This document shows, piece after piece, positions 1 through 64,000 of a stretch of 64,000 bases of DNA. Both the position numbers and the translations under genes were made by a program. The notes beneath the pieces are model-generated. The model worked only from the letters and a program-made list of their open reading frames with translations, made no database searches and was not told the origin of the DNA. Source of the stretch: Acidobacteriaceae bacterium (GTDB lineage: Bacteria; Acidobacteriota; Terriglobia; Bryobacterales; Bryobacteraceae); NCBI GenBank assembly GCA_903970405.1, contig CAJCIT010000152.1, forward strand, positions 1 to 64,000. The letters run 5' to 3'. The stretch's first letter is position 1, and every line of letters starts with the position of its first letter.

Positions 1-7
1 TCAGTTC

Positions 8-79
8 TCAGGGAGCGACCGGTTGACAGGACAGAACCCATCAATAACTGGTCGCCCCCGGACGGTCGCGGCTCTGAAG
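8..79. repeat. Family A inverted-repeat element, copy 1
   Basis: A left arm (CAGGGAGCGACCGG, 9-22) and a right arm (about 50-79, containing GACGGTCGCGGCTCTGAAG) form an imperfect inverted pair around a short spacer. The same arms recur at 12.87, 15.68, 35.2, 35.4, 48.4, 51.2, 53.5 and 60.3 kb. The element may extend left of the window. It lies 80 bases before the toxin-like gene. REP/BIME-like status is inference from recurrence and palindromy. Confidence 0.75.
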
Positions 80-159
80 CATCGGCGCTTAAGTCGGGCT
101 TCAATTTTTCACACGTCCCATCGAGCGATGGACGCATCCCAGGCTACGATGAAATCGTC

Positions 160-537
160 ATGATCTCAGGTTCACATCCCGCGGCTTCGCGCCTGGTCCG
201 CATTGTGGTGGCCTTCCTTTTGCCTTCGCTGCTACTCACCGCGGGCGGGCCGGGGTTCCGTTCTCAGAAACAGTTTCGCGAGCACTATGCGAAACACGGC
301 CGGGAATTCGGCGATGTCACACCTGAACGGTATCTGGCGCTGGCCCAGCAACTGCGGGATGCGCCCAAAGGCGGCGACATTCTTGAAGCCGTTCGCGCTG
401 ACGGCTCCATCACCAGGTTCGACCGCCGCCGCGGGTACTTCGGGGCCTACAATGCCGACCGCACCATCCGCACGTTTTTCATCCCCAATCAGGGCGAGAG
501 CTACTTCAGGCGCCAAATCAACTCCCCGCACGAGTAA
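160..537 (+). CDS. Small exported nuclease-toxin-like protein
   Basis: A 125-residue protein. Residues about 11-30 form a hydrophobic signal or anchor segment. The rest matches the pattern I know from C-terminal toxin domains of Rhs/CdiA-type polymorphic toxins: HYAKHGREFG at 42-51, a YLxxAQ helix at 58-63, RFD at 86-88, FGAYN at 94-98 and TIRTFF at 102-107. Those domains are generally thought to be RNases of the barnase/EndoU/RelE fold. Here the domain stands alone behind an export signal instead of at the end of a large carrier. The next gene, 38 bases downstream on the same strand, is a plausible immunity protein. I see no clear ribosome binding site. Family recognition is by eye; nuclease activity is inference. 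Confidence 0.6.
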   Translation: MISGSHPAASRLVRIVVAFLLPSLLLTAGGPGFRSQKQFREHYAKHGREFGDVTPERYLALAQQLRDAPKGGDILEAVRADGSITRFDRRRGYFGAYNADRTIRTFFIPNQGESYFRRQINSPHE

Positions 538-575
538 TATCGGAGTTTACCGACTCCCGCTCGTTCCATCTCCCT

Positions 576-977
576 ATGTCCGACTCGAATCCCTTTTCTT
601 TCGCCCCGCTCAGTGACGAACAGATCCGCCAATACCTGCGCGACAACGGCTCACCCGAACACATCGTGCGCTCTGGACGCGCGGGGCTCATTGAGCGCTG
701 GCAGACTTTTGTTCAGGAAGTGGAAAGCGGATATCACTTCGGACTGGAAGACTACCGGAACGATCTAGACCTGCGCGGCATCATCGAACATACCGGACTT
801 GCCGCGGACCCCGCCGTTGTCGCGGCCGACGAAAAGCTCCGCCCGCTTCTGCAGCCTGCCGCCAATCGCATCTGGGAGAGCTCCGCCGGCGAACCCTTTT
901 GGGACTTTGGCTATCCTAAACGGTCGGGGCGCGACCTCCAGCGCGATCTAAAACGGGAAGGACTCTGGAGCGACTAA
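576..977 (+). CDS. Probable immunity protein of the toxin-like gene
   Basis: A 133-residue soluble, acidic protein with no signal peptide. It has a helical N-terminal half (YLRDNGSPEHIVRSGRAGLI, about 22-41) followed by a WQTFVQEVESGYHFGLEDY segment, and a Trp/Phe-rich end. I do not recognise a named domain with certainty. It starts 38 bases after the exported toxin-like gene, in the same direction, and has the size and charge of cognate immunity proteins that stay in the cytoplasm. The immunity role is inferred from position and size. It could also be an unrelated conserved hypothetical protein. Confidence 0.55.
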   Translation: MSDSNPFSFAPLSDEQIRQYLRDNGSPEHIVRSGRAGLIERWQTFVQEVESGYHFGLEDYRNDLDLRGIIEHTGLAADPAVVAADEKLRPLLQPAANRIWESSAGEPFWDFGYPKRSGRDLQRDLKREGLWSD

Positions 978-1050
978 GGTCGTTCCGGTCTTCGATCGTT
1001 TGCAAACGCCGGCGCTCGCACGGCTTCAGAGCTGCGAACTAAAGGAACTT

Positions 1051-2163
1051 ATGAATCTGAGACTCCGCGGCCTCCTGGCCGCCGCAACCTTGCTCATCCC
1101 AACCGCCTTGCAGGCCGACACAGTTGTCCTGAAGAACGGAGATCGCATTACGGGCTCGGTGGTGAAAACCGACGGCCCAAATCTCATTTTTCACAGCGAA
1201 CTGGCCGGGGACATTAAGGTCCCCCTGGACGCTGTCACCGCGCTGACCACCACCGGGCCCGCGGCTGTCACTTTCAAGGACGGACGCATCGCCGCCGGTC
1301 CCGCCGCACTCGACCCCAGCGCAATTGAGGTCCACACCACGGGCGACGGAACGGTAAAGGCGGACCGCGCCACCGTCGCCGCCATCCGCTCACAGGATGA
1401 GCAGAAGGCCTACCAAGCGAACATTGACCGCTACGCGCACCCCGGCATTTTCGACCTCTGGGCCGGAACCGTGGACGTTGGCCTCGCTGTCTCGCGAGGC
1501 AATTCGCAAACCGCCAACTTCAGCACGGCGTTTCATGCCACCCGCGCCACCAAGCGCGACAAGTTGAATGTTTATTTCACGTCCATTTACGCCACCCAGG
1601 AAACGTACACGCCCGGCGTTTCGCCGCTGGTCTCGAGATACGAGTCCGGCACATCGGCCAACGCCAAGCGCGGCGGCCTCTCCGACAACATCAATGTCAG
1701 CGCGAAGTTCTTCGTATGGGGTTCCCTGGATTTTGAGAATAACGCCCTGCAGGAACTCAATTTGCGAGTCAATCCGGCCGGGGGTCTGGGCTATCACGTC
1801 TTCAAAAGCGACAAGGGTTATTTCGACCTCCAAGCCGGCGCCTCCCTGAATCGCGAGTGGTTTGCCTCCTCGAACCAGACCTACGCCGAAGCCGTGGTGA
1901 GCGACGAGTACGACCGGACGATCAACAAGCGCAGCCACATTCACCAGAGCTTCCGCTTCTTCCCCAACGTCAGCGACACCGGCCAGTACCGGATGAATCT
2001 GGACGTCACCGGGTCGACCGCGCTGACCAAACTTCTATCGTTCCAGGTGAGCTTGAGCGACCGGTATATCTCGAATCCCCCGGCCACCTTCTTTCCGGCC
2101 GCGCCCATCAAGAATAACGACTTGATTTTCACCACCGGGGTCCGGATGACGTTTGCCCGCTGA
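1051..2163 (+). CDS. DUF481 family outer-membrane barrel protein
   Basis: The start at 1051 gives a good signal peptide (MNLRLRGLLAAATLLIPTALQA), preferred to an upstream in-frame ATG at 1000 that would bury it. The mature N-terminus carries a small beta domain (VVLKNGDRITGSVV). From about residue 140 to the end the protein shows alternating aromatic/polar strands typical of DUF481 (YdiY-like) salt-induced outer membrane barrels, including an xDLWAGTVDVGLAVSRGNS opening and a C-terminal GVRMTFAR strand ending in Arg. Its function is unknown. It is close to and codirectional with the BNR-repeat gene downstream. Confidence 0.75.
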   Translation: MNLRLRGLLAAATLLIPTALQADTVVLKNGDRITGSVVKTDGPNLIFHSELAGDIKVPLDAVTALTTTGPAAVTFKDGRIAAGPAALDPSAIEVHTTGDGTVKADRATVAAIRSQDEQKAYQANIDRYAHPGIFDLWAGTVDVGLAVSRGNSQTANFSTAFHATRATKRDKLNVYFTSIYATQETYTPGVSPLVSRYESGTSANAKRGGLSDNINVSAKFFVWGSLDFENNALQELNLRVNPAGGLGYHVFKSDKGYFDLQAGASLNREWFASSNQTYAEAVVSDEYDRTINKRSHIHQSFRFFPNVSDTGQYRMNLDVTGSTALTKLLSFQVSLSDRYISNPPATFFPAAPIKNNDLIFTTGVRMTFAR

Positions 2164-2221
2164 CCGGCCGGAGCAGCAGGCGGTTTCGGAATACTCATCG
2201 GTCACAATAGATAGAGTGCCC

Positions 2222-4312
2222 ATGCGGAGGAAAACTTTTCGGAACGCCAAGCTGTGTGTGTGTGCTCTCTCAGCTTTGCTGGCCCTCGGTTCAGTGAGCT
2301 TGTCCCCGCCGGTTTCGGCGGACGGTAAGCCGTCTACTCCAGCGGCCGATCCCAGTGGCGGCAATGTCCCCACGGCGATCACCTGGCGCTCGACCGGTCC
2401 CTGGGGCGGGACCGCGACGTCGATCGCCGTCGATCCCGCCGATCCTCACACCATCCTGGCCGGCGGGCGGAACTCACTGCTCTACCGGTCTATCGATGGG
2501 GGTTCCCAGTGGGGCGTCCTCCACTTTCCCAAGCGCCAGTTCGGTGAAGTCGCCACCATCCTGATCGACCCTCAAAACAGTGCGCACTATCTGGTAGGTC
2601 TGGCGGGCGCCGACCGCGGCGGCCTCTTTGAAAGCAGGGATAGCGGCTCAACCTGGAATCCCGTCAACGGATTACAGGGCTTTGGCGTGCGCGCCCTCGT
2701 CTCCGCCCCCAGCGCGCCAAGTCACTTCGCGGCCGCAACCATGACCGGCGTCTTTCTCAGCACCGACTCCGGCGCCGTGTGGAAGAGGATTTCGCCCGAA
2801 GACGACCCCGCCATGCAGGGAACTACGGCAGTTGCCTTCAATTCTAGAGATCCCGACGTCATCTACGTCGGCACGGTCCATTTGCCGTGGAAGACCACCG
2901 ACGGCGGCAAGACCTGGGAATCCATTCATGACGGAATGATTGACGATTCCGACGTCTTCTCCATCCACGTGGACCCCGCCGAGCCCCAACATATCTTTGC
3001 CAGCGCGTGCAGCGGAATCTACGCGAGCTCGAACGGCGGCGGCCATTGGCGAAAGCTCATGGGCATCCCGAGCACGCATCGCCGCACGTACGTGATCCGC
3101 CAGGATCCGCTGCATCCCTCCACCGTTTACGCCGGAACGACATTGGGCCTGTTCCGCTCCCTCAACAGCGGCTCAACGTGGAAGCAGGTCAGCTTCCAGC
3201 AGGTGAACTGGCTGGCCTTCGATCCTCAACTGAAGCAACGGATGTATCTGGCCATAGAGGGCCTCGGCGTCTATACGAGCGACGATCAGGGCGAAACCAT
3301 GGCGCCGCTCAACCAGGGCTTTATCGATCGCCGCCTCACCAGCGTCACTCTCAGCGGCGGCCGCCTGATGGCCGTGGAACCCCAGATCGGCGGCACCACG
3401 GGCCTTTTCAGCAGCAAGGATCGGGGCGAGACATGGGATCGCCTCGAAACTTCGAACGGCCTGGAAGGCGTCCATCTTGAGTATCTGATCGGCCTGCCCG
3501 ATGACGAGAAGCTTCTTCTTGGGGCCACCGCCCACGGCATCTACAAATCCAGTGACGGCGGCGTCTCCTGGAACCCACTCACCGTCATGGTGCGGAACGA
3601 ATCCTTCCGGATTCAGAATTCCCACCCTCCCAAGGGCTCAAAGCAACCCGCTGCTACCGTCGTGTCCCTGGGTCCTCTTCATCCGCTTCCGATTCACGAC
3701 GTGCATGGCCTCTACACCGCCAAGAGCGGCACGCAGGGGGTGATCTACGCGGCCACCGATCGAGGACTGCTCTCCACCAAAGACCAGGGAGAAAAGTGGG
3801 TGCTCGCCAACATTCCCGGCGCCGGTTCCGTCGAGGCCCTTTCCATCTCGCCATCGAACGATGGCCGGATGGTGGTTCGCGGGGCAAGCATATTTTTTTC
3901 CCGGGACTTTGGACAGCACTGGCAGTCAGTGGGATTCCCGAGAGAGCTTACATTTCTTAACGAAATTGCGCTCCCTGGCCGCCCGTCATCACCTTGGCTG
4001 GGCGCCATGAGCGATGGGCTGTTTGAGTCACCCGACGAGGGTGGACACTGGTATCGAATCAACCGGGGCGTGCCGGTTTCCACCTTTAATTCAGTTGTTT
4101 ACAATCCGGCTGACGAAACGAATGCGTTCGCGGTGACGTACGGACAGTTGTTTGTCAGCCGGGATGGAGGCGCTTCGTGGCGGTCGCCGGCAGAACGTGA
4201 ACCGGCTTACCAATTGCGCCGCTTGTGGATGCCCGGGGCTTTCGAAGATCGGCTCTTTGCTCTTACAAATGAGTTCGGTTTGGTCTTTCGCAACAGCCCC
4301 ATAATTCGCTAA
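2222..4312 (+). CDS. Exported BNR/Asp-box repeat beta-propeller protein
   Basis: The start at 2222 leaves a basic N-terminus and hydrophobic signal sequence (residues about 12-33); an upstream ATG at 2153 overlaps the previous gene and lacks a signal. The protein of about 696 residues contains some 13 Asp-box motifs of the form S-x-D-x-G-x-x-W, for example RSIDGGSQW, ESRDSGSTW, KTTDGGKTW, KSSDGGVSW and VSRDGGASW, spaced about 45-60 residues apart. This predicts one or two beta-propellers like the sortilin/Ycf48 group. No sialidase catalytic residues are evident. It is probably periplasmic or surface-exposed, with binding or assembly as the inferred role. Confidence 0.75.
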   Translation: MRRKTFRNAKLCVCALSALLALGSVSLSPPVSADGKPSTPAADPSGGNVPTAITWRSTGPWGGTATSIAVDPADPHTILAGGRNSLLYRSIDGGSQWGVLHFPKRQFGEVATILIDPQNSAHYLVGLAGADRGGLFESRDSGSTWNPVNGLQGFGVRALVSAPSAPSHFAAATMTGVFLSTDSGAVWKRISPEDDPAMQGTTAVAFNSRDPDVIYVGTVHLPWKTTDGGKTWESIHDGMIDDSDVFSIHVDPAEPQHIFASACSGIYASSNGGGHWRKLMGIPSTHRRTYVIRQDPLHPSTVYAGTTLGLFRSLNSGSTWKQVSFQQVNWLAFDPQLKQRMYLAIEGLGVYTSDDQGETMAPLNQGFIDRRLTSVTLSGGRLMAVEPQIGGTTGLFSSKDRGETWDRLETSNGLEGVHLEYLIGLPDDEKLLLGATAHGIYKSSDGGVSWNPLTVMVRNESFRIQNSHPPKGSKQPAATVVSLGPLHPLPIHDVHGLYTAKSGTQGVIYAATDRGLLSTKDQGEKWVLANIPGAGSVEALSISPSNDGRMVVRGASIFFSRDFGQHWQSVGFPRELTFLNEIALPGRPSSPWLGAMSDGLFESPDEGGHWYRINRGVPVSTFNSVVYNPADETNAFAVTYGQLFVSRDGGASWRSPAEREPAYQLRRLWMPGAFEDRLFALTNEFGLVFRNSPIIR

Positions 4313-4363
4313 CATCAAACATTGGTGTTGGTTAGACTCTAATAAAGAGCGGAGGAGAGAAAA

Positions 4364-6232
4364 ATGAAGATTCGGCATCATAAGCCGATTGGTTCCGCGT
4401 TGCTGTGCTTGGCGCTTCTGTGTGTGGGCTCAAGTGCATCGGCGCAAATTAGGGCGTCAAATGACGAACTTCCGACGGTTCCCGACCTCGTTGAAATCGA
4501 TATCTTCGGTGGCATCAGCGTCTTCGGTCAAGTGAATTACGGCTTGAATACCAAGCTCATCAATGGTGGCGATTCCGGCGTCCGTCTGGGCGTCAACGTA
4601 ACCCGCCGCATAGCCATGGAAGCGTCTTTCAGCTACCTGCAGAACAATACGCGGCTGGTCACGCCGGTTGCCCCGGGTCTCCCCAGCTACGATTTCGGAA
4701 GCCACATTTGGTATCCGACGGGAAGCGTGCTGTATCATTTCACGTCAACTGGAAGCTTTCTCCGGCCATACGTAATAGTTGGCGTTGGACCGGCGATGTT
4801 CGACCCCACCGACACGGCGAAGCTTTTCGCGCGTAATCCTACAACCAATGCCACCTTCGGCTCAGCGAGTCTGGGTAACGATTTGCAGGTTGCGGTCAAC
4901 TACGGCGCCGGCCTGAAGGTTCACTTGTCGCCGCACATCGGTCTGCGGTTTCAAGTTAACGGCATGACCTCGCGCAATCCCACTTTTGGCCTGGCGAGTT
5001 CACCCGACGGCGGACTCTACATTCCGAATCACAGAACCCTCAATGGCCTCCAGGCTACTCTCGGCGTGACGTTCTACGTCGGGCCCACCTACGTTCCGCC
5101 CGTTGTTGTCCCGCCGCAGCCCAAACCAGTTGCTTCGTTGAATGCCGGCGCAATCACCGGTGCTGACGGCGTCCTCTGCCAAGGCAAGGCGATCACTCTC
5201 CACTCCACCGCGTCCGATCCTGAGGGTCACACCCTGGCCTACGTTTGGACGCTGAACGGGGCCACCGCCGGCTCAAACAGCCCCGACTTCACCTTCACTC
5301 CAAACAACGCGGGTGACGACACCGTTTCGTGCAAGGTCACCGACGTGAGCGATCCGAAGCGAACTGTCACTGAAAACGCCTCGTTCTCCGTCAAAGAATA
5401 CCTGCAGCCGCAGATCACGACGCTCACTGCGTCAGCCACTACATTGAGCTGCCCGTCCGACCCGAACGGCACGCACACGGCCACTTTGACCGCCAATGCC
5501 ACCGGTTCGGCCTGCGGCGGCGGACTCAGCTACGTCTGGAAGGTCAGCGAAGGCAGCATCAGCGGCTCGGGCACGTCCGCCACCTTCGATTCCTCCAGTC
5601 TCAACTTCGACGCCAACTCCGGCGTCAACCAGACCAAGACCGTGACGGCCACCTTAACCGCCACCGACGCGACTGGTCACTCCGCGACAAAGACGGTGGA
5701 CATTGTTGTGAACTGCCCGCCGACCATCATCCGCCAGAGCGATATCGTGTTCCCGAAGGACAACGCTCGGGTTAACAACTGCGGTAAGGACGTCTTGAAG
5801 ACTGTCGCTTCGGCGATGGCTTCGAGCGACTACGACGTTGTGCTCATCGGGCACATCGATGGCGACGAAAAGCCTGATCTGCCGCCTACGGGCCGCGGTA
5901 AGAAGCGCGTCGCCGGCGAGAAGCTTGACCAGGCTCGCGCGCTGAACGCAGCGGCTGTCCTCTCGGGCGGCGGCGGCACCTGCGCGTCAATCGATCTGAC
6001 GCGGATCAAGGTGGCATATGCCGGTACGGCGCAAGGCCAAGAACCGAACGGCGTCTGCGGCACTTCCGCTCATCCCTCGGTGAAGGAACGCAAGAAGTCG
6101 GCTGTCAGCGCATCGGATAAGAACCGCCGCGTTGAGGTCTATCTCGTTCCCAAGGGCACCACCAAGGTCCACGACATGGACATCGCTCCGGCTCCTGAGT
6201 CGGTAGTGAAGGCTCTCGGCTGCCCCAAATAA
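4364..6232 (+). CDS. OmpA-family protein with N-terminal barrel and Ig/PKD-like repeats
   Basis: A 622-residue protein with a strong ribosome binding site (GGAGGAG at about 4351) and a signal peptide ending ASA/Q near residue 28. Residues about 40-235 form an eight-strand-like outer membrane barrel (FGGISVFGQVNYGLNTKL to ATLGVTFYVGP). A proline-rich linker follows, then two Ig/PKD-like modules (about 250-345 and 350-450, the second with Cys pairs). Residues about 470-600 form an OmpA-like peptidoglycan-binding domain ending NRRVEVYLVPKG. It should tie the outer membrane to the wall. A perfect terminator follows, so it closes its transcription unit. Confidence 0.85.
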   Translation: MKIRHHKPIGSALLCLALLCVGSSASAQIRASNDELPTVPDLVEIDIFGGISVFGQVNYGLNTKLINGGDSGVRLGVNVTRRIAMEASFSYLQNNTRLVTPVAPGLPSYDFGSHIWYPTGSVLYHFTSTGSFLRPYVIVGVGPAMFDPTDTAKLFARNPTTNATFGSASLGNDLQVAVNYGAGLKVHLSPHIGLRFQVNGMTSRNPTFGLASSPDGGLYIPNHRTLNGLQATLGVTFYVGPTYVPPVVVPPQPKPVASLNAGAITGADGVLCQGKAITLHSTASDPEGHTLAYVWTLNGATAGSNSPDFTFTPNNAGDDTVSCKVTDVSDPKRTVTENASFSVKEYLQPQITTLTASATTLSCPSDPNGTHTATLTANATGSACGGGLSYVWKVSEGSISGSGTSATFDSSSLNFDANSGVNQTKTVTATLTATDATGHSATKTVDIVVNCPPTIIRQSDIVFPKDNARVNNCGKDVLKTVASAMASSDYDVVLIGHIDGDEKPDLPPTGRGKKRVAGEKLDQARALNAAAVLSGGGGTCASIDLTRIKVAYAGTAQGQEPNGVCGTSAHPSVKERKKSAVSASDKNRRVEVYLVPKGTTKVHDMDIAPAPESVVKALGCPK

Positions 6233-6259
6233 GCAAGCCACGTAAGTAAGCACACGAAA

Positions 6260-6290
6260 GGGTCCGGCGAGTCGTCGCCGGACCCTTTTT
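6260..6290 (+). terminator. Rho-independent terminator after the OmpA-family gene
   Basis: A perfect 11-bp stem (GGGTCCGGCGA at 6260-6270 pairing with TCGCCGGACCC at 6275-6285), a GTCG loop and then TTTTT at 6286-6290. It lies 28 bases after the stop codon. Confidence 0.93.
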
Positions 6291-6482
6291 GTCGATGTGG
6301 AAGACGATTGGGGTGGCCCGGGCTTCAGCCACCGCCCTTGCCGAGGGCGGGGTGTTTAATCCCGCCCTTCTAACGCCAGAAGGAAGCGCGCTTCGGCCTT
6401 CGCTTCTCCGCTCGCACAGCGATCGATGAACCTTGGACTCGCCGCGCCTGGCATATGTCCGCTCTTGACGGCTCGACGTCCG

Positions 6483-7085
6483 TTAGGCGGCTCGTTTCAG
6501 GGGATACCTCAGGCGCGGCCTTCCCACCGGTCTCCGTTCCTCCTCATCCTTCACGCTGAACGCCGCGTCCGGGTCCGCGTCCGGAACGCCTGAATTGGGC
6601 GCTGTACTCGTGAAGTACTCATCCAGCGGAAACAGCGCATAGGGCTGCAACTCGCGGAACGTCCTTCCCATCATTTGCTGGATCCGATATACGTGATGAA
6701 AAAAGTCCCCTCTATCCAGGGAAAGCCGCTGGCAACAGAGTTTCCAATCCGCGCCCATCAAAAAGTGAAATCGGAAGATCTTGTATTCCAATTCGTCCAG
6801 CGTGCGCTTGGAAACCAGAACGAAGTCGGCCATGTACTCTTCATCCTTTAATCCCCATGATTTTTTCCGGTCCCGTCCCGGAAGTGGCTCCAATGAGACC
6901 CGGCTAATGTACTTCTCCTTCGAAGCACACCGCTTAAACCTGTCAAAGCAAACCCTAAAGATTGCTCTGAAGACACAGTGACATGGAGTCGACGCTCCGC
7001 CCCGCCCTTCGCGAAGTCCCAAACCGAAGCACATCGTGCACGACTGTTGGGCTAGCGCTAAGGTTTCTGTTCTTGTCCATTGCAT
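6483..7085 (-). CDS. Cys-rich, sigma4-like hypothetical regulator
   Basis: A 200-residue protein. The N-terminal part holds a zinc-ligand-like cysteine set: CTMCFGLG near residues 16-23, CHC near 36-38, then two further Cys (VCFDRFKRC). The central region (about 112-155) reads like sigma-70 region 4: LDELEYKIFRFHFLMGADW, then CCQRLSLDRGDFFHHVYRI as the helix-turn-helix, with no region 2 present. The C-terminus is Arg/Pro-rich (RPVGRPRLRYPLK), possibly a DNA minor-groove contact. I recall similar proteins as conserved hypotheticals in acidobacteria, but no characterised function. It is divergent from the HTH gene across a 306-base AT-rich gap. DNA binding is inference. Confidence 0.6.
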   Translation of the reverse strand: MQWTRTETLALAQQSCTMCFGLGLREGRGGASTPCHCVFRAIFRVCFDRFKRCASKEKYISRVSLEPLPGRDRKKSWGLKDEEYMADFVLVSKRTLDELEYKIFRFHFLMGADWKLCCQRLSLDRGDFFHHVYRIQQMMGRTFRELQPYALFPLDEYFTSTAPNSGVPDADPDAAFSVKDEEERRPVGRPRLRYPLKRAA

Positions 7086-7392
7086 TCGTATTAGCTCATT
7101 TCTCCTGACCGCGTGAAAAACACCAACTACAGACCCTTACCTTAGTACTGGTACAAATCTAACGTAAGACTGAAATGTTTACGTTGCATTTTTAAAAAAT
7201 GTTTTTATTTCCTTGAGAAGAAGTTTGCATTACACGCACAACTGTTATGGGCAGAGTGTTTTAGCGGCAAATGAGCTTATCACGGACAAATTCCCGAACA
7301 ACGCCGACCAAAGCTAAGCAGGGCTAATGTATTTCAACGTGAGATCACTTTTCGCGGTAGAAAGGCCCAAAAACTGGCGATGTATGGGCTAA
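7086..7392. promoter_or_regulatory. AT-rich divergent intergenic region with inverted repeat
   Basis: About 306 bases without a gene, clearly richer in A and T than its surroundings, between two divergent putative regulators. It contains AACGTAA (7161-7167) and its complement TTACGTT (7179-7185) separated by 11 bases, close to GTAC-TG-GTAC (7145-7154). This could be an operator and the promoters of both genes. No promoter hexamer pair is convincing enough to assign. Confidence 0.35.
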
Positions 7393-7725
7393 ATGATCAT
7401 CATCAACTTTGAGCTCCTGCGAACACGGCTGATCGGATATGTCAATTATCGGATCCGTAATGGAGAATACAGTGAGCGCTCGCTCGCGCGGGTCATCGGC
7501 GTCTCTCAGCCCCAATTGCACAACGTATTGAAGGGTTGCCGCGCTCTGGGCCCAGACCTGGCCGATCGCTTGCTCAGGCACTTTCGCATCGGGTGCATCG
7601 ATCTTCTGGAGCCCGGTGAGCTTCAGTTCAGTGTCGAACCCCAGCCCGCCCGATATGACCTGGTCCGGAAGCACTCGCAGACGGCGCGCCGGCTCCGGCC
7701 CGATCCAAAACGCCGCGCGAGCTGA
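7393..7725 (+). CDS. XRE-like helix-turn-helix protein
   Basis: A 110-residue protein. Residues about 27-60 (SERSLARVIGVSQPQLHNVL followed by KGCRALGPDLADRLLRHFRI) form a lambda-repressor-type helix-turn-helix. The rest is basic and ends in an Arg/Lys-rich tail (SQTARRLRPDPKRRAS). No ligand or oligomerisation domain is visible. It is divergent from the Cys-rich sigma4-like gene and convergent with glyA. A small DNA-binding repressor is likely; the inverted repeat at 7161-7185 is a candidate site. Target genes are unknown. Confidence 0.65.
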   Translation: MIIINFELLRTRLIGYVNYRIRNGEYSERSLARVIGVSQPQLHNVLKGCRALGPDLADRLLRHFRIGCIDLLEPGELQFSVEPQPARYDLVRKHSQTARRLRPDPKRRAS

Positions 7726-7768
7726 GGTTGGCCACCTTGCCAATCAAGGAGCCGACACTCCAGGCCAG

Positions 7769-9076
7769 CTATCGCTTCCAGCTATAAAGCGGATACTTCG
7801 ACGTCAGCACAGCCACTTTTTTGCGCACGCGGCCGATCATCTCTTGCGATTTGGCGTTGGTGATGACATCGGCAATCAGGCGCCCCACTTCACGCAGGTC
7901 CTCTTCCACAAACCCACGCGTGGTCACTGCCGGCGTGCCCAGGCGAATGCCGCTCGGGTTCAGTGGGGGATTCACATCGAACGGAATCGAGTTCTTGTTC
8001 ACTGTGATGTAGGCCTCATCCAGCACCTTCTCCGCTTCTTTGCCCTTTACGCCCTTGGCGAAAACATCCATCAGAACCAAGTGCGAGTCCGTCCCGCCGC
8101 TGACCACCCGGAATCCCTCGCTTTGCAGCGAGGAAGCCAAGGCCCGCGCATTCTTCAGAATTTGCTCCTGATAAAGACGGAACTCCGGTGTGAGCGCCTC
8201 CAGGAAGCAAACCGCTTTCGCCGCAATCACGTGGACCAACGGACCGCCTTGTGCGCCCGGGAACACCGCCTTATCGATCGCCGACCCAAACCGGTCCTTC
8301 GCCAGAATGATGCCTGACCGCGGCCCTCGTAGTGACTTGTGTGTCGTCGAAGTCACGATATCGGCATGCTCGCACGGATTCGGATAGACGCCCCCCGCGA
8401 TCAAACCCGAATAATGCGCCATGTCGACCAGGAAGACTGCTCCCACCGCGTCTGCAATCTGGCGGAAGCGCGCAAAGTCGATGACCCGGGAATAAGCGCT
8501 GGCTCCCGCAATGATCATCTTCGGCTTATGTTCGTCCGCGAGCCGCGACACTTCCTCGTAGTCGATCAGCTCAGTGTCCTGCCGCACGCCGTAAGGCACG
8601 ATCTTGTAAAGCTTGCCCGAGAAATTCAAAGGGTGGCCGTGTGTGAGATGCCCGCCGTGCGACAGGTTCATGCCCAGAATCGTGTCGCCCGGCTGCAGCA
8701 CCGCCGCATAAGCCGCCTCATTGGCCTGCGATCCCGAGTGCGGCTGCACATTCGCATACTCCGCCTGGAACAGCTTCTTCGCCCGGTCCCGGGCCAGGTT
8801 CTCAACGATGTCCGCGTATTCGCATCCGCCGTAGTACCGCCTGCCCGGATAACCTTCCGCGTACTTGTTCGTGAAGACGCTCGACATGGCTTCGAGCACC
8901 GCTTCCGACGTGAAGTTCTCACTCGCAATCAGTTCGAGGCGCGTGTTCTGACGGTCCAACTCCTTCCGGGTCGCGTCATAGACCTCCGGGTCAACCTCCT
9001 TCAGCGGACGAGCCATTCGACTCGCGCTGTCTGAAAGGGTCATGAGGGGTTCGGTTAGGGTTTCTGCGGTGCTCAT
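7769..9076 (-). CDS. glyA: Serine hydroxymethyltransferase
   Basis: A 435-residue fold-type I PLP enzyme that interconverts serine and glycine using tetrahydrofolate; cytosolic and central to one-carbon metabolism. Diagnostic stretches are [48 protein letters not shown], and [14 protein letters not shown], whose Lys (near residue 250) is the PLP Schiff base. The length is normal apart from an N-terminal extension of about 20 residues. A GAGGGA ribosome binding site precedes the ATG. It is transcribed away from proS, with about 120 bases between the two starts. Confidence 0.97.
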
Positions 9077-9197
9077 GTGTCCCTCTATTATCGTTCATCG
9101 GCCCCGGCGGAGCAGGAACCGGCTGGAGAGCCAAACCGCACCCGCCTAGCCGGCTCTAAACCACGGGCGCCCCCTCGTGGTACACATCGAAGTACCC

Positions 9198-10955
9198 ATG
9201 CTTTGGAGCACTCTGTTCATTCCCACGTTGCGAGAGAACCCGGCCGAAGCCGAAGTGGCCAGTCATCAACTGCTGCTGCGCGCCGGCTACATCCGCCAGC
9301 TCTCGGCCGGCATCTATAATTATCTGTTGTTGGCCCAGCGTTCTTTTCTCAAGATCCAGCAAATTGTCCGCGAAGAGATGAATGCTATCGGCGGCCAGGA
9401 AATGCTGCTCGCCGTGCTCAACCCCGCCGAAGTCTGGCAGGAATCCGGCCGCTGGGATCTCATGGGCGACAACATGTTCCGGCTCAAGGACCGCGCCGGG
9501 CGCGATCTCTGCCTCGCCATGACGCACGAAGAAGTGATGACCGTCATCGCTCGCGGCGAACTCCGCAGTTACAAGCAACTGCCGCAGATCTGGTATCAGA
9601 TTCAAACCAAATTCCGAGATGAACCGCGTCCCAAATCCGGCCTTCTCCGCGTCCGGCAGTTCATTATGAAGGATTCCTACACCTTCGACATGGACGCGGC
9701 CGGTCTGGACGCCGCTTACCGGAAGCACCACGACGCGTACTGCAAGATCTTCGACCGCTGCGGCCTCGAATATATGGTGGTTGAAGCCGACTCGGGCGCT
9801 ATGGGCGGCAGCCAGTCACAGGAATTCACCATCGCCTCCGCCGCCGGCGAAGACCTGGTGGTCCGCTGCAGGAATTGCGGCTATGCGGCCAACCTGGAGA
9901 AAGCAACCTCGGCCGCCACCGCGCCTCTCGCGGCCGACCCTGAAGGCGAATTAGCCCCCGAAGAGTTCCACACGCCCGGCTTCAAAACCATCGCCGAGCT
10001 CTCCGGTTTCACTGGCCTGCCCGAGTCCTCCCAAATGAAGAGCCTGGTGATGGTGGCCACCACGGGCGCGGGCGAAAAGCCCGTCCTCATCCCCGTCCTC
10101 ATCATGGTCCGCGGCGATCATCAACTGAGCGAAACAAAACTCGCGGCGGCGCTGGGCGCCAAGGAAGTCCGCGCTGCTCAGCCGCATGAAATCAAGGAAT
10201 GGTTTGGCGCCGGCGCCGGCTCGCTGGGTCCGGTCGGCGTTACCAAACTCCGCGTCCTCGCCGACCTCGCCCTCCAGGGCCGCCAGAACATGATTACCGG
10301 CGCAAATAAAGACGACTACCATCTGCGGCACGTCACGCCCGATGAGGACTTCAAGCCCGAATGGTTTGATTTGCGCCAGTCCGTTGCCGGCGATGCCTGC
10401 ATCCAATGCGGCCATCCGCTCGAGACGGTCAAGAGCATCGAAATCGGGCACATCTTCAAACTCGGCTACAAGTACTCCGAATCCATGGGTCTGCGCGTTC
10501 TCGATGAGCACGGCAAAGAGGTGACGCCTATCATGGGCTCCTACGGAATCGGCATCGAGCGCATCCTTACCTGCGCCGTCGAACTCTTCAACGACAAGGA
10601 CGGCATCTGCCTACCGCCATCCATCGCCCCGTTTGCGGCGGTTATCACGCCCGCCAATTACAAGAATCCGCTCCAGCACGAAGCCGCCGACCTGCTCTAC
10701 AAGGACTGCAAGCACTTGGGTCTGGACGTTTTGCTCGACGATCGCGATGAGCGTCCCGGCGTCAAGTTCAAGGATGCCGACCTGATTGGCGTTCCCTACC
10801 GCGTCACTATTGGCAAGAAACTGGCCGAAGGCAAAGTGGAATTCGTGGAGCGCCGCACCCGGAAATCGGAAGACATCCTTCTGCACGATGTCCCGGCGCA
10901 TCTTCAGAAGGCGCTCGCTGCCGCGCTGGTTTCCTCAACTGCGGCTAAGAGATGA
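9198..10955 (+). CDS. proS: Prolyl-tRNA synthetase
   Basis: A class II aminoacyl-tRNA synthetase of the bacterial type, with the editing (INS) domain between motifs 2 and 3. The start at 9198 gives the usual N-terminus ([20 protein letters not shown]); an in-frame ATG seven codons upstream is less likely. Motif 2 is seen at [17 protein letters not shown], a CxxC pair (CRNCGYAAN) precedes the editing domain, motif 3 is [11 protein letters not shown], and the anticodon-binding domain follows ([13 protein letters not shown] onward). The 585-residue length is normal. The next gene overlaps its stop by four bases. Confidence 0.97.
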
Positions 10956-12082
10956 CTCAACCAATCTCCTGGCCGGAGATCCGGTCCCAATTCCCGGCCC
11001 TTGCGGATCGCACATTTCTGAATTCCGCCACCTATGGCCAGCTTCCGCTTGCCTCTAAGCTGGCAGTGACCGCTCATCTAGACCGGCGCGACCGGCACGC
11101 TTGCACCGATTTTCTCTCCTGGTTCGACGATCTGGAGCAACTCCGTGCGGCGATCGGCCGCCTGATCCACTCGTCCGCTGACGACATCGCCTTCATCACC
11201 TCCGCTTCGCAAGGTCTCGCCACTGTTCTCGCCGGCATTGACTGGCGCCGTGGCGACGAAATCGTCACGCTGGAACATGAATTTCCCAACCATCTCTACG
11301 CATCCATGGGCTTCGGCGAGATTCACGGCGCCGCCTGCCGCTGGGACCGGTTGGAAGAAACCGTGACGGACCGAACGCGTCTGGTGATGCTCAGCACAGT
11401 CAACTACGTCACGGGTCTCCGGCCCGATCTCGACTCGCTCATCCCGCGGCTCCGCGCGCGCGGCATCCCTATCTATCTCGATGGCACGCAAAGCCTGGGC
11501 GCACTCCAGTTCGATTGCCGGCGCACCCAGCCGGACTTCTTGTCCGTGGACGCCTATAAGTGGATGATCTCCCCCAATGGCGCCGGCTTTCTCTATGTTC
11601 ACCCCGAAGCCCGCCAATGGCTGCGGCCGAACGTGATCGGCTGGCGCAGCGATTACGATTGGCGGTCGGTAGACAATCTGCACCATGGCGCGGCCCGGTT
11701 CTCTGACAAGGCCGAACGTTACGAAGGCGGCATGCTGAACTTTCCGTCTCTCTATGGCATGCAGGCCTCAATCCAGCTCATTGAGAATCTCGGGCCGGCC
11801 GTCATCGAAAAGCGTGTTCTCTCGCTGGCCGCCCTCATCCGGACTCGTCTCGCCGAATTAGGCGCGGAGCCGTATGAGGAACAGGCCGCCTGCCTGCCGT
11901 CGCAAATCGTTCTGGTCCGCTTCCCAGGCCGGGACGCCTCCGAACTGGCGAAACAGCTTATCGCCCGCGACGTGATCGTCTCCGCACGCAAAGGCGGCCT
12001 GCGCGTCTCCGCGCATTTCTACAACAATGAATCCGACGTCGATCGGCTTGGAGCCGAGTTATCGACTCTGCTGGCAAAGTAA
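10952..12082 (+). CDS. Class V aminotransferase
   Basis: A 376-residue PLP-dependent fold-type I enzyme of the cysteine desulfurase/isopenicillin N epimerase-like group. Visible features are [11 protein letters not shown] near the N-terminus, [16 protein letters not shown], the substrate/PLP region [14 protein letters not shown], and [17 protein letters not shown], whose Lys is the predicted PLP lysine. It lacks the catalytic Cys loop expected of a true IscS-type desulfurase, so a lyase, epimerase or aminotransferase role is more likely. Its ATG overlaps the proS stop (ATGA), which suggests translational coupling. The substrate cannot be told from sequence. Confidence 0.85.
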
Positions 12083-12127
12083 TTATTTCTCCAATGCCTT
12101 CCGCGATTTGCGACACTAAAAGAACGG

Positions 12128-12859
12128 ATGAAACGCAGGCGTATCATCCTCGGCCAAGTTAAAGATGTCGAGGGTGCCTCCTGGGATGTGTGCGATTCAC
12201 GCGACACCAAACACGGTTTTGATTTACTTTTCGGTCACATTCAGACGCGCTTAGGAAGTTATTTCGGGGGTCCGCCCCGGCTGATCGCAACTCAATCCCT
12301 GGTGGACTACTGGATAAAACACCAGACTCACTATGGCGGTTTTATTCTCGATCTGCCCGCTGGGCGAACAACACTCAAACGTCTGCGCAAGCGCCTCGGG
12401 TTCAACTACCGTGACGATTTGTCGGACTGGTGGCAGGAGCGTCTGCCGGACCTTCAGACGATGAGCGCGCACGAGTTCGCCGCCAAGCACAGCCTGGACA
12501 TAAGTATGGTCTTCGCAATGCGCCTTAAACTGCTCGGCAGGTGGGCTCGGCACGAGAACTGGTGGCGCGAACCGGAGGTGCTTCAGATCCTTCTATCCGA
12601 TCTCACGCTCCGGGAGACCGGTGAGAACCTGGGTATTGGGGTAAGCCACGCCAAACGCCTGAAGGACCGCGCGACGGAGGAATATGAGGCTATCCCGGCG
12701 CCGCTACCGTCTGGTGCGTCGTCCTTTGGCACGCCTGGGAATCGGCGCCCTGCGCCCGGTACTGCCGGTATAGGTCTTCCCGCTTGCGGCTCTGCCCGGC
12801 ATAGTTCAACACACAACCGCCCGGGCATTCCAACTGCTTGCCGTTGGCCAGAATTTTGA
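12128..12859 (+). CDS. HTH-containing hypothetical protein with a foreign C-terminal tail
   Basis: A 243-residue frame. Residues 1-190 look like real coding sequence with two helix-turn-helix-like stretches (TLKRLRKRLGFNYRDDLSDW near 76-95, and LTLRETGENLGIGVSHAKRL near 158-177), so a DNA-binding role is plausible. From about residue 190 the composition becomes Pro/Ser/Gly-rich and lies antisense to a transposase remnant (12693-12863). The original 3' end has therefore probably been lost and replaced by read-through. I do not recognise the family. It is codirectional with the aminotransferase gene, 45 bases downstream. Confidence 0.5.
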   Translation: MKRRRIILGQVKDVEGASWDVCDSRDTKHGFDLLFGHIQTRLGSYFGGPPRLIATQSLVDYWIKHQTHYGGFILDLPAGRTTLKRLRKRLGFNYRDDLSDWWQERLPDLQTMSAHEFAAKHSLDISMVFAMRLKLLGRWARHENWWREPEVLQILLSDLTLRETGENLGIGVSHAKRLKDRATEEYEAIPAPLPSGASSFGTPGNRRPAPGTAGIGLPACGSARHSSTHNRPGIPTACRWPEF

Positions 12860-12863
12860 AGCG
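12693..12863 (-). pseudogene. IS1182/DDE-type transposase remnant
   Basis: On the minus strand an open frame of about 57 codons without a start reads RFKILANGKQLECPGG, CVLNYAGQSRKRED and YRQYRAQGADSQAC. This resembles the Cys-containing segment of IS1182-type transposases, in which the phrase YRAQGADCQGCPL is common; two of the Cys positions are changed here. It abuts family A repeat copy 2 at its 5' side. Only this fragment remains and no terminal inverted repeats are visible. The assignment rests on motif memory. Confidence 0.45.
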
Positions 12864-12867
12864 ACTG

Positions 12868-12961
12868 CGGTCGCTCCCTGACGGTCGCGGCTCGGAAGGC
12901 GCGGGTGCGTCCGTTCGTCTCGATGATCTTTCACACGTTCTAGGAGGGAGTGACCGGTAGC
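12868..12961. repeat. Family A element, copy 2 (right arm plus weak partner)
   Basis: A perfect right arm, CGGTCGCTCCCTGACGGTCG followed by CGGCTCGGAAG, lies at 12868-12898. A degenerate left-type arm (GGAGGGAGTGACCGG, about 12945-12959) follows in the unusual order. The element separates the transposase remnant from the trehalase gene. Confidence 0.7.
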
Positions 12962-13027
12962 GCCCGTCTTGGCCTCGCAGATCTCCTGTTGGCCGCGGCT
13001 CGTCCGCATACCGATTAACCCGCCCCC

Positions 13028-14599
13028 TTACTTCCGGTCCGCCTTTAACTGTTCGTCCATCAGCACAACCGAGGCATTTGTCCATCCAAATCCGATCTCA
13101 TTGGACGTGTACCCAAACTTCAACCCCGCCGCCAGATCGCTCTTGCCCGTCTCGACATCGTACTTCTCTTTGATCGTTCCATGCTCCTTGAAATCGGCCG
13201 CAATCATTCCCAGCCATTTACGGCTGATCCGGTCCGCGTCGTCGTGGTAACCGTACCGCCGCAATCCCTCCTCCACGATCACCTGCATGGGCGCCCAGCC
13301 AAACGGCGCATCCCACTGGTTGCCGCTTCGGTTCGGGCTCATCTGCAAACCGCCCTTCCGCTCAAAGATCTTCAGGTTCTCCACCAGCCGCTGTGCCTGC
13401 TGCTTACTCGCGATGCCCGCCCACATGGGGTAATAGGCGGTGAGGAACTCATAAGTGGATTGCCGCTTATCCACAAAGTTGTAATCGAAATAGAGCCCGG
13501 CCGCGCTGTTCCACATCAGACGGTCAATGGTTGCTGCCCGCTTCGCTGCCCGATCCGCCCACTCGTTCGCTCCCCTGTCTTCGAGCATCGTCAGAATTGC
13601 CGCCATGTCCATTTCCATGCGGTAGAGCAGGCAATTCAAATCCACGGGGTTGTAGCGAATGATGTCCACGCTGAACGGGCCAAACCGCGCCGATGGGTCA
13701 AACCCCGACTCCCGCATGGCCCGGTCGCCATTGTAGAATTCCGGCGTCAGCGTGTTTGTAGCGGCGTCGTAATATCGCCGCACGTCATACTCCTTCACCG
13801 TGTGCGTTTTGTAATACTCGATGATCCGGTCATAGTGGGACTTCCCGTCAGCGTCCTTCTCTCCTCGCACTACCTCCGGCGCCGGCGTGGTGGCGCCGCC
13901 GTCATAGCGCGAGAGTCCCGTCGACGCGGTGAAATGCGCGCCTTTCGTCCAGTAATCGTAGTATTTCAGTGTTGCCGGAACCGTGGATCGCAGCCACTTC
14001 AAATCCCCATTTCGACGATAAACCTCCAGCACCATCTGCGTGAGAAACGGCGGCTGCGATCGCGTCAGATAGTACGTCCGGTTCGCGTTGAGAATCTTCC
14101 CGTAATGCTCAATCTCATAGAGGAAGTTGTCCGTCATGTCCTTCGCCAGTCCCATTTCGCCATCGCGAACCAGCCCTAACAGGGTGAAGTAGCTGTCCCA
14201 CCCATACATCTCGTTGAACCGGCCGCCCGGCACCACATAGGGATACGGCAGATACAGCAGGCCGGCCTCGTGAATGCTTTCGGGATCTTCAGGCAGCGCC
14301 TTGACCTCAAGCCGCTCTCGCTCGGCGGGCGTCAGCCTTTCCGCCAACTGTTCCTTGATTTTCGCGGGCTCTTCATCGCGCGCCACATAGACCGTCAAGC
14401 GATCCACTTGATCCACCTTGCTATCGGAGGCCGATTTTAAGATCGTCAGGTTCGATCGCTCCAGCGTCCGCCAACTTGTCTTGATATAGGCGCGGACCGC
14501 CGTCAGATCGGGCGCATCCGGCGTCTGCCCCCGGCCAGCCAGGCCGCACCACTGAAATGCGGCGAATACCGCGGTCCATCTCTTCAAATGAAGATTCAT
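13028..14599 (-). CDS. treA: Periplasmic alpha,alpha-trehalase (GH37)
   Basis: A 523-residue protein with an N-terminal signal sequence (residues about 1-25). It hydrolyses trehalose to two glucose molecules. Signature 1 is PGGRFNEMYGWDSYF and signature 2 is QWDAPFGWAPMQ, both characteristic of family GH37. Other conserved pieces are LNANRTYYLTRSQPPFLTQM and the C-terminal GTIKEKYDVETG. The length matches periplasmic trehalases. It is monocistronic here, divergent from the hypothetical gene at 14661, and its 3' end faces the repeat region. The assignment to GH37 is firm; export is inferred from the N-terminus. Confidence 0.93.
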   Translation of the reverse strand: MNLHLKRWTAVFAAFQWCGLAGRGQTPDAPDLTAVRAYIKTSWRTLERSNLTILKSASDSKVDQVDRLTVYVARDEEPAKIKEQLAERLTPAERERLEVKALPEDPESIHEAGLLYLPYPYVVPGGRFNEMYGWDSYFTLLGLVRDGEMGLAKDMTDNFLYEIEHYGKILNANRTYYLTRSQPPFLTQMVLEVYRRNGDLKWLRSTVPATLKYYDYWTKGAHFTASTGLSRYDGGATTPAPEVVRGEKDADGKSHYDRIIEYYKTHTVKEYDVRRYYDAATNTLTPEFYNGDRAMRESGFDPSARFGPFSVDIIRYNPVDLNCLLYRMEMDMAAILTMLEDRGANEWADRAAKRAATIDRLMWNSAAGLYFDYNFVDKRQSTYEFLTAYYPMWAGIASKQQAQRLVENLKIFERKGGLQMSPNRSGNQWDAPFGWAPMQVIVEEGLRRYGYHDDADRISRKWLGMIAADFKEHGTIKEKYDVETGKSDLAAGLKFGYTSNEIGFGWTNASVVLMDEQLKADRK

Positions 14600-14660
14600 A
14601 CTGTTCCTGGATTGGATTGTATGTCTACCCGTTGCACAATGTCACTGAGGGTTCATCGAT

Positions 14661-15485
14661 ATGAAAGCGCCGCCTCGCATAATCTTCGCCGCCGCGCTGG
14701 TACTGCAGGTTGCAAACCTGCGGGCCGATTGGCAATCGGCCTCTTCCGGTACTTCCGCTGAGGCCGAATCCGCACGCTTTGCGCGGTTGACCGAGGAGCA
14801 GAAACAGATCCTCGACCGGACGCGCGAATATGCCGCCGCCTACATCTCCAATCTGCCGAACTTTGTCTGCATCCAGATTACCCAGCAGCTCTTCGCCAAG
14901 GGCCACGACGCGAAATTCAAACCCATCGGCGAATATCGCCAGAAGCTCAATTTCGTCAACGGCCTTGAGGCATATGAGCCGATCGAGACCCACACCTTGG
15001 GAAAGAGGCTTCGCCCGTCGACTTCGTTCCGCGCTTATTCCCGCGGTGAATTCGGGACTCTCATGCAGCAGGTGCTGGTAGCCGACAAAGCAAGCTTCAC
15101 CTGGTTGTCATGGGACACGGTCCAAAACACGCGGGCCGCCGTCTTCGCTTATCGCGTCGATCTGGCCCACAGCACCATGCATATTCAGAACGGCCCTGAA
15201 GGGGCGATGACTCCTTACCACGGCCTCGTCTTTGCGAATCCAGCCGACGGCGCCGTCCTCCGCATCACCAGCGAAGCCGAGGACATCCCCGTTAGTTTCG
15301 ATCTTCGGAGTGCGGGTAATGAAGTCAGTTACGGCCCGGTGACCATTGCCGGAAAGAACTATGCGCTCCCCACTCTTTCCATCTTCTCGGGCGTCAGCCG
15401 CTCCGGCCTCTTCCGCAATGAGGCCCAATTCATTGAGTACAAGAGATTCGGCGCCGAGTCCGATCTGAAATTCGAGCCTCAATAG
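14661..15485 (+). CDS. Exported hypothetical protein with repeat-derived N-terminus
   Basis: A 274-residue protein. The N-terminus (KAPPRIIFAAALVLQVANLR) resembles a signal peptide, but its end is coded by two back-to-back perfect palindromes (14705-14741). After that, residues about 40-270 look like a normal folded protein: EQKQILDRTREYAAAYISNL, PNFVCIQITQQ, and a beta-rich C-terminal half ending FGAESDLKFEP. I do not recognise a named family, though similar VC/IQ-containing exported proteins are common in acidobacteria. It lies 17 bases before the Cas6-like gene, on the same strand; a functional link is not evident. Confidence 0.65.
   Translation: MKAPPRIIFAAALVLQVANLRADWQSASSGTSAEAESARFARLTEEQKQILDRTREYAAAYISNLPNFVCIQITQQLFAKGHDAKFKPIGEYRQKLNFVNGLEAYEPIETHTLGKRLRPSTSFRAYSRGEFGTLMQQVLVADKASFTWLSWDTVQNTRAAVFAYRVDLAHSTMHIQNGPEGAMTPYHGLVFANPADGAVLRITSEAEDIPVSFDLRSAGNEVSYGPVTIAGKNYALPTLSIFSGVSRSGLFRNEAQFIEYKRFGAESDLKFEPQ
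14705..14741. repeat. Family C double palindrome inside a coding sequence
   Basis: GCAGGTT-GCA-AACCTGC (14705-14721) is followed at once by GGCCGATT-GGC-AATCGGCC (14723-14741). Both are perfect hairpins with three-base loops, embedded in frame in the gene at 14661. A variant of the second hairpin occurs at 19814-19832. Confidence 0.8.
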
Positions 15486-15502
15486 CCCGCACCGGAATCC
15501 TC

Positions 15503-16537
15503 ATGGCCAGCACCACCCATCCGGCGCCTGAACCCGCTCTGTCGCTCTTTGCGTGCCGCTTCCGCTTCCGGGCTCTCGACCGGATCTATTTTCCTCCAGG
15601 CAAAGCGGCAAACACGTTGCGCGGCGCTCTTGGCATGGCGCTCCCGCAGTTTTCGGTGACGGTCGCCGCCTCTGACCGAGCCGCGACCGTCAGGGAGCGA
15701 CCGGTTGACCTACATCCGCGGTCGCGCCCTGACGGTTGCGGTTCTGAAGAGTTGCGAGCGGTTAGATCAGGCGCCGATTTTTTCAAAGCTTCTGATGGTC
15801 GCAGTTCGGTCGCGGCACATGCGCCCAGCGGCTTCGCGGATCCGCCGCGTCCGTTCATTCTGCGCACTCAGGCCCTCGAGGCGGGCGCACCCAGTCACGA
15901 TGCCGGGTCCATCTTCTCCTTCGATATTCATCTGTTCCTGCCTGATCCTTCCGAGATCCACACGATCGCCGCCGCCTTCGAACGATACTCCAGCCAGGGC
16001 ATCGGTCCCGCGCAAGGCCGGATGGATCTCGTCTCCATTTCAACTCTCTCCGCGAACCGCACAGAAACCGAGTTTCTTTCGACCGGTTCTGCGGCCCATC
16101 CCATCCACCTGTCTCTCACGCCCGGCTCCGCTCCGGTTTCCCGGCTCGTCATCGCCTTCACTACTCCCACCGAGTTGAAGCACGAATCTTCGCTCGCCGC
16201 CGTGCCCGAGTTTCAAATCCTCTTCGCCCGGCTTCGCGACCGCATTAGCGCCCTCCACACTTTCTACGGACCCGGACCTCTGGAAGTGGACTTCAAAGCC
16301 CTGGCTGAGCGGGCTCGCAACGTCCGCCTTGTGGACTCCGGGCTTGAACATCAGGCCGTTACTCGCCACAGCAGCCGCACCGGTCAGCGCCATCCCATCG
16401 GCGGTTTCACCGGCACTGCCGTCTATGAGGGCCCGCTCACTGATTTTGTTCCCTGGCTCCGCGCAGGCTATTGGACCGGCGTCGGCCGCCAAACCGTATG
16501 GGGGAAAGGCGTGGTTCAGATTCTGGAGGGCGCTTAA
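15503..16537 (+). CDS. cas6: Orphan Cas6-like RAMP endoribonuclease with in-frame repeat insertion
   Basis: A 344-residue protein of the Cas6 (CRISPR pre-crRNA processing) RAMP type. The N-terminus has FRFRALDRIYFPPGKAANTL followed by RGALGMALP. The middle has PSGFADPPRPFILR. The C-terminus has the glycine-rich GGFTGTAVYEG and RAGYWTGVGRQTVWGKG, typical of this family. Residues about 59-82 (nucleotides 15678-15749) are the translation of a complete family A repeat, sitting where relatives usually have a Cys-containing loop. The insert is 72 bases, so the frame is kept. No cas1, cas2, effector genes or CRISPR array are visible in the window, so its role is unclear. It is convergent with ogt. 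Confidence 0.7.
   Translation: MASTTHPAPEPALSLFACRFRFRALDRIYFPPGKAANTLRGALGMALPQFSVTVAASDRAATVRERPVDLHPRSRPDGCGSEELRAVRSGADFFKASDGRSSVAAHAPSGFADPPRPFILRTQALEAGAPSHDAGSIFSFDIHLFLPDPSEIHTIAAAFERYSSQGIGPAQGRMDLVSISTLSANRTETEFLSTGSAAHPIHLSLTPGSAPVSRLVIAFTTPTELKHESSLAAVPEFQILFARLRDRISALHTFYGPGPLEVDFKALAERARNVRLVDSGLEHQAVTRHSSRTGQRHPIGGFTGTAVYEGPLTDFVPWLRAGYWTGVGRQTVWGKGVVQILEGA
15678..15749. repeat. Family A element, copy 3, inside the Cas6-like gene
   Basis: The left arm at 15678-15704 begins GAGCCGCGACCGTCAGGGAG. The right arm at 15716-15749 contains GGTCGCGCCCTGACGG and ends GGTTCTGAAG. The spacer is about 11 bases. The total of 72 bases equals 24 codons and contains no stop in the Cas6-like frame. 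Confidence 0.85.
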
Positions 16538-16546
16538 GCGAACATC

Positions 16547-17104
16547 TTAGCCAAACAGCCGCTCGCGCTTCTTCAACATCGCGGCCTCGTGCTTCAGGAG
16601 GCTTTGTTTCAAGGTCATGCCACCGCCGAACCCGGTCAGTTTCCCATCTGACCCAATCACCCGGTGGCACGGCACCACGATGGGTAGGTGATTTCTCCCA
16701 TTCGCGGCGCCCACCGCCCTGACTGCTTTCGGCTTGCCGATGGCGACCGCCACTTCGCCATAACTCAGCGTCTCTCCGTAAGGAATTCGCTGCAGTTGTT
16801 TCCAAACGCTCTTCTGAAAGGCCGTTCCGTCGAATTGAAGCGGCAAATCGAACTCCAGCAGCCTTCCTGAGAAGTACTCCTCCGCCTGCATCACGGCGGC
16901 GTCCATCAACCCCGCGCCAGTCCCGCCCGGCCATCGCTCCCATCTCCCAGGATGGCCCAGCATCTTGAGAAATCCATCCCCGGTTATTGGCCGCTCCGAT
17001 GTATCCATGGCGACACGCCACAGACATCCCTCTCGCTCCGCCAGGAACAACCGCAGGGTCTCTCCGCCGGACAGCCGTCCGCTAACTTGGGTCCAGAACG
17101 CCAT
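16547..17104 (-). CDS. ogt: Methylated-DNA--protein-cysteine methyltransferase
   Basis: A 185-residue suicide repair protein that moves the methyl group from O6-methylguanine to its own Cys. The active site is LPIVVPCHRVIGSDG (Cys of PCHR). The DNA-binding helix-turn-helix region is IPYGETLSYGEVAVAIGKP, and the nucleotide-flipping loop region NGRNHLPIV is present. The N-terminal RNase H-like domain is present but divergent. The length is typical of Ogt. It is convergent with the Cas6-like gene, nine bases apart. No AlkA or Ada domain is fused. Confidence 0.95.
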   Translation of the reverse strand: MAFWTQVSGRLSGGETLRLFLAEREGCLWRVAMDTSERPITGDGFLKMLGHPGRWERWPGGTGAGLMDAAVMQAEEYFSGRLLEFDLPLQFDGTAFQKSVWKQLQRIPYGETLSYGEVAVAIGKPKAVRAVGAANGRNHLPIVVPCHRVIGSDGKLTGFGGGMTLKQSLLKHEAAMLKKRERLFG

Positions 17105-17326
17105 ATCTCCAGTATGTCCGCCCGCCTCCTCCCAGATCGTGTGTTTGTCAGCTTAGATCTGAAGCCTGAGCTTGTTCAGTCGATCGCCGGGCATAAGCGC
17201 GGCGCGCCCTGTAGCACTCTTATCGGTGCTTTGGTTCCCCTCATGCCAAGCGAACGCGCTGACCCGTAAATCCATACTGCGAGGGAACGCAAAACCGCCC
17301 TCGACGCTGGTCTACAACCTTCCTGC

Positions 17327-17665
17327 CTATCGTCGGAACGGACGTGCCCCGGCCTCCTCCCTGATTCTCAAGATCGCGGCCATTACGCGTGGGTTGCGCC
17401 GTCCTTGCATCACGGCGACAACCCAAAGGGGCTTTTCCGCCGGCGCGTAGGCAATCAGATACTCACGCACCGAAATGAAGCGCAAGGGGCGCCCGGTGAG
17501 GTCAGGGCGCTTGTGGCCGATACGGGGGAAAGGGACAAGCGCATCTATAGCGTCAACTATTTCCGCAATCAGCCGGTCGGCAGCTTCGGGATTATCAGCT
17601 CCTATGAAGTCCCAAATCTCGTCAAGGTCGCGACGGACTTCCGGGTGGAAGTCATAGGTGATCGT
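17327..17665 (-). CDS. ParE/RelE-family toxin without a canonical start codon
   Basis: An open frame coding ITYDFHPEVRRDLDEIWDFI at its beginning, then FPRIGHKRPDLTGRPLRF, ISVREYLIAYAP and LWVVAVMQGRRNPRVMAAIL, a clear RelE/ParE ribosome-toxin or gyrase-toxin fold of about 111 residues. The frame has no ATG, GTG or TTG between the upstream stop and the first conserved residues. The codons where a start is expected are ACG (17663-17665) and ATC (17660-17662). It overlaps the 3' end of the antitoxin frame. The toxin may be silenced by loss of its start, use a rare start, or be made by frameshift from the antitoxin frame. Confidence 0.75.
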   Translation of the reverse strand, partial: TITYDFHPEVRRDLDEIWDFIGADNPEAADRLIAEIVDAIDALVPFPRIGHKRPDLTGRPLRFISVREYLIAYAPAEKPLWVVAVMQGRRNPRVMAAILRIREEAGARPFRR

Positions 17666-17919
17666 TCGCCGGACTGCGTCCGGCGGGCGGCGGCGCTCTT
17701 CTCGCGGAAATGGGCAACAATCTCGTCACGGGAAATGGGTTTCACCCTGCCGCTTTTCAGGTCGTCATAGCGGCTGTTAAGCATTTCGCGGGTGCGCGCC
17801 AGCTCGTCGAAATAACCGGCCATGGCGTCCTCAACCAGCTCGTCGGGGCCGCGTCCGGTTTCCGTTACCCAGCGGTCCAGCTCCGCCTGAAGATCGGGAT
17901 TGGTGAGGTGTAAATCCAT
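17602..17919 (-). CDS. ParD-like antitoxin
   Basis: The start at 17919 (MDLHLTNPDLQAELDRWVTE) has a GAAGGG ribosome binding site; an upstream ATG at 17958 has none. Residues 1-70 form a ribbon-helix-helix-type antitoxin (TGRGPDELVEDAMAGYFDEL, then a helical toxin-binding tail KPISRDEIVAHFREKSAAAR). After residue about 80 the frame continues for roughly 25 unconserved residues into the toxin-coding region, longer than is usual for this family. This may be an extended C-terminus or the result of a one-base change at the junction. Autoregulation of the pair is expected from the family. Confidence 0.7.
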   Translation of the reverse strand: MDLHLTNPDLQAELDRWVTETGRGPDELVEDAMAGYFDELARTREMLNSRYDDLKSGRVKPISRDEIVAHFREKSAAARRTQSGERSPMTSTRKSVATLTRFGTS

Positions 17920-18119
17920 GCCCTTCAAGGTACGCGAAAATCGGCATTCAGGCAACACCGGAAACGAAGCGCCGTTAGTAACGAAGAACTGGGTGCTGCG
18001 GAAAGCGCGGGCGGCCGCGGCGGCTGAGAAGGGTCAAACGGCTCAAGGCGGGGCAGGCAGGGAGAATCGGGCTGCTTTCATTCGCGTGATACTCTGATCC
18101 TTTCTCGTTTACTTCTTGT

Positions 18120-19787
18120 ATGTTCGATCGTAAATTACAGGTGGTGCCACTCGGCGGTTTAGGGGAGTTTGGCATGAACTCCATGGCGCTGCGTTATGGC
18201 GACGACATCATCGTCGTCGATGCGGGCATGATGTTCCCTGACTCTGAGCTCCTCGGCGTCGACATCGTAACCCCTGATTTCAGCTATCTTGAGCAGCATC
18301 GTGACATGGTCCGCGCGCTGATCCTGACGCACGGGCATGAGGATCACATCGGCGGCGTGCCGTTCCTGCTCGGCGTGATGAACCTGCCGATCTATGGCAC
18401 CGAATTCACTCTGGCCCTTGTGGAGAGGCGGCTGGAAGAGCATGAGATGCTCGACGACGCCCGGCTCAACATTATCAAGGCGGGCCAGATCATCGAGATC
18501 GGGCCGTTCAAGATCGAGTTCATCCGCGTCACCCACTCCATCGTCAGTTCCGTGGCGCTCGCCATCACGACACCGCTTGGCGTCGTCATCCACACCGGCG
18601 ACTTCAAAGTGGATCCTACGCCCACCGACAACGAGCTGTTTGACCTGCACACCTTCGCCGACTATGGCAAACGCGGTGTTCTGCTGTTGATGAGCGATTC
18701 CACCAACGTCGATCGCCCCGGCTATACCGAAAGCGAACGCGCTGTACGGCCGCGCCTCGAGGAGCTCTTCGTTCGGAGTGAGCGCCGTCTGGTCATCAGT
18801 TGTTTTTCGAGCTCCATCCATCGGCTGCAGCAGATTCTCGATCTGGCGGAGGAGTACGGACGTAAAGTGGCCTTCCTCGGCCGCAGCATGAACAACGTGA
18901 CGGAGATCGCCCACAGCATGGGGCTTCTCTCGATCCCCGACTCCATCCTGATGCGTCCGCAGGACATCATGCAGATGCCGCCCGATAAAGTCGCCGTGGT
19001 CGCCTCCGGGACTCAGGGCGAACCCATGTCGGCGCTGTCACGCGTTGCGGTAGACAATCACAAGAATCTGACGATTGGGCGAGGCGACACGGTGGTGCTC
19101 AGTTCGCGCATCATTCCCGGCAACGAAAAGGCCATCTACCGGATGATGAACCATCTGGCCCGCCGCGGCGCTGAGATCGTTTACGGGTCCATGAGGCCGC
19201 CCGTCCACGTGTCCGGCCATGCCAGCGAGGAGGAGCTCAAGCTGATCATGAATCTGGTCCGCCCACGCTACTTCCTGCCCATCCACGGCGAGTACCGTCA
19301 GCTTTCGAAGCACGCGCAACTGGCCCAACACCTGCGCTTCGCGGGACTTCAGGAAAGCTTTGTGCTGGAGACAGGCGACACGCTGGAGATAGATAAGATG
19401 GGCGCCCGCCGCGGCGAGAAAGTGACCGTAGGCCGGGTCTGCATCGATTCCGGCTCGCTGGACGACGTCGTCGAGGACATGATCATTCGCGACCGCCGCC
19501 ATCTGTCTGAGGATGGTTTCGTGCTGCCCATCGTCGCGATCAACAAGCACACCGGGAAGAGCGAGGGTCTTCCGGAAATCGTCAGCCGAGGCTTCATGGG
19601 CAGCGACGGCGGCGAAGTCTTGCAGGAAGCCCGCGCAGTGGTGGCGCGCACGCTGGAGTCGTCCACGGCAGAGGAGCGCGGCGATTGGGGCGTCATGCAA
19701 GAGAAGATCCGCAACGACCTCAAGCGCTATCTGACGAAACAAACCCAGCGCCGACCGCTTATCATGCCCGTGATTCTCGAGGTCTGA
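18120..19787 (+). CDS. rnj: Ribonuclease J
   Basis: A 555-residue metallo-beta-lactamase/beta-CASP ribonuclease that acts in mRNA decay and rRNA processing as endo- and 5'-3' exonuclease. It opens LQVVPLGGLGEFGMN, followed by the metal motif THGHEDHIGG (residues about 64-73), HTGDFKVDPTP, SDSTNVDRPGYT and, in the beta-CASP domain, SGTQGEPMSAL and HVSGHASEEELK, then FLPIHGEYR with further metal ligands. The RNase J C-terminal domain ends RRPLIMPVILEV. The length is typical. It stands alone, with the palindrome at 19814 after its stop. Confidence 0.96.
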   Translation: MFDRKLQVVPLGGLGEFGMNSMALRYGDDIIVVDAGMMFPDSELLGVDIVTPDFSYLEQHRDMVRALILTHGHEDHIGGVPFLLGVMNLPIYGTEFTLALVERRLEEHEMLDDARLNIIKAGQIIEIGPFKIEFIRVTHSIVSSVALAITTPLGVVIHTGDFKVDPTPTDNELFDLHTFADYGKRGVLLLMSDSTNVDRPGYTESERAVRPRLEELFVRSERRLVISCFSSSIHRLQQILDLAEEYGRKVAFLGRSMNNVTEIAHSMGLLSIPDSILMRPQDIMQMPPDKVAVVASGTQGEPMSALSRVAVDNHKNLTIGRGDTVVLSSRIIPGNEKAIYRMMNHLARRGAEIVYGSMRPPVHVSGHASEEELKLIMNLVRPRYFLPIHGEYRQLSKHAQLAQHLRFAGLQESFVLETGDTLEIDKMGARRGEKVTVGRVCIDSGSLDDVVEDMIIRDRRHLSEDGFVLPIVAINKHTGKSEGLPEIVSRGFMGSDGGEVLQEARAVVARTLESSTAEERGDWGVMQEKIRNDLKRYLTKQTQRRPLIMPVILEV

Positions 19788-19813
19788 GCCTGTGGGGTAG
19801 GCGGTTTGGCGGC

Positions 19814-19832
19814 GGTCGATTGGAAATCGGCC
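19814..19832. repeat. Family C palindrome, second copy
   Basis: GGTCGATTGGAAATCGGCC is a slightly degenerate form of the hairpin at 14723-14741 (same outer arms, changed loop). It lies 27 bases after the RNase J stop. Confidence 0.6.
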
Positions 19833-19966
19833 AGCTCACAACTCTTTGAATCCAAAGCACTTGTCATCTTCAGGGCCGGCCGCTACCCCCCCTCAATAAC
19901 TTAGGCCAACCTTTTTGGATCCATCCGATATACAATCGGAGTCGTTAACCTGATGGAGACAAACCT

Positions 19967-20287
19967 ATGAAAAAGCTGTTTGCTGGTTCTTTACTTCTCA
20001 CGTCGCTGTTCGCAGTGAGTGCGATGGCTGATGAATGGACGGGCTTTGTTGGCGATTCAAAATGTGCCGCTAAGCATATCGGGGCGAGCGCCAAGGACGA
20101 GGCCTGCGCCAAGAATTGCGTCAAGGGCGGAGCGGACCCGGTGTTCCTCACTGGCGACGGTAAGGTTCTCACCTTCGACGCCGACTCCAAAGCGAAGGCA
20201 ATTGAGCATGCCGGTGAGACCGTTAAGATCAATGGCAGCTTGGCCGGCACCACGGTCACCATTAGCAGCATCGAAGCCACCAAGTAA
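19967..20287 (+). CDS. Small exported hypothetical protein
   Basis: A 106-residue protein with a clean signal peptide (MKKLFAGSLLLTSLFAVSAM, cleaved after ADE or so). The mature part is short and beta-rich: WTGFVGDSKCAAKH, ACAKNCVKGG, DPVFLTGDGKVLTFD, and IEHAGETVKINGSLAGTTVT. Three Cys may bind a ligand or form disulfides. Proteins with this GxxxDxxCxxxH layout are common exported hypotheticals in acidobacteria; I know no characterised function. A GGAG ribosome binding site (TGATGGAG) precedes the ATG. It has its own promoter region and ends at a strong stem-loop. Confidence 0.75.
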   Translation: MKKLFAGSLLLTSLFAVSAMADEWTGFVGDSKCAAKHIGASAKDEACAKNCVKGGADPVFLTGDGKVLTFDADSKAKAIEHAGETVKINGSLAGTTVTISSIEATK

Positions 20288-20317
20288 CCACCCGGCCTCG
20301 ATCTTCAGACATCGTCA

Positions 20318-20349
20318 ACGGCTCATCGGGCATCGGCTCGATGAGCCGT
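20318..20349. terminator. Bidirectional stem-loop between convergent genes
   Basis: A perfect 11-bp stem (ACGGCTCATCG at 20318-20328 with CGATGAGCCGT at 20339-20349) and a ten-base loop lie between the small exported protein gene and cheX, which converge. On the plus strand GTAGTGTTTT follows, a weak T run. It probably terminates one or both transcripts. Confidence 0.65.
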
Positions 20350-20366
20350 AGTGTTTTCCGGCCGGA

Positions 20367-20936
20367 TTAAACCAGTCTCGCGTGAAACTCGGCCATCTCG
20401 TTGAGGTAGTTTCTGTTCTTCCGCTCGGTAATCAAGCAGACCGTGACGGTAAACCTCTCCTGCTCCGCGCCTTCTCCGCATGTGAAGTCCAACACCAGGC
20501 GATCGCCGGTGGGCGCCGTTCGTGTCAGGTAGTTTTCGCCGCACACCACAGTCGGCACGCTCAAACCCATTGGCCCCGATTTCTCTTCCAAGAACGTCTT
20601 CAAGCCGCCTACCACCATGTTGCCTAGCTCGGCCGCGGCGTCCAGCACATCGTCATCCACTTCCCGGTACTCGCTCATCAGGAAACGTGACGCTAAACGG
20701 CAGGCGAAACGCTTGCTGAAGCACAGGCAGCCACTCCCGCTGACCCCTCCCGCCATCCCCACCATTGTCATAATGCCGGCGGATTGTACAGACGTCCGAT
20801 GATCGCTTCGCACCGCGCCGCATTTAATTTCCAGGTCCAGCATCGTCGCGAAGACCTGCTTGGTGGCTTCCTGCACCCAGTGAATCACCGTCTCATACTG
20901 CTTGACGATGTCATTTCCCATTAGTTCGGCACCCAT
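20367..20936 (-). CDS. cheX: CheX-like CheY-P phosphatase
   Basis: A 189-residue protein of the CheC/CheX/FliY phosphatase group. The single ExxN signature is seen in DDDVLDAAAELGNMVVGGLK (Glu and Asn about residues 108-111), which in CheX inserts into the CheY active site. N-terminal helices (YETVIHWVQEATKQVFATML) and the alternating beta/alpha layout fit the family. It is 59 bases downstream of cheY on the same strand, which supports a role in dephosphorylating that CheY. Some CheX-like proteins act with other receivers, so the exact partner is inferred from position. Confidence 0.8.
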   Translation of the reverse strand: MGAELMGNDIVKQYETVIHWVQEATKQVFATMLDLEIKCGAVRSDHRTSVQSAGIMTMVGMAGGVSGSGCLCFSKRFACRLASRFLMSEYREVDDDVLDAAAELGNMVVGGLKTFLEEKSGPMGLSVPTVVCGENYLTRTAPTGDRLVLDFTCGEGAEQERFTVTVCLITERKNRNYLNEMAEFHARLV

Positions 20937-20995
20937 GAGTTCCTTTCAGCGGCAAATGCGACGGCCCTTTAACCCTCTTTTTCTCGGCGGCCACC

Positions 20996-21367
20996 TTAGA
21001 GGACGGATGCCAACTTATCTTTGATCTGTTCCGCCGTGAATGGTTTGCGCACGTAGCCCGCCGCGCCCAGGTTCACCGCCTCCACCACTTTGTTCTGGCT
21101 GCCCTCCGTTGTAATCATCACAATGGGAACCATTTTCCAGCTTTCGTTCGCTTTCAACTTGCTCAGCAACTGCAGCCCGTCCATCTTGGGCATGTTAATG
21201 TCGGAGAGAATGAGCCCCACCTTCTGGGTCTTCATGAGCTCAAGCGCTTCCACGCCATCCCCGGCTTCATAGACCTCCCCGATCGGAACGTCCGTCTGCC
21301 GCAAGACCCGCTGCAGAATCTTGCGAATGGCAGCCGAGTCGTCCACGATCAGAATATTCAGCGGCAT
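20996..21367 (-). CDS. cheY: CheY-type response regulator
   Basis: A 123-residue stand-alone receiver domain. The acidic pair is DD at residues 9-10, the phosphoacceptor is Asp56 in LILSDINMPKMDG, the switch Thr lies in PIVMITTEG, and the conserved Lys is in YVRKPFTAEQ. The length and the GxxxDG and MPxMDG context match chemotaxis CheY rather than a DNA-binding regulator. It is followed by cheX and divergent from fliM, whose N-terminus carries a CheY-P binding peptide; together they form a motor-control module. Confidence 0.92.
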   Translation of the reverse strand: MPLNILIVDDSAAIRKILQRVLRQTDVPIGEVYEAGDGVEALELMKTQKVGLILSDINMPKMDGLQLLSKLKANESWKMVPIVMITTEGSQNKVVEAVNLGAAGYVRKPFTAEQIKDKLASVL

Positions 21368-21505
21368 GAGCCTTTTCTACTCCTTTGTCACTAACTCGTA
21401 GGTACTCATCGGGTGGATTTCAAGAAAGCTTTAAAGCCTCCTTCTTACCCGGTCCCTCATCATCCTTGCCCTAAAGTCGGTGTAGTGCCCGGCCGATACA
21501 CTCTC

Positions 21506-22468
21506 ATGTCCGATCGTGTTCTCTCCCAGGACGAGATAGACAACGTCTTTCGCAATTTGCGCGACACCGGTCCTGTCGATCCTGCCCTCAACGCCCAGCT
21601 CTATGACTTCCGCCGTCCGGATCGCATCGCCAAGGATCAGCTCCGGTCCATTCACTTGTTACATGAGAACTTCGCCCGTTCTCTGGCTTCCAGCCTCTCC
21701 GCCTTCCTCCGCTCCTATGTGGGCGCGGACCTGGTCTCGGTGGAGCAACTCTCCTTTGCGGAGTTCACCCGCTGTCTTCCGTCCCCCACCTGCATCGTTG
21801 CGCTGGGCCTGCGGCCCTTCGAGGGCGCCGCTATTCTCGAACTCAGCCATTCGCTGGTCTATCCCCTCTTCGAAATGCTGCTCGGCGGCACGGGCAAAGG
21901 CTCCACGAAGATGAACCGCGAAATTACCGAGATTGAAAAGAGCATTCTCGATAGCCTGTTCCGCATCATTCTTCAAGATCTGCGCACCGCCTGGCAGGCG
22001 GTCACTTTTATCGATTTCGTCGTCGAGAATCATGAGACGGAGCCGGCGCTGCTGCAAATGCTTGCCCCCAATGAAGCTATCGTCGGCGTCAGCATGGAGC
22101 TGCGGGTGGGCGATCACAGCGGCTTGATGAACATCGGCATTCCGTCCATCATCATTAAAATGCTGCGCCAGAAATTCGACCAGCAATGGACGGTCCGCAA
22201 GACTCACTCTTCCGAAACCGAGCAGCAACGCGTGCTTAAGCTGATCAGGCCATCCGCCGTCTCAATCGACGCGCGGATGAACGGCCCCAAAGTGATGCTT
22301 GAACAATTGCTCGCCGTCGAGGAGGGCGACGTCCTGGCGTTCGATTTCTCAACTAAGAACGACATCGACCTGATCTTCAACGGGAGGCACAAGTTCAAGG
22401 GAAAGATTGTCCAGTCCGGCTTCAAACGCGCCTTCCAGATCGGCGATTGGTGCCGGCCCAATGAGTGA
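21506..22468 (+). CDS. fliM: Flagellar motor switch protein FliM
   Basis: The start at 21506 gives MSDRVLSQDEIDNVF, the N-terminal CheY-P binding motif; an upstream in-frame ATG at 21413 adds an unlikely proline-rich stretch. The 320-residue protein has the FliM middle domain (NFARSLASSLSAFLRSYVGA onward, CheC-like) and a C-terminal SpoA/FliN-like domain (LLAVEEGDVLAFDFSTKNDI and GRHKFKGKIVQSG). It forms the C-ring and sets rotation direction. It is divergent from cheY with about 138 bases between. No other flagellar gene lies in the window. Confidence 0.93.
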   Translation: MSDRVLSQDEIDNVFRNLRDTGPVDPALNAQLYDFRRPDRIAKDQLRSIHLLHENFARSLASSLSAFLRSYVGADLVSVEQLSFAEFTRCLPSPTCIVALGLRPFEGAAILELSHSLVYPLFEMLLGGTGKGSTKMNREITEIEKSILDSLFRIILQDLRTAWQAVTFIDFVVENHETEPALLQMLAPNEAIVGVSMELRVGDHSGLMNIGIPSIIIKMLRQKFDQQWTVRKTHSSETEQQRVLKLIRPSAVSIDARMNGPKVMLEQLLAVEEGDVLAFDFSTKNDIDLIFNGRHKFKGKIVQSGFKRAFQIGDWCRPNE

Positions 22469-22550
22469 CCCACGCGGACTTCTCTACTTGGCCCAGGCGC
22501 GGCGCATGTCTCAACCGAGCCGCATACACAAGCAAACCAGGGAGTCTCAG

Positions 22551-23807
22551 TCAGGCTCTTTCGCTATTCTCGCGTCCCCTCGCCATAAACCACACGGCGC
22601 CGAGTATTCCAAAAGCGAAGGCGGTCATGAAATTCACTTCGGGCGAGGCTTTCCATAGAAAAGAACCGGCGAACGCGGATGTACAAACGATGGTGTCGCG
22701 GCAGAGGTAGTAGGCGCCGAACGCTGCCGCCTTCCGGTTCTCCGGCGCCAGATGCATGATCAGTGTCTTCCGGGTCGGTTCTCCGAACTCCTTGAGGCCT
22801 CGGACGATGAACGCGACAATCAGCGCCGGAAAGGATCGGCAGAAGTAAAGCACCAGGGGAAAACACGCGAAATTGACGAACGTTATCGCGACAAACGGTT
22901 TCTTGCCGGCCTTGTCCGCAAACCTCGCCACGGGAATGTAGCAGAGCACCGCCGTTAACATCTCGATACCGGTCAGGGCGCCGAATTGAGTCGCTGTGAT
23001 TCGGGCCGTGTTCAAACCCGGGACGCCCCCCATGCACCAGAGGACAACATAAGCGTAAGGGATTTGCTCGCAGAAACGGATCAGGATGTCGGAAAGAAGA
23101 AGATTTCGAAGGGCCGGAGTGAATTCTCTGACCAGCCGTAGGGGATTCTTATCGGGCATTTCCGCGGTTGACGGTTTCCCGTCATCCTCGATCAGAATCT
23201 GCTGCGCGACGAGCGCAACACAGGCCAACAGGATCGCCGCGCCAAAAGCCAAACGCACGCCTTCGATCGGTCCCCAACGATCGATAAAAATACCGCCAAC
23301 GATCGGGCCGAGGGCCATGGGGAAGCGCCGCACCAGTGAATGCATGGTGACGCCCATGACGTGTTTTTGCTTGGGCAACACTCTTGAAACCAGCCCCATG
23401 GTGCCGGGAAGGGAGATTGCGGACCACGAAAGAAAGAGAAACGAGCCTGCTACAACCGCTTGCCACTTCGGAATCGCCACTACCAGCGCATACCCGGCTA
23501 TGGCCATCAGATTGAACACCGCCAGCGAGCGCTTTGTACCGATCCGTTCCGCCAGCCAGCCGCCCGGAAACGAATACAGAGCCGAGACCAGGTTGTTGAT
23601 GGCGTTGAGAAAGCCCGGCCACAGTATTCCGCTGCCTAGCGCCACAAGATAGATGGGCAGAAAGCGCTCAGACATTCTTTCGCCCATCCCCACCAGCACC
23701 AGCATGCAGAGCATACCCACGATGCTGCGACGCAGAGCCAAGGCGTCCACGAGCTTCCGTAAATGAGGCGCGATCTGAATCTGCTTTTCTTGTGCTTGGG
23801 GGCTCAT
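22551..23807 (-). CDS. MFS transporter
   Basis: A major facilitator of 418 residues from the start at 23807 (MSPQAQEKQIQIAPHL); an ATG at 23945 would read through the divergent wtpA start region. About 12 membrane segments are visible, with the family loop SFPGGWLAERIGTKRSLAVF between segments 2 and 3 and a second copy-like RFADKAGKKPFVAI in the second half. Substrate cannot be predicted. It is divergent from wtpA with only 37 bases between the two starts, so the promoters must overlap. A link to molybdate or tungstate is possible but unsupported. Confidence 0.85.
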   Translation of the reverse strand: MSPQAQEKQIQIAPHLRKLVDALALRRSIVGMLCMLVLVGMGERMSERFLPIYLVALGSGILWPGFLNAINNLVSALYSFPGGWLAERIGTKRSLAVFNLMAIAGYALVVAIPKWQAVVAGSFLFLSWSAISLPGTMGLVSRVLPKQKHVMGVTMHSLVRRFPMALGPIVGGIFIDRWGPIEGVRLAFGAAILLACVALVAQQILIEDDGKPSTAEMPDKNPLRLVREFTPALRNLLLSDILIRFCEQIPYAYVVLWCMGGVPGLNTARITATQFGALTGIEMLTAVLCYIPVARFADKAGKKPFVAITFVNFACFPLVLYFCRSFPALIVAFIVRGLKEFGEPTRKTLIMHLAPENRKAAAFGAYYLCRDTIVCTSAFAGSFLWKASPEVNFMTAFAFGILGAVWFMARGRENSERA

Positions 23808-23844
23808 GCGGGCGCGAACTGGTATGTTAATACATTCAGGACGT

Positions 23845-24897
23845 ATGAGGCCTCTTTGCTCGATAGCCCCAGCCTTTGCCATGGTTTGCGCGTTCCTCGC
23901 TGGGTGTGCAAGACCTCCAGCCGCGGAACCGAAGACACTGGTCATTTTTCATCATGGCTCGCCGGCTCCGGCCATCGAAGCGGCCGAGAAGGTATTCAAG
24001 ACAAAGTATCCGGGCACTAATGTACTGCGCGAAAAGGACGACGCCCTCGCTAACATGCGGAAGGTGACCGATCTCGGAAAACGCGCGGATATCGTCTACA
24101 CCGACGACTACTCCATCATTCCGCCCGTCATGTTTCCCAAATACGCCGACTTCTGGATTCGCTACGCCCACGATGAAATGACAATAGCTTACGCGGCCAA
24201 TTCGAAGTATGCGAACCAAATCAACGGCGCCAACTGGTACAAAATCCTCCAGCGGCCGGACGTTAAATGGGGAATAGCCGATCCCAACGCGGGCCCGGAC
24301 GGCTATTTCTCGCTCGGGCAGATCATGCTGTCGAACGCCCACTACAAAGACAGCAGCATTTTCAGGAATCTGATCGAATCGAATACCGCCATCACCGCCT
24401 CCGAATCCGGAGGACACTATACGGTCAACTGTCCGGAGAATCTGAATCCCAAGTCTTCCAAGGTCATCATCCGCCCTGATCCCGAAACTCTTTATCCGAT
24501 GATTCTTGCCGGAGAGATTGACTACGCGTTCGGATACATGGGCTCGGTGATTGGGGAAGGTCCCGCGGGCATCAAGACCGTTGCGCTTCCGGCGCAGGTG
24601 AACCTATCGGATCTGTCGCTGGTCTCAAGCGTCTACAACCGCGTGAGCATCAACCTGTTCAGCGACAAGCCGGATCGAAAAATTGCGATAACGCTGGGCG
24701 CCAAGGCAAACGGCCTGACCATCCCGCTGAATGCGCCCAACCAGCAAGCCGCTGCCGATTTCCTCGAGATATTTCTCGGCCCGGTAGGGCAGGGCGCCCT
24801 GAAACAAGTCCATATCACACCCTTGATTCCTGCCGAAACGAACGACCTTTCAAAGGCGCCCGCAAGTTTGCGGCCGCTTCTCAAGCAAGGGCAGTGA
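23845..24897 (+). CDS. wtpA: Tungstate/molybdate-binding lipoprotein WtpA
   Basis: The start at 23845 gives a lipoprotein signal with lipobox LAGC near residue 20. The mature protein matches the archaeal-type WtpA/ModA oxyanion-binding family: LVIFHHGSPAPAIEAAEKVF, ADIVYTDDYSIIP, the WGIADPNAGPDGYFS region, and EIDYAFGYMGSVI. Earlier ATGs (23806, 23824) are in frame but give poorer signals. It binds tungstate or molybdate in the periplasm and delivers it to WtpBC. The stop overlaps the GTG start of wtpB (GTGA). Typical E. coli ModA is shorter and different. Confidence 0.87.
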   Translation: MRPLCSIAPAFAMVCAFLAGCARPPAAEPKTLVIFHHGSPAPAIEAAEKVFKTKYPGTNVLREKDDALANMRKVTDLGKRADIVYTDDYSIIPPVMFPKYADFWIRYAHDEMTIAYAANSKYANQINGANWYKILQRPDVKWGIADPNAGPDGYFSLGQIMLSNAHYKDSSIFRNLIESNTAITASESGGHYTVNCPENLNPKSSKVIIRPDPETLYPMILAGEIDYAFGYMGSVIGEGPAGIKTVALPAQVNLSDLSLVSSVYNRVSINLFSDKPDRKIAITLGAKANGLTIPLNAPNQQAAADFLEIFLGPVGQGALKQVHITPLIPAETNDLSKAPASLRPLLKQGQ

Positions 24898-25877
24898 ACG
24901 GGGCGCGGCAGAAGCAATCGGCGCCGCGTGAGCGGCACCAGCGTTTGGACGGCCGCCCCTTTTCCCCGTATTCGTGGCTGCTGGTTTTCATTCCTTTTTT
25001 CGCGGTTTTTCTGTGTCTGAACCTTTACTGGCTTGCGGGCGCCGTCCTGGCGACGGCTGCCGTTTGGGCGACGTGGCGCCGCAGGTCTACGACGCGGGGG
25101 ACGGCTCCCTTGGCCGTTTTCTCGGTAGCCGGCGGCCTACTGATCTTTTTCATCGTTCTGCCGATCGTCAATCTGTTGTTCACGACGGAACCCTCGCGAA
25201 TCGTTAGGACAGCGCTTGACCCCGCCGTCCGTAGCGCAATCTTCATCACATTGAGCGCCGCTTGCATCGCCACGGTCATATCGCTCTTGTTCGGCGTTCC
25301 CCTTGGGTACCTGCTCGCCCGCGAGCGGTTTGCCGGTAAAGCCGTGGTGGAAGGCATCGTCGATATGCCGGTGGTGATTCCGCACACCATTGCCGGAATT
25401 GCGCTGCTTTTTGTCTTCGGGCGCGCGGGTATTCTTGGCGCTCCGCTGAAGGCCCGTCTCGACATTCAACTGAGCGACAGTTACTGGGGAATCGTGCTCG
25501 CCATGCTGTTCGTTGGGCTGCCGTTTGTGGTGAACCACTGCCGCGACGGGTTTCTGAAGGTGGACCCGAGAATGGAGTACGTCGCCCGCAGCCTTGGCGC
25601 CACCAGGCTCGGCGCGTTCTTTCGCGTCACCATTCCGCTGACTTGGCGCGCGCTGCTCTCCGGCGCCATCCTGACCTGGGCGCGAGCGATCAGTGAATTC
25701 GGTTCAGTCGCGATTATCGCTTACTACCCGAAAACCATCAATACCCTTTTGTTCGAGTGGTACAACTTTTTCGGCTATACGTACACCAAGCCTCTGGCCA
25801 CGCTGCTGCTCCTGATCGCCCTCGCGATCTTTATCGGACTTAGAGCGATTGCCGCTCCGAAGCGAGTGGAGCATTGA
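24894..25877 (+). CDS. wtpB: Tungstate/molybdate ABC permease WtpB
   Basis: A 327-residue inner membrane permease with a GTG start overlapping the wtpA stop. The core (residues about 105-320) has six membrane spans and the ABC coupling loop EYVARSLGATRLGAFFRVTI, followed by ARAISEFGSVAIIA, both standard for ModB/WtpB. Residues 1-100 add two further hydrophobic segments (WLLVFIPFFAVFLCLNLYWL), longer than the usual 250-residue WtpB. The stop overlaps the TTG start of wtpC. Function follows from the three-gene context. Confidence 0.9.
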   Translation: MNGARQKQSAPRERHQRLDGRPFSPYSWLLVFIPFFAVFLCLNLYWLAGAVLATAAVWATWRRRSTTRGTAPLAVFSVAGGLLIFFIVLPIVNLLFTTEPSRIVRTALDPAVRSAIFITLSAACIATVISLLFGVPLGYLLARERFAGKAVVEGIVDMPVVIPHTIAGIALLFVFGRAGILGAPLKARLDIQLSDSYWGIVLAMLFVGLPFVVNHCRDGFLKVDPRMEYVARSLGATRLGAFFRVTIPLTWRALLSGAILTWARAISEFGSVAIIAYYPKTINTLLFEWYNFFGYTYTKPLATLLLLIALAIFIGLRAIAAPKRVEH

Positions 25878-26920
25878 TCCAACTTGACAAAGTCACCCGC
25901 GTTTGGCACGAATTCGCCATTCGCGACGTTACCCTCCAGGTGAATGAGGGTGAGTATCTGGTCATCGTGGGACCAACCGGGGCGGGGAAGACGCTTCTTC
26001 TGGAGCTTCTTCTGGGAATCCACCACCCCGACACCGGGCGCATCCTCATCGATGGCGCCGATGTTACGGGATTACCGCCGGAGAAACGCGGTATCGGAAT
26101 GGTTTATCAGGATTACTTACTGTTCCCCCATCTTGACGTGAGCCGCAATCTCGCCTTTGGCCTGCGCTACCGGCGGTGCAGCGGAGAAGACGCCCGGCGG
26201 CGGGTGCGGGAAGTTGCCGAGTTACTGGGAATTTCCAGCCTGTTACACCGGTATCCTTACACGCTGAGCGGCGGCGAGAAACAGCGCGTCGCCATCGGAC
26301 GGGCACTGGTGACTGAGCCGCGCATACTACTTCTGGATGAGCCATTGAGCGCGCTCGACCGCGGCACTGCCTCCCGGCTGAGAAACGAATTGAAATTACT
26401 GCACGCCGCAAAGAAGCTGACTGTGGTGCACGTGACGCATGACCTCTCCGAAGCCCGTCAGATGGGCGGACCCATCGCGCTAGTTAAAGACGGACGCCTG
26501 GATGCATTTGGCCCCGCGGACGATTTGCTTCGCCGCCCCCCCACCGTATTCGCCGCGAATTTTTTCGGCGCCGTCAATCTCTACAAAGCTGAGGTCCAGA
26601 AGACGGAGGGAGGGATGCGCGTCGCCGCGGGACCGGTGGCGGCCGAATGCGGGTTCATGGAAGGCGCGCCCTATCTGATGGTTCATCCGGATGAAGTCGT
26701 TGTGCTTCCTCCTTCGACGGGAGGGGCCAATCGCTTACGGGGCGAAGTAACCGCCCTGACCGACGAGGGTAATTACGTGGCGGTCCAACTCCGCGTGGCG
26801 GGACTGCCGGCCCCGCTGACAGCCTATGTCAGCCGCCATTTTGTCCGATCTCAAATGCTGGCACTAGGTAGCGACGTCACGGCAGACGTCGAAAGAGCCA
26901 TCCATATCCTGAGAGAATGA
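25874..26920 (+). CDS. wtpC: Tungstate/molybdate ABC ATPase WtpC
   Basis: A 348-residue ATPase subunit. The Walker A is GPTGAGKT (about residues 33-40), the signature LSGGEKQR, the Walker B ILLLDEPLSALD, and the switch His is in VVHVTHDLSEA. Residues about 280-348 form a C-terminal TOBE/MOBE-like domain (RLRGEVTALTDEGNYVAVQL) that may sense oxyanion. The start is TTG, overlapping the wtpB stop (TTGA), which implies translational coupling and modest initiation. It completes a wtpABC operon with no spacing between genes. Confidence 0.92.
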   Translation: MIQLDKVTRVWHEFAIRDVTLQVNEGEYLVIVGPTGAGKTLLLELLLGIHHPDTGRILIDGADVTGLPPEKRGIGMVYQDYLLFPHLDVSRNLAFGLRYRRCSGEDARRRVREVAELLGISSLLHRYPYTLSGGEKQRVAIGRALVTEPRILLLDEPLSALDRGTASRLRNELKLLHAAKKLTVVHVTHDLSEARQMGGPIALVKDGRLDAFGPADDLLRRPPTVFAANFFGAVNLYKAEVQKTEGGMRVAAGPVAAECGFMEGAPYLMVHPDEVVVLPPSTGGANRLRGEVTALTDEGNYVAVQLRVAGLPAPLTAYVSRHFVRSQMLALGSDVTADVERAIHILRE

Positions 26921-26924
26921 GCCC

Positions 26925-27200
26925 TTACTCCGGTTGAGGCGCCGGCTCGCTATCGAGTAACCCCGACACGTCAGACCCGGGGTGGCGCAATTGTTCTTCC
27001 GCGTCGGTCCAATCTTTCTCCGGCGAGCCAAACGGGCAACCGCGCGCCTGCCAAAGCGCGTACGCAAGCTGTTCGATGGCCTCGTGTAGGGGCGCGCCGG
27101 TGGCCTGGTCTTGGGGGTAATCCGGCGCGGGGGGTAGAAGCGGTTCGGGCGCCTCGTCTAAGCGAGGGTCGTCCGGTTGCGATTGGGCGGGTGCACTCAT
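26925..27200 (-). CDS. DUF2934 family protein
   Basis: A start at 27200 is chosen because AAGGAG lies seven bases upstream; an ATG at 27257 lacks one. The 91-residue protein has a proline/acid-rich N-terminus (PQSDDPRLDEAPEPLLPPAP-like composition) and a DUF2934 helix pair: HEAIEQLAYALWQARGCPFG and SPEKDWTDAEEQL. Such proteins are small soluble hypotheticals frequent in acidobacteria and planctomycetes with no established function. It converges with wtpC, four bases apart. Confidence 0.75.
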   Translation of the reverse strand: MSAPAQSQPDDPRLDEAPEPLLPPAPDYPQDQATGAPLHEAIEQLAYALWQARGCPFGSPEKDWTDAEEQLRHPGSDVSGLLDSEPAPQPE

Positions 27201-27441
27201 AGTTATTTCTCCTTTGTAAGGAATCCGGATCAGCCGTTTGCAATTCCAGGCGGCCAAAATCTATCTGCGTTGCTGGAATTATAGCGGGATTCGACGTCGC
27301 TTTGATGCCGCGCTGGTGACCCAGGCTTCAGCGGGCGTACTCCTTTGGGCAGTCTCTAGCGTAACCGCTGCGCCGGGAGGCAAACAGGGCCGCGTTGTGC
27401 CCGCCTGAAACGGCACGCCAGTGCGAAACGTAGAATAGGGT

Positions 27442-28833
27442 ATGGTTCTGGTTCGTTTGGCGTTAGTCGCGGCGGTGGGCCTTCCGGTTTTTTGCGGCCA
27501 GGACGCGGCGCCGGCCGAGAAGAAACAGCCCGAAGCCGCGCCCGGAACGCTGCACTCGGTTACCGTGGAAGGCAACCGGATCTATTCAACCGGCGCCATC
27601 GTCAAGGTGCTGGGCCTGAAGATAGGGCAACCGGTGAACGCGGCCGATTTCAAGGCGGCTAATCAACGCCTGACCGACACCGAGTTATTCACCAACATCA
27701 GTTACCAGTTCAGCTTTAAGACTTTCAAGACCAAGCCGGGGGCGCCCGTTTCTCCTCCGGATTACGATCTGGTCTTCACGGTAAGCGAGTACGACCAGGT
27801 TTTCCCCATGCGATTCGAGGAGTTGGGCCTTCCCGACGAGGCAGTCCGGCAGTATTTGCGTGAACACGTGCCGCTCTACAACGACCGCATCCCGGGAACG
27901 CAAGGCATCCTGAAGCGGTACCGCCAGGCGGTTCAGGAGGTAGTGTCGCAGAAAAACCCAAATTTGAAAATTCGCGCCCGCGTGACGAATGAGGACCCGA
28001 AGCAACTGACGGTGTTGTTCCGGCCCGATTTCCCGGCGCCGGTGATTTCGCGTGTCGTTGTCACTGGCAGCGAAGCCATTCCGCCGCAAGCCATTGCCAA
28101 GGCCATTAATGAGATTGCGGTGGGCCAGCCCTACACCGATGTCCGTTTGAACGAAATCCTGAACACGCAAGTAAAGCGGCTGTATGAGCTGCAGGGCTAC
28201 GTCAATGTGTCGTTCCCGAAGATTGAGGCTACAGAGGACAAAACGGTGAAGGGGCTGGTGGTCACCGTCACCGTTCACGAAGGGCCGAAGTATAAATTTG
28301 GACCGATGAGATTCCGCGGCGGAGACTTGGCCGAGGACGACGTGAAGGCGATGTTGAAGTTCAAACCGGGCGATCCGTTCAACGTCCAGCAGGTGGAGGA
28401 CCTGCGGGGAGTGCTGATCGGCGCTCTCAAGAGAAAAGGTCACCTGGATGCCAATGTGGAGATTTCGCGTCAGGTTGACGATCAGAAGCGCACCGTGAAC
28501 ATTTTGTACTCGCTGGAGCCCGGCCCGCAGTACACGTTTGCGGTTCTGGAGATTTACGGTCTTGACCTTGAGGGTGAGCCGGTGATCCGCAAGATGTGGG
28601 CGGAACAGCCGGGCAAGCCGTTTAATCCCGAGTACCCGGCGTTCTTCCTGAAAAAGGTGGAGCAGGCGCAGTTATTCGACAACCTAGGCACGACGCGTTC
28701 GGATTTCCTCATCAACGAGACTACCCACGGCGTCACGGTGAGTCTCTACTTCCGGGGTACTTCGCCTGAACAGAGAAGAAAGCAGGAACGGCAGGAGCGC
28801 GACCGGCAGTCCGGCCAAGGGCAGCCACTGTAA
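27442..28833 (+). CDS. POTRA-domain protein lacking the Omp85 barrel
   Basis: A 463-residue exported protein (signal MVLVRLALVAAVGLPVFCGQ). It contains about four to five BamA-like POTRA repeats, recognised by HSVTVEGNRIYSTGAIVKVL, ISRVVVTGSEAIPPQAIAKA, YKFGPMRFRGGDLAEDDVKA and YTFAVLEIYGLDLEGEPVIR. Full-length BamA/TamA would follow with a 16-strand barrel of about 350 residues, but here the protein stops after a charged tail (SPEQRRKQERQERDRQSGQG). It is therefore a periplasmic POTRA-only protein, perhaps a helper of outer membrane assembly. The next gene starts 57 bases later. Confidence 0.78.
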   Translation: MVLVRLALVAAVGLPVFCGQDAAPAEKKQPEAAPGTLHSVTVEGNRIYSTGAIVKVLGLKIGQPVNAADFKAANQRLTDTELFTNISYQFSFKTFKTKPGAPVSPPDYDLVFTVSEYDQVFPMRFEELGLPDEAVRQYLREHVPLYNDRIPGTQGILKRYRQAVQEVVSQKNPNLKIRARVTNEDPKQLTVLFRPDFPAPVISRVVVTGSEAIPPQAIAKAINEIAVGQPYTDVRLNEILNTQVKRLYELQGYVNVSFPKIEATEDKTVKGLVVTVTVHEGPKYKFGPMRFRGGDLAEDDVKAMLKFKPGDPFNVQQVEDLRGVLIGALKRKGHLDANVEISRQVDDQKRTVNILYSLEPGPQYTFAVLEIYGLDLEGEPVIRKMWAEQPGKPFNPEYPAFFLKKVEQAQLFDNLGTTRSDFLINETTHGVTVSLYFRGTSPEQRRKQERQERDRQSGQGQPL

Positions 28834-28890
28834 CCCCACACCCTTGTTGATATACTCCCGTTCGAGATTGTCTTTGAGGGGGGAGTCCCG

Positions 28891-31800
28891 GTGTTGTCAA
28901 GGCTTTTTTTGAGTGTGTCCGTTCGGGCGATGGCTCTCATTGGGCCAACGCTGCTCCTGACGTTTCCGGCGTTTCCCCAGCAAGCGACGACAAGCGCTCA
29001 CGCTCAGGAGACTGTCAAAAAGAGCACGGAGGCTGCGGCGGCGAAGACTCCGAAGGCCGCAACGGCGGGCCCCAATCTCACCATCGATGCCGGGTCTGGG
29101 CAGCACACCATCAGCCCTTATATCTACGGCATTAATTACAACCAGAATCTGTTGCCGTACATTCTGCCTACCGTTGTCCGATGGGGCGGCGATGCGACGT
29201 CACAATACAACCCGACGGGGCTGTTCGCCAATTCAGGTTCAGACTATTACTTCGCGAACGGCGTCCAAACCCCCTCGTTTGAGCAGTTCTTCGAAACCAA
29301 CAAAGCCGCCGGCGCCCTCACCATCGGCACAATTCCCGTCAACGGTTATGTGGCCAAGGACGGCACTTCGTGCGGCTTCAGCGTCAAGAAGTACGGACCG
29401 CAGCGCTGCACAGATCCTGGCAACTCGGATTGTGGAGATGGCATAGTAGCGGTGGCGCAAGCCGGCGCAAGCGCCCAAACCTACAGCTGCGTGGGCGGCG
29501 GCACGGCATCGATTCCCGCGGGACAAGCGTGGGTTCCCATCACACAGGTGAAGACCACCGACCCCACCGATGCCGATGTAGCGTCCACGCCCAGCACCAT
29601 GCAGAGTTGGGTGAGTTCCGTTGTGTCGAAGTATGGTGATGCAGCCTCGGGCGGCGTCGCCATCTGGCAGATGGATAACGAGCCGGTGTGGTGGGAATCG
29701 GTGCATCAGAATATTCACCCCACCGCGCAAGATTACGACGAAACCTGGCAAAAAGGCATGAGCTACGCGCAGGCGGTGAAGGCGGCCGATCCCACGGCCA
29801 GCGTCGCCGGTCCCATTACGTCGGTCTGGTATGACCTGTTCTTCTCGAGGAAGGATCTAAACTCCGGTTGGGCAACCGGCCCGGATTACGTGTATTGGGG
29901 CAACCCCATCGACCGGCAGGCGCACGGCAACGAGGATTTCGTGGCCTGGTATCTCCAGCAGTTCGCCAACTACGAACAGCAGAACGGGCAGCGGCTGCTG
30001 GATTACTTTGACGTACACGGGTACATGCCGGGAACGGGCAGCGACGCTACCGACCCAGCTTCGGTGGCGGCCCGCATGGCGTCCACGCGGGTCTTCTGGG
30101 ATCCGAATTACGTGGTGGCGAACAGCTCCGGAGTTCTGTTTGCAAGTGGCGGCCCCACTGGTTCCGCCACCACAGGGAATTGGGTGTCAAATGGCACCAC
30201 CTTTGCGCTTGTCGACTCCACCTCCGGCCTGGTGCTGGCCACCACCACCGTTGCGCTGAGCAACGGCAGTCCGGCCATCGTTCCCAGTTCGATTTCCTTC
30301 AGCAGCGGCGCAAGCATTACCTCCAGCCCCAGTACGATTCAGGTTGGCTCCGGCGTTTCCACAGGCCAAACCACGCTCACCTGGAGCGCTCCCAGCTCAA
30401 CGGGCGTCCAGATCTATATTGGCAGCGGCAATTACCTGGATAACCAGTGCATCTGTCTCATTCCGCGCATGAAGAATTGGGTCAATGCGAATTATCCGGG
30501 CACGAAGCTGACCATCTCCGAGTACATTTTGGGAGCGGAGACCACCTCGGAGCCGAGCGGCGCCATCGCAGAGGCGGACCTGCTGGGAATCTTCGGCCGT
30601 GAGGGCTTGGACGTGGCCACGATGTGGCCGGAACGTTACCCGAACCTGTTGCCAACCGATCCGGTGACCTACGCCTTCCGGCTCTACCGCAATTACGACG
30701 GAGCCGGCGGGCAGTTCGGCGCCAATGGCGTCTCGGCCGTCAGCGGCGATCAGACTCAATTATCCAGCTACGCCGCGTTGCGCTCCGATGGGGCGCTCAC
30801 GGTGATGATCGTGAACAAAACGCCGAACAATTTGAGCAGCAACGTATCGCTCGCCAACTTTGTCCCTGCCTCTACCGCGAAAGTTTATCAATATAGTGGC
30901 GCGAATCTAACAGCCATCCAGACTTTGGCGGATCAGGCGGTGACGGCCAGCGGCTTCTCGGCGACTTTCCCGGCTTACTCGGCCACGCTGGTGGTGATGC
31001 AGGCGCCTGGCCCGGCGACAATCAGCGCCAGCCCGAATCCCATTCAGGTACCGCTCGGAATCACGGTGGGCCAAACAACTCTCACCTGGGATGCGCCCTC
31101 ATCCACCACCGTTGACGTCTATGTGGGTGGAGTCGGCGGTACGCTCTTCACCAGCGGAGGCCCCACCGGATCGGCCCAGACGGGCGACTGGGTTTCGAAT
31201 GGCGATGTGTTCACGCTAGTGGATGGAACCACCCATCAGGCGATAGCCACCACCACCGTGTCGGTGGTCCAAACCGCGCCAACAGCGACATTCACGGCGA
31301 GTCCCAATCCGATTCCCGTTCCTCCAGGCGCCACCACCGGGCAGACCACCTTGACCTGGAATGCGCCGGATTCAACCACCGTCGATATTTATGTGGGCGG
31401 CACGAACGGTTCGCTGTTCGCAAGCGGGGGCCCCACCGGATCGGCCCAGACCGGCGGCTGGGTTTCAAATGGCATGGTGTTCACGCTGGTGGATGGAACC
31501 AGCCACCAAGTTCTGGCCACCGCCACCGTTTCCCTGGTCACTGTTACGCCGACGGCCTCGTTCACAGCGAGTCCCAATCCGATTTCCGTGCCGCCAGGGA
31601 TTACCACGGGGCAAACCACACTCAGTTGGAATGCGCCGGCATCGACGACGGTCAACGTGTATGTGGGCAGCCAGAGCGGTCCGCTGTTCACCAGCGGCGG
31701 GCCTAAGGGATCGGCCACCACCGGCGACTGGGTTTCGAATGGCATGGTGTTCGTACTGGTTGACGGAACCACTCAGGAGTTGTTGGCCACGGCCACGGTT

Positions 31801-32361
31801 TCGCTGGTAACCGTCACGCCGACGGCGTCGTTCTCTGCGAGTCCGAATCCGATTCTGGTGGCGCCGGGCGCGACGCTCGGGCAGACCACGTTGACTTGGA
31901 ATGCGCCGGGATCGACCGCCGTGGAAATCCATCTTGGCAGCGCCACCGGGACGCTTTTTGCCAGTTTGGGACCAACCGGATCGGCGCAGACCGGCGGCTG
32001 GGTTTCGAATGGCATGGTGTTCGTACTGGTTGACGGAACCACTCACCAGGCGCTGGCGACAACCGCCGTTTCGGTGATCCAGGCCACACAGGTGACTCTG
32101 CTCGCCGATCCGAACCCCATTCCGCTGGCGGCGGGCGCGGCCAGCGGCCAGACCACGTTAGTCTGGAATGCGCCCGGATCGAGCCTGGTGGAGATTCATG
32201 TGGGCAGCGCCACCGGACCTTTGTTTACGACACAGGGCCCCAGCGGGACGGCCGTCACCGGCGACTGGGTTTCAAACGGGATGCAGTTCGTGCTGCTGGA
32301 CGCCAATACTCGGGTGACGCTGGCTACGACTACCGTCTACACCACATCGGCAGGAACGTGA
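28891..32361 (+). CDS. Secreted GH44 endoglucanase-like enzyme with tandem beta-sandwich repeats
   Basis: A GTG start with GGGGGGAG upstream and a signal peptide. The 1156-residue protein has a GH44 catalytic domain at about residues 65-560: VVRWGGDATSQYN, IWQMDNEPVWW (acid/base Glu264), YFDVHGYMPG, LIPRMKNWVNANYPGTKL and TISEYILG (nucleophile Glu544). The two Glu residues are 280 apart, against 173 in the characterised Clostridium Cel44A (Glu186/Glu359), because a foreign module sits at about 409-515. After the GH44 beta-sandwich, five tandem modules of about 90 residues run to the C-terminus. It should cleave beta-1,4-glucans or xyloglucan outside the cell. Confidence 0.88.
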   Translation: MLSRLFLSVSVRAMALIGPTLLLTFPAFPQQATTSAHAQETVKKSTEAAAAKTPKAATAGPNLTIDAGSGQHTISPYIYGINYNQNLLPYILPTVVRWGGDATSQYNPTGLFANSGSDYYFANGVQTPSFEQFFETNKAAGALTIGTIPVNGYVAKDGTSCGFSVKKYGPQRCTDPGNSDCGDGIVAVAQAGASAQTYSCVGGGTASIPAGQAWVPITQVKTTDPTDADVASTPSTMQSWVSSVVSKYGDAASGGVAIWQMDNEPVWWESVHQNIHPTAQDYDETWQKGMSYAQAVKAADPTASVAGPITSVWYDLFFSRKDLNSGWATGPDYVYWGNPIDRQAHGNEDFVAWYLQQFANYEQQNGQRLLDYFDVHGYMPGTGSDATDPASVAARMASTRVFWDPNYVVANSSGVLFASGGPTGSATTGNWVSNGTTFALVDSTSGLVLATTTVALSNGSPAIVPSSISFSSGASITSSPSTIQVGSGVSTGQTTLTWSAPSSTGVQIYIGSGNYLDNQCICLIPRMKNWVNANYPGTKLTISEYILGAETTSEPSGAIAEADLLGIFGREGLDVATMWPERYPNLLPTDPVTYAFRLYRNYDGAGGQFGANGVSAVSGDQTQLSSYAALRSDGALTVMIVNKTPNNLSSNVSLANFVPASTAKVYQYSGANLTAIQTLADQAVTASGFSATFPAYSATLVVMQAPGPATISASPNPIQVPLGITVGQTTLTWDAPSSTTVDVYVGGVGGTLFTSGGPTGSAQTGDWVSNGDVFTLVDGTTHQAIATTTVSVVQTAPTATFTASPNPIPVPPGATTGQTTLTWNAPDSTTVDIYVGGTNGSLFASGGPTGSAQTGGWVSNGMVFTLVDGTSHQVLATATVSLVTVTPTASFTASPNPISVPPGITTGQTTLSWNAPASTTVNVYVGSQSGPLFTSGGPKGSATTGDWVSNGMVFVLVDGTTQELLATATVSLVTVTPTASFSASPNPILVAPGATLGQTTLTWNAPGSTAVEIHLGSATGTLFASLGPTGSAQTGGWVSNGMVFVLVDGTTHQALATTAVSVIQATQVTLLADPNPIPLAAGAASGQTTLVWNAPGSSLVEIHVGSATGPLFTTQGPSGTAVTGDWVSNGMQFVLLDANTRVTLATTTVYTTSAGT
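30124..30438 (+). repeat. Out-of-phase module copy inserted in the GH44 catalytic domain
   Basis: Translated, this stretch begins in the second half of the C-terminal module (VLFASGGPTGSATTGNWVSN) and, after a linker, ends with a first half (GVSTGQTTLTWSAPSSTGVQ). The halves are thus in reverse order, as if one repeat period had been inserted with shifted boundaries between WDPNYV and LIPRMKNW of the enzyme. Confidence 0.75.
31021..32346 (+). repeat. Five tandem ~270-base repeats coding beta-sandwich modules
   Basis: Repeat units begin near 31021, 31294, 31564, 31834 and 32101. Each codes SPNPI (or DPNPI), then GQTTLTWNAP, then LFxSxGPxGSAxTGxWVSNG. Units 2-4 are most alike at the DNA level, which points to recent duplication. 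Confidence 0.9.
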
Positions 32362-32417
32362 GAACCACCGGCCGGTAGGCGATTTTCAGGCGTTTTCGCA
32401 TGATATCGTGAACAGTA

Positions 32418-33203
32418 GTGTCGTCCCTTCTTAATTTTCACCTCGAGCGCTATGAGGGACCGCTCGACCTGCTGCTGGATCTGATCAGGAAACATCAGAT
32501 CGATATCTACGACATCCCGATCGCGCAGATCACGGCGCAGTACCTGGCCTACATGCAGAAGGCTACGGAATTGGACATTGACCTGTCGTCCGAGTTCGTG
32601 TTCACCGCGGCCACGCTCATTCATATCAAGAGTAAAATGCTGCTGCCCAGAGATCCGGAACTGGAGAAAATCTCGCCGGAGGAAGACCCGCGGATGGAGC
32701 TTGTTGAGCGGCTCATCCAGCATGAGCGCTTCAAGAACGCCGCCGAGATGCTTCAGCAGAAGCGAATCGTTGAAGACGCGATGTGGTCGAATCCGCGAAT
32801 CAGCGAGTTTCTGGCCGAAGACGAAGGCCCTGCTCTGCAGGTCTCCATTTTTGACTTAGTCAGGACTTTCCAAGGCGTATTGGAGCGGTTGAAAGACCGG
32901 CCCGTCCACGAGATTGGCAATGAGGATGTCAGTGTGCCGGACATGGTCCGCTACCTCCGCGACCGGTTGGAACGTCTGACGAAGACGCAGACACTTTCAT
33001 TGACGAAGTTGTTCGATCAGCAGCGGAGCCGCCGTGCAATGATTTGTCTGTTCCTCGCCATTTTGGAACTGGTGAAACGGCAGGCGGTGGAACTGACGCA
33101 AGGGGAGTCCTTCGGCGACATTTCCGCCCGCCGCCATGAAGCTTACCACCAGGCTTTCCAAAGCCCGGAAGACCTGGCTTCCGTCGACCAGGATTACCAG
33201 TAA
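32418..33203 (+). CDS. scpA: Segregation and condensation protein A
   Basis: A 261-residue kleisin subunit of the SMC-ScpAB condensin. The GTG start gives the characteristic N-terminus FHLERYEGPLDLLLDLIRKH and IDIYDIPIAQITAQYLAYM, which binds the SMC neck. The middle is acidic (KISPEEDPRMELVERLIQHE), and the C-terminal winged helix ends FLAILELVKRQAVELTQGES. Length is normal. It starts an scpA-scpB-rluB operon; the intergenic gap to scpB is six bases. Confidence 0.95.
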   Translation: MSSLLNFHLERYEGPLDLLLDLIRKHQIDIYDIPIAQITAQYLAYMQKATELDIDLSSEFVFTAATLIHIKSKMLLPRDPELEKISPEEDPRMELVERLIQHERFKNAAEMLQQKRIVEDAMWSNPRISEFLAEDEGPALQVSIFDLVRTFQGVLERLKDRPVHEIGNEDVSVPDMVRYLRDRLERLTKTQTLSLTKLFDQQRSRRAMICLFLAILELVKRQAVELTQGESFGDISARRHEAYHQAFQSPEDLASVDQDYQ

Positions 33204-33209
33204 AGAGCA

Positions 33210-34280
33210 ATGGAAGAATTGGAAAACAGACGCGGCGCGGAGACGCCCGCCGAGACCCCTCGCGAGAGCAATGCGTCAGCGAAGCCTGACGCGGCTGTCG
33301 AATCCGTCGACGCGGTTCAAACGGCTCTGTTCGAGCAGGAAACGCTTGAAGAAGGCGACGTGATGGTTGCCGAAGCGACTCAGTCGTCTCCCGCCGACGA
33401 TCCGCACGAACGGATTAAGGCAGTGATTGAAGCCGCCATCTACATTACCGAAGAGCCGCTGACCCTGGAACAAATTGCCGCCGCGATTCGGCAACCCATC
33501 GAAACGGTACAGGAAATCCTCGCCAAGCTGACGGCTGAGTATGCCGCGCCCTCGCGGGGCCTGACCATTCGGGAGCTGGCGGGCGGCTACAAGATGTCGA
33601 CCAAGGCCGAGCATCACGAGGACATAAGGCAGTTCGTCCGAAATTTGCAGCCGCCGTTTAAGCTCTCGCTTCCAGCGCTGGAAACGCTGGCGGTGATCGC
33701 CTACAAGCAGCCCATCACCGGTCCCGAGATCATGGAGATTCGCGGCGTGCAGGGCGCGGGTGTGTTGAAGACGTTGCTGGACCGCAGGCTGATCGCCACG
33801 GCCGGCCGCAAGAACGTCGTCGGTAAACCGATGCTGTACAAGACCACCAAAGAGTTTCTTGTGCACTTCGGGCTCAGTTCGCTGGCTGAACTGCCGAGCC
33901 TAAAGGAGTTCGAGGAGTGGGGGCGGCTGGCGATGAACGATGGCGAAACGCCCAGTGAGCCGGTGCAGAATCCCGGCACAACGGGCTTCGGCGACCGGGC
34001 GGCGGTCGATGCCGTGCTGCCGCCGAATCTCGAAGAAGCGATCGGCGAGGAAGCAGGCGAGCAAGCCGAGAAGGACGACGCCGGTCCGGTCTGTGAGATT
34101 GCCGAATTCGCCGCCGGTGAGCCCGTTCACGAACAAGGCGCTCTTGAAGAGGAGCAGGCGCCGCAACCCGCTGTTAAAGAAGAGGCCGCGCCGGAGAGAA
34201 TCACACCGGGGGAAATCAAGGAAGACAGCGGCGGAAAAGAAGAAGGGGCCGCCCGGGAAGTGTCGCAAACAGATGGCTGA
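33210..34280 (+). CDS. scpB: Segregation and condensation protein B
   Basis: A dimeric winged-helix partner of ScpA. The core lies at residues about 65-235: IKAVIEAAIYITEEPLTLEQ, GLTIRELAGGYKMSTKAEHH, LSLPALETLAVIAYKQPITG and EIMEIRGVQGAGVLKTLLDR. It carries an unusual acidic N-terminal extension (about 60 residues) and a long Glu-rich C-terminal tail (residues about 245-356, with runs such as EEAIGEEAGEQAEKDD), both likely disordered. Bacillus ScpB is about 200 residues, so the tails nearly double it. Its stop overlaps rluB by eight bases. Confidence 0.93.
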   Translation: MEELENRRGAETPAETPRESNASAKPDAAVESVDAVQTALFEQETLEEGDVMVAEATQSSPADDPHERIKAVIEAAIYITEEPLTLEQIAAAIRQPIETVQEILAKLTAEYAAPSRGLTIRELAGGYKMSTKAEHHEDIRQFVRNLQPPFKLSLPALETLAVIAYKQPITGPEIMEIRGVQGAGVLKTLLDRRLIATAGRKNVVGKPMLYKTTKEFLVHFGLSSLAELPSLKEFEEWGRLAMNDGETPSEPVQNPGTTGFGDRAAVDAVLPPNLEEAIGEEAGEQAEKDDAGPVCEIAEFAAGEPVHEQGALEEEQAPQPAVKEEAAPERITPGEIKEDSGGKEEGAAREVSQTDG

Positions 34281-35685
34281 GGAGCGGCTCCAGAAAATAA
34301 TCGCCGCGGCGGGCATTGCCAGCCGCCGTAAAGCCGAGGAGTTGATTGTGACGGGGCACGTCTCCGTCAACGGCAGAACCATTACCGAACTCGGGTCGAA
34401 AGCCGACGTCGAAGCCGACGACATTAAAGTGGACGGCCACCGGCTCAGCGCCCCGAAGAGCTTTCTCTACATCGCGCTGAACAAGCCGCGAAACGTTGTG
34501 ACCACTGTTCACGATCCGCAGGGGCGCGAAACGGTGATGCAATTTTTCAAGGGGTTTCGCGAGCGGATCTACCCCGTTGGGCGGCTGGATTATGCCAGTG
34601 AAGGCTTACTTCTTCTGACCAACGACGGCGAATTCGCCGCCAAGCTGATGGCGCCATCAAGTCATATCACGAAGACCTACCTGGTCAAGGCGAACGGGAT
34701 CCTGACCACCGATCAGGAAGAACAATTCCGGCGCGGCATTCCCGTACATGGCCGCCGGACGGCCCCCGCGGGCCTCAAGCTGATCAAGAAGAACGTGAAT
34801 CCCTGGTACGAAGTGCGATTGGTGGAAGGCCGCCAGAACCAGATCCGCATCATGTTCAAGCATTTTGGACGGCTGGTGGAGAAGTTGAAGCGGGTGAAGA
34901 TCGGCTTCCTGGAACTCGGCACTCTCAAGCCCGGCGCCTACCGCACGTTGACGCGTAGCGAAGTGGAACGATTCCAGAAGCTGCTGAGTGCGGCCGGCGC
35001 TAGCGATGCCAGCGGCGAATCCCAAGGTCCGGATCGCGCGCCACAGGCAACGGATTCGCGCACATTGAGAACTCCCGCGTTTCGGCCGCAAGCCGCGCCG
35101 CCCCAGGCTTCCGGACCGAAAGCCTCGGAACCAAAGCCATTCGACCCCCGGAAAGCCCGGAACGTAGCGCGGCCTCCGCAGCCGTTCGCCCAACAGACGC
35201 CACCTGGCGCCCGCAACCCTTCCGAGCCGCGACCGTCAGCGGGCGACCGCAGGCCAGCCGGACCAGACTCACGGAAACCCTTCACGGCATCCAAGCCCCC
35301 GGCCGCGCGAAAGTGGGCAGGTCCGCCGAGGTCCGATGGAGCGAAATCGGGCGCCCGAAAGCCCTTTGTGCCCCGAAACGCCGCTGAGTCTCGCGCCCGC
35401 ACCCCTTCCGAGCCGCGACCGTCAGGGAGCGACCGCGGGCCAACCGGACCAGACTCACGGAGACCTTTCGCGCCATCCAAGCCAACAGCCGCGCGAAAGT
35501 GGGCAGGTCCGCCAAGATCGGATGGATCAGGGAAGCCGTCCGGACCATCTCAAAAACCAGCAGGCTCGGGTCAGAGAAAGTGGGCCGGCCCGCGAAAGCC
35601 TCCCACGGCTGGAAATCGGCCCGCCGGGAAGGGGCCTGCCCCCAGAAGGCCCGGGCAACGAAACCGGCCTGGTTCGGGAGACTGA
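34273..35685 (+). CDS. rluB: 23S rRNA pseudouridine synthase RluB with long basic tail
   Basis: The start at 34273 (MAEERLQKIIAAAGIASRRK) follows the family; longer in-frame starts would lie inside scpB. The S4 domain covers residues about 2-60 and the catalytic domain about 65-235, with GRLDYASEGLLLLTNDG (catalytic Asp) and EGRQNQIRIMFKHFG. RluB modifies U2605 of 23S rRNA. Residues about 240-470 are a disordered Pro/Arg/Lys-rich tail with a duplicated 41-residue unit. Each unit starts with SEPRPS, the translation of a family A arm. Such tails may contact RNA; the repeat origin is visible at the DNA level. Confidence 0.92.
   Translation: MAEERLQKIIAAAGIASRRKAEELIVTGHVSVNGRTITELGSKADVEADDIKVDGHRLSAPKSFLYIALNKPRNVVTTVHDPQGRETVMQFFKGFRERIYPVGRLDYASEGLLLLTNDGEFAAKLMAPSSHITKTYLVKANGILTTDQEEQFRRGIPVHGRRTAPAGLKLIKKNVNPWYEVRLVEGRQNQIRIMFKHFGRLVEKLKRVKIGFLELGTLKPGAYRTLTRSEVERFQKLLSAAGASDASGESQGPDRAPQATDSRTLRTPAFRPQAAPPQASGPKASEPKPFDPRKARNVARPPQPFAQQTPPGARNPSEPRPSAGDRRPAGPDSRKPFTASKPPAARKWAGPPRSDGAKSGARKPFVPRNAAESRARTPSEPRPSGSDRGPTGPDSRRPFAPSKPTAARKWAGPPRSDGSGKPSGPSQKPAGSGQRKWAGPRKPPTAGNRPAGKGPAPRRPGQRNRPGSGD
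35218..35526 (+). repeat. Duplicated 123-base unit with family A arms (copies 4 and 5) in the rluB tail
   Basis: Unit 1 is 35218-35340 and unit 2 is 35404-35526, offset exactly 186 bases (62 codons) without indels. Each begins with a family A left arm (35224-35250 and 35410-35436) and continues into a stretch coding for KWAGPPRSDG. No right arms are present. Confidence 0.85.
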
Positions 35686-35698
35686 CGAGGGGTTAGCG

Positions 35699-36103
35699 AT
35701 GGTGGACGAAAAGATCAAAGAGCTGCTGGCTACCGCGAAAACGATCGCCGTAGTCGGCCTCTCCAGCAATCCGGAGCGTTCGAGCCACGGCGTTGCGAAG
35801 TATCTCCAACGCCACGGCTACAAGATCATTCCCGTCAACCCCAATGAGACTGAGGTGCTTGGCGAGAAGAGCTACGCTTCGCTTCGCGACATTCCGGAGA
35901 AGGTGGACATTGTGGACGTTTTCCGGGCAGCGAGCGCTGTGCCCGCGATTGCGGACGATGCCATTGCCATCGGCGCGACAGCTCTCTGGCTGCAGCTGGG
36001 CATCGTCCATGAGGAAGCGGCCGCCAAGGCTCGTAGCGCCGGACTCCAAGTGATTCAAGATCAGTGTATAGCCGTGGATCACCGCCTGTCGATCGGTTCG
36101 TAA
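35699..36103 (+). CDS. CoA-binding (YccU-like) protein
   Basis: A start at 35699 gives a 134-residue protein that fits the CoA-binding domain family exactly. It has a Rossmann-like fold with TIAVVGLSSNPERSSHGVAK, YKIIPVNPNETEVLG, KVDIVDVFRAASAVPAIADD and GIVHEEAAAKARSAGLQVIQ, ending DQCIAVDHRL, the family's conserved Cys/His end. The function of this group is not established beyond CoA or nucleotide binding. It lies 13 bases after rluB and may belong to the same operon. Confidence 0.87.
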   Translation: MVDEKIKELLATAKTIAVVGLSSNPERSSHGVAKYLQRHGYKIIPVNPNETEVLGEKSYASLRDIPEKVDIVDVFRAASAVPAIADDAIAIGATALWLQLGIVHEEAAAKARSAGLQVIQDQCIAVDHRLSIGS

Positions 36104-36236
36104 CGCATCAGCGACGCCTCCGCCCGCGCCATCCTCCCGCGATTCCGGCCCTTCGTCCGATGGTTCGGACGCTTCGTCCGCAAACCGCATCCCACCACCC
36201 AATTTGGCCGTAACCTCGAACTCAGGAGAGACGCCC

Positions 36237-36944
36237 ATGAGTTCCCAACAAAGACGGCTTCTGATTTTCGCCGCCGTACTGTCGTTCGCAGGGGGAGTGC
36301 TGACCGCGCTGAAAGGCCAGGAGGCGCCCGTTCGCTTCGACGTTCAGGTGCGGGACAAGTTCTTCAGCGGTTATGCCGGTAACCGCGAAGCCCTGGACCG
36401 CGGCATGAAGATCTGTGAGGAGGCGCTGGCCAAAGACCCAAAGCATCCAGAGGCGCTGGTGTGGCATGGCAGCGGCCTGCTCTACTTGAGCGGGGAAGCG
36501 TTCCGCGGCGGCGACGGACAACGTGGCATGGAGCTCTACACCCGCGCAATCGACGAGATGGACCGGGCGGTGGAGCTGGCGCCCGATCGTATTGGGGTAC
36601 GAGTCCCGCGCGGCGCCACGCTGATGGTTTCCACCCTCTACATGCACGACAATCCCCAAGTGCATGATCTGCTTGAAAAGGCCATCGCCGATTATGAGTA
36701 TGTCTACAACCTTCAGAAAGACCATTGGGCGGAAGTCGGATCGCACTCCAAGGGTCAGCTATTGTTGGGATTGGGAAGCGGCTACAGCCGGTTGGGACAG
36801 GAGGAGAAAGCGAAGGCGGCATTTGAGCGCCTAGCCGTCGATTTGAAGGGCACTGAATTTGAATCCGTGGCGCAGACCTGGCTGCAGACAAAGACATTGA
36901 CGCCCCAACAGCAAACTTGTTATGGCTGTCATGTCAGCAAGTAG
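36237..36944 (+). CDS. Exported TPR protein with a C-terminal CXXCH motif
   Basis: The ATG at 36237 gives a signal peptide (RRLLIFAAVLSFAGGVLTAL), with an AGGAGA ribosome binding site upstream. The body contains two to three TPR-like helical pairs (ALDRGMKICEEALAKDPKHP, AIDEMDRAVELAPDRIGVR, YSRLGQEEKAKAAFERL). The last ten residues are TCYGCHVSK-like and include CYGCH, a heme c attachment motif, but with no room for a cytochrome fold and no evident distal ligand. Heme attachment is possible but uncertain. It lies about 46 bases before the LytS-like kinase. Confidence 0.7.
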   Translation: MSSQQRRLLIFAAVLSFAGGVLTALKGQEAPVRFDVQVRDKFFSGYAGNREALDRGMKICEEALAKDPKHPEALVWHGSGLLYLSGEAFRGGDGQRGMELYTRAIDEMDRAVELAPDRIGVRVPRGATLMVSTLYMHDNPQVHDLLEKAIADYEYVYNLQKDHWAEVGSHSKGQLLLGLGSGYSRLGQEEKAKAAFERLAVDLKGTEFESVAQTWLQTKTLTPQQQTCYGCHVSK

Positions 36945-36990
36945 GTAGGGAGCGAGTAAGTAGGTAAGAAAGGCAGTAAGTAGACAATAA

Positions 36991-38130
36991 ATGATACGCG
37001 CATCTAAGTCTAAGCTGCGGTGTTTCGTCGACTGGACGCTGAGAGTCATATTGGGCGGCATGTTGGCTGCCCTCGCTGTCCCGCTGCTGAACTGGGTGTT
37101 CAACTCCGCCATTCCCTTCAATCGTCTCTGGACGCAGTATCTGTATTCGCTGGTATATTCCGTGTCAATCGGAGGAATCTTCTCCGTTTTTATGGAGTTC
37201 CTGTGGGTCCGCACGCTGAAGTTCCCCGCCTTTTCGAGATGGGGCAGCCGCGTGGCGGGTACGATTATGGGCACCCTTCTCGGCTGCCTGCTGGCTGGAC
37301 TTGTTCTCCTGTTCCTCGCACGCGATTACCATTTCTGGCCTGAGCTGGTTGTGTCGTTTCGCATCGCACTGATTCTTTCCTTCGCGTCCGTATCGTTCAT
37401 CGCACTGTGGGAAACTCACAAAGCTCAAATGCAGGCATCGGCGATAGAGCTGAAGAAGAGAGAATTGGAACGGGAGCGGGCCGTGAACCTGGCTACGGAA
37501 GCGCGTCTGGCGTCGCTTGAGTCGCGCATTCATCCGCACTTCCTATTTAATGCCATCAACACCGTTGGCTCGCTGATTCCCGATGATCCGGTTCGCGCCG
37601 AAAGACTGTTGAACCAGATGGCCGCGCTTCTCCGCTTCTCGCTCGATTCAACACGCCGCGGCTTGGTGGAGTTGCGCCAGGAGTTGAAGGTAGTCCGGGA
37701 TTACCTGGATATCGAGCAAGCTCGCTTCGCGGGCCGGCTCCGCTATTCCGTTTCGATTCCCGATGAACTGCTTTCCGCCCTGGTTCCCCCGCTTTCGGTT
37801 CAGACGCTGGTCGAAAACAGCATTAAATTTGCCGTCGCGCCCAGCCGGCGGGGCGCTTCGCTCGAAATTTCGGCCATGACCTTGGGATCGGAGGTGACGG
37901 TCTCAGTCAGCGACGATGGGCCGGGCTTCACGGCCTCCTCATTGATAGCGGGACACGGCCTGGACAACCTGAGTGAGCGTCTGGCGATGCTCTTCAGAGA
38001 CGATGCGCGGCTCGATATCGATTCCGCGGAAGGGCGAACGGTGGTGTCTTTTAGTGTGCCCATGAATTTCACCGCCACTCCGCGGCCAGCGCCCGAACCT
38101 TCATCGTTCCTGGGCCGGAAGGCAGGATGA
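36991..38130 (+). CDS. LytS-type sensor histidine kinase
   Basis: A 379-residue membrane kinase. Four membrane segments span residues about 13-145 (for example WTLRVILGGMLAALAVPLLN), then a coiled-coil linker (ELKKRELERERAVNLATEAR). The HisKA_7TM/His_kinase domain has the phospho-His in RIHPHFLFNAINTVGSL, the N-box in VQTLVENSIKFAV and the ATP lid in SDDGPGF. No separate sensor domain is seen, so the membrane part must sense. It overlaps the LytTR regulator gene by four bases (ATGA), making a cognate pair. Confidence 0.92.
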   Translation: MIRASKSKLRCFVDWTLRVILGGMLAALAVPLLNWVFNSAIPFNRLWTQYLYSLVYSVSIGGIFSVFMEFLWVRTLKFPAFSRWGSRVAGTIMGTLLGCLLAGLVLLFLARDYHFWPELVVSFRIALILSFASVSFIALWETHKAQMQASAIELKKRELERERAVNLATEARLASLESRIHPHFLFNAINTVGSLIPDDPVRAERLLNQMAALLRFSLDSTRRGLVELRQELKVVRDYLDIEQARFAGRLRYSVSIPDELLSALVPPLSVQTLVENSIKFAVAPSRRGASLEISAMTLGSEVTVSVSDDGPGFTASSLIAGHGLDNLSERLAMLFRDDARLDIDSAEGRTVVSFSVPMNFTATPRPAPEPSSFLGRKAG

Positions 38131-38888
38131 TTCGCGCCTTCCTGGTTGACGATGAGCCGCTGGCGCTGAAGCGTCTGGACCGGCTGCTGGAACAAACCAA
38201 ACGGGTTCAAGTGGTGGGCCAAGCCACTGATCCGGGCGATGCGCTGGAGCAGATGCGATCGGCGCCGTTCGATGTTCTGTTCACGGATATCGAGATGCCC
38301 GGCTTTTCCGGCTTTGAGATGCTGAGCCGGATGGAAAGCCCGCCGCTGGTTATCTTCACGACCGCTTACTCCGAGCATGCGCTACGGGCCTTCGAGGTGA
38401 ACTCCATCGATTACCTGTTGAAGCCGGTGGATGAGAAGCACCTGGAACGGTCTCTCAACAAGCTTGACCGGATTCGTTCCGGCGCCGAGTCGCGGCCCTC
38501 GCTTGACAATATCCTGAACCAGTTGATGGCCACCTTGCCGGCGGCAAAGACTTATCCGGCTCGCCTGCCGTCGAAGCTCGGCGACAAGATCGAGTTCGTT
38601 GAAGTGGCGAAAGTGACCCACTTTTACGCCAACGAAAAATTGACGTACGCGGCGACGGCCAAGAAGCACTTCGTGGTCGACCGAACGATAACGGAGCTGG
38701 AAGAGATGCTCGATCCCGGGCGATTTGTTCGAATTCACCGCTCCACGCTGGTCAATCTGGAGTTCGTGCAGGAGTTGCACTCATGGTTTGCGGAACGCCT
38801 GATGATCAGGCTCAACGATGGGAGCAATACGGAATTGACCGTGGCCCGCGACCGCGCGAAATTGCTCAAGGAGAAATTGGGATTGTGA
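38127..38888 (+). CDS. LytTR-family response regulator
   Basis: A 253-residue regulator. The receiver domain (1-120) has DDEPLALKRLDRLLE, phospho-Asp in VLFTDIEMPGFSGFE, and YLLKPVDEKHLE. The C-terminal LytTR DNA-binding domain (about 150-250) has FVEVAKVTHFYANEKLTYA, FVVDRTITELEEML, FVRIHRSTLVNLEFVQEL. LytTR proteins bind direct repeats. TGTAAC repeats lie just downstream at 38959-38975, before the OmpL47 genes, making those genes candidate targets. It is coupled to the upstream kinase. Confidence 0.93.
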   Translation: MIRAFLVDDEPLALKRLDRLLEQTKRVQVVGQATDPGDALEQMRSAPFDVLFTDIEMPGFSGFEMLSRMESPPLVIFTTAYSEHALRAFEVNSIDYLLKPVDEKHLERSLNKLDRIRSGAESRPSLDNILNQLMATLPAAKTYPARLPSKLGDKIEFVEVAKVTHFYANEKLTYAATAKKHFVVDRTITELEEMLDPGRFVRIHRSTLVNLEFVQELHSWFAERLMIRLNDGSNTELTVARDRAKLLKEKLGL

Positions 38889-39365
38889 GTGCACGCGGCC
38901 GTCGCGGCCCTCACCACTATCGCCGCGTTTCTTAGCGGGATGTAAGTCGGCAATAATCTGTAACTAGTTTGTAACACTCGCATGCTCAGAACGCGCGAAA
39001 GTTGGAGCCAGACAGTTGCGGAGGGACAAGAAGCGACGGCGGGAGGGAGGCGCAGCAGTTACGCGTCCCCTTTTACATTGCGCGCACGCTCAGTAGGGGC
39101 ATGTGAACGTGTCGTCCAGACAACGATTACTCCCGCATCGAGACAGGCTGCGCTACAATCAAACGGAAAAAACGGGTCTTCCGTGGCTCGAGCAGAGCCG
39201 AGGCTTCGATCCGCGTCATCTATGCAAGCACCGCTAAGCCTGAAGACGCGAAAAAAATGGGAGGCAGACAAACGCGCCCGTTCGTAAGTCCTCTATTTTC
39301 AGTAGACCCTCGAAGGGCGCTTACGTCAGGCGCCAAGTTTTTCACGGCTTCCCATGGAGAGGTTA
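38889..39365. promoter_or_regulatory. Gene-free region with TGTAAC direct repeats
   Basis: About 477 bases without a convincing gene. TGTAAG (38941-38946), TGTAAC (38959-38964) and TGTAAC (38970-38975) are in direct orientation, the last two at an 11-base period. They lie between a LytTR regulator gene and the OmpL47-type genes and could be its binding sites. The 101-codon frame at 38982-39287 has no coding character and is not called. Nothing else is recognisable. Confidence 0.3.
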
Positions 39366-41129
39366 ATGCTCAAGTCGTTGTTGTTGGTTGTGTGCGCATT
39401 CATATTTTCCCCCTTCTGTATTGGCAATTTCGCTATGGCCGCGGATGGGCCACAGCCCCCTGCCGCCGGCGGTCCGCTGGTTGTCGCGCATCCGCACAAG
39501 GTTTTCATCGACACGGAACACAACAAACTGTTCTGGCCCATGGACAAGCCTTTCTGGGTTCGTCTGGCGGCCTCACCGGACGCCGATGCGCCGTCTTATC
39601 TGCTGCAGCGTGTAGCGCCTGAATCCGACATCACCACGGACAAGTACAACAAAGAGGGCATCGCTCTGGAGATCCAGGGCAAGCAGTTCATTCGCTGGTT
39701 CAACTACGTGACGAAGCAGACCGTAAATCTGCAGTTCTTCACCGATGGGGAGCCGCCTGTGACGAAAGCAGCCTGCACGGGAGCGCCTTCGGCCGTCGAT
39801 TCTCAGAAGACTTTCTATGGGAAAGGGCTGCATTGCGCTTTGGCTTCACAGGATGAGCTCTCGGGCGTCGAAACCACGTTTGTTTCAATCGACGACGAGC
39901 CTTACACGCCCTACAAAGCGGATCTCAGCCTGGATAAAGAAAAGGGCGTCGTGCTGCGGTACTATGCGGTGGATCGCGTCGGCTACGCGGAGACGCCGTC
40001 AACGCTTCGCTTCACGGTGGATCTCAGCGCTCCCACCACGACACACACCATCGCGGGCAACGCTCTTGGCGATGTGCTGTCAACGCAGGCTAAGTTTCAT
40101 ATTGCGAGCAGCGACGCGCTGTCGGGCGTGGCGAGCGTTCAGGCGCGGTTAGATAAAGAAGAGTTCAAGCCCGTCGCCAACGGTGAAGTAGCCGTGGAGA
40201 ATTTGCCCGATGGCGAACATACGCTCACCTACTACGCCGTGGACCGGGTTAGTAACCGCGAAACGGAGCACAACTTCCCGTTCTACCTCGACCGCCTGCC
40301 GCCCACCGCTGAAGCACAGGTGTCGGGAGATCTCTGGGTGGCGCCGAACGGAACTCGTTATGTTTCCAGCCGCAGCCGGATGCAATTGAGGGCACAGGAT
40401 AACAAGAGCGGCGTGGACAAGATTCTCTATTCGTTCGACGGAGCGAAATTCGAGACATATACTGGCCCACTGACTCCCGCCGCGCGAGCAGGAGGAGCCA
40501 AACTGTCTTACCGGGCGGCTGACAAGTTGGGCAACACCAGTACGGTGGCAACGCTTACGTATTCGATGGACATCGCCGCGCCGCAGAGCACGTTCCGCAT
40601 CACCGGGCCGTCATACCGGCTGCGTTCGGACGTGTATATTACACGCGACACGCGCATTGAGATGTCGGCGGCGGACGACGCGTCCGGTGTAAAACAGATT
40701 GAGTTCCAGGCGGAAGGCGCCCCTCACCCGCTGACGTACAGTGCGCCCCTCGCGTTCGCCGAGGAAGGCAGGCGGCTGGTTCGTTACTGGAGCACGGATC
40801 GGGTCAACAACCGTGAGTTGGACCGCGCGGTGGTAGTGATCACCGACAACACCCCGCCCGAGATTTTCGCCAACTTCAGTCTGCCCCCCGTCAACGCCGC
40901 CGGCCAGGCGGTTCCGGTATACCAGCCACAGACGAGTCTGTTTCTGGGCGCAACCGACAATGCCTCGGGCGTAAACAAGATTTACTACAGCTTCAACGGC
41001 GGCAAGGAAGCCGAGTATTCGACGCCGCTGGTGCTGGATCGCGAAGGCACGTTTGACTTGCTGATTCGAGCCGATGACAATCTTGGCAACCAAACCACTA
41101 AACACCTGCGATTCGCGATTCGGAGCTAG
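39366..41129 (+). CDS. Exported OmpL47-type repeat protein (1)
   Basis: A start at 39366 has GGAGAGG just upstream and yields a signal peptide ending MAA near residue 27; an ATG 12 bases earlier lacks a site. Residues about 45-130 form a head domain (HNKLFWPMDKPFWVRLAASP). From about 145 to 587 run about five repeats with the pattern S-G-V..I.Y.F.G..F..Y and L.YRA.D..GN, as in LTYYAVDRVSNRE and LSYRAADKLGNTS. This is the OmpL47/Ig-like repeat seen in surface proteins. It is the first of three consecutive exported genes. Binding function is unknown. Confidence 0.75.
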   Translation: MLKSLLLVVCAFIFSPFCIGNFAMAADGPQPPAAGGPLVVAHPHKVFIDTEHNKLFWPMDKPFWVRLAASPDADAPSYLLQRVAPESDITTDKYNKEGIALEIQGKQFIRWFNYVTKQTVNLQFFTDGEPPVTKAACTGAPSAVDSQKTFYGKGLHCALASQDELSGVETTFVSIDDEPYTPYKADLSLDKEKGVVLRYYAVDRVGYAETPSTLRFTVDLSAPTTTHTIAGNALGDVLSTQAKFHIASSDALSGVASVQARLDKEEFKPVANGEVAVENLPDGEHTLTYYAVDRVSNRETEHNFPFYLDRLPPTAEAQVSGDLWVAPNGTRYVSSRSRMQLRAQDNKSGVDKILYSFDGAKFETYTGPLTPAARAGGAKLSYRAADKLGNTSTVATLTYSMDIAAPQSTFRITGPSYRLRSDVYITRDTRIEMSAADDASGVKQIEFQAEGAPHPLTYSAPLAFAEEGRRLVRYWSTDRVNNRELDRAVVVITDNTPPEIFANFSLPPVNAAGQAVPVYQPQTSLFLGATDNASGVNKIYYSFNGGKEAEYSTPLVLDREGTFDLLIRADDNLGNQTTKHLRFAIRS

Positions 41130-41157
41130 CTTGCTCTTACTGCGCAGGGGACTTCGA

Positions 41158-44100
41158 ATGTCTGGGCTGGTTCAGTCCAGCACCGCCGCGGTGTTGGCGG
41201 CGGCGCTTGCGGCAGGGTGCGCATTCGCGCCGGCGAGTGCCGCCAGCGAAGCAGGGAAGCGCGACGCAGACCCGGCCACCTTTCCGAAGCGGTTCTACCG
41301 CGCGCCGGGCGGGCAGCTCTACGTTCCGGCTGGGACCCCGGTCCGGATGAGTATAGCGCTGAATGGCGCCGCGGAAGACTCGGACACGGCGTCGGTGATT
41401 CTGAAGGAAGGGCCGAACGCGCTGCAGTTGGGAGACGTGCGAGTGCCGGTGATTGCCGACGGGACCCCGCCGCAAACCGTGTTGGAGGTTGGGGATCCGA
41501 CCCATGTGGAAAACGGCGGACTCCGCATTCTGGGGCCGAATCCGAAGCTGCGGCTGAGCGCCGGCGATGCGCTGTCGGGCGTGGCCAGGATATTGATTTC
41601 GGCGGACGGCGCGGCGTTTGAGCCGCTACCCGCCGGCGGTGGCGGTCCCGTCTTCACTGTGGAGGGGGTCCACCGATTGCGCTACTACTCGGTGGATCAG
41701 GTCGGAAATGTTGAAAAGGTACAGGAATTCGCCTTCCGCCTGGATACCAGCCCGCCCCATACGCGGTTCGAACCTTCGGGCGCTTACGCCGATGGGGTAG
41801 CCGGCGTGGGAGCAACGCTTGCTCTTGCAGCTCAAGACCAGGATCCCGGCGCCGGCGTCCAGGCGATCCGTTATCGTCTCGACGACGCGGTGGAGCAGAC
41901 CTACGACAAACCGCTCCAGATGGATGCGCTGAGCGAAGGCACCCACACCCTCCAGTTCCATGCGGAGGATCGCGTCGGCAACGTGGAAACCGCTCAGAAA
42001 TTCACCTGGGTGGTGGATCGCACGCCGCCTGAAATGACCGCGAAAATCCGCGGTCCTCAGTATGTGGATAAGGGCGTGCGGTACATCTCGCCTCAATCGG
42101 AAGTTGAGCTTACCGGCCACGATGCCTTAGCCGGGGCGACAGCGGTGCGTTACCGGTTGGACGCCGCCACAGCGGACGTGGCCTATCGTGAGCCGTTTCG
42201 GCTGCCTGAGCGAGCGGGAATCCATCCTCTGCGGATCGAATCCGAGGATCCGGTGAAGAACAGTGCGAGAAAAACAGTGAATGACCTTTACGTGGATCTC
42301 ACACCACCCGAAACGGAAGTGGAATTCTCGCGTCCGTTCTTCGTTCGCGACGGTGAAGTTGTTCTGAACCCGGGGAGCCGGATTGCTCTAAACTCCAGCG
42401 ATTTTGAGTCCGGCGTGGAATCGGTGACGTACTCTCTGGATGGCGGACCGGAGCAGAGGTACGGCGAGCCGTTCTCGGTGACGGCCGAGGGCGAGCATCG
42501 CTTGACGGTGACGGCCACCGACCGCGTCGGCAATCGGGCGCCGGGACAGGAACTGCGCCTGCGCGTTCAGAGACCGGCGAATGGCCAGACCCCTCCGCCC
42601 GCAATGGACGCGAAGCGCTGGTACCAACACCCGAAGCTTGGATTGATGGGACCGCCAGGCCTGCCCTTTGAGCTGCGGATTGCGGCCTCCCCGGACGAGG
42701 GCGCGGAGAGCTTCTTGGTAAGCGCCGGCCCGGCAGCGCAGTCGACGCAAGAGCCGCTGGCGTTCACGGTTCCAGGCCTGAACACGCTGAAGGTGGCGAT
42801 TTCTCCGAAGGCGGCCGGTTTCGCGGTCCAGATCGATGGCGCGCCGCCAAAGACCGAAGTCACTGCCAGCGGTGCACGGCGGGCGGAGGCGGGTGGAGTC
42901 ACCTACTTCGGCCCGGCATTGAAGCTTTCGCTCGCCTCGGAAGACGATCCGGCTGGGGTTTCGTCGGGTCTGTGGAAGACGGTCTACTCGCTGGACGGCT
43001 CGGCGTACGCCACCTACACGGCGCCGCTCGACGTGTTCTCGCGTGAAGGCGCTTATACGTTTCGCTATTACGCGTTCGACAATGTGGGTAATGCGGAAAG
43101 CCCGCACGCCTTCGACTTCACGACTGACACCAGCCCGCCGAAGACCCGCCTGGAACTGCGTGGACCGCATCGCGCCAATACGGTAGCGCCTGCTACGCAC
43201 GTGGTACTGACCGCATCAGACAATCTTTCGGGTGTGGCGCAAGTCTTATACCGGATCGACGATGGCAACCCTCGCCCATACAGCGACCCGTTCGCGATCG
43301 GTTCACTGAGCGAGGGTCCGCACTCGCTGCATTACCTGGCGGTGGACGCGGTGGGTAACCGCGAGGAGGAGCACCACTGGTCATTCACACTTCAGAGCGC
43401 AGTGAGCCCGGCTTCGATCGAGGTGAAGGGCAACTCGGTGGAACGCGGCGGAACAATATTCGTCTCCGCGGGAAGCCTGATCCGGCTGAAGGCCGTTGAG
43501 GGAGATAGCGTAGTCTACACGATGGACGGCGCGGCGGGGAAGGTGTATACCGCGCCGATCCCGGCGCCGGAAACCGGTAGCCATCGGCTGAGCTTCCACG
43601 CCGTGGATGACCTGGGGAATGTGAGCGAGAGCCGCACTTTGAACGTGGTGGCGGATCGTACCGCTCCCAACAGCCATCTGCACTTCGAGGGCGCGCAAAT
43701 CACCAGGGAGTCGTCCACCATCATCAGCAGTGAAACGCGGATTGTCCTCGAAGCCGAGGCCGGGGCGGTAGGTGCTGCGACACTCGAGTACAGCTTGAAT
43801 GGAGGCCGTTGGCAGACCTACACCAGCCCGTTCACGATCAAGATCAATGGAACGATCGATTTTGCTTATCGCGCCCGGAACGCTTTGCAGACCGTGGAAG
43901 CGGCACAGAAGCAGCGGCTGACGATCGATTCCCTGGGTCCGGCGATCGGCGTCAGCTACAGCGCATCTGTTACTACCGAAGCCAGCACAGTTCAGGCGGC
44001 GCCGGGGACTCTGCTGTTCATTTCGGCGGAAGACGCGCCGGCCGGTCTGCGGAAGGTGACTTATAGGATCGACGATCAACCGGAGCTGATTTACCGCACT

Positions 44101-44217
44101 CCCTTGTCCGGTTTCGCTCCGGGCAAGACGTACACGATTGCGATCATGGCGGAGGATCTACTCGGCAACCGATCGCAGAAAACGGTGCGCGTGCGGATCC
44201 AGGAGCGAGCTCGATGA
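41158..44217 (+). CDS. Exported OmpL47-type repeat protein (2), internally duplicated
   Basis: A start at 41158 gives a signal (VLAAALAAGCAFAPASAASE); an upstream ATG at 41074 overlaps the previous gene. The 1019-residue protein reads as two tandem copies of one layout: head (about 40-100, FYRAPGGQLYVPAGTPVRMS), four to five OmpL47 repeats, a second head (about 482-560, KRWYQHPKLGLMGPPGLPFE), then five more repeats. Repeats carry YSLDGG..Y..P and L.F.A.D.VGN motifs (LRYYSVDQVGNVEK, LHYLAVDAVGNREE). The head matches that of the preceding gene. Stop and next start overlap (ATGA). Location is likely periplasm or surface. Confidence 0.75.
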   Translation: MSGLVQSSTAAVLAAALAAGCAFAPASAASEAGKRDADPATFPKRFYRAPGGQLYVPAGTPVRMSIALNGAAEDSDTASVILKEGPNALQLGDVRVPVIADGTPPQTVLEVGDPTHVENGGLRILGPNPKLRLSAGDALSGVARILISADGAAFEPLPAGGGGPVFTVEGVHRLRYYSVDQVGNVEKVQEFAFRLDTSPPHTRFEPSGAYADGVAGVGATLALAAQDQDPGAGVQAIRYRLDDAVEQTYDKPLQMDALSEGTHTLQFHAEDRVGNVETAQKFTWVVDRTPPEMTAKIRGPQYVDKGVRYISPQSEVELTGHDALAGATAVRYRLDAATADVAYREPFRLPERAGIHPLRIESEDPVKNSARKTVNDLYVDLTPPETEVEFSRPFFVRDGEVVLNPGSRIALNSSDFESGVESVTYSLDGGPEQRYGEPFSVTAEGEHRLTVTATDRVGNRAPGQELRLRVQRPANGQTPPPAMDAKRWYQHPKLGLMGPPGLPFELRIAASPDEGAESFLVSAGPAAQSTQEPLAFTVPGLNTLKVAISPKAAGFAVQIDGAPPKTEVTASGARRAEAGGVTYFGPALKLSLASEDDPAGVSSGLWKTVYSLDGSAYATYTAPLDVFSREGAYTFRYYAFDNVGNAESPHAFDFTTDTSPPKTRLELRGPHRANTVAPATHVVLTASDNLSGVAQVLYRIDDGNPRPYSDPFAIGSLSEGPHSLHYLAVDAVGNREEEHHWSFTLQSAVSPASIEVKGNSVERGGTIFVSAGSLIRLKAVEGDSVVYTMDGAAGKVYTAPIPAPETGSHRLSFHAVDDLGNVSESRTLNVVADRTAPNSHLHFEGAQITRESSTIISSETRIVLEAEAGAVGAATLEYSLNGGRWQTYTSPFTIKINGTIDFAYRARNALQTVEAAQKQRLTIDSLGPAIGVSYSASVTTEASTVQAAPGTLLFISAEDAPAGLRKVTYRIDDQPELIYRTPLSGFAPGKTYTIAIMAEDLLGNRSQKTVRVRIQERAR

Positions 44218-45944
44218 TCGGTCTGACGCGAAGGCTGGCCTCAGTGGCGGCGATGTTTTTGGCAGGCATCGTGCCTGCCGGGTGGGCTGAACCGCAGGCC
44301 GAACCGACGCCCACGGCATCGTCTATCGCCGTCACGGGGGTTCGCAGCTTCCTGCCGGTGACGTACCAGGCGGACCGGCAGAACTGGGCGATCGCCGAAG
44401 ACAATCGCGGCATTCTTTACCTTGGGAACAGTTCCGGGGTGCTGGAATTCGACGGCACTCGATGGCGTCACATCGAACTGCCCGGCAAGAGCGGTGCGTA
44501 CGCTTTGGGGAAGACCTCGGACGGACGCATCCTGGTGGGCGGGGAAGGCTGGGTGGGATGGCTTGCACCTGACCAAAACGGCTCGATGGTCTACGTCTCG
44601 AAGGTGGCCGACCTGCCCGAGGCTTTTCGCTCCACTAGCGACCGCGTGTTCCAGATCCTCAATACGCCGCAGGGTCCGGTGTTTCTCTCCGATCACTGGC
44701 TGTTTGTCAGAACCGCGAACGGCGCACTGACGGCGGTCCGCTCCGACGACCACTTCATGCAGGCGGCTTGGTTCCAGGGCGCGCTGTATGTGCTTGACAC
44801 CGGGCGCGGCCTGACCCGCTTCGATGGCGGGGCGCTACGAAGCATCGCGGGGGGCGCGAACATGCGGGGACTGACCATGCTTGCTGCGGAGGCCGGCCTG
44901 CTGATTCCGAGCTACAACGACGGGCTGGTGCGCTACGCGCCGGGTTCGGCGAAGCCCTGGCAGGTGTTGAACCCAACAGGCTGGAGTCCCACTGACGGCG
45001 CGGATGTGACGTCGTCGGCAGTCATGAACCGGAACCTGCTGGCGCTTGGCACGGCGAAACACGGCGTAACGCTAATCGACGCCGGGGGCGAAGTGCTGCG
45101 GCACATCGATGCCGCGGAGGGGTTGGCCGATGGGCACATTTACGGCCTCCATTACGATGGGCACGGCGGGCTGTGGCTAGCTGTGGACAACGGCGTGTCG
45201 CTGGTCAGCCTGAATCTTCCGCGCGATCCCGCCGCCGCGCCGTTCCGCGCGTGGGTGCGAAGCGTGGTGGGAACGCGAGACGACCGTCTGCTGTATGGGG
45301 GCGCGTATTTCGAAACGGTGGGCGGCGTTCAGCAACTGCTCCAGAGCAAGCCGCAAAAACTCGAGTTCCCGAACCAGTACAATGCATTTCGTTTTGCCTA
45401 TTCCGCCAACGGGCTTGGGGCGTCCGGCGAAATGGAATTCCAGACATATATGAGAGGCGTCGATAAGGACTGGTCAAGCTGGTCCACCCGCACCGAACGT
45501 GAGTTCACCGAACTGCGCCGCGGCACGTGGGTTTTCAGAGTCCGCGCGCGCAACGCCAACGGCGAGGTTTCGAGCGAAGGAACGTACGAACTGGAGGTGC
45601 GGCCGGCTTGGCATGACACCTGGTGGTTTGCCGCCATTCAGTTGATCTTTGTGGCGACCCTGCTGATTCTGCCCGGCCAAGCCCGCCATAAGGGCCTGCA
45701 AGACGCTCTCACCACTTTTGCGGTGATCTTGCCGTTCAGCTACGTCAGCGCCGCGATGAGCGATTACATCAAGCATTACTCAGCGGGTGTCGGCGTCTTC
45801 AAGATTCTGCTGAGCAGCACACTGGCGTTCCTGCTGGATCCAATCAAGAAGCGGCTGAAGAAGAGCGTGGAGAAGCGAAACGCCAAGCGCGCCGCGCGGC
45901 GAGCCGCGCAAGGCGCCGATAAAGCAGCCGAGCTAAAAAACTGA
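44214..45944 (+). CDS. Membrane-anchored propeller protein with Y_Y_Y domain, no kinase
   Basis: A 576-residue protein with a signal peptide (residues about 8-25). Residues about 45-350 form a seven-bladed-like propeller of the two-component-regulator type (WAIAEDNRGILYLGNSSGVL, GHIYGLHYDGHGGLWLAVDN). A triple-tyrosine (Y_Y_Y) domain follows at about 370-460 (YNAFRFAYSANG, TYMRGVDKDWSSWSTR). Membrane segments then lie near 470-490 and 505-545, and the end is Lys/Arg-rich. In HTCS sensors this input module is fused to a kinase; here no kinase follows. Its ATG overlaps the OmpL47 gene stop. It could feed the LytS-like kinase upstream. Confidence 0.77.
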   Translation: MIGLTRRLASVAAMFLAGIVPAGWAEPQAEPTPTASSIAVTGVRSFLPVTYQADRQNWAIAEDNRGILYLGNSSGVLEFDGTRWRHIELPGKSGAYALGKTSDGRILVGGEGWVGWLAPDQNGSMVYVSKVADLPEAFRSTSDRVFQILNTPQGPVFLSDHWLFVRTANGALTAVRSDDHFMQAAWFQGALYVLDTGRGLTRFDGGALRSIAGGANMRGLTMLAAEAGLLIPSYNDGLVRYAPGSAKPWQVLNPTGWSPTDGADVTSSAVMNRNLLALGTAKHGVTLIDAGGEVLRHIDAAEGLADGHIYGLHYDGHGGLWLAVDNGVSLVSLNLPRDPAAAPFRAWVRSVVGTRDDRLLYGGAYFETVGGVQQLLQSKPQKLEFPNQYNAFRFAYSANGLGASGEMEFQTYMRGVDKDWSSWSTRTEREFTELRRGTWVFRVRARNANGEVSSEGTYELEVRPAWHDTWWFAAIQLIFVATLLILPGQARHKGLQDALTTFAVILPFSYVSAAMSDYIKHYSAGVGVFKILLSSTLAFLLDPIKKRLKKSVEKRNAKRAARRAAQGADKAAELKN

Positions 45945-46009
45945 TGTGGCTGCGCTCAGAATGTGGGGGAAATTTGGAGCCAATTTTTTCACGGCTTCTC
46001 ACGCCGGCC

Positions 46010-47704
46010 CTACTGACTTACCGACGGCCCCAATTGCCGCATCAGGTACGCCTTGATCTCCGCTTTCCCGCCGAACCACGAAAGCAGCATCTTGATGCCC
46101 TTGGGGAAGAAGAAGCGGAGCACTGGATTTTGAAGTCCGCCGGCGATGAACGGGAGCAGGGCGTTGATGCGTCCGGAAATCAGGTCGACGATGTCATCAA
46201 CAGACTTCTCTTGGATTTTCCCTTGCACAGGGCTGGCAGCTTCCGGCTTCGCCGAACCGCACAGCGGAATAATCTGGACCCGGTTCTTCCCATCTTTGGG
46301 TCCGGGCCCGAAGTTGGTGAACAACTCGGCTTTTTGTTCATCCGACAATCCGCTTAATCCGGAGGCGATCACCACGTTCGTGGAAGGAAGCACAAAATGG
46401 TTCTGGAGGAATGCCTGGCAGTTCCGCCGCCCCAGCAGAAAATCGTGTGCCCGAAAACTGCGCTCCAGGAATCCGCCGAATGCCCCAAGACTTGCACATT
46501 GGAGCGCCGATTGCGATGAAGGGTCCGCCTGCGGGTTCACGATGGGGCCTGAAGGCGCGATGAAAAAGCGGCTGTATGTTTCGCCTCCGGTTGCCATGCC
46601 GAGAGACTCGGCATAAAAACGCACTTGGGAAAGCAGCGCCGAATAAAGCTCGCCCATCACAGCCAGCAAACCGCTCTCCTTCGGGGCGTTGAAGGCCGGA
46701 TCGTAGACCGACGCCGCGGGAAACGGCGCCACCGTCACCACCGCCCGGTCCGCCTCATCGGCGCCCCGCGGATTGCGGCACTTCTGCGGCGGCTGTGGAT
46801 CGAGCGTCGCCAGGTAGTCATGGTTCAGTGCGAAAGGCGAGTTGTTCGTCATTCCGCCATCCACATTGACTGTCTCCAATTCGGCAGGGGGTTCCAGCGG
46901 CCAGGCGGGAAGGATGCTGCTCGAGTCCGGTGCAGGGGCACAGAGAGGCACCCATGGAGGCCGGGTCATGAAGTCTCGAACCGGCCGCTTCAGTATCCGC
47001 GGGGCAAGAAACATCGGAAACGCCCCTGTCGCCATCGCACCCGTTCTTAGAACTGTCCAGCCCGGATCGTCGGACGGCACGCCGTTCCGCGGCAACGCCT
47101 GCGCATCGGGCGCGGTGGCCGGGCATCCGGCATCCACCACTTCAAACCGGAGGCGGTCCGCGTGGTACGTCACGTGCTCGTCAGGGCCGGCCGCGTCAGC
47201 CGGGTCCTCATAGACGCCGTAGGGAACGCCCCGCAGGTTGGTGATGGTCAGAAACAGCGTCAATCGATCGGACACATACTTCCGCCTGACCTTGCCGCCG
47301 GGTTGGAGCGAAGACTGGGCAATCTCGCCGATCACCGAGGAATCCAGCAGCGAGGCGACCTGGGTGGAATTTTTCAAGTCATTCGTGAGTAGCAATTCTC
47401 GAATGTCGATCTTATTGACCCACCCCTCATAGAACCTGTTATTGGTCCCCGTCTTGGTGGCGTCCGTGATGTGCTCAAAGTCTTCCTGCATCTGGCAGGC
47501 GGCGATGGCCGCGCACATGCCGCCGGCCGAGGCGCCGCTGAACACCTCAATGGAGACGTCATGCCGCGGAACAGGCTGGCCTGCGTCCTTCGCGGCGTAC
47601 CATTCGTCGAGTGCTTGAGTAAGAAAGTCGAGCACACCGGCTGTGTATGCTCCGGCGGAAACAGCACCCGCCATGTTGATTCCTAATTTGAACGTGCCCA
47701 ACAC
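46010..47704 (-). CDS. Patatin-like phospholipase
   Basis: A large patatin-family hydrolase of about 564 residues. The oxyanion region is GINMAGAVSAGAYTAGVLDF, the nucleophile elbow is FSGASAGGMCAA (Ser of GxSxG) and the catalytic Asp is in NVDGGMTNNSPF, completing the Ser-Asp dyad. The C-terminal half (from about 330) is outside the core and unassigned. The start is uncertain: GGAGG precedes GTG at 47704 and TTG at 47701, while ATG at 47737 has no site. No signal peptide; lipid acyl hydrolase activity is expected from the family. It converges with the propeller gene. Confidence 0.83.
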   Translation of the reverse strand: MLGTFKLGINMAGAVSAGAYTAGVLDFLTQALDEWYAAKDAGQPVPRHDVSIEVFSGASAGGMCAAIAACQMQEDFEHITDATKTGTNNRFYEGWVNKIDIRELLLTNDLKNSTQVASLLDSSVIGEIAQSSLQPGGKVRRKYVSDRLTLFLTITNLRGVPYGVYEDPADAAGPDEHVTYHADRLRFEVVDAGCPATAPDAQALPRNGVPSDDPGWTVLRTGAMATGAFPMFLAPRILKRPVRDFMTRPPWVPLCAPAPDSSSILPAWPLEPPAELETVNVDGGMTNNSPFALNHDYLATLDPQPPQKCRNPRGADEADRAVVTVAPFPAASVYDPAFNAPKESGLLAVMGELYSALLSQVRFYAESLGMATGGETYSRFFIAPSGPIVNPQADPSSQSALQCASLGAFGGFLERSFRAHDFLLGRRNCQAFLQNHFVLPSTNVVIASGLSGLSDEQKAELFTNFGPGPKDGKNRVQIIPLCGSAKPEAASPVQGKIQEKSVDDIVDLISGRINALLPFIAGGLQNPVLRFFFPKGIKMLLSWFGGKAEIKAYLMRQLGPSVSQ

Positions 47705-47903
47705 GATCCTCCATGTTGGGATCAAGCATATCGCCAAACGAGATGCGCCCGCGCGTCATTGGCGCCGGCTCTGCAGATGTTTCGGGTGGGCGTGGAGGAT
47801 CCCATAGACGCAGGGCGGGTCCGCGCGCGCCAGGGGGAGTGTGCATTTTCTCCGCAAAGTCCGGCGATTGGAATGGCGGTTGAGCCCGCCTCCTAAACCA
47901 TTC

Positions 47904-48065
47904 TTATTGAGCGCGGGAGTCAATCCGGCCGGCAAATTCGGCTCGCAAGGATTCAATCGCCCGATCCAGCATCCGCTGATTAATCAGGATGCCCAGAATC
48001 ACCGCGAGCGTGGGAATGACGGCCGGACCTAGGGCTTGAAGCCATTCTTTGAGCGCGGGACTCAG
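47904..48065 (-). pseudogene. Truncated duplicate of the small membrane protein at 48088
   Basis: Reading from a CTG where the intact copy has ATG, the frame codes SPALKEWLQALGPAVIPTLA and VILGILINQRMLDRAIESLR, nearly identical to the neighbour, then stops after 53 residues at SRAQ. The 3' end fuses to another short piece of the gene's 5' region (CATTCTT, GAGCGCGGGAGTC at about 47899-47921), so at least three tandem copies once existed. Loss of the start and the truncation suggest a dead copy. Confidence 0.7.
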
Positions 48066-48087
48066 GTGAGCCTCATAACCAATCGTT

Positions 48088-48351
48088 TCAGTCCTCTTCG
48101 AGATGATTCAGCCGGGCGTCGAGGATCTCTTCGACGCGGCGCAACTCCGCGCGCCAAATGCGCTCGGAGGCGTCGAAACGAGTCAGCATCTCCCCACGGA
48201 GCCCGTCGATCCGGCCGACAAGTTCCGATCGCAAGGATTCAATGGCCCGATCCAGCATTCGCTGATTGATCAGGATGCCCAGAATTACCGCGAGCGTGGG
48301 GATGGCGGTGGGACCAAGGGCCTGAAGCCATTCTTTGAGTGCGGGAGTCAT
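48088..48351 (-). CDS. Small membrane-anchored coiled-coil protein
   Basis: An 87-residue protein. Residues about 12-29 form one hydrophobic segment (LGPTAIPTLAVILGILIN). The rest is a charged amphipathic helix (DRAIESLRSELVGRIDGLRG, then RAELRRVEEILDARLNHLEE), typical of small coiled-coil proteins with an N-terminal anchor. No function is recognised. A truncated copy lies just downstream in the same direction. Similar small genes often sit in multicopy tandem groups in acidobacteria; that comparison is from memory. Confidence 0.6.
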   Translation of the reverse strand: MTPALKEWLQALGPTAIPTLAVILGILINQRMLDRAIESLRSELVGRIDGLRGEMLTRFDASERIWRAELRRVEEILDARLNHLEED

Positions 48352-48414
48352 GTGAGCCTCATACCATTAGAGCGAACTTTCAATTTTTTCTCGATGAATC
48401 ACTAAACGACACCA

Positions 48415-48559
48415 ACGGTCGCGGCTCTGAAGAGTTGTGGGCGTTTGAAGTGACTGCGGTAGCGAGGTAGTGTGCGTTTACCTGCTTGATAACGCGCGCG
48501 GCTCAGAAGGCGGGCGGGGCGATGGGGTGGGCGGGACGAGCGGTCGCTGCTCGGAAGGT
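48415..48559. repeat. Family A (copy 6, right arm) and family B repeat
   Basis: A family A right arm remnant (ACGGTCGCGGCTCTGAAG) lies at 48415-48432. Family B follows, with TTTACCTGCTTGATAACGCG then CGCGGCTCAGAAGG at about 48477-48510; its only other copy is at 53562-53599. A further degenerate family A end (GAGCGGTCGCTGCTCGGAAGG-like) closes the region at 48539-48559. The region holds no gene. Confidence 0.6.
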
Positions 48560-48564
48560 TTGCG

Positions 48565-49116
48565 TTAGCTCTGGTCGGCCGCAGCGCTCTCGGCTAGCAC
48601 GCGGTCAAGGTACATCTGGCGGCTCGCCATAATCTGCTTGCGCGCCTCTTTCGGTCCGCCCCACCCATCGATCCGCGCCTTGCTCCCCTGCAACTCTTTG
48701 TAGATCGCAAAAAAGTGTTCAATCTCGCGCTTGACGTGGGCAAAAATCTGGTCGATGGTGTGGATCGATTCGTACCGCGGATTCCGGTTCGGCACCGAAA
48801 TAATCTTCTGGTCGGCTTCATCCTTGTCGATCATGTACAGGACGCCTACCGGCCGCACCTCTATCAGACATCCTGGAAAACTCGGCTCCTCCACCAGCGT
48901 CAACACGTCCAGCGGGTCGTTATCCTCCGCCAGCGTCCCGGGAATGAAGCCATAATCGCCCGGATAGTGCATGGGCGAGTACAAGGCGCGATCGAGCCGA
49001 AAGACATCCAGTTTCCCGTCGTACTCATACTTGTTCGCCGAGTTCTTCGGGATCTCGACAATCATCCGCACGACTTCCGGAGTCTCAGGTCCTGGATCGA
49101 GGTCGTAGAGTTTCAT
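48565..49116 (-). CDS. ppa: Inorganic pyrophosphatase (family I)
   Basis: A start at 49116 (MKLYDLDPGPETPEVVRMIV) fits the family; an ATG at 49164 adds an unlikely leader. The 183-residue cytosolic enzyme hydrolyses pyrophosphate. It shows EIPKNSANKYEYDGKLDVF, LYSPMHYPGDYGFIPGT and the metal-binding signature EDNDPLDVLTLVE, with VRPVGVLYMIDKDEADQKII and a Lys-rich C-terminus. All expected Asp ligands are visible. It is transcribed divergently from the dcw cluster, sharing a short upstream region with mraZ. Confidence 0.96.
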   Translation of the reverse strand: MKLYDLDPGPETPEVVRMIVEIPKNSANKYEYDGKLDVFRLDRALYSPMHYPGDYGFIPGTLAEDNDPLDVLTLVEEPSFPGCLIEVRPVGVLYMIDKDEADQKIISVPNRNPRYESIHTIDQIFAHVKREIEHFFAIYKELQGSKARIDGWGGPKEARKQIMASRQMYLDRVLAESAAADQS

Positions 49117-49227
49117 CGAACCGAGGGTAGCAGAACAGACCGCCGCTTCGCTCCTGGGCCTCAACCCGGTGGGTGGCGAAGGAAAGGCGAATCAATAACT
49201 TACATCGTTATCCGCATAAGAAAACTG

Positions 49228-49255
49228 TTGCAAACGTGCCGACACCGTGTAAGTA
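49228..49255 (+). promoter_or_regulatory. Possible mraZ promoter
   Basis: TTGCAA (49228-49233) is separated by 16 bases from TAAGTA (49250-49255), 28 bases before the mraZ start. The -35 match is fair and the -10 match is weak, so this is only a suggestion. Confidence 0.25.
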
Positions 49256-49262
49256 TCGAGCA

Positions 49263-49296
49263 GTGGAGTAAAGGGGAGTAAGGTGGCTGGAAGTGG
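49263..49296 (+). promoter_or_regulatory. MraZ operator: four GNGG repeats at a 10-base period
   Basis: GTGG (49263), GGGG (49273), GTGG (49283) and GTGG (49293) recur at exactly ten-base spacing, each on the same face. Known MraZ operators in E. coli and mycoplasmas are direct TGGG repeats with the same ten-base period upstream of mraZ. The array overlaps the GTG start, so bound MraZ would block initiation or transcription. Confidence 0.65.
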
Positions 49297-49777
49297 CCAA
49301 ATGGACGGTCAACTGGAGCCGGTTGAGCCCCCGCTGGGGTTCCTCGCCGCCCGTGTCGATGAAAAAGGGCGCCTGAAAATCCCGGCGGCTATTCTCCAGT
49401 ACCTGGTCTCCCTCAGGGAGTCCCGCGTGTTCATAACCACCTTCGACAAGTCCACAGTTCGAATCTACCCGATAAAGGCCTGGCGGGAAACAGAAATCTT
49501 TTTGTCGAAGCCGGGGGCAGGGGCCGTCGATAGAGCCGCCCTCCGCTTTCGGGCCAAGCATTACGGCGCCGATACGGAGATCGATGGGCAGGGGCGGGTC
49601 TTGGTGCCGCCGGATCTTCGGCGCGAGTTGGAGTTGGAGGGCGCCGCGGTTCACTTGGAATGCGTAAATGAGCATTTTGAAATGTCGACCGACGCCGCTT
49701 ACAAGAAGAAGTTGGAAGAGGCGGACCGGATTTTGGAAGAGAAGTTAGGCGAAGTAATCGAGATGGGATTGCCTTAG
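49283..49777 (+). CDS. mraZ: Transcriptional regulator MraZ
   Basis: A 164-residue AbrB-like DNA-binding protein that controls the dcw cluster. It has two copies of the MraZ fold: LGFLAARVDEKGRLKIPAAI and then YGADTEIDGQGRVLVPPDLR with R of VDEKGR and DGQGR. GTG at 49283 has GGGGAG five bases upstream; ATG at 49301 with GGAAG is an alternative. The C-terminal helix (YKKKLEEADRILEEKLGEVI) is longer than in E. coli. Its own operator repeats overlap the start. First gene of the dcw cluster, 19 bases before rsmH. Confidence 0.93.
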   Translation: MAGSGQMDGQLEPVEPPLGFLAARVDEKGRLKIPAAILQYLVSLRESRVFITTFDKSTVRIYPIKAWRETEIFLSKPGAGAVDRAALRFRAKHYGADTEIDGQGRVLVPPDLRRELELEGAAVHLECVNEHFEMSTDAAYKKKLEEADRILEEKLGEVIEMGLP

Positions 49778-49796
49778 CCGTCATTGGTTGGCCGCC

Positions 49797-50684
49797 ATGA
49801 GCATTCCCGATGAGAGTTCGCCGTGGCATTATCCGGTGCTTCTGAAGGAAACGCTGGAGTATCTGGCGATCCGGCCCGATGGCGTCTACGTCGATATGAC
49901 GGCCGGGTTGGGTGGACATCTAGGCGCCATTGCGGAGCGCCTGATGAATGGAATGGCGATCGGTTGTGACCGGGATGCGGAGTCGCTGGAAATCGCCAAG
50001 CGGAATACGGCCGCTTATGGGGAGCGGATCCGTTTCCACCACGGAGCGTTTTCGACTTTAGATCAGGCCCTGGCTGCGAATGGCGTGGCCGAGGTGGACG
50101 GCATGGTTGCCGATCTTGGAGTCAGCCGGTACCAATTGGCGAGCGCCGAGCGCGGCTTTTCGCTGATGGTGGACGGGCCCCTCGATATGCGGATGAACCG
50201 CGGCGAGACGGAGACCGCGGCTGATCTGGTGAATTTTCTGCCTGAAAAGGCGCTCGCCGACCTGATTTATCAGCTCGGTGATGAAAGGAGGTCCCGCAGA
50301 ATCGCCAGAGCTATCGTTCGCGGCCGGCCCATTCATACCACCGGCCGCTTGGCGCAGGTGATTGAGCAGGCCGTTCCGCGGACGAGTAAAATTCACCCGG
50401 CTACGCAGGCCTTCATGGCGCTGCGGCTGCAGGTGAACCAGGAGTTAGTCGAGTTAGAGCAACTGCTCCGGAACGGACCGGAGAGATTGAAATCAGGCGG
50501 GCGTTTTGTGGTCCTTACTTTCATGTCGACGGAGGACCGCATTGTGAAGCAGGCGTTTCAGTCGTTGGCCCGCGCGCATCGGGCAACGATCCTGACGAAG
50601 CATGTCGTCAGGCCCTCGGAGACGGAAGTGAAGGAGAACCCGGCATCGCGAAGCGCAAAGCTCCGCTGCCTGGAGAGGAATTAG
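49797..50684 (+). CDS. rsmH: 16S rRNA C1402 N4-methyltransferase RsmH
   Basis: The MraW/RsmH methyltransferase that uses SAM on C1402 of 16S rRNA. Residues about 15-45 read HYPVLLKETLEYLAIRPDGV and VDMTAGLGGHLGAIAERL, the SAM-binding Rossmann start. Other landmarks are DGMVADLGVSRYQLASAERG, DMRMNRGETETAADLV, and the C-terminal VLTFMSTEDRIVKQAFQ. The last conserved motif (NPASRSAKLRCLERN) is complete. ATG at 49797 is preferred to a TTG three codons before it. Length normal. It is within the dcw operon, 15 bases before ftsL. Confidence 0.96.
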   Translation: MSIPDESSPWHYPVLLKETLEYLAIRPDGVYVDMTAGLGGHLGAIAERLMNGMAIGCDRDAESLEIAKRNTAAYGERIRFHHGAFSTLDQALAANGVAEVDGMVADLGVSRYQLASAERGFSLMVDGPLDMRMNRGETETAADLVNFLPEKALADLIYQLGDERRSRRIARAIVRGRPIHTTGRLAQVIEQAVPRTSKIHPATQAFMALRLQVNQELVELEQLLRNGPERLKSGGRFVVLTFMSTEDRIVKQAFQSLARAHRATILTKHVVRPSETEVKENPASRSAKLRCLERN

Positions 50685-50699
50685 GAAGGACTTAGAAAA

Positions 50700-51206
50700 A
50701 TGGCCTCACTGGCAACGATCATGAATCGATTTGTTTTTGTGGAGCAGGCTGCCGCGGCCGCCCGCGAGGTTGCCCGCCCGCGCGTTGAATGCCGCTTGCG
50801 GCCCCTGCCGAATGAGGAAGTTTACCTGTTCGTCAAGCGGATAGACAACCGCAACGTGGTGCGCGCCGCCGACCCCGCCGCCCGCAAGGCCCGCGCCGGC
50901 TCCATGGTGACCGGCTTCGGGCTGGCGATTCTGTTCATCGCGCTCCTGGCCCCCACGGCCTACAACCAGATGGAGGGCTACCACATCGCCAATCTGCGCA
51001 AGGAGCAGAAGGAGCTTCGCGCGCAAATCAACAGCCTGGACGTACAGGAGGCGAACCTGCTGAGCCCGGAGCGGCTGCATAAACTCGCTGAGCAAATGGG
51101 TCTGCACGATCCGGCCCCGGAACAAGTCCAGTACACCGAAGGCAAAACCAAGTCGGAAGCGATGGTATTCAAGCCGGTTGGAACGGCGGCGCCCGCCAAG
51201 AACTGA
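50700..51206 (+). CDS. ftsL: FtsL-like cell division protein
   Basis: A 168-residue bitopic protein. The cytoplasmic part is about 70 residues, followed by one membrane segment (about 71-91, VTGFGLAILFIALLAPTAYN) and a periplasmic leucine-zipper coiled coil (IANLRKEQKELRAQINSLDV), then LSPERLHKLAEQMGLHDP, which is the typical FtsL end. FtsL with FtsB and FtsQ activates FtsWI at the septum. Sequence conservation of FtsL is low, so position between rsmH and ftsI is the main support. The N-terminal domain is longer than in E. coli. Confidence 0.85.
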   Translation: MASLATIMNRFVFVEQAAAAAREVARPRVECRLRPLPNEEVYLFVKRIDNRNVVRAADPAARKARAGSMVTGFGLAILFIALLAPTAYNQMEGYHIANLRKEQKELRAQINSLDVQEANLLSPERLHKLAEQMGLHDPAPEQVQYTEGKTKSEAMVFKPVGTAAPAKN

Positions 51207-51225
51207 ACGGATGGCAGCCGCTACT

Positions 51226-51383
51226 GAGCCGCGACCGTGAAGGGAGCGACCGGTGGCCTGACGGGAGTTGCCTTCCGCGGTCGTTCCCTTACGGTCGCGG
51301 CTCGGCAGCGTCGGCGCGGAAGTTAGGCAACCCTTTTCTTCCAGGTTTCTGCTTTGCGATCGCTCCCTGACCATCGCGGCTCG
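51226..51383. repeat. Family A element, copy 7, between ftsL and ftsI
   Basis: The left arm (51226-51253, GAGCCGCGACCGTGAAGGGA) and right arm (51275-51305) form a pair with a spacer of about 21 bases. A second, separate right arm occurs at 51358-51383 (GATCGCTCCCTGACCATCGC). The elements fill most of a 234-base gap in an otherwise tight operon. Confidence 0.8.
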
Positions 51384-51396
51384 TATGCATTTCAAG

Positions 51397-51440
51397 TCAA
51401 GAGTAAGAGTAACTAGCCTCAAGAGTAAGAGTAACTAGCC
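51397..51440 (+). repeat. 22-base tandem duplication abutting the ftsI start
   Basis: Two perfect copies of a 22-base unit (core AAGAGTAAGAGTAACTAGCC) occupy 51397-51418 and 51419-51440. The ftsI ATG begins at 51441. Only the purine-rich AAGAGTAAGAG could serve as ribosome binding site, so the duplication may affect ftsI translation. Confidence 0.9.
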
Positions 51441-53483
51441 ATGGATCATCTCCCCCTCGGTCCGCTCTCGAAATCCATTAACCGGCTCGTGATCATGGCG
51501 CTGCTTTTCGCGGCGTGGTCCGCCGTCCTTGTGGCCCGCCTCTGCCAGTTACAGATCGTGGAGCATGACAAGTATCTGCGAATGGCTCGCAACCAGCAGG
51601 AAAAGCGCGAGGCTATCGCCGCTCCCCGCGGTTCCATCTATGACGTGAATGGCTTCGTACTGGCTATGAATGAGAACTCGCGGATGGCAGTCGTCAATCC
51701 GGCGCGCATTGACGATAAGGCGTTCGCCGCCGGGATGCTGGCCAGGGTTCTGAACGTCGATGCAAGCCGGCTTCGAGAGGATCTGGAAAACGCCGCCCAG
51801 ACCGTCCATCCCGGCTATCTGGTAGTGGAGCCGCGCCTCACGCCCGAAAGGGCCGAAGAGTTGAAGCGGCTTAAACTCGATTGGCTGGAGATTCGCGAAG
51901 GAGATATTCGTTGGTATCCCAACAAAAGCCTGGCCGCGCACGTCATCGGCACGGTGAACCGCGAAGGTCATGGGCAAGCCGGCATCGAGAAGAAGCTCGA
52001 TCGCGAATTGAACGGCGAACCGGGCGTGGCTCGCGTCATCCAGGATGTCCGCGGGCACAGTTATGAGCAAACGATCGAGAAGCAGCCCCAGCCGGGAAAG
52101 AACCTGTATCTGACCATCGATGCGCGGCTGCAGCGTGTGGCGGAGGAGGCGGTTCGCGACGCGGTGGTAGCCAATCATGGCGCCCATGGCAGTATCGTCG
52201 CCATGGACCCCTACACGGGCGAAATCAGGGCCCTCGCCAACTTTCCCACTTACAACCTCGATGAACGGCCGCGTCCCGGCGAGAAGCCGACGGGAATTGA
52301 AAATTTCGCGGTGATGGCGCCCTTTGAGCCGGGCTCGGTTTTCAAGATCGTCACCCTGTCGGCCGCCCTTCAAACGACCCAACTCACCCCGACCACGATG
52401 ATCGATTGCGGGAACGGCACAATCAGGATTGGCAAGCGCGTCATCCACGAATCGCACCGTGGATTCGCGGCCCTGACCATGCAGGACGTGCTGGCCTTTT
52501 CAAGCAACATCGGCGCCATTCAGATCGGTTTGAAGGTCGGGCGCGACGGGATGTACAACTACATCCACAAATTCGGTTTCGGGCAGAAGACGGGCATCGA
52601 ACTGCCCGCCGAGGGAACGGGCCGGCTCCGCCCTGTGAGTAAGTGGCAGGAGGCGTCTCTTTATTCGCTCGCGATGGGCCATGAGATCGGTGTAACCTCC
52701 CTGCAACTCGCCCAGGCCGGCGCGGTGATTGCCAACGGCGGCTTCCTGGTGAAGCCGCATATCGTCGCGTGGCGTCAAGCCCCGGGTAAAGAGAAGGAGA
52801 TTGTCAAGCCGCCGGCACCCGTCCAGGTGCTGGATCCACAAACCGTGATCACGATGCGCCAGATGATGGAACGCGTTGTCGTGGTTCCGGGCGGCACGGG
52901 GCATCGGGCCAAAGTGTTGGGTTACTCTACCGCCGGCAAGACCGGCACAGCTCAGATTTTCGACTATGATCACCGTGTCTATACCCACAGTTACAATGCG
53001 TCGTTCCTCGGTTTTCTGCCGGTGGTGAATCCACGTATCGTCATTGTAGTGACGGTGAGCGGGACCACCGGCGAGGCCGGCTACGGCGGCCATGCTTCGG
53101 CGCCCGCGTTTCAAAAGGTGGGCGATTTTGCCATGCGCATCATCGGCGTTCCTCGCGACCATCCGGACGAAGTGAAGGAATCGCTTCCTAAGAGCGCCCC
53201 CATCGATAATGAGAATGACCTTGCCATCGCCGGACTTACCGAACCGCCGGCGTTCGAAGAGGAAGCGGAGGGCGCCGCAGGCGATCTCCCGGAAGTGACC
53301 TATGCCGGCTCCCGCGCTCCCAAGTTAACGGGCCTTTCCGTCAAGGAGGTGGTTCAGATGTCGGCCGAACACGGGTGGGCCGTGGATGTGCTTGGCGAGG
53401 GGCTCGCGGTTGCGCAGCATCCAGAACCTGGCGCGCCGCTTCCGCCCGGCGAACACATTCGTGTCCGCTTCAGGCGCATATGA
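51441..53483 (+). CDS. ftsI: Peptidoglycan transpeptidase FtsI (PBP3-type) with PASTA domain
   Basis: A 680-residue septal transpeptidase. A short cytoplasmic tail and one membrane segment (about 15-35) are followed by the dimerisation domain (EAIAAPRGSIYDVNGFVLAM) and the penicillin-binding domain: SxxK in FEPGSVFKI, SxN in AFSSNIGAIQ and KTG in STAGKTGTAQIF. Residues about 625-680 form one PASTA domain (LTGLSVKEVVQMSAEHGWAV), as in PBP2x or SpoVD. It works with FtsW at the division septum. The start has no strong ribosome binding site. Confidence 0.96.
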   Translation: MDHLPLGPLSKSINRLVIMALLFAAWSAVLVARLCQLQIVEHDKYLRMARNQQEKREAIAAPRGSIYDVNGFVLAMNENSRMAVVNPARIDDKAFAAGMLARVLNVDASRLREDLENAAQTVHPGYLVVEPRLTPERAEELKRLKLDWLEIREGDIRWYPNKSLAAHVIGTVNREGHGQAGIEKKLDRELNGEPGVARVIQDVRGHSYEQTIEKQPQPGKNLYLTIDARLQRVAEEAVRDAVVANHGAHGSIVAMDPYTGEIRALANFPTYNLDERPRPGEKPTGIENFAVMAPFEPGSVFKIVTLSAALQTTQLTPTTMIDCGNGTIRIGKRVIHESHRGFAALTMQDVLAFSSNIGAIQIGLKVGRDGMYNYIHKFGFGQKTGIELPAEGTGRLRPVSKWQEASLYSLAMGHEIGVTSLQLAQAGAVIANGGFLVKPHIVAWRQAPGKEKEIVKPPAPVQVLDPQTVITMRQMMERVVVVPGGTGHRAKVLGYSTAGKTGTAQIFDYDHRVYTHSYNASFLGFLPVVNPRIVIVVTVSGTTGEAGYGGHASAPAFQKVGDFAMRIIGVPRDHPDEVKESLPKSAPIDNENDLAIAGLTEPPAFEEEAEGAAGDLPEVTYAGSRAPKLTGLSVKEVVQMSAEHGWAVDVLGEGLAVAQHPEPGAPLPPGEHIRVRFRRI

Positions 53484-53538
53484 CTGGCCAGGGGGAAAGC
53501 CGCGGGTTTATGGGTATCCGGCTCGCTTGCGGCCGGCT

Positions 53539-53668
53539 GAGCCGCGACCGAGAGAGGCACTGCCCGTTACCCGCTTGCTTGCGCGCGCGGTTCAGAAGGG
53601 GGAATCAGGCGATCTGCGAACTTCGCGACCAGCACCAGCCGGTCGCTCCCTGACGGGTCGCGGCTCAG
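53539..53668. repeat. Family A element, copy 8, split by a family B repeat
   Basis: The left arm (53539-53557, diverged after GAGCCGCGACCG) and a perfect-type right arm (53638-53668, GGTCGCTCCCTGACGGGTCG) are about 80 bases apart. Between them lies family B at 53562-53599 (GTTACCCGCTTGCTTGCGCG, then CGCGGTTCAGAAGG), a match to 48477-48510. The composite fills the 236-base gap between ftsI and murE. Confidence 0.75.
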
Positions 53669-53719
53669 TTGGCGTGACTTCGTTGGGGCGATGGACGCCG
53701 AAAACGCTTTTGACAGTAG

Positions 53720-55231
53720 ATGAAGCTTAGCTCTATTCTCGAACCCGAACTTCTCACGTTTCCGCTGCCGGCCGCGCTCGCCGAAGCGGACGCGACGGGC
53801 CTCGCCTACGATTCCCGCCGCGTCGAACCCGGGTATCTCTTCTTTGCCTTTCCTGGCGCCAAGGTTAATGGCGCCCAATTTGCCGCCGCGGCAGCCGCCA
53901 AGGGGGCGGTGGCGATCGTCAGCGAATCGGCTCAACCGGGCGAATTCGCCGGGAATTGGATTCAAGTCCGCCATGGACGCAGGGCGCTAGCCACCGCCGC
54001 GAAAAATTTCTTCTCGCGTCCCGATGAGCGCATCCGTCTCACCGGTATCACCGGAACCAACGGCAAGACCACCAGCACCACCGCGCTCGATTCCATCCTC
54101 CGCTCGGCGGGCAAGACCACGGCTTTGATTGGAACCATCGAATACCACCTCGCGGGCCGCGCTCTGCCGGCGGTCAACACCACCCCCGAATCGCTTGACC
54201 TCTTTCGCATGTTCCACGATCTGGAACAGTTGGGAGGCACGCACGCCACCCTGGAAGCTTCCTCTCATGCGCTCCATCTGGGGCGCATTTACGCCATGCA
54301 GTTCGAAGTGGCCGGGTTCACGAATCTAACGCGCGATCACCTGGATTATCACCACAACATGGAATCGTACTTCTCCGCCAAGCAACTGCTGTTCCGGCCG
54401 CAAAGCGCGCCTCCCCCGCGCTTTGCGGTGGTGAATGCCGACGATTCCTGGGCCCGCCAGATCGACTTTGCTCCAGAGACCGAGGTGATCTGGTATGGAA
54501 TCGAGCAGCAGCCGCCTACGGCCCGCGGCCGCTGGATGCAAGCGACTAACATCCATCTCTCGTTCAACGGGCTGCGGTTCGACGTCGCGGGCAATGGCTC
54601 TCCGTTTTCGATTGAATCGTCGCTGGTGGGCCGCATCAACGTGTACAACGTTCTGTTGGCCGCCGGGGCGGCGCTATCGTTGGGGCTCTCCATCGGTGAG
54701 GTCCAGTCCGGAGTGCGGGGTCTCACGCGCGTTCCCGGGCGCTTTGAGCGCGTGGAAGAAGGCCAGCCATTCATGGTGGTGGTGGATTACGCTCACACCG
54801 ACGACGCCCTTCGAAATGTCATTCAGGTTGCCCGCGGCATGAACGCCAAGCGCGTGATCACCCTCTTTGGCTGTGGCGGCGATCGCGACCGCGCCAAGCG
54901 TCCCCTGATGGGCATGGCCGCCGCCGAGCTCAGCGACTACGTTGTGCTGACTTCCGACAATCCACGTAGCGAAGATCCTCTGGCGATTATGAACGACGCC
55001 ATGGTCGGCATCCAGCGATTCAATACTCCCTATGTCGCCGAACCCGACCGTGAACGCGCCATTCGCCGCGCTATCGAGGAAGCACAGCCGGGCGATGTCG
55101 TCATTCTGGCCGGCAAGGGCCACGAAACATATCAGGTGCTGAGAGACGGTCCCATTCCCTTTGACGATCGCGACGCCGCCCGGCGCGTTCTTCGCAGCCG
55201 CGGCTTCGGTGGAGGCGCAAAACGGGTCTAG
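53720..55231 (+). CDS. murE: UDP-MurNAc-tripeptide synthetase MurE
   Basis: A 503-residue Mur ligase that adds the third residue to the peptidoglycan stem. The ATP loop is TGITGTNGKTTSTTALDSIL (about 108-127), the carbamylated-Lys region is NLTRDHLDYHHNMESYFSAK, and the C-terminal domain has DNPRSEDPL, the DNPR motif that marks meso-diaminopimelate specificity rather than lysine. The N-terminal UDP-binding domain (TGLAYDSRRVEPGYLFFAFP) is complete. murF follows 17 bases later. Meso-DAP peptidoglycan fits a Gram-negative host. Confidence 0.97.
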   Translation: MKLSSILEPELLTFPLPAALAEADATGLAYDSRRVEPGYLFFAFPGAKVNGAQFAAAAAAKGAVAIVSESAQPGEFAGNWIQVRHGRRALATAAKNFFSRPDERIRLTGITGTNGKTTSTTALDSILRSAGKTTALIGTIEYHLAGRALPAVNTTPESLDLFRMFHDLEQLGGTHATLEASSHALHLGRIYAMQFEVAGFTNLTRDHLDYHHNMESYFSAKQLLFRPQSAPPPRFAVVNADDSWARQIDFAPETEVIWYGIEQQPPTARGRWMQATNIHLSFNGLRFDVAGNGSPFSIESSLVGRINVYNVLLAAGAALSLGLSIGEVQSGVRGLTRVPGRFERVEEGQPFMVVVDYAHTDDALRNVIQVARGMNAKRVITLFGCGGDRDRAKRPLMGMAAAELSDYVVLTSDNPRSEDPLAIMNDAMVGIQRFNTPYVAEPDRERAIRRAIEEAQPGDVVILAGKGHETYQVLRDGPIPFDDRDAARRVLRSRGFGGGAKRV

Positions 55232-55248
55232 GCGCCCGGACCTTCGCC

Positions 55249-56613
55249 ATGGAAATCGACGTCGCTGAAATCGCAACCGTCATCGAAGCCGAGACGCCGG
55301 CCGCCTCTCCGCACGGACGCGCCACGGGCTGGAGTATCGACTCGCGAACGTTAGAACCGGGGCACGTCTTCTTCGCGCTCAAAGGCGAGCATGTGGACGG
55401 ACACCAGTTCGTTTCCGATGCTCTTGCACGCGGCGCCGCGGCCGTCATTGTCCAGGAGCCGGTGGAAGGCGCCGGCGGGGTCATCCTTCACGTCCCGAAC
55501 GTCGAGGCTGCGCTCCGGCGGTTAGCCATCTGGGCCCGCGACCGCTGGGGCAATGAAAACATGGGCCGAAGGGTCGTCGGCGTCACCGGAAGCGCCGGCA
55601 AGACGACCACCAAAGACGCCATCGCGGCGGTTATCGGCGTCAAGTTCCCGGTGGGCAAGACAACTGGAAATTTCAATAACCAGCTCGGCGTTCCGCTCTC
55701 AATCCTCCGCATGCCGGACTCGGCCGAGGTTGGCGTCATCGAACTCGGCATGAACCATGCCGGCGAAATTCGAGACCTCGCCTCAATCGCCAGGCCTTCC
55801 ATTGGGGTGGTCACAAACGTCGGCTATGCGCACATCGAGAATTTCGATTCCGTTGAGGGCGTTGCCGCCGCCAAGCGTGAACTTGTCGAAGCGCTGCCGG
55901 CGGATGGAGTGGCGGTTCTCAATGCCGACGACGCCCGCGCCGCTGCCTTTGCGGCTGTTCACCCCGGCAGAGTTCTGACTTATGGCATCGGCCGCGCCGC
56001 GGACATTCGCGCCGAGCATGTCAGGTTCGCCGTGGATGGCGTCACATTCTCCGTAGAGGGCGTCCGGTTCCAGAGCAAACTTCTGGGACGTCATGGCGTC
56101 CTCAACATTCTTGCTGCCCTCGCGGTCGCGAGCCTGTTTGGCATTTCCCTTGCCGAGTGCGTCGACCCTGTCTCCCTTCTGGAACCCGGCCGGATGCGTG
56201 GCGAACGCCGGGTGTGGCGGGGCATGACCATCCTGGACGATTGCTATAACTCGAATCCCGACGCCCTGCGCTTCATGATTGACGTGCTGAAAGACGAACC
56301 GGCAGCGCGGCGGATCGCCGTTTTGGGGGAGATGCTGGAACTGGGCCGTTGGGCCGAGGCTCTCCATCGTGAGGCCGGTTGCTACGTGGCGGGCGCGGGC
56401 ATCGAAGTCTTAGTGGGCATTCGCGGCGCGGCGCATTTCATGGTGGACGCGGCCGTTCACAGCGGCATGACCGGCGGCCGGGCTATGTTCTTTAATGAAC
56501 CTGAGCCGGCAGGGTCATTTCTTCAGACGTTTGTAAGACCCGGCGATGCGATCCTGTTCAAGGGATCGCGCGGAACTCACGTCGAGCGGGCACTCGCCGT
56601 GATGGTGTCATAA
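55249..56613 (+). CDS. murF: UDP-MurNAc-pentapeptide synthetase MurF
   Basis: A 454-residue ligase adding D-Ala-D-Ala to the UDP-MurNAc-tripeptide. The N-terminal domain has [20 protein letters not shown]. The ATP loop is [20 protein letters not shown] (about 107-126), followed by [19 protein letters not shown] and [20 protein letters not shown]. The C-terminal domain has [18 protein letters not shown] and a closing [16 protein letters not shown]. All typical MurF residues are visible. The d-Ala-D-Ala ligase gene is not in this cluster. It precedes mraY by four bases. Confidence 0.97.
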
Positions 56614-56617
56614 AAAC

Positions 56618-57754
56618 ATGCTCTATTGGTTCTTCTTCAAGTTCCTGCACGCCTACTACACGCCGTTTCGCGTGTTCGGCTACATCACCACGCGTGTGGC
56701 GCTGGCCAGCCTTACGGCGCTATTCCTGTCGCTGATCATGGGCCCGCTCTTCATTCGCCGCCTGCGGCAGCTTGCCTTTGGCCAGTACATTCGCGAAGAT
56801 GGGCCGAAGTCGCACTTGAAAAAGGCCGGCACGCCCACCATGGGCGGTCTTCTGATCGTCTTCGCCATAGTGGTCCCCACGCTGCTCTGGACCGACCTCT
56901 CGAATCCCTATGTTTGGATCGCCCTGCTGGGACTGGTCGGCTTTGGCGCGGTAGGCTTCGTCGACGACTATCTGAAGGTTTCGCGAAGAAACAACAAGGG
57001 CATCTCGGTGCGCCAGAAGTTCTGGGGACAGGTTGCCATCGCCATGATCGTGGGCTTTTTGCTGCTTCTGCTGCACGCGAAGGAGCAGTATTCCACCGCT
57101 ATCAACATCCCCTTCTTTAAACAGTTTCACCCTGACCTGTTGATTGAGCCGCTCACCCGCAACTTCTGGACTTACCCGCTGGCCTTCGCGCTCTTCTATA
57201 TCTTCATCGTCTTTGTCATGGTCGGCTCCTCGAACGCCGTGAATCTGACCGATGGGCTGGACGGCCTCGCCATCGGGCTCATGGTGATAGCCGCCTGCGC
57301 CATCACCGTCCTGGCCTACGTTTCGGGCCACCTGAAGCTGGCTGAATATCTGGGTCTCGCTCGTCTCACGAACTCGCAGGAACTGACGGTCTTCGCCGGT
57401 TCCATGGTGGGCGCCAGCCTCGGTTTCCTGTACTTCAACTGTCACCCGGCCGAAGTGTTCATGGGCGACGTCGGCTCACTGTCCCTGGGTGGGGGACTCG
57501 GCGTTCTGGCCGTGCTCATCAAGCAGGAGGTGCTGCTGATCTTTGTCGGCGGCGTCTTCGTCGTCGAAGCCCTCTCAGTGATTCTGCAGGTGGGCAGCTA
57601 CAAACTGCGGGGCGGTAAGCGCATCTTCAAGATGGCCCCCATCCATCACCATTTTGAGGCCCTCGGATGGCCGGAATCGAAAGTGATTGTGCGGTTCTGG
57701 ATCGCCGGCTTTGTCATGGCGCTGTTCGCGCTCACAACATTGAAACTGAGATGA
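56618..57754 (+). CDS. mraY: Phospho-N-acetylmuramoyl-pentapeptide transferase MraY
   Basis: A ten-span inner membrane enzyme of 378 residues that makes lipid I from UDP-MurNAc-pentapeptide and undecaprenyl phosphate. It shows the usual [20 protein letters not shown] region, the catalytic acidic loops [17 protein letters not shown] (Asp-Asp pair) and [17 protein letters not shown], then [18 protein letters not shown] and the C-terminal [20 protein letters not shown]. Length and motif order are standard. Spacing to murF and murD is about four bases on each side, which indicates tight cotranscription. Confidence 0.98.
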
Positions 57755-57758
57755 CGCG

Positions 57759-59087
57759 ATGAAGTTTAAAGGGGCCAATGCCGTTGTCATCGGGACCAAG
57801 AGATCCGCACTTGCAGCGGCGAAACTCCTTGTTGGCCAGGGCGCGCACGTCCGCGCCATCTCTGACCAGCCGCTGACGGAGGAGGAAGCGAATGCCTTCC
57901 GCCAATTGAACGTGCCGGTGGACCGTCAGGATCTGGAGACATGGGCGGCGCCAACTGACATTGTGGTGCTATCCCCGGGCGTTCCCGCTGACCTCCCGCT
58001 GCTGGACGCCGCGCGCGCGAAGGGATTGCCCGTTATCGGCGAAGTGGAACTGGCCAGTTACTTCCTCAAGGGACCGGTGATCGGTATCACCGGAACCAAC
58101 GGAAAAACCACCACCACCGCCCTTACCGGGCACGTGCTGACGCAGTGCGGAATCCCTTGCCAGGTGGGCGGGAACATCGGCACGGCCGTCACCTCCATGA
58201 CGGCCGATTCACGCGAAGGCCAGTGGAACGTGCTGGAACTATCGAGCTTTCAACTGGAGACCATCCACCGTTTCCGCGCCCAGGCCGCGGCTTGCCTGAA
58301 CGTCACGCCAGACCATCTGGACCGCCATCATACCTTTGAGAAGTATGTGGCAGCCAAGGCCCGGCTCTTTGAGACGCAGACCGAAGGCGCCGCCGCCGTG
58401 CTCAATTACGACGATGAGACCTGCCGCGGGTTTGCGGGCCGCACGCCGGCTGAAGTCTACTGGTTCAGTTCATCGCAGCGAGTCCCTGCCGGTATCTGGC
58501 TGGACGGCGAGGATCTGATTTGGCGGAATCGGCCCTTTCTCAGCCGGGCTCGGATCAAGCTTCGCGGCCTCCACAACGTAGAGAACGTAATGGCGGCCTG
58601 CCTCTTGGCCGGTATCGCCGGCGCCGCCGCGGCGGACATTGCCGCGGCCGTTGAGACCTTCCCAGGCGTCGAACATCGCATTGAGTTTGTCCGCGATCTC
58701 GGCGGCGTCGAGTATTACAACGACTCGAAAGCCACCAATGTCGATTCGACGCAGAAAGCGATCGACGCCTTCAAAGGGCGCCTCTGGATCATTCTAGGCG
58801 GTAAGGATAAGGGCAGCGATTACCGGCCCTTGCGGACGCCGCTCGCAGAGAAGGCGAAAGCGGTTCTGCTGATTGGCGCGGCCGCGCCTATTATTCGCGA
58901 TCATCTGGAGGGCGCTGTGCCCCTGGTCGAAGCCGGGACTCTCAAAGAGGCCGTGCGGTTCGCGAATGGAAAGGCCGAGCCCGGCGATATTATCCTGCTG
59001 GCCCCGGCTTGCGCAAGCTTCGATCAGTTCGAAAATTACGAGCACCGCGGGCGGGTCTTTAAACAATTAGTAAACGATTTAGCGTGA
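57759..59087 (+). CDS. murD: UDP-MurNAc-L-alanine--D-glutamate ligase MurD
   Basis: A 442-residue ligase that adds D-Glu to UDP-MurNAc-L-Ala. The N-terminal domain has AVVIGTKRSALAAAKLLVGQ; the ATP loop is GITGTNGKTTTTALTGHVL (about 109-127). Also present are ELSSFQLETIHRFRAQAAAC, NVTPDHLDRHHTFEKYVAAK and the C-terminal YYNDSKATNVDSTQKAIDAF and GGKDKGSDYRPL. These are family diagnostic. The start lies four bases after mraY. The end is FDQFENYEHRGRVFKQLV, typical of MurD. Confidence 0.97.
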   Translation: MKFKGANAVVIGTKRSALAAAKLLVGQGAHVRAISDQPLTEEEANAFRQLNVPVDRQDLETWAAPTDIVVLSPGVPADLPLLDAARAKGLPVIGEVELASYFLKGPVIGITGTNGKTTTTALTGHVLTQCGIPCQVGGNIGTAVTSMTADSREGQWNVLELSSFQLETIHRFRAQAAACLNVTPDHLDRHHTFEKYVAAKARLFETQTEGAAAVLNYDDETCRGFAGRTPAEVYWFSSSQRVPAGIWLDGEDLIWRNRPFLSRARIKLRGLHNVENVMAACLLAGIAGAAAADIAAAVETFPGVEHRIEFVRDLGGVEYYNDSKATNVDSTQKAIDAFKGRLWIILGGKDKGSDYRPLRTPLAEKAKAVLLIGAAAPIIRDHLEGAVPLVEAGTLKEAVRFANGKAEPGDIILLAPACASFDQFENYEHRGRVFKQLVNDLA

Positions 59088-59101
59088 GGCGAAACTAGCG
59101 C

Positions 59102-60274
59102 ATGGCACAGCGAGTTAAAACAGATTGGGTTCTCTTCTTCACAATCCTGGGGATGGTCTGCTTCGGGCTGGTGATGGTTTACAGCACGTCCACCGTCATC
59201 GCGGAGCTGAAGCTGGGCAAGCCGCCCACTTACTTTTTCGTGCGCCAGTTCGGTTGGGCGGCGGGCTCCTTCCTGCTGTTGCTCTATTGCACCAGGAAGA
59301 ACTACCTGGCCTGGAACAATCCCAAGTACGCCTTCGCGGCCCTGGGCATCGTTGTGCTGCTGCTGGTTGTGGTCTATTTCGCCGATCCCATATCTCACCG
59401 CTGGCTTCGCATCCTCAGCTTTTCGCTGCAGCCGTCCGAACTCGCGAAGCCCGCGCTGGTATTGTTCCTATCGTACTTCCTGTCACGCCGCCTCGGCGTT
59501 ATCAACAGCAGGCAGACGCTGCTGCCGCTGATCGTCGCCATCTGCGGCATGGCCTTCTTTGTCGCGGTGGCGGATTTCGGCACGGCCGTCGTCATTGTTG
59601 CCACAACGGTTCTGGTCATCTACATCGCGGGTCTCCATTACCGCTATCTGATCGCGACCATGCTTATTCTGGCGTTGCTCGGCCTCGTCTTCATCGTCAT
59701 GAAGCCGTATCGCTTGAACCGTTTTTTGAATTTCGTCGATCCCGAGCATACCCTGCTGGCTAGGGTCGATCCCGGCGGCCGCATCCTTAAGTACGCGCAC
59801 AATACCGCCTCCACCGCTGATCCCACTTACCAACAGAAGCAAGCGAAAATCGCCGTCGGCTCGGGCGGCATCGACGGATTGGGCATCATGCAAGGGAGGC
59901 AGAAAATGCTCTACCTGCCCGAATCTCACACGGACATGATCTACGCCATTGTGGGCGAAGAGACTGGCTTATTTGGCTGCCTCCTGCTGCTTGCCGGTTT
60001 CGTGGTGATTCTTTGGCGCGGAATCCGCCTCTATTGGCATGCCAATGACGATTTCGGCCGGTTTCTCGCCCTCAGCGCCACGGTCTGCGTGGTTGTGCAG
60101 GCGCTGATCAATATCAGCGTGGTGCTGGATCTGGGCCCCACAAAAGGCATTCCGCTCCCGTTCATCAGTTATGGAGGCAGCTCGCTGATGAGCACGTTGT
60201 TGTTAATGGGCATGTTACTCAGCGTCAGTGAAAATGCCCACGGAGGCGTAGAGCGCGAGTTCGCCGCGAACTGA
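59102..60274 (+). CDS. ftsW: Lipid II polymerase FtsW
   Basis: A 390-residue SEDS-family glycosyltransferase with about ten membrane spans, which polymerises lipid II at the septum with FtsI. Conserved pieces are MVCFGLVMVYSTSTVIAEL, SFSLQPSELAKPALVLFLSY, the catalytic Asp region in VAVADFGTAVVIVATT, the loop DPTYQQKQAKIAVGSGGIDG, LPESHTDMIYAIVGEE, and GIPLPFISYGGSSLMSTLL. Length is standard. The family A repeat after its stop separates it from murG by 135 bases. Confidence 0.96.
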   Translation: MAQRVKTDWVLFFTILGMVCFGLVMVYSTSTVIAELKLGKPPTYFFVRQFGWAAGSFLLLLYCTRKNYLAWNNPKYAFAALGIVVLLLVVVYFADPISHRWLRILSFSLQPSELAKPALVLFLSYFLSRRLGVINSRQTLLPLIVAICGMAFFVAVADFGTAVVIVATTVLVIYIAGLHYRYLIATMLILALLGLVFIVMKPYRLNRFLNFVDPEHTLLARVDPGGRILKYAHNTASTADPTYQQKQAKIAVGSGGIDGLGIMQGRQKMLYLPESHTDMIYAIVGEETGLFGCLLLLAGFVVILWRGIRLYWHANDDFGRFLALSATVCVVVQALINISVVLDLGPTKGIPLPFISYGGSSLMSTLLLMGMLLSVSENAHGGVEREFAAN

Positions 60275-60324
60275 GAAGCCGACGATGAAAACGAGAAGCG
60301 TCATAAGCGCCCGCTACATCAACA

Positions 60325-60405
60325 GAGCCGCGGCCGTCAGGGAGCTGCCGCGGTGTTGTTCCAGTTCCGCCAACCGATCGCTCCCTGACGGTCGCGGCTC
60401 TGAAG
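60325..60405. repeat. Family A element, copy 9, between ftsW and murG
   Basis: The left arm (60325-60353, GAGCCGCGGCCGTCAGGGAG) and right arm (60374-60405, GATCGCTCCCTGACGGTCGC, ending CTCTGAAG) form a paired hairpin with a 20-base spacer. The element ends four bases before the murG start codon. Confidence 0.88.
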
Positions 60406-60409
60406 GAGA

Positions 60410-61534
60410 ATGACCCACTTCATCATGACCGGCGGAGGGACTGGCGGGCACGTTATCCCGGCGCTCGCGGTCGCACGCGTGTTGCGGGATCGCGGACACG
60501 CCGTTCGCTTCATTGGAACCGCTTCCGGTCTGGAATCGAAACTGGTCCCCGAAGCCGGCTTCCCGCTCGATACCGTTCGCATCGGTCAGCTCAACCGCGT
60601 GGGGTGGCTTCGGCAGGCAAGAACAATTGCCGAATTGCCCGCCAGTCTCGGGGCTGCGTGCGGTCTGTTGCAAAGGAACCAGGCCAAAGCCGTCTTCAGC
60701 ATGGGCGGCTATGTGGCCGGCCCAGTGATGCTGGCAAGCGTCCTCAAGCGCGTACCACTGGTGGTGATGGAGCCCAATGCCATGCCCGGGTTCGCGAACC
60801 GCAAGGTGGGACGCTTCGTCTACCGCGCGCTACTCGGCTTTGAAGCCGGCAGCCGGTGGTTTCCCGCCGGGCGATCCGAAGTGACGGGCTTGCCGGTGCG
60901 GCCTGAGTTCTTCGATATTCCCGTGAAGCCCGCGCCCGCTCCGGGCGATCCTTTTACGGTGCTCATCACGGGAGGCAGCCGCGGCTCGCGGACACTGAAC
61001 CGGGCTTCGAGAGAAAGCTGGCCTTTGTTCCGCGAAGCCGGATCGCCGGTTCGCATCGTTCATCAGTCCGGCGCAGCGGAACATGAGGCGCTGGCCAAGG
61101 AGTTTTCGCAGTCCGGCGTGCCGGGCGAGATGGTTCCTTTCATAGGGAACATGGCCGAAGCCTTTCGAGACGCCGACCTGGTGGTGGGCCGGTCCGGCGC
61201 CGGCGGAGTCGCTGAGATCGCAGCAGCGTCGATGCCCAGTGTCCTGGTCCCCTTTCCATTCGCGGCTGACGATCACCAACGCAGGAATGCCGAAGCTTTG
61301 GAGCAGGCCGGCGCCGCGGTGATGGTGTTGGATGGCGAAATGAACGGCCGGCGCCTCTTCGATGAAGTGGAAAAGCTGCGCATGAACACGCAATTACTCG
61401 AGCGCATGCGCGGGTGCGCGGCCGCTTTCCGTAAACCAGGCGCGGCCGAGCGCGCCGCCGACGTGCTGGAAGAGGCCGCCAGGGAAAAAGTAAAGAGAGA
61501 AAGGATTGAAATCGGGCCGCGCGCGCTGGTTTGA
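60410..61534 (+). CDS. murG: Lipid II synthase MurG
   Basis: A 374-residue GT28 glycosyltransferase that adds GlcNAc to lipid I at the inner face of the membrane. The N-terminal signature is MTGGGTGGHVIPALAVARVL (about 6-25). The C-terminal domain has VLITGGSRGSRTLNRASRE, PFIGNMAEAFRDADLVVGRS and GAGGVAEIAAASMPSVLVPF, the UDP-GlcNAc site. The start follows family usage. The only purine-rich site, GAAGGAG (60402-60408), straddles the end of the family A repeat with very short spacing to the ATG. murC follows 43 bases later. Confidence 0.96.
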   Translation: MTHFIMTGGGTGGHVIPALAVARVLRDRGHAVRFIGTASGLESKLVPEAGFPLDTVRIGQLNRVGWLRQARTIAELPASLGAACGLLQRNQAKAVFSMGGYVAGPVMLASVLKRVPLVVMEPNAMPGFANRKVGRFVYRALLGFEAGSRWFPAGRSEVTGLPVRPEFFDIPVKPAPAPGDPFTVLITGGSRGSRTLNRASRESWPLFREAGSPVRIVHQSGAAEHEALAKEFSQSGVPGEMVPFIGNMAEAFRDADLVVGRSGAGGVAEIAAASMPSVLVPFPFAADDHQRRNAEALEQAGAAVMVLDGEMNGRRLFDEVEKLRMNTQLLERMRGCAAAFRKPGAAERAADVLEEAAREKVKRERIEIGPRALV

Positions 61535-61577
61535 GGATTGACAGTGCGGCGGAAAGCCGAAACAATAATAGTTTCTA

Positions 61578-62957
61578 ATGTTTTTTAAGCCCCAGCATGT
61601 ACATTTCGCCGGAATAGGGGGCATCGGCATGAGCGGCATCGCCGAGGTGTTGCTTAATCTCGGTTACCAGGTCTCCGGATCGGATCTCAAGCTCAGCCCC
61701 ATCACCGACCGGCTGGCCCGTCTTGGCGCCGTCATTCACCAGGGGCACAACGCAGAGAACGTCACCGGCGCGAAGGCCCTGGTAGTAACTTCGGCGCTCG
61801 ATACATCGAATCCTGAAGTTGCCGAAGCGCGGCGGTTGCAGATTCCGGTGATTCCGCGCGGTGAACTCCTGGCTGAGCTGATGCGGTTGAAGTTCGGGAT
61901 CGCCATCGCCGGCAGCCACGGCAAGACCACCACCACTTCGATGGTCGCCACTATCCTCGCCGCCGCCGGCCAGGATCCTACCGTCGTAGTCGGCGGCCGT
62001 GTTGGCGCAATGGGCGGATCGAATGCCCGGGTGGGACACAGCTCCATTCTGGTGGTGGAATCCGACGAAAGCGATGGGTCGTTCCTCAAGCTGGCGCCCA
62101 TCATCGCCGTGGTCACGAATATCGACCGGGAACACCTCGATCATTACGCGTCCATCGAGGAGATCCGCCAGGCCTTCATTGACTTCATTAATAAGGTTCC
62201 GTTTTACGGCGCGGCTATCGTCTGCATGGAAGACGAAAACATTCAGCAAATCTTCCCGTCCATCAAGCGGCGCACCATCACCTACGGCCGTTCCGCTCAA
62301 GTCGATCTGGCCATCGGGGACGTCTCGCTTCAACCGGCCGGCAGTGAATTCAGCGTCAGCCGGCAAGGCGCCGGCCTCGGCCTGTTTCGCCTGGAAGTCC
62401 CTGGGCTCCACAACGTGTTGAATGCCACAGCCGCCATTGGCGTCGCGCTCGAAATGGAAGTGCAGCCCGATCGGATCCGCGAGGGCCTCAAGTCCTTCAC
62501 GGGTGTCGACCGCCGCTTCACTATCCGCGGCGTCGTCAACGGCGTGACCGTCGTCGACGACTACGGCCACCATCCCACGGAAATCAAGGCGACGCTCGCG
62601 GCCGCGCGCCTGAACCACTATAAGAAGGTTCACGTATTGTTTCAGCCGCACCGGTATTCGCGCACCAAGTTCCTTCTGGAAGAATTTGGCACTGCCTTCC
62701 ACGAGGCGGATAACGTGTACCTGCTGGATATCTATGCCGCCTCTGAACCTTCGCTCGAAGGCGTGACGGGCAGCGCATTGACTGAAAAGATTCAATCCTA
62801 CGGCCACCGGTCGGCGCATTTCACGCCGGGCATGGCCCAGGGCATTGACGAAGTTGTGGCGGCCGCGCAGCCGGGCGACCTGATTGTTACTTTAGGCGCC
62901 GGCAGCGTGTCGCAAGCGGGAGACAAGATTCTGGAGAAGCTCCGGGGGGCTGCTTAG
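61578..62957 (+). CDS. murC: UDP-MurNAc--L-alanine ligase MurC
   Basis: A 459-residue ligase that starts the stem peptide by adding L-Ala to UDP-MurNAc. The N-terminal Rossmann motif is [20 protein letters not shown] and the ATP loop is [20 protein letters not shown] (about 112-131). Also seen are [13 protein letters not shown]-type residues ([20 protein letters not shown]), [30 protein letters not shown] and [16 protein letters not shown]. All are diagnostic of MurC. In many genomes murB and ddl follow; here ftsQ starts one base after the murC stop. Confidence 0.97.
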
Positions 62958-62958
62958 C

Positions 62959-63834
62959 ATGGCGCGCCGCAACGAAGACAGCATCCGGACCAAAGCGGCT
63001 GGACGCAACGCTCCCACCGGAGCGGAAGGGCGCTTCCGTTGGTGGCGCGTGTTTCTCTATGCCTCGCTCTGCGCCGTCACCATGGTTGGCGGCCTTTATG
63101 CATGGCGCCGCACCGAAGAGTTTCTGATCAAGGACGACCGCTTCCGGATTCCGGAGGCGGACAGCTTATCGGGGCAAACCCCGTCTCTCGAAGTCGAAGG
63201 AGTTCACTATGCGTCGCCTTCCCAAATCCGTCACGTCTTCGCGTCCGATCTCGGGCGCAGCTTATACCTACTGCCGCTCAATGAGCGCCGCAGCCAGCTC
63301 CTGGCGATCGATTGGGTGGAGGAGGCGTCTGTTTCTAAAATCTGGCCGAACAAGGTAATTGTCCGGCTTAAGGAGCGGCGGCCGGTCGCTTTTGTGCGGC
63401 TGCCGGCGGCCGGCCGCAACGGCTCGCCGCAATTTGCGCTGATTGACCGTGAAGGCGTCATTCTCCGGCCGCGGGTTCTCGAGAGATTCACGCTGCCGCT
63501 GATCACGGGCATCCGTGAGACGGAAGAGCGCGCCGGCCGGCGCCTGCGAGTCCGCAAGGCGCTTTCCATGCTCAACGACCTGGGGAGCCTCGCCGACCCG
63601 ATCTCCGAGGTGGACGTCTCCGATCCGGTCAACCTGGTGGCAAGCGAGAAGATCGATGGCCGAGTCGTCCTGCTCAAGCTAGGCGAAGAAAACTATAAAT
63701 CGCGGGTCTCCTACTTCATCAGCGCTTATCCGGAAATGAAGGCGTTGCGTCCGGACGCGAACGTATTCGATCTGCGAGTGGATGGCTCAGCGGCCGCCTC
63801 CGTCGCCGGCAAGCCGGCAGCAGGGGAGAACTAA
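62959..63834 (+). CDS. ftsQ: Cell division protein FtsQ
   Basis: A 291-residue bitopic division protein: a basic cytoplasmic N-terminus (about 1-30), one membrane span (about 29-50, RVFLYASLCAVTMVGGLYAW), a POTRA domain (about 72-140, LEVEGVHYASPSQIRHVFAS and VEEASVSKIWPNKVIVRLKE), then the FtsQ beta domain (FALIDREGVILRPR, LPLITGI). It recruits FtsL/FtsB and controls the septal synthase. The stop TAA overlaps the ftsA ATG by one base. Length is close to the E. coli protein. Confidence 0.93.
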   Translation: MARRNEDSIRTKAAGRNAPTGAEGRFRWWRVFLYASLCAVTMVGGLYAWRRTEEFLIKDDRFRIPEADSLSGQTPSLEVEGVHYASPSQIRHVFASDLGRSLYLLPLNERRSQLLAIDWVEEASVSKIWPNKVIVRLKERRPVAFVRLPAAGRNGSPQFALIDREGVILRPRVLERFTLPLITGIRETEERAGRRLRVRKALSMLNDLGSLADPISEVDVSDPVNLVASEKIDGRVVLLKLGEENYKSRVSYFISAYPEMKALRPDANVFDLRVDGSAAASVAGKPAAGEN

Positions 63835-64000
63835 TGCCGAACAAGACCCGGTTAGCGGTGGGCCTCGATTTCGGCAGCAGTTGCACGCGTGTCGTCTTCT
63901 GCGCCCTGGATGGCGATCGCATCCGCTACCTGGGACATGGCAGGGCGCCAGTCAATTCCTGGTCGAAGGGTCGCTTGACTGACCAGTCCCAACTCACCGA
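63834..64000 (+). CDS. ftsA: FtsA, cut by the window end
   Basis: The first 55 codons of the actin-like division protein are present. It begins MPNKTRLAVGLDFGSSCTRV, the phosphate-1 ATP-binding loop of actin-fold FtsA, then VFCALDGDRIRYLGHGRAPV. The ATG overlaps the ftsQ stop. FtsA anchors FtsZ to the membrane. The order ftsQ-ftsA fits the dcw cluster and predicts ftsZ beyond the window. The 3' end is outside the window. Confidence 0.93.
   Translation, partial: MPNKTRLAVGLDFGSSCTRVVFCALDGDRIRYLGHGRAPVNSWSKGRLTDQSQLT

Follow-up and report, generated by a model that had tools for sequence, protein, structure and literature searches.

A permuted copy of a C-terminal Ig-like module probably forms an inserted domain in the catalytic barrel of a GH44 enzyme

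Results

The GH44 enzyme and its C-terminal modules

A GH44 catalytic domain probably carries in its beta6-alpha6 loop, at the active-site face of the barrel, a folded Ig-like domain that is circularly permuted and is likely to have been copied, as a one-repeat-long stretch out of phase with the module boundaries, from the C-terminal array of its own gene. The gene was found in a contig of an Acidobacteriaceae bacterium; the window, i.e. the whole stretch of DNA that was analysed, comprises 64,000 nucleotides. Judging from its sequence, this gene encodes a secreted enzyme of the GH44 cellulase family with five C-terminal modules (Table 1). The PF12891 match of the gene product scored 197.9 bits compared to a cut-off of 25.1, which places it within GH44, and the glutamates of its NEP and EY motifs, E264 and E544, aligned with Glu in 30 of 30 homologues. 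The ten best Foldseek matches of the modelled barrel were all GH44 enzymes, and superposition of the barrel part on solved GH44 structures gave a VIA Z of 18.9 and an rmsd of 3.5 over 283 residues, both results having been obtained with a low-confidence model. The catalytic domain is the same as that of the GH44 endoglucanases/xyloglucanases CelM2 (3ii1/3fw6), Cel44A (2e0p/2eex) and Paenibacillus polymyxa Cel44C (2yih), with which it shares both catalytic Glu residues and the C-terminal beta domain; however, these known enzymes have no domain at the site of the insert described below.

Table 1. Coordinates in the window of the GH44 gene and the features of its product
Feature	Position	Strand	Remarks
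GH44 gene	28891..32361	+	1156 aa, GTG start; PF12891 E 2.8e-58
N-terminal hydrophobic stretch of the gene product			resembles a signal peptide (by eye)
GH44 catalytic domain, first part	29074..30117	+	residues 62-409; holds beta6 LLDYFDVHGY and WDPNYV
Catalytic Glu E264 (MDNEP)	29680..29682	+	invariant in alignment; role by homology
Insert, circularly permuted Ig-like module	30118..30429	+	residues ~410-513; net +101 residues vs closest homologue
Second half of module in insert	30124..30258	+	profile positions 42-86; strands C', E, F, G
New linker, native C-terminus to native N-terminus	30259..30309	+	SNGSPAIVPSSISFSSG
First half of module in insert	30310..30426	+	profile positions 3-41; strands A, B, C
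GH44 catalytic domain, second part	30430..31005	+	residues 514-705; helix LIPRMKNW, beta7 with E544, C-terminal beta domain
Catalytic Glu E544 (TISEY)	30520..30522	+	from alignment; role by homology
Five tandem ~90-aa Ig-like modules, native order	31003..32358	+	starts near 31003, 31273, 31543, 31813, 32080

Two further features of the catalytic domain were observed. A second long loop (29428-29574, residues ~180-228) has 49 residues compared to 20-38 in 30 homologues. In addition, the catalytic E544 lies in the sequence EYILGA (30520-30540), while relatives mostly have EYN followed by an aromatic residue; this replacement may alter substrate binding. The same genome contains a second GH44 gene (L041:2088-4757) of 890 aa with weak Wzt_C-like and CARDB-like C-terminal domains.

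No Pfam family was found for the ~90-residue module, and we consider the module family a candidate for a Pfam entry. Two other proteins of this genome, a trypsin-like protease and one with NHL repeats (L042:2555-5635 and L043:5479-9780), carry the same Ig-like module, and so does a relative's Ferritin_2 protein (L090:601-1800). The module profile also matched designed 'Cake' repeat proteins in the PDB; these matches were rejected as artefacts of summed short repeats.

Extent and order of the insert

Matches of the gene product to solved GH44 enzymes were interrupted between residues 408 and 518. The first-pass annotation had placed within the catalytic domain, at 30124-30438, a copy of the gene's own module with its second half preceding its first, and had reported a catalytic Glu pair 280 residues apart. 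Our measurements bear this out, with the pair identified as E264/E544 and the edges of the insert redrawn as listed in Table 1. The spacing of the pair was 175-202 residues in the 30 aligned homologues and 172 in the solved GH44 enzyme CelM2, the latter value having been read off the alignment; for Clostridium Cel44A, in which we take the pair to be E186/E359, it would be 173. As the spacing is 179 in the closest homologue, in which the loop at this site reads FWDPNYIFTHDDYLASEPVNLIGRMK, the net insertion amounts to 101 residues.

A profile built from the five modules of the array matched the insert at positions 42-86 and then at positions 3-41, which together make up one complete module without gap or duplication. 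The total score was 97.3 bits (57.5 and 45.9 for the two pieces), whereas none of 20,000 letter shuffles scored above 12.9. Smith-Waterman comparison of the insert with the array yielded a score of 269, compared to 58 ± 9 and a maximum of 95 for 1,000 shuffles. The split of the profile shows the permuted boundaries that had been proposed earlier. Between the two pieces lies a linker that exceeds the junctions of the tandem array by 11 residues.

The apparent permutation might have been an artefact of the register in which a tandem array is read. This explanation was rejected: single-copy modules, which many relatives carry, always matched the profile with the first half followed by the second half, and the model of the native module (see below) is a whole Ig-like domain. 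Since isolated modules elsewhere have the native order, the permutation of the insert is genuine, and no permuted order was found among the ~50 other copies of the module. A short stretch of DNA is common to host and module at the 5' edge of the insert (TACGTGG in the host, TATGTGGG in the module), which is suggestive only, because silent sites are near saturation.

Occurrence among relatives

Searches of 257 genomes from the same order, 399 from the class and 396 from the phylum gave no GH44 match that ran through the insert; these sets overlap partly, and those of the class and phylum were drawn samples. The loop could be measured where both of its flanks were placeable, i.e. in 72 GH44 genes from 65 genomes across the phylum. 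None of the 72 had an insert at this site, their loops being 11-31 residues long compared to 115 here. The insert was also absent from the second GH44 gene of the same genome, and none of the seven matched GH44 sequences in the PDB had a domain at this site. A search of plasmids did not find the insert, although one Paenibacillus GH44 matched in two pieces; the genome_contigs search returned one relative, without the insert, and viral contigs yielded two distant GH44s but no modules. The same insert in unrelated genera, which would have contradicted the first-pass annotation, was thus sought and not found. The insert is known from one draft genome, the sole representative of its genus among the genomes compared.

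In the course of these comparisons, an 814-aa GH44 frame was observed in NZ_CAJCHS010000094.1, a record titled Nevskia soli. This frame is apparently the same as that of another genome in our set (G083), as the match coordinates were identical. The title probably reflects a mis-assigned metagenome-assembled genome, G083 belonging to the window's own family.

Divergence and origin of the insert

The DNA of the insert was 57-65% identical to the gene's own modules, while modules 1-4 were 63-80% identical to one another. Comparison of the insert with the array copies gave pS values of 0.62-0.73 and pN values of 0.26-0.33, a contrast that reflects selection on the array as well as on the insert. 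Insert and array copies had 38 invariant positions in common, including the core motifs W, LF, WVSNG, LVD and TTL.W. With pS near saturation and pN lower, the substitutions indicate that the insert is old and constrained as a protein, and that it is no mis-assembled repeat.

These values also bear on the integrity of the contig. The genome is a draft of 319 contigs, and a misassembly or binning error could in principle have joined two genes at the insert. We regard this as most improbable. A single open frame runs through both sides of the insert, its G+C content matches that of the gene, and its two pieces sum to exactly one module; moreover, no module of the gene exceeds 65% DNA identity with the insert, so that there is no near-identical repeat to cause a mis-join. 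Collapse of near-identical repeats during assembly was rejected on the same ground, the DNA of the insert being 35-40% diverged from all of the gene's other copies.

For the phylogenetic analysis the halves of the insert were restored to native order. In the resulting tree of 52 modules the insert grouped with the gene's own modules 1-4, as their sister, with support of 92/90, although the tree has few columns and leaves many forks open. This placement supports the intragenic origin that had been proposed, and derivation from the gene's own array is likely, but short of certain because of these properties of the tree. Alternatively, out-of-phase recombination could have brought the insert from the module array of another gene. 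The module family is indeed found in other secreted proteins of this genome and family, and the insert differs from modules 1-4 by more than these differ from each other; however, the position of the insert beside modules 1-4 argues against another source, which we therefore consider unlikely, while giving it some weight.

Predicted fold of the native module and the insert

AlphaFold2 predicted native module 2 as an Ig-like sandwich with a mean pLDDT of 94.3. Its strands were TFTAS, TLTWN, VDIYV, LFASG, TGSAQ, VFTLVD and VLATAT, i.e. a seven-stranded sandwich of the Ig/FnIII type over the whole length of the module. The structural neighbours were Ig, FnIII and bacterial Ig-like domains with VIA Z values of 7-9 over ~80 residues; as these values are middling, they assign the module to a broad fold class only.

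A different identity, that of a CBM6-like carbohydrate-binding module beside the active site, was suggested by a weak and partial match of a 25-module profile to the CBM6-bearing chains 1o8p/1nae (E 7e-4, positions 17-59). When the five modules were compared with Pfam CBM_6, none matched above the cut-off and one gave an E value of 0.038. Both matches lie below any cut-off and are confined to a short motif, whereas the native model is Ig/FnIII-like throughout. A CBM6-like module is thus very unlikely. The structural matches listed for the native module did not include the CBM6 jelly-roll, an absence that by itself is compatible with either fold.

The model of the GH44 domain with its insert was based on 8 sequences, the alignment rows for the insert being second-half/first-half stretches of the array, and had a mean pLDDT of 54. 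The insert was among the best-predicted parts of this model, with means of 59-89 for blocks of 10 residues and 44 for the linker; the low values at model residues 399-409 correspond to residues 460-470 of the protein, i.e. the linker. In the permuted insert the predicted strands SITSS, TLTWS, VQIYIG, FA, TGSAT, TFALVD and VLATTT match the native ones. All native strands recur, strand C' only in part (LFASG in the native module, FA in the insert). We infer that the insert takes the same sandwich fold in three dimensions. The suggestion that the permuted domain still folds is thus supported, short of proof, by the recurrence of the native strands in permuted order.

It could be argued that the permuted piece is real and old but does not form a proper domain, being a tolerated, partly disordered extension of the loop with no role. 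The poorly predicted linker and the presence of the insert in one genome only are consistent with such an extension. However, the insert has retained the invariant core motifs that it shares with the array, it differs from the array copies mainly at synonymous sites, it contains no frameshift or stop, and its strands are predicted at the native places. A disordered extension therefore appears quite unlikely, and a folded, permuted domain is the reading that we retain.

Discussion

In (beta/alpha)8 enzymes the active-site face is built from the loops that follow the barrel strands. In our model the insert is located between beta6 (LLDYFDVHGY) and the helix LIPRMKNW, ahead of beta7, which bears E544; the strands were numbered by reference to where the catalytic residues lie in GH44. 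As the insert follows a barrel strand, the domain should adjoin the substrate groove. Our guess is that it most likely affects catalysis as a wall, a lid or an extra substrate contact, or that it does nothing.

The ends of an Ig-like module are at opposite poles of the sandwich. Such a module is therefore suited to a chain and unsuited to a loop. A published survey found that inserted domains have close termini, with a median distance of 14.3 A compared to 29.8 A, and noted TIM barrels as preferred hosts of inserted domains (PMC13114784). Since inserted domains need close termini, an Ig-like module in its native order would not be expected to work as an insert. We propose that a stretch of the gene's own array, one repeat long, was cut in the middle of a module, from the end of strand C to the next end of strand C, and that a copy of it entered the GH44 barrel in the loop behind beta6. 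As the cut was out of phase, the piece would be the module in circularly permuted form. Its new ends, at the C-C' hairpin, would be neighbours, while its old ends, at opposite poles, would be bridged by the linker that grew by 11 residues. The piece would then fold as the same sandwich and stand as an inserted domain on the active-site side, with the catalytic residues intact. A cut at the hairpin together with the bridge would explain at once why the module is permuted, where it was cut and why its linker is longer.

Domain insertion and circular permutation are both known kinds of rearrangement, and the variant found here is new; a search of the open-licence literature gave no earlier case of a permuted insert with unpermuted parent modules in the same chain. 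The closest parallel is Met-AP2 (1boa), in which a winged-helix domain is both inserted and circularly permuted (PMC4000134). There, too, a permuted domain lies inside a catalytic domain, where it is tied to substrate recognition. However, the folds differ, and the arrangement is a fixed feature of the Met-AP2 family, whereas here the unpermuted parents are in the same chain. Type I and type II C2 domains are a case of natural circular permutation in an Ig-related sandwich (PMC12051499), in which the strand order is permuted and the sandwich remains the same; only a terminal strand moves in that case, whereas the cut here is at the C-C' loop in mid-module and the domain lies within another. 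Circular permutants of another beta-sandwich fold have been engineered (PMC6288478). The insertions into TIM barrels resemble the present one in the barrel host and the size of the insert (~100 residues), but the survey handled insertion and permutation as separate phenomena, which are here combined (PMC13114784).

The insert may show how a module built to be linked end to end becomes a domain that plugs into a loop. More generally, we suggest tentatively that arrays naturally yield insertable domains, out-of-phase capture producing a loop-fitting permutant in a single step, and that this gene preserves an example in which the copy has a role at the active site; taken as a whole, this proposal is possible but doubtful. 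If it is true, cutting one repeat's length from an array out of phase suffices to give a circular permutant, with new ends that may lie side by side, and out-of-phase capture would turn an Ig-like module that cannot be inserted into one that fits a loop. The permuted insert could also inform the design of enzymes that carry inserted domains. As the permuted copy and its unpermuted parents occur in one protein, the route from array through out-of-phase capture to insertion becomes testable.

Follow-up and report, generated by a model that had tools for sequence, protein, structure and literature searches.

The five-gene span at 36991-45944 of the window, by which we mean the whole 64,000-nucleotide stretch analyzed, comprises two modules and not one. 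O1, O2 and P (39354-45944) form the first, while the LytS/LytTR kinase-regulator pair belongs with an exported TPR protein encoded immediately upstream. We assign a probability of roughly 0.6 to the reading that O1-O2-P is a horizontally spread, co-inherited three-gene module for envelope sensing and that LytS/LytTR together with the TPR/CxGCH protein constitutes a separate module. The five ORFs of the first-pass annotation were recovered by an ORF check and by Pfam and NCBIfam profiles, and the two translational overlaps it had described, 4 nt between kinase and regulator and 4 nt between O2 and P, are both present in the sequence. Its set started one gene late, the TPR gene at 36204-36944 being the conserved partner of the kinase. 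All genes lie on the forward strand. The parts of the open-access literature available to us contain no description of either the trio or the TPR-kinase-regulator set.

The TPR-kinase-regulator set

The kinase (36991-38130) is a LytS-type membrane histidine kinase with hydrophobic N-terminal clusters, which matches Pfam His_kinase (PF06580, 1.4e-21) and, weakly, HATPase_c. It adjoins a regulator (38127-38888) composed of a Response_reg domain (PF00072) and a LytTR domain (PF04397, 6.1e-22), so that the two represent a LytS/LytTR two-component pair. This pair is conserved within the host's order, and regulator orthologs occur in 34 further genomes among those sampled from it. Recognized by TPR families, the upstream gene ends 46 nt before the kinase start and occupies the position 5' of the kinase in 27 of the 31 testable orthologous loci; its ORF opens at TTG 36204, with a likely start near 36240. 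The encoded protein terminates in CYGCHVSK, and across 21 aligned rows of TPR proteins H169 and the CxGCH motif are invariant. These 21 proteins combine the two marks of a c-type cytochrome, a CxxCH motif and export, the latter judged by eye from their hydrophobic N-termini. The TPR/CxGCH protein is probably a periplasmic mono-heme c protein, its C-terminal motif being of the heme type.

On the forward strand at 36146-36180, before the TPR gene, a motif of the C-GGTTCGTCGG type occurs twice in direct orientation with a spacing of 21 bp. Scored with a matrix trained on upstream regions of orthologs only, the two copies are the top paired site in the 64-kb window (22.1, whereas the highest-scoring pairs of five shuffled windows reach 7.9-14.0), and repeats with the 21-bp spacing are conserved before the TPR gene of the set. 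The spacing resembles that of LytTR sites; a scan with a fixed LytTR consensus was uninformative by itself and served to expose the repeats. The regulator likely has its operator upstream of the TPR gene rather than of O1, and the TPR protein and LytS/LytTR form a system of their own that is probably autoregulated. With its PF06580 kinase, its LytTR regulator and a direct-repeat putative operator of 21-bp spacing, the set resembles LytS/LytTR systems, from which it differs in its operon partner, the exported TPR protein with CxGCH near its C-terminus.

Between the regulator and O1 lies a gap of 465 nt (38889-39353). The ortholog-trained matrix finds no paired operator site before O1, where the best pair scores 3.5, and it places a lone half-site at 39275, 79 nt 5' of the O1 ORF start; 19 half-sites in the window, this one included, score at least as high. 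A shared operator for the TPR set and O1 was rejected on the paired-site and half-site scans. No Rfam family or riboswitch was matched in the gap up to E 1, and its predicted RNA folding is not unusual (z -1.38). A terminator-like hairpin at 39316-39334 is weak, and sites of this kind are no commoner than in shuffles.

OmpL47-type repeat proteins O1 and O2

O1 (39354-41129; ORF from 39354, likely start ATG 39366) is an exported protein with an N-terminal domain followed by OmpL47-type repeats. O2 (41158-44217; likely start ATG 41158 in an ORF open from 41074) is likewise exported and, as module alignment revealed, consists of two O1-like repeat modules. Both belong to the OmpL47 repeat family by the NCBIfam model barrel_OmpL47 (NF047446, cut-off 40), with 256.9 bits for O1 (7.6e-78) and 374.4 bits for O2 (1.6e-114), and O2 exceeds the Lepto_OmpL47 cut-off too (270.6 versus 250). 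Full-length relatives of O1 share up to 43% identity. AlphaFold predicts for O1 a string of Ig-like domains resembling surface grappling-hook fragments, and does not predict a membrane-spanning β-barrel.

Although O1 and O2 match NF047446 far above its cut-off, they differ from Leptospira OmpL47 and the NCBIfam OmpL47-type family in being longer and multi-module, in having their own N-terminal domain, in the predicted Ig chain that takes the place of a transmembrane barrel in O1, and in the proximity of O1/O2-type genes to a P-type receptor in nine genomes. The open-access literature on OmpL47, as far as its text was available to us, points to Leptospira only and to surface proteins without a mechanism. 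O1 and O2 are absent from 119 other genomes sampled in the host's order and P is missing from 8 of the 14 genomes in which O1 has relatives, negative counts that are soft, as are those of our other genome scans, several of which scored at most 3 to 25 candidates per genome. Because of the latter count, O proteins can evidently exist without P.

Architecture and relatives of P

P (44214-45944) combines a signal peptide, a seven-bladed propeller, a Y_Y_Y domain, a three-helix membrane region and a basic tail. In Pfam, Reg_prop reaches 22.5 bits (cut-off 20.4) and Y_Y_Y 25.4 bits, just below its cut-off of 26.6, and no kinase, receiver or other output domain was detected in the window's P. The AlphaFold model (pLDDT 79) contains 28 strands that form one seven-bladed propeller, residues 40 to 333. 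P is membrane-anchored, as the first-pass annotation proposed, with three predicted C-terminal membrane helices in place of a single anchor.

P had also been likened to the input half of HTCS sensors. The comparison is apt for the ectodomain plan, a propeller and Y_Y_Y (slightly under cut-off) before a membrane helix, and for the missing kinase; it fails for the number of propellers. Among solved structures, the best sequence and fold matches of the P ectodomain are the sensor domains of the Bacteroides HTCS BT4663, BT4673 and BT3049, with 4a2m among the matches (E 1.9e-18). In contrast to these, P contains a single seven-bladed propeller, not a pair; it lacks kinase and receiver, its membrane region comprises three helices, and it comes with O1 and O2 as dedicated partners.

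Orthologs of P in other groups align over its whole length, and the membrane region is common to seven of the nine P-family proteins. The cytoplasmic end varies over the nine genomes: five proteins have none (the window's P included), two carry GGDEF and two a SpoIIE phosphatase. In both GGDEF fusions the motif is degenerate (MGEKF, WGEKF). Sigma, STAS and RsbW-like genes are neighbors in the loci of P proteins with fused outputs, and P-SpoIIE adjoins an ECF sigma gene and a putative anti-sigma gene. For the other four output-less P proteins, the ORF lists reveal no evident signaling gene adjoining P in the part of the neighbors scanned, and a sensing role for the form in the window is therefore only putative. 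Receptors that join a propeller/Y_Y_Y ectodomain to a GGDEF, SpoIIE, cyclase or kinase output share this plan, outputs likewise being exchangeable, whereas the P family is defined by its linkage to O2 and, in the seven proteins mentioned, by the common membrane region. Of the 15 propeller/Y_Y_Y proteins examined as the nearest to P in the host's order, eight have a nucleotide cyclase end and six a histidine kinase end, which also limits the comparison with hybrid two-component systems. PF06580 occurs in none of these 15, and the notion that P supplies the half lacking from LytS-type propeller kinases was rejected. Phage records yielded two partial matches to the propeller, at about 25% identity, and no P.

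Conservation of O1-O2-P across groups

The trio or the O2-P pair was found in eight genomes outside the order, distributed over KSB1, Caldithrix, Balneola relatives and the 'Deltaproteobacteria'/Lambda group. All three genes are present in the cultured Balneola sp. EhC07. All nine P-family genomes have an O2-like gene adjacent to P or within about 7 kb, and the 4-nt overlap of O2 and P is found in five of them (the window, L162, L172, L229 and L230). The P profile was built from six of the nine P proteins; in the three genomes left out (G513, G685 and G781) O2 lies directly upstream of P, and G685 and G781 had been missed by the O scan. Pairwise divergence agrees between O2 and P (Mantel r 0.77, p 0.0004, nine genomes) and between O1 and O2 (Mantel r 0.93, p 0.0008, seven genomes), although this agreement may partly reflect common species history. 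O1, O2 and P are a conserved gene set, probably co-inherited, and we infer that it has spread horizontally.

Alternative readings of the locus

The first-pass annotation had combined the LytS/LytTR pair with the exported genes into one possible envelope or polysaccharide sensing system and had named rare co-occurrence in other genomes as the observation that would speak against it. O1, O2 or P accompanies none of the 28 orthologous kinase/regulator regions in other genomes, and tblastn found no relative of kinase or regulator in five loci with O and P genes (E 1e-5) or in eight mapped P loci (E 1e-10). What survives of the proposal is the link between O and P: O1-O2-P is conserved, and the GGDEF or SpoIIE outputs on relatives of P make sensing its likely role; membership of the kinase pair is not supported. 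Against this background it is quite improbable that all five genes are one split system, in which P would signal via the membrane domain of LytS and LytTR would control O1-O2-P. Such an arrangement would fit the adjoining genes on the same strand, the output-less P, whose multi-helix membrane region could touch the kinase helices, and the half-site before O1. This half-site is, however, of a quality found 19 times in the window and lacks a partner, and the distance between regulator and O1 speaks against the arrangement as well.

Sensing by O1-O2-P has itself to be weighed against the fact that propeller/Y_Y_Y-like proteins can be non-sensory, as the type IX protein PorZ illustrates in the text available to us (PMC5121618). 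We think it unlikely, though less so than a five-gene system, that the trio makes up a structural or secretory assembly in the envelope, with P as a scaffold for O1 and O2 and with fused GGDEF or SpoIIE domains that would just tune production. PorZ, like P, lacks a kinase and joins a propeller to a Y_Y_Y-like end domain; O2 weakly matches the PorU model (5.1e-07, 27.7 bits versus a cut-off of 420), and the predicted Ig chain of O1 would suit a surface structure of the grappling-hook kind. The membrane region of P, on the other hand, is conserved, and some P relatives carry fused cytoplasmic signaling domains, whereas PorZ (PMC5121618) has two propellers, a secretion-signal end domain and apparently no such membrane region. 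Hardly credible is the idea that P descends by decay from a hybrid two-component sensor, having lost one propeller and its kinase, and lies beside O1/O2 by accident. The closest propeller matches in the host's order are indeed output-bearing receptors about 1000 residues long, but full-length P orthologs with the same membrane region and with O2 beside or near them occur in other groups, and this conservation largely refutes decay. Because the membrane region is common to most of the family and the cytoplasmic end is swappable, P is not a broken hybrid sensor.

A proposed receptor and its implications

Under the favored reading of O1-O2-P as a sensing module, P would be an inner-membrane receptor whose exported part, the propeller and Y_Y_Y domain, would lie on the periplasmic side and whose membrane region would carry the signal to the cytoplasm. 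O1 and O2 may act as dedicated exported Ig-like chains that capture, present or report a ligand or the state of the envelope to P, possibly in physical contact with it. The output of P would be exchangeable by lineage, being a SpoIIE phosphatase near an ECF sigma factor, a degenerate GGDEF domain or none; as the window's P has no output, a separate protein would have to take its signal. More tentatively, and at somewhat less than even odds, O1-O2-P may be an undescribed tripartite trans-envelope receptor, in which the two Ig-chain proteins, at the surface or in the periplasm, would connect the outer envelope with P as a single-propeller receptor of the inner membrane, the output would be swapped (GGDEF, SpoIIE together with ECF sigma, or a separate partner), and the whole would move between phyla as a unit.

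For the LytTR system, the analysis adds a likely operator and a likely heme-carrying partner, both of which can be tested. OmpL47-type repeat proteins are now linked to a family of receptors with readable outputs among its relatives, and their role therefore becomes testable in the genomes that encode P-SpoIIE or P-GGDEF.

Two modules side by side

The kinase set and the O1-O2-P genes are two modules with separate histories, lying side by side. The five genes described by the first-pass annotation were borne out at their places: a LytS-type kinase (36991-38130) in which Pfam finds PF06580, a regulator (38127-38888) with receiver and LytTR domains, O1 (39354-41129; likely start codon ATG 39366) and O2 (to 44217; likely start codon ATG 41158), both with strong OmpL47-type repeats, and the membrane protein P (44214-45944), which has a propeller match over the cut-off, a Y_Y_Y match just under it and no kinase domain in a domain scan. 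The 4-nt overlaps of kinase with regulator and of O2 with P were both confirmed in the sequence. A terminator-like hairpin at 39316-39334 lies 20 nt 5' of the O1 ORF start; such sites are no commoner than in shuffles.

At a threshold of E 1e-60, regulator matches were found in 34 other genomes in a 120-genome sample of the order, with 47-64% identity and one of them partial. Loci were examined for 32 of these (leaving out genomes G101 and G004), and the kinase adjoins the regulator in every one, as a partial kinase at the contig end in G115. The earlier annotation had proposed a single envelope-sensing set comprising this pair and O1-O2-P, to be judged by co-occurrence. Envelope sensing fits O1-O2-P, but the proposed link to the LytS/LytTR pair fails that test: O1, O2 and P are absent from all 28 larger kinase/regulator regions fetched from other genomes. 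Another LytS/LytTR pair is encoded in the window's own genome (locus L149, G000:C199; identities of 39% and 51%), and it has neither a TPR gene nor operator repeats.

The kinase set and its putative operator

The conserved partner of the pair in the order is an exported TPR protein (36204-36944), encoded just outside the span of the first-pass annotation. Its gene lies directly 5' of the kinase in 27 of 31 testable loci, a count that leaves out G115, where the contig end cuts the locus; it is missing in G084, G014, G060 and G038. Across 21 aligned TPR proteins, the window's included, neither the CxGCH at the C-terminus nor one histidine (H169) varies, and the CxGCH recurs in every other matched TPR locus with a readable C-terminus (L135 and L151 are unreadable there). 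TPR relatives become scarce beyond the order: with a cut-off of 1e-15, 13 of 396 phylum-sample genomes have one (window's included), and the motif is kept in two of 13 further loci examined, L182 and L183, both outside the order.

Repeats of the type CGGTTCGTCGG with 21-bp spacing are common to the orthologues upstream of the TPR gene, a geometry that we take to agree with LytTR sites. Using a matrix of 35 orthologue sites, with the window left out, the window's best paired score was 22.1 at 36146-36180, immediately 5' of the TPR gene, while the best pair per shuffled window ranged from 7.9 to 14.0 (five shuffled windows). Among the training upstream regions, 16 of 20 scored at least 20; L132, L138, L154 and L150 lay at 10.6 to 19.0. 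The gap before O1 contains no paired site in the matrix scan (best 3.5) and a single half-site scoring 10.3; the window has 19 half-sites at or above this level, that one included. The placement of the best pair before the TPR gene, with none before O1, argues that the LytTR regulator probably controls its own gene set; the scan of the gap gave no sign that it controls O1. In 13 of the 28 regions (L138:11241-13246 and 12 others), the kinase set starts back to back with a divergently oriented MFS transporter gene, and the operator-like repeats sit in the stretch common to both.

O1-O2-P in other bacterial groups

No O1 relative was found in the 119 other sampled genomes of the order at E 1e-10. 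P gave partial matches only, in 20/120 genomes of the order sample and 33/396 of the phylum sample (window's included in each), the latter with three candidates scored per genome, so that absence is soft. Leaving aside the window's own P, the matches belong to other receptors, most of which have much longer frames. Fifteen order receptors examined end in a nucleotide cyclase (8), a histidine kinase (6) or run off the contig (1), and PF06580 occurs in none of them. Another OmpL47-type-repeat protein of the window's genome, G000:C164 (L159:6435-10277), is not linked to P and, judged by eye, resembles a peptidase.

An O-module scan of 84,980 species genomes yielded 21 loci. O1 relatives of nearly full length, at identities of at most 43%, come from KSB1, a 'Deltaproteobacteria' genome, Balneola relatives and Bacteroidetes, and shorter ones from further groups. 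Behind loci L160-L173, 6 of 14 genomes encode a P-family protein above 450 bits; the other eight have shorter propeller matches or none. Phylum samples searched at E 1e-80 gave P in 2/148, 3/82 and 2/52 genomes, newly adding G685 and G781 and bringing the family to nine genomes, window's included. The P proteins of G513, G685 and G781 are independent of A3, the P-family profile that found them, which was built from six of the nine; G685 and G781 are also outside the O-scan loci.

An O2-like gene adjoins P in 8/9 genomes, the exception being G517, where P precedes O1-O2 at a distance of no more than 7 kb. The 4-nt O2/P overlap is seen in the window, L162, L172, L229 and L230; in L225 the two genes abut with a 1-nt gap, and P is convergent with O2 in L161 and with O1 in L163. 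The divergences of O1, O2 and P agree with one another. In Balneola sp. EhC07 (L227:12053-13190), two short genes, EF-hand-like by eye, stand between P and O1-O2. In Bacteroidetes, single O1-like genes stand beside TPR histidine kinase genes (L168:6160-9644, with a 4-nt overlap, and L173:356-5135).

Predicted structures and outputs

The O1 model (pLDDT 83, pTM 0.54) is a chain of Ig-like domains behind a poorly predicted N-terminal part. The bacterial structures closest to it in fold are fragments of the grappling-hook protein GhpA, which makes the 'beta-barrel' of the family name doubtful for O1. O1 and O2 are likely exported; for Leptospira OmpL47, surface exposure is reported from experiments (PMC2698987).

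In the P model (pLDDT 79), a single seven-bladed propeller is followed by a Y_Y_Y domain and then by three C-terminal helices; confidence is low for this final part. The membrane region can be aligned among the window, L161, L172, L162, L164 and L163, and is visible in L230. In L162 and L230, P continues into a GGDEF domain with an altered motif; in L225 and L229 it has a single helix together with a SpoIIE phosphatase. In L225, P is followed by an ECF sigma gene and another short gene, and L231 additionally has a STAS gene and an RsbW-like gene. Other response-regulator-like genes were noted by eye in the ORF lists further away in L162, L231 and L232. Because relatives carry GGDEF or SpoIIE ends and have sigma, STAS or RsbW-like neighbours, we read P, on these sequence comparisons, as a putative receptor with exchangeable outputs.
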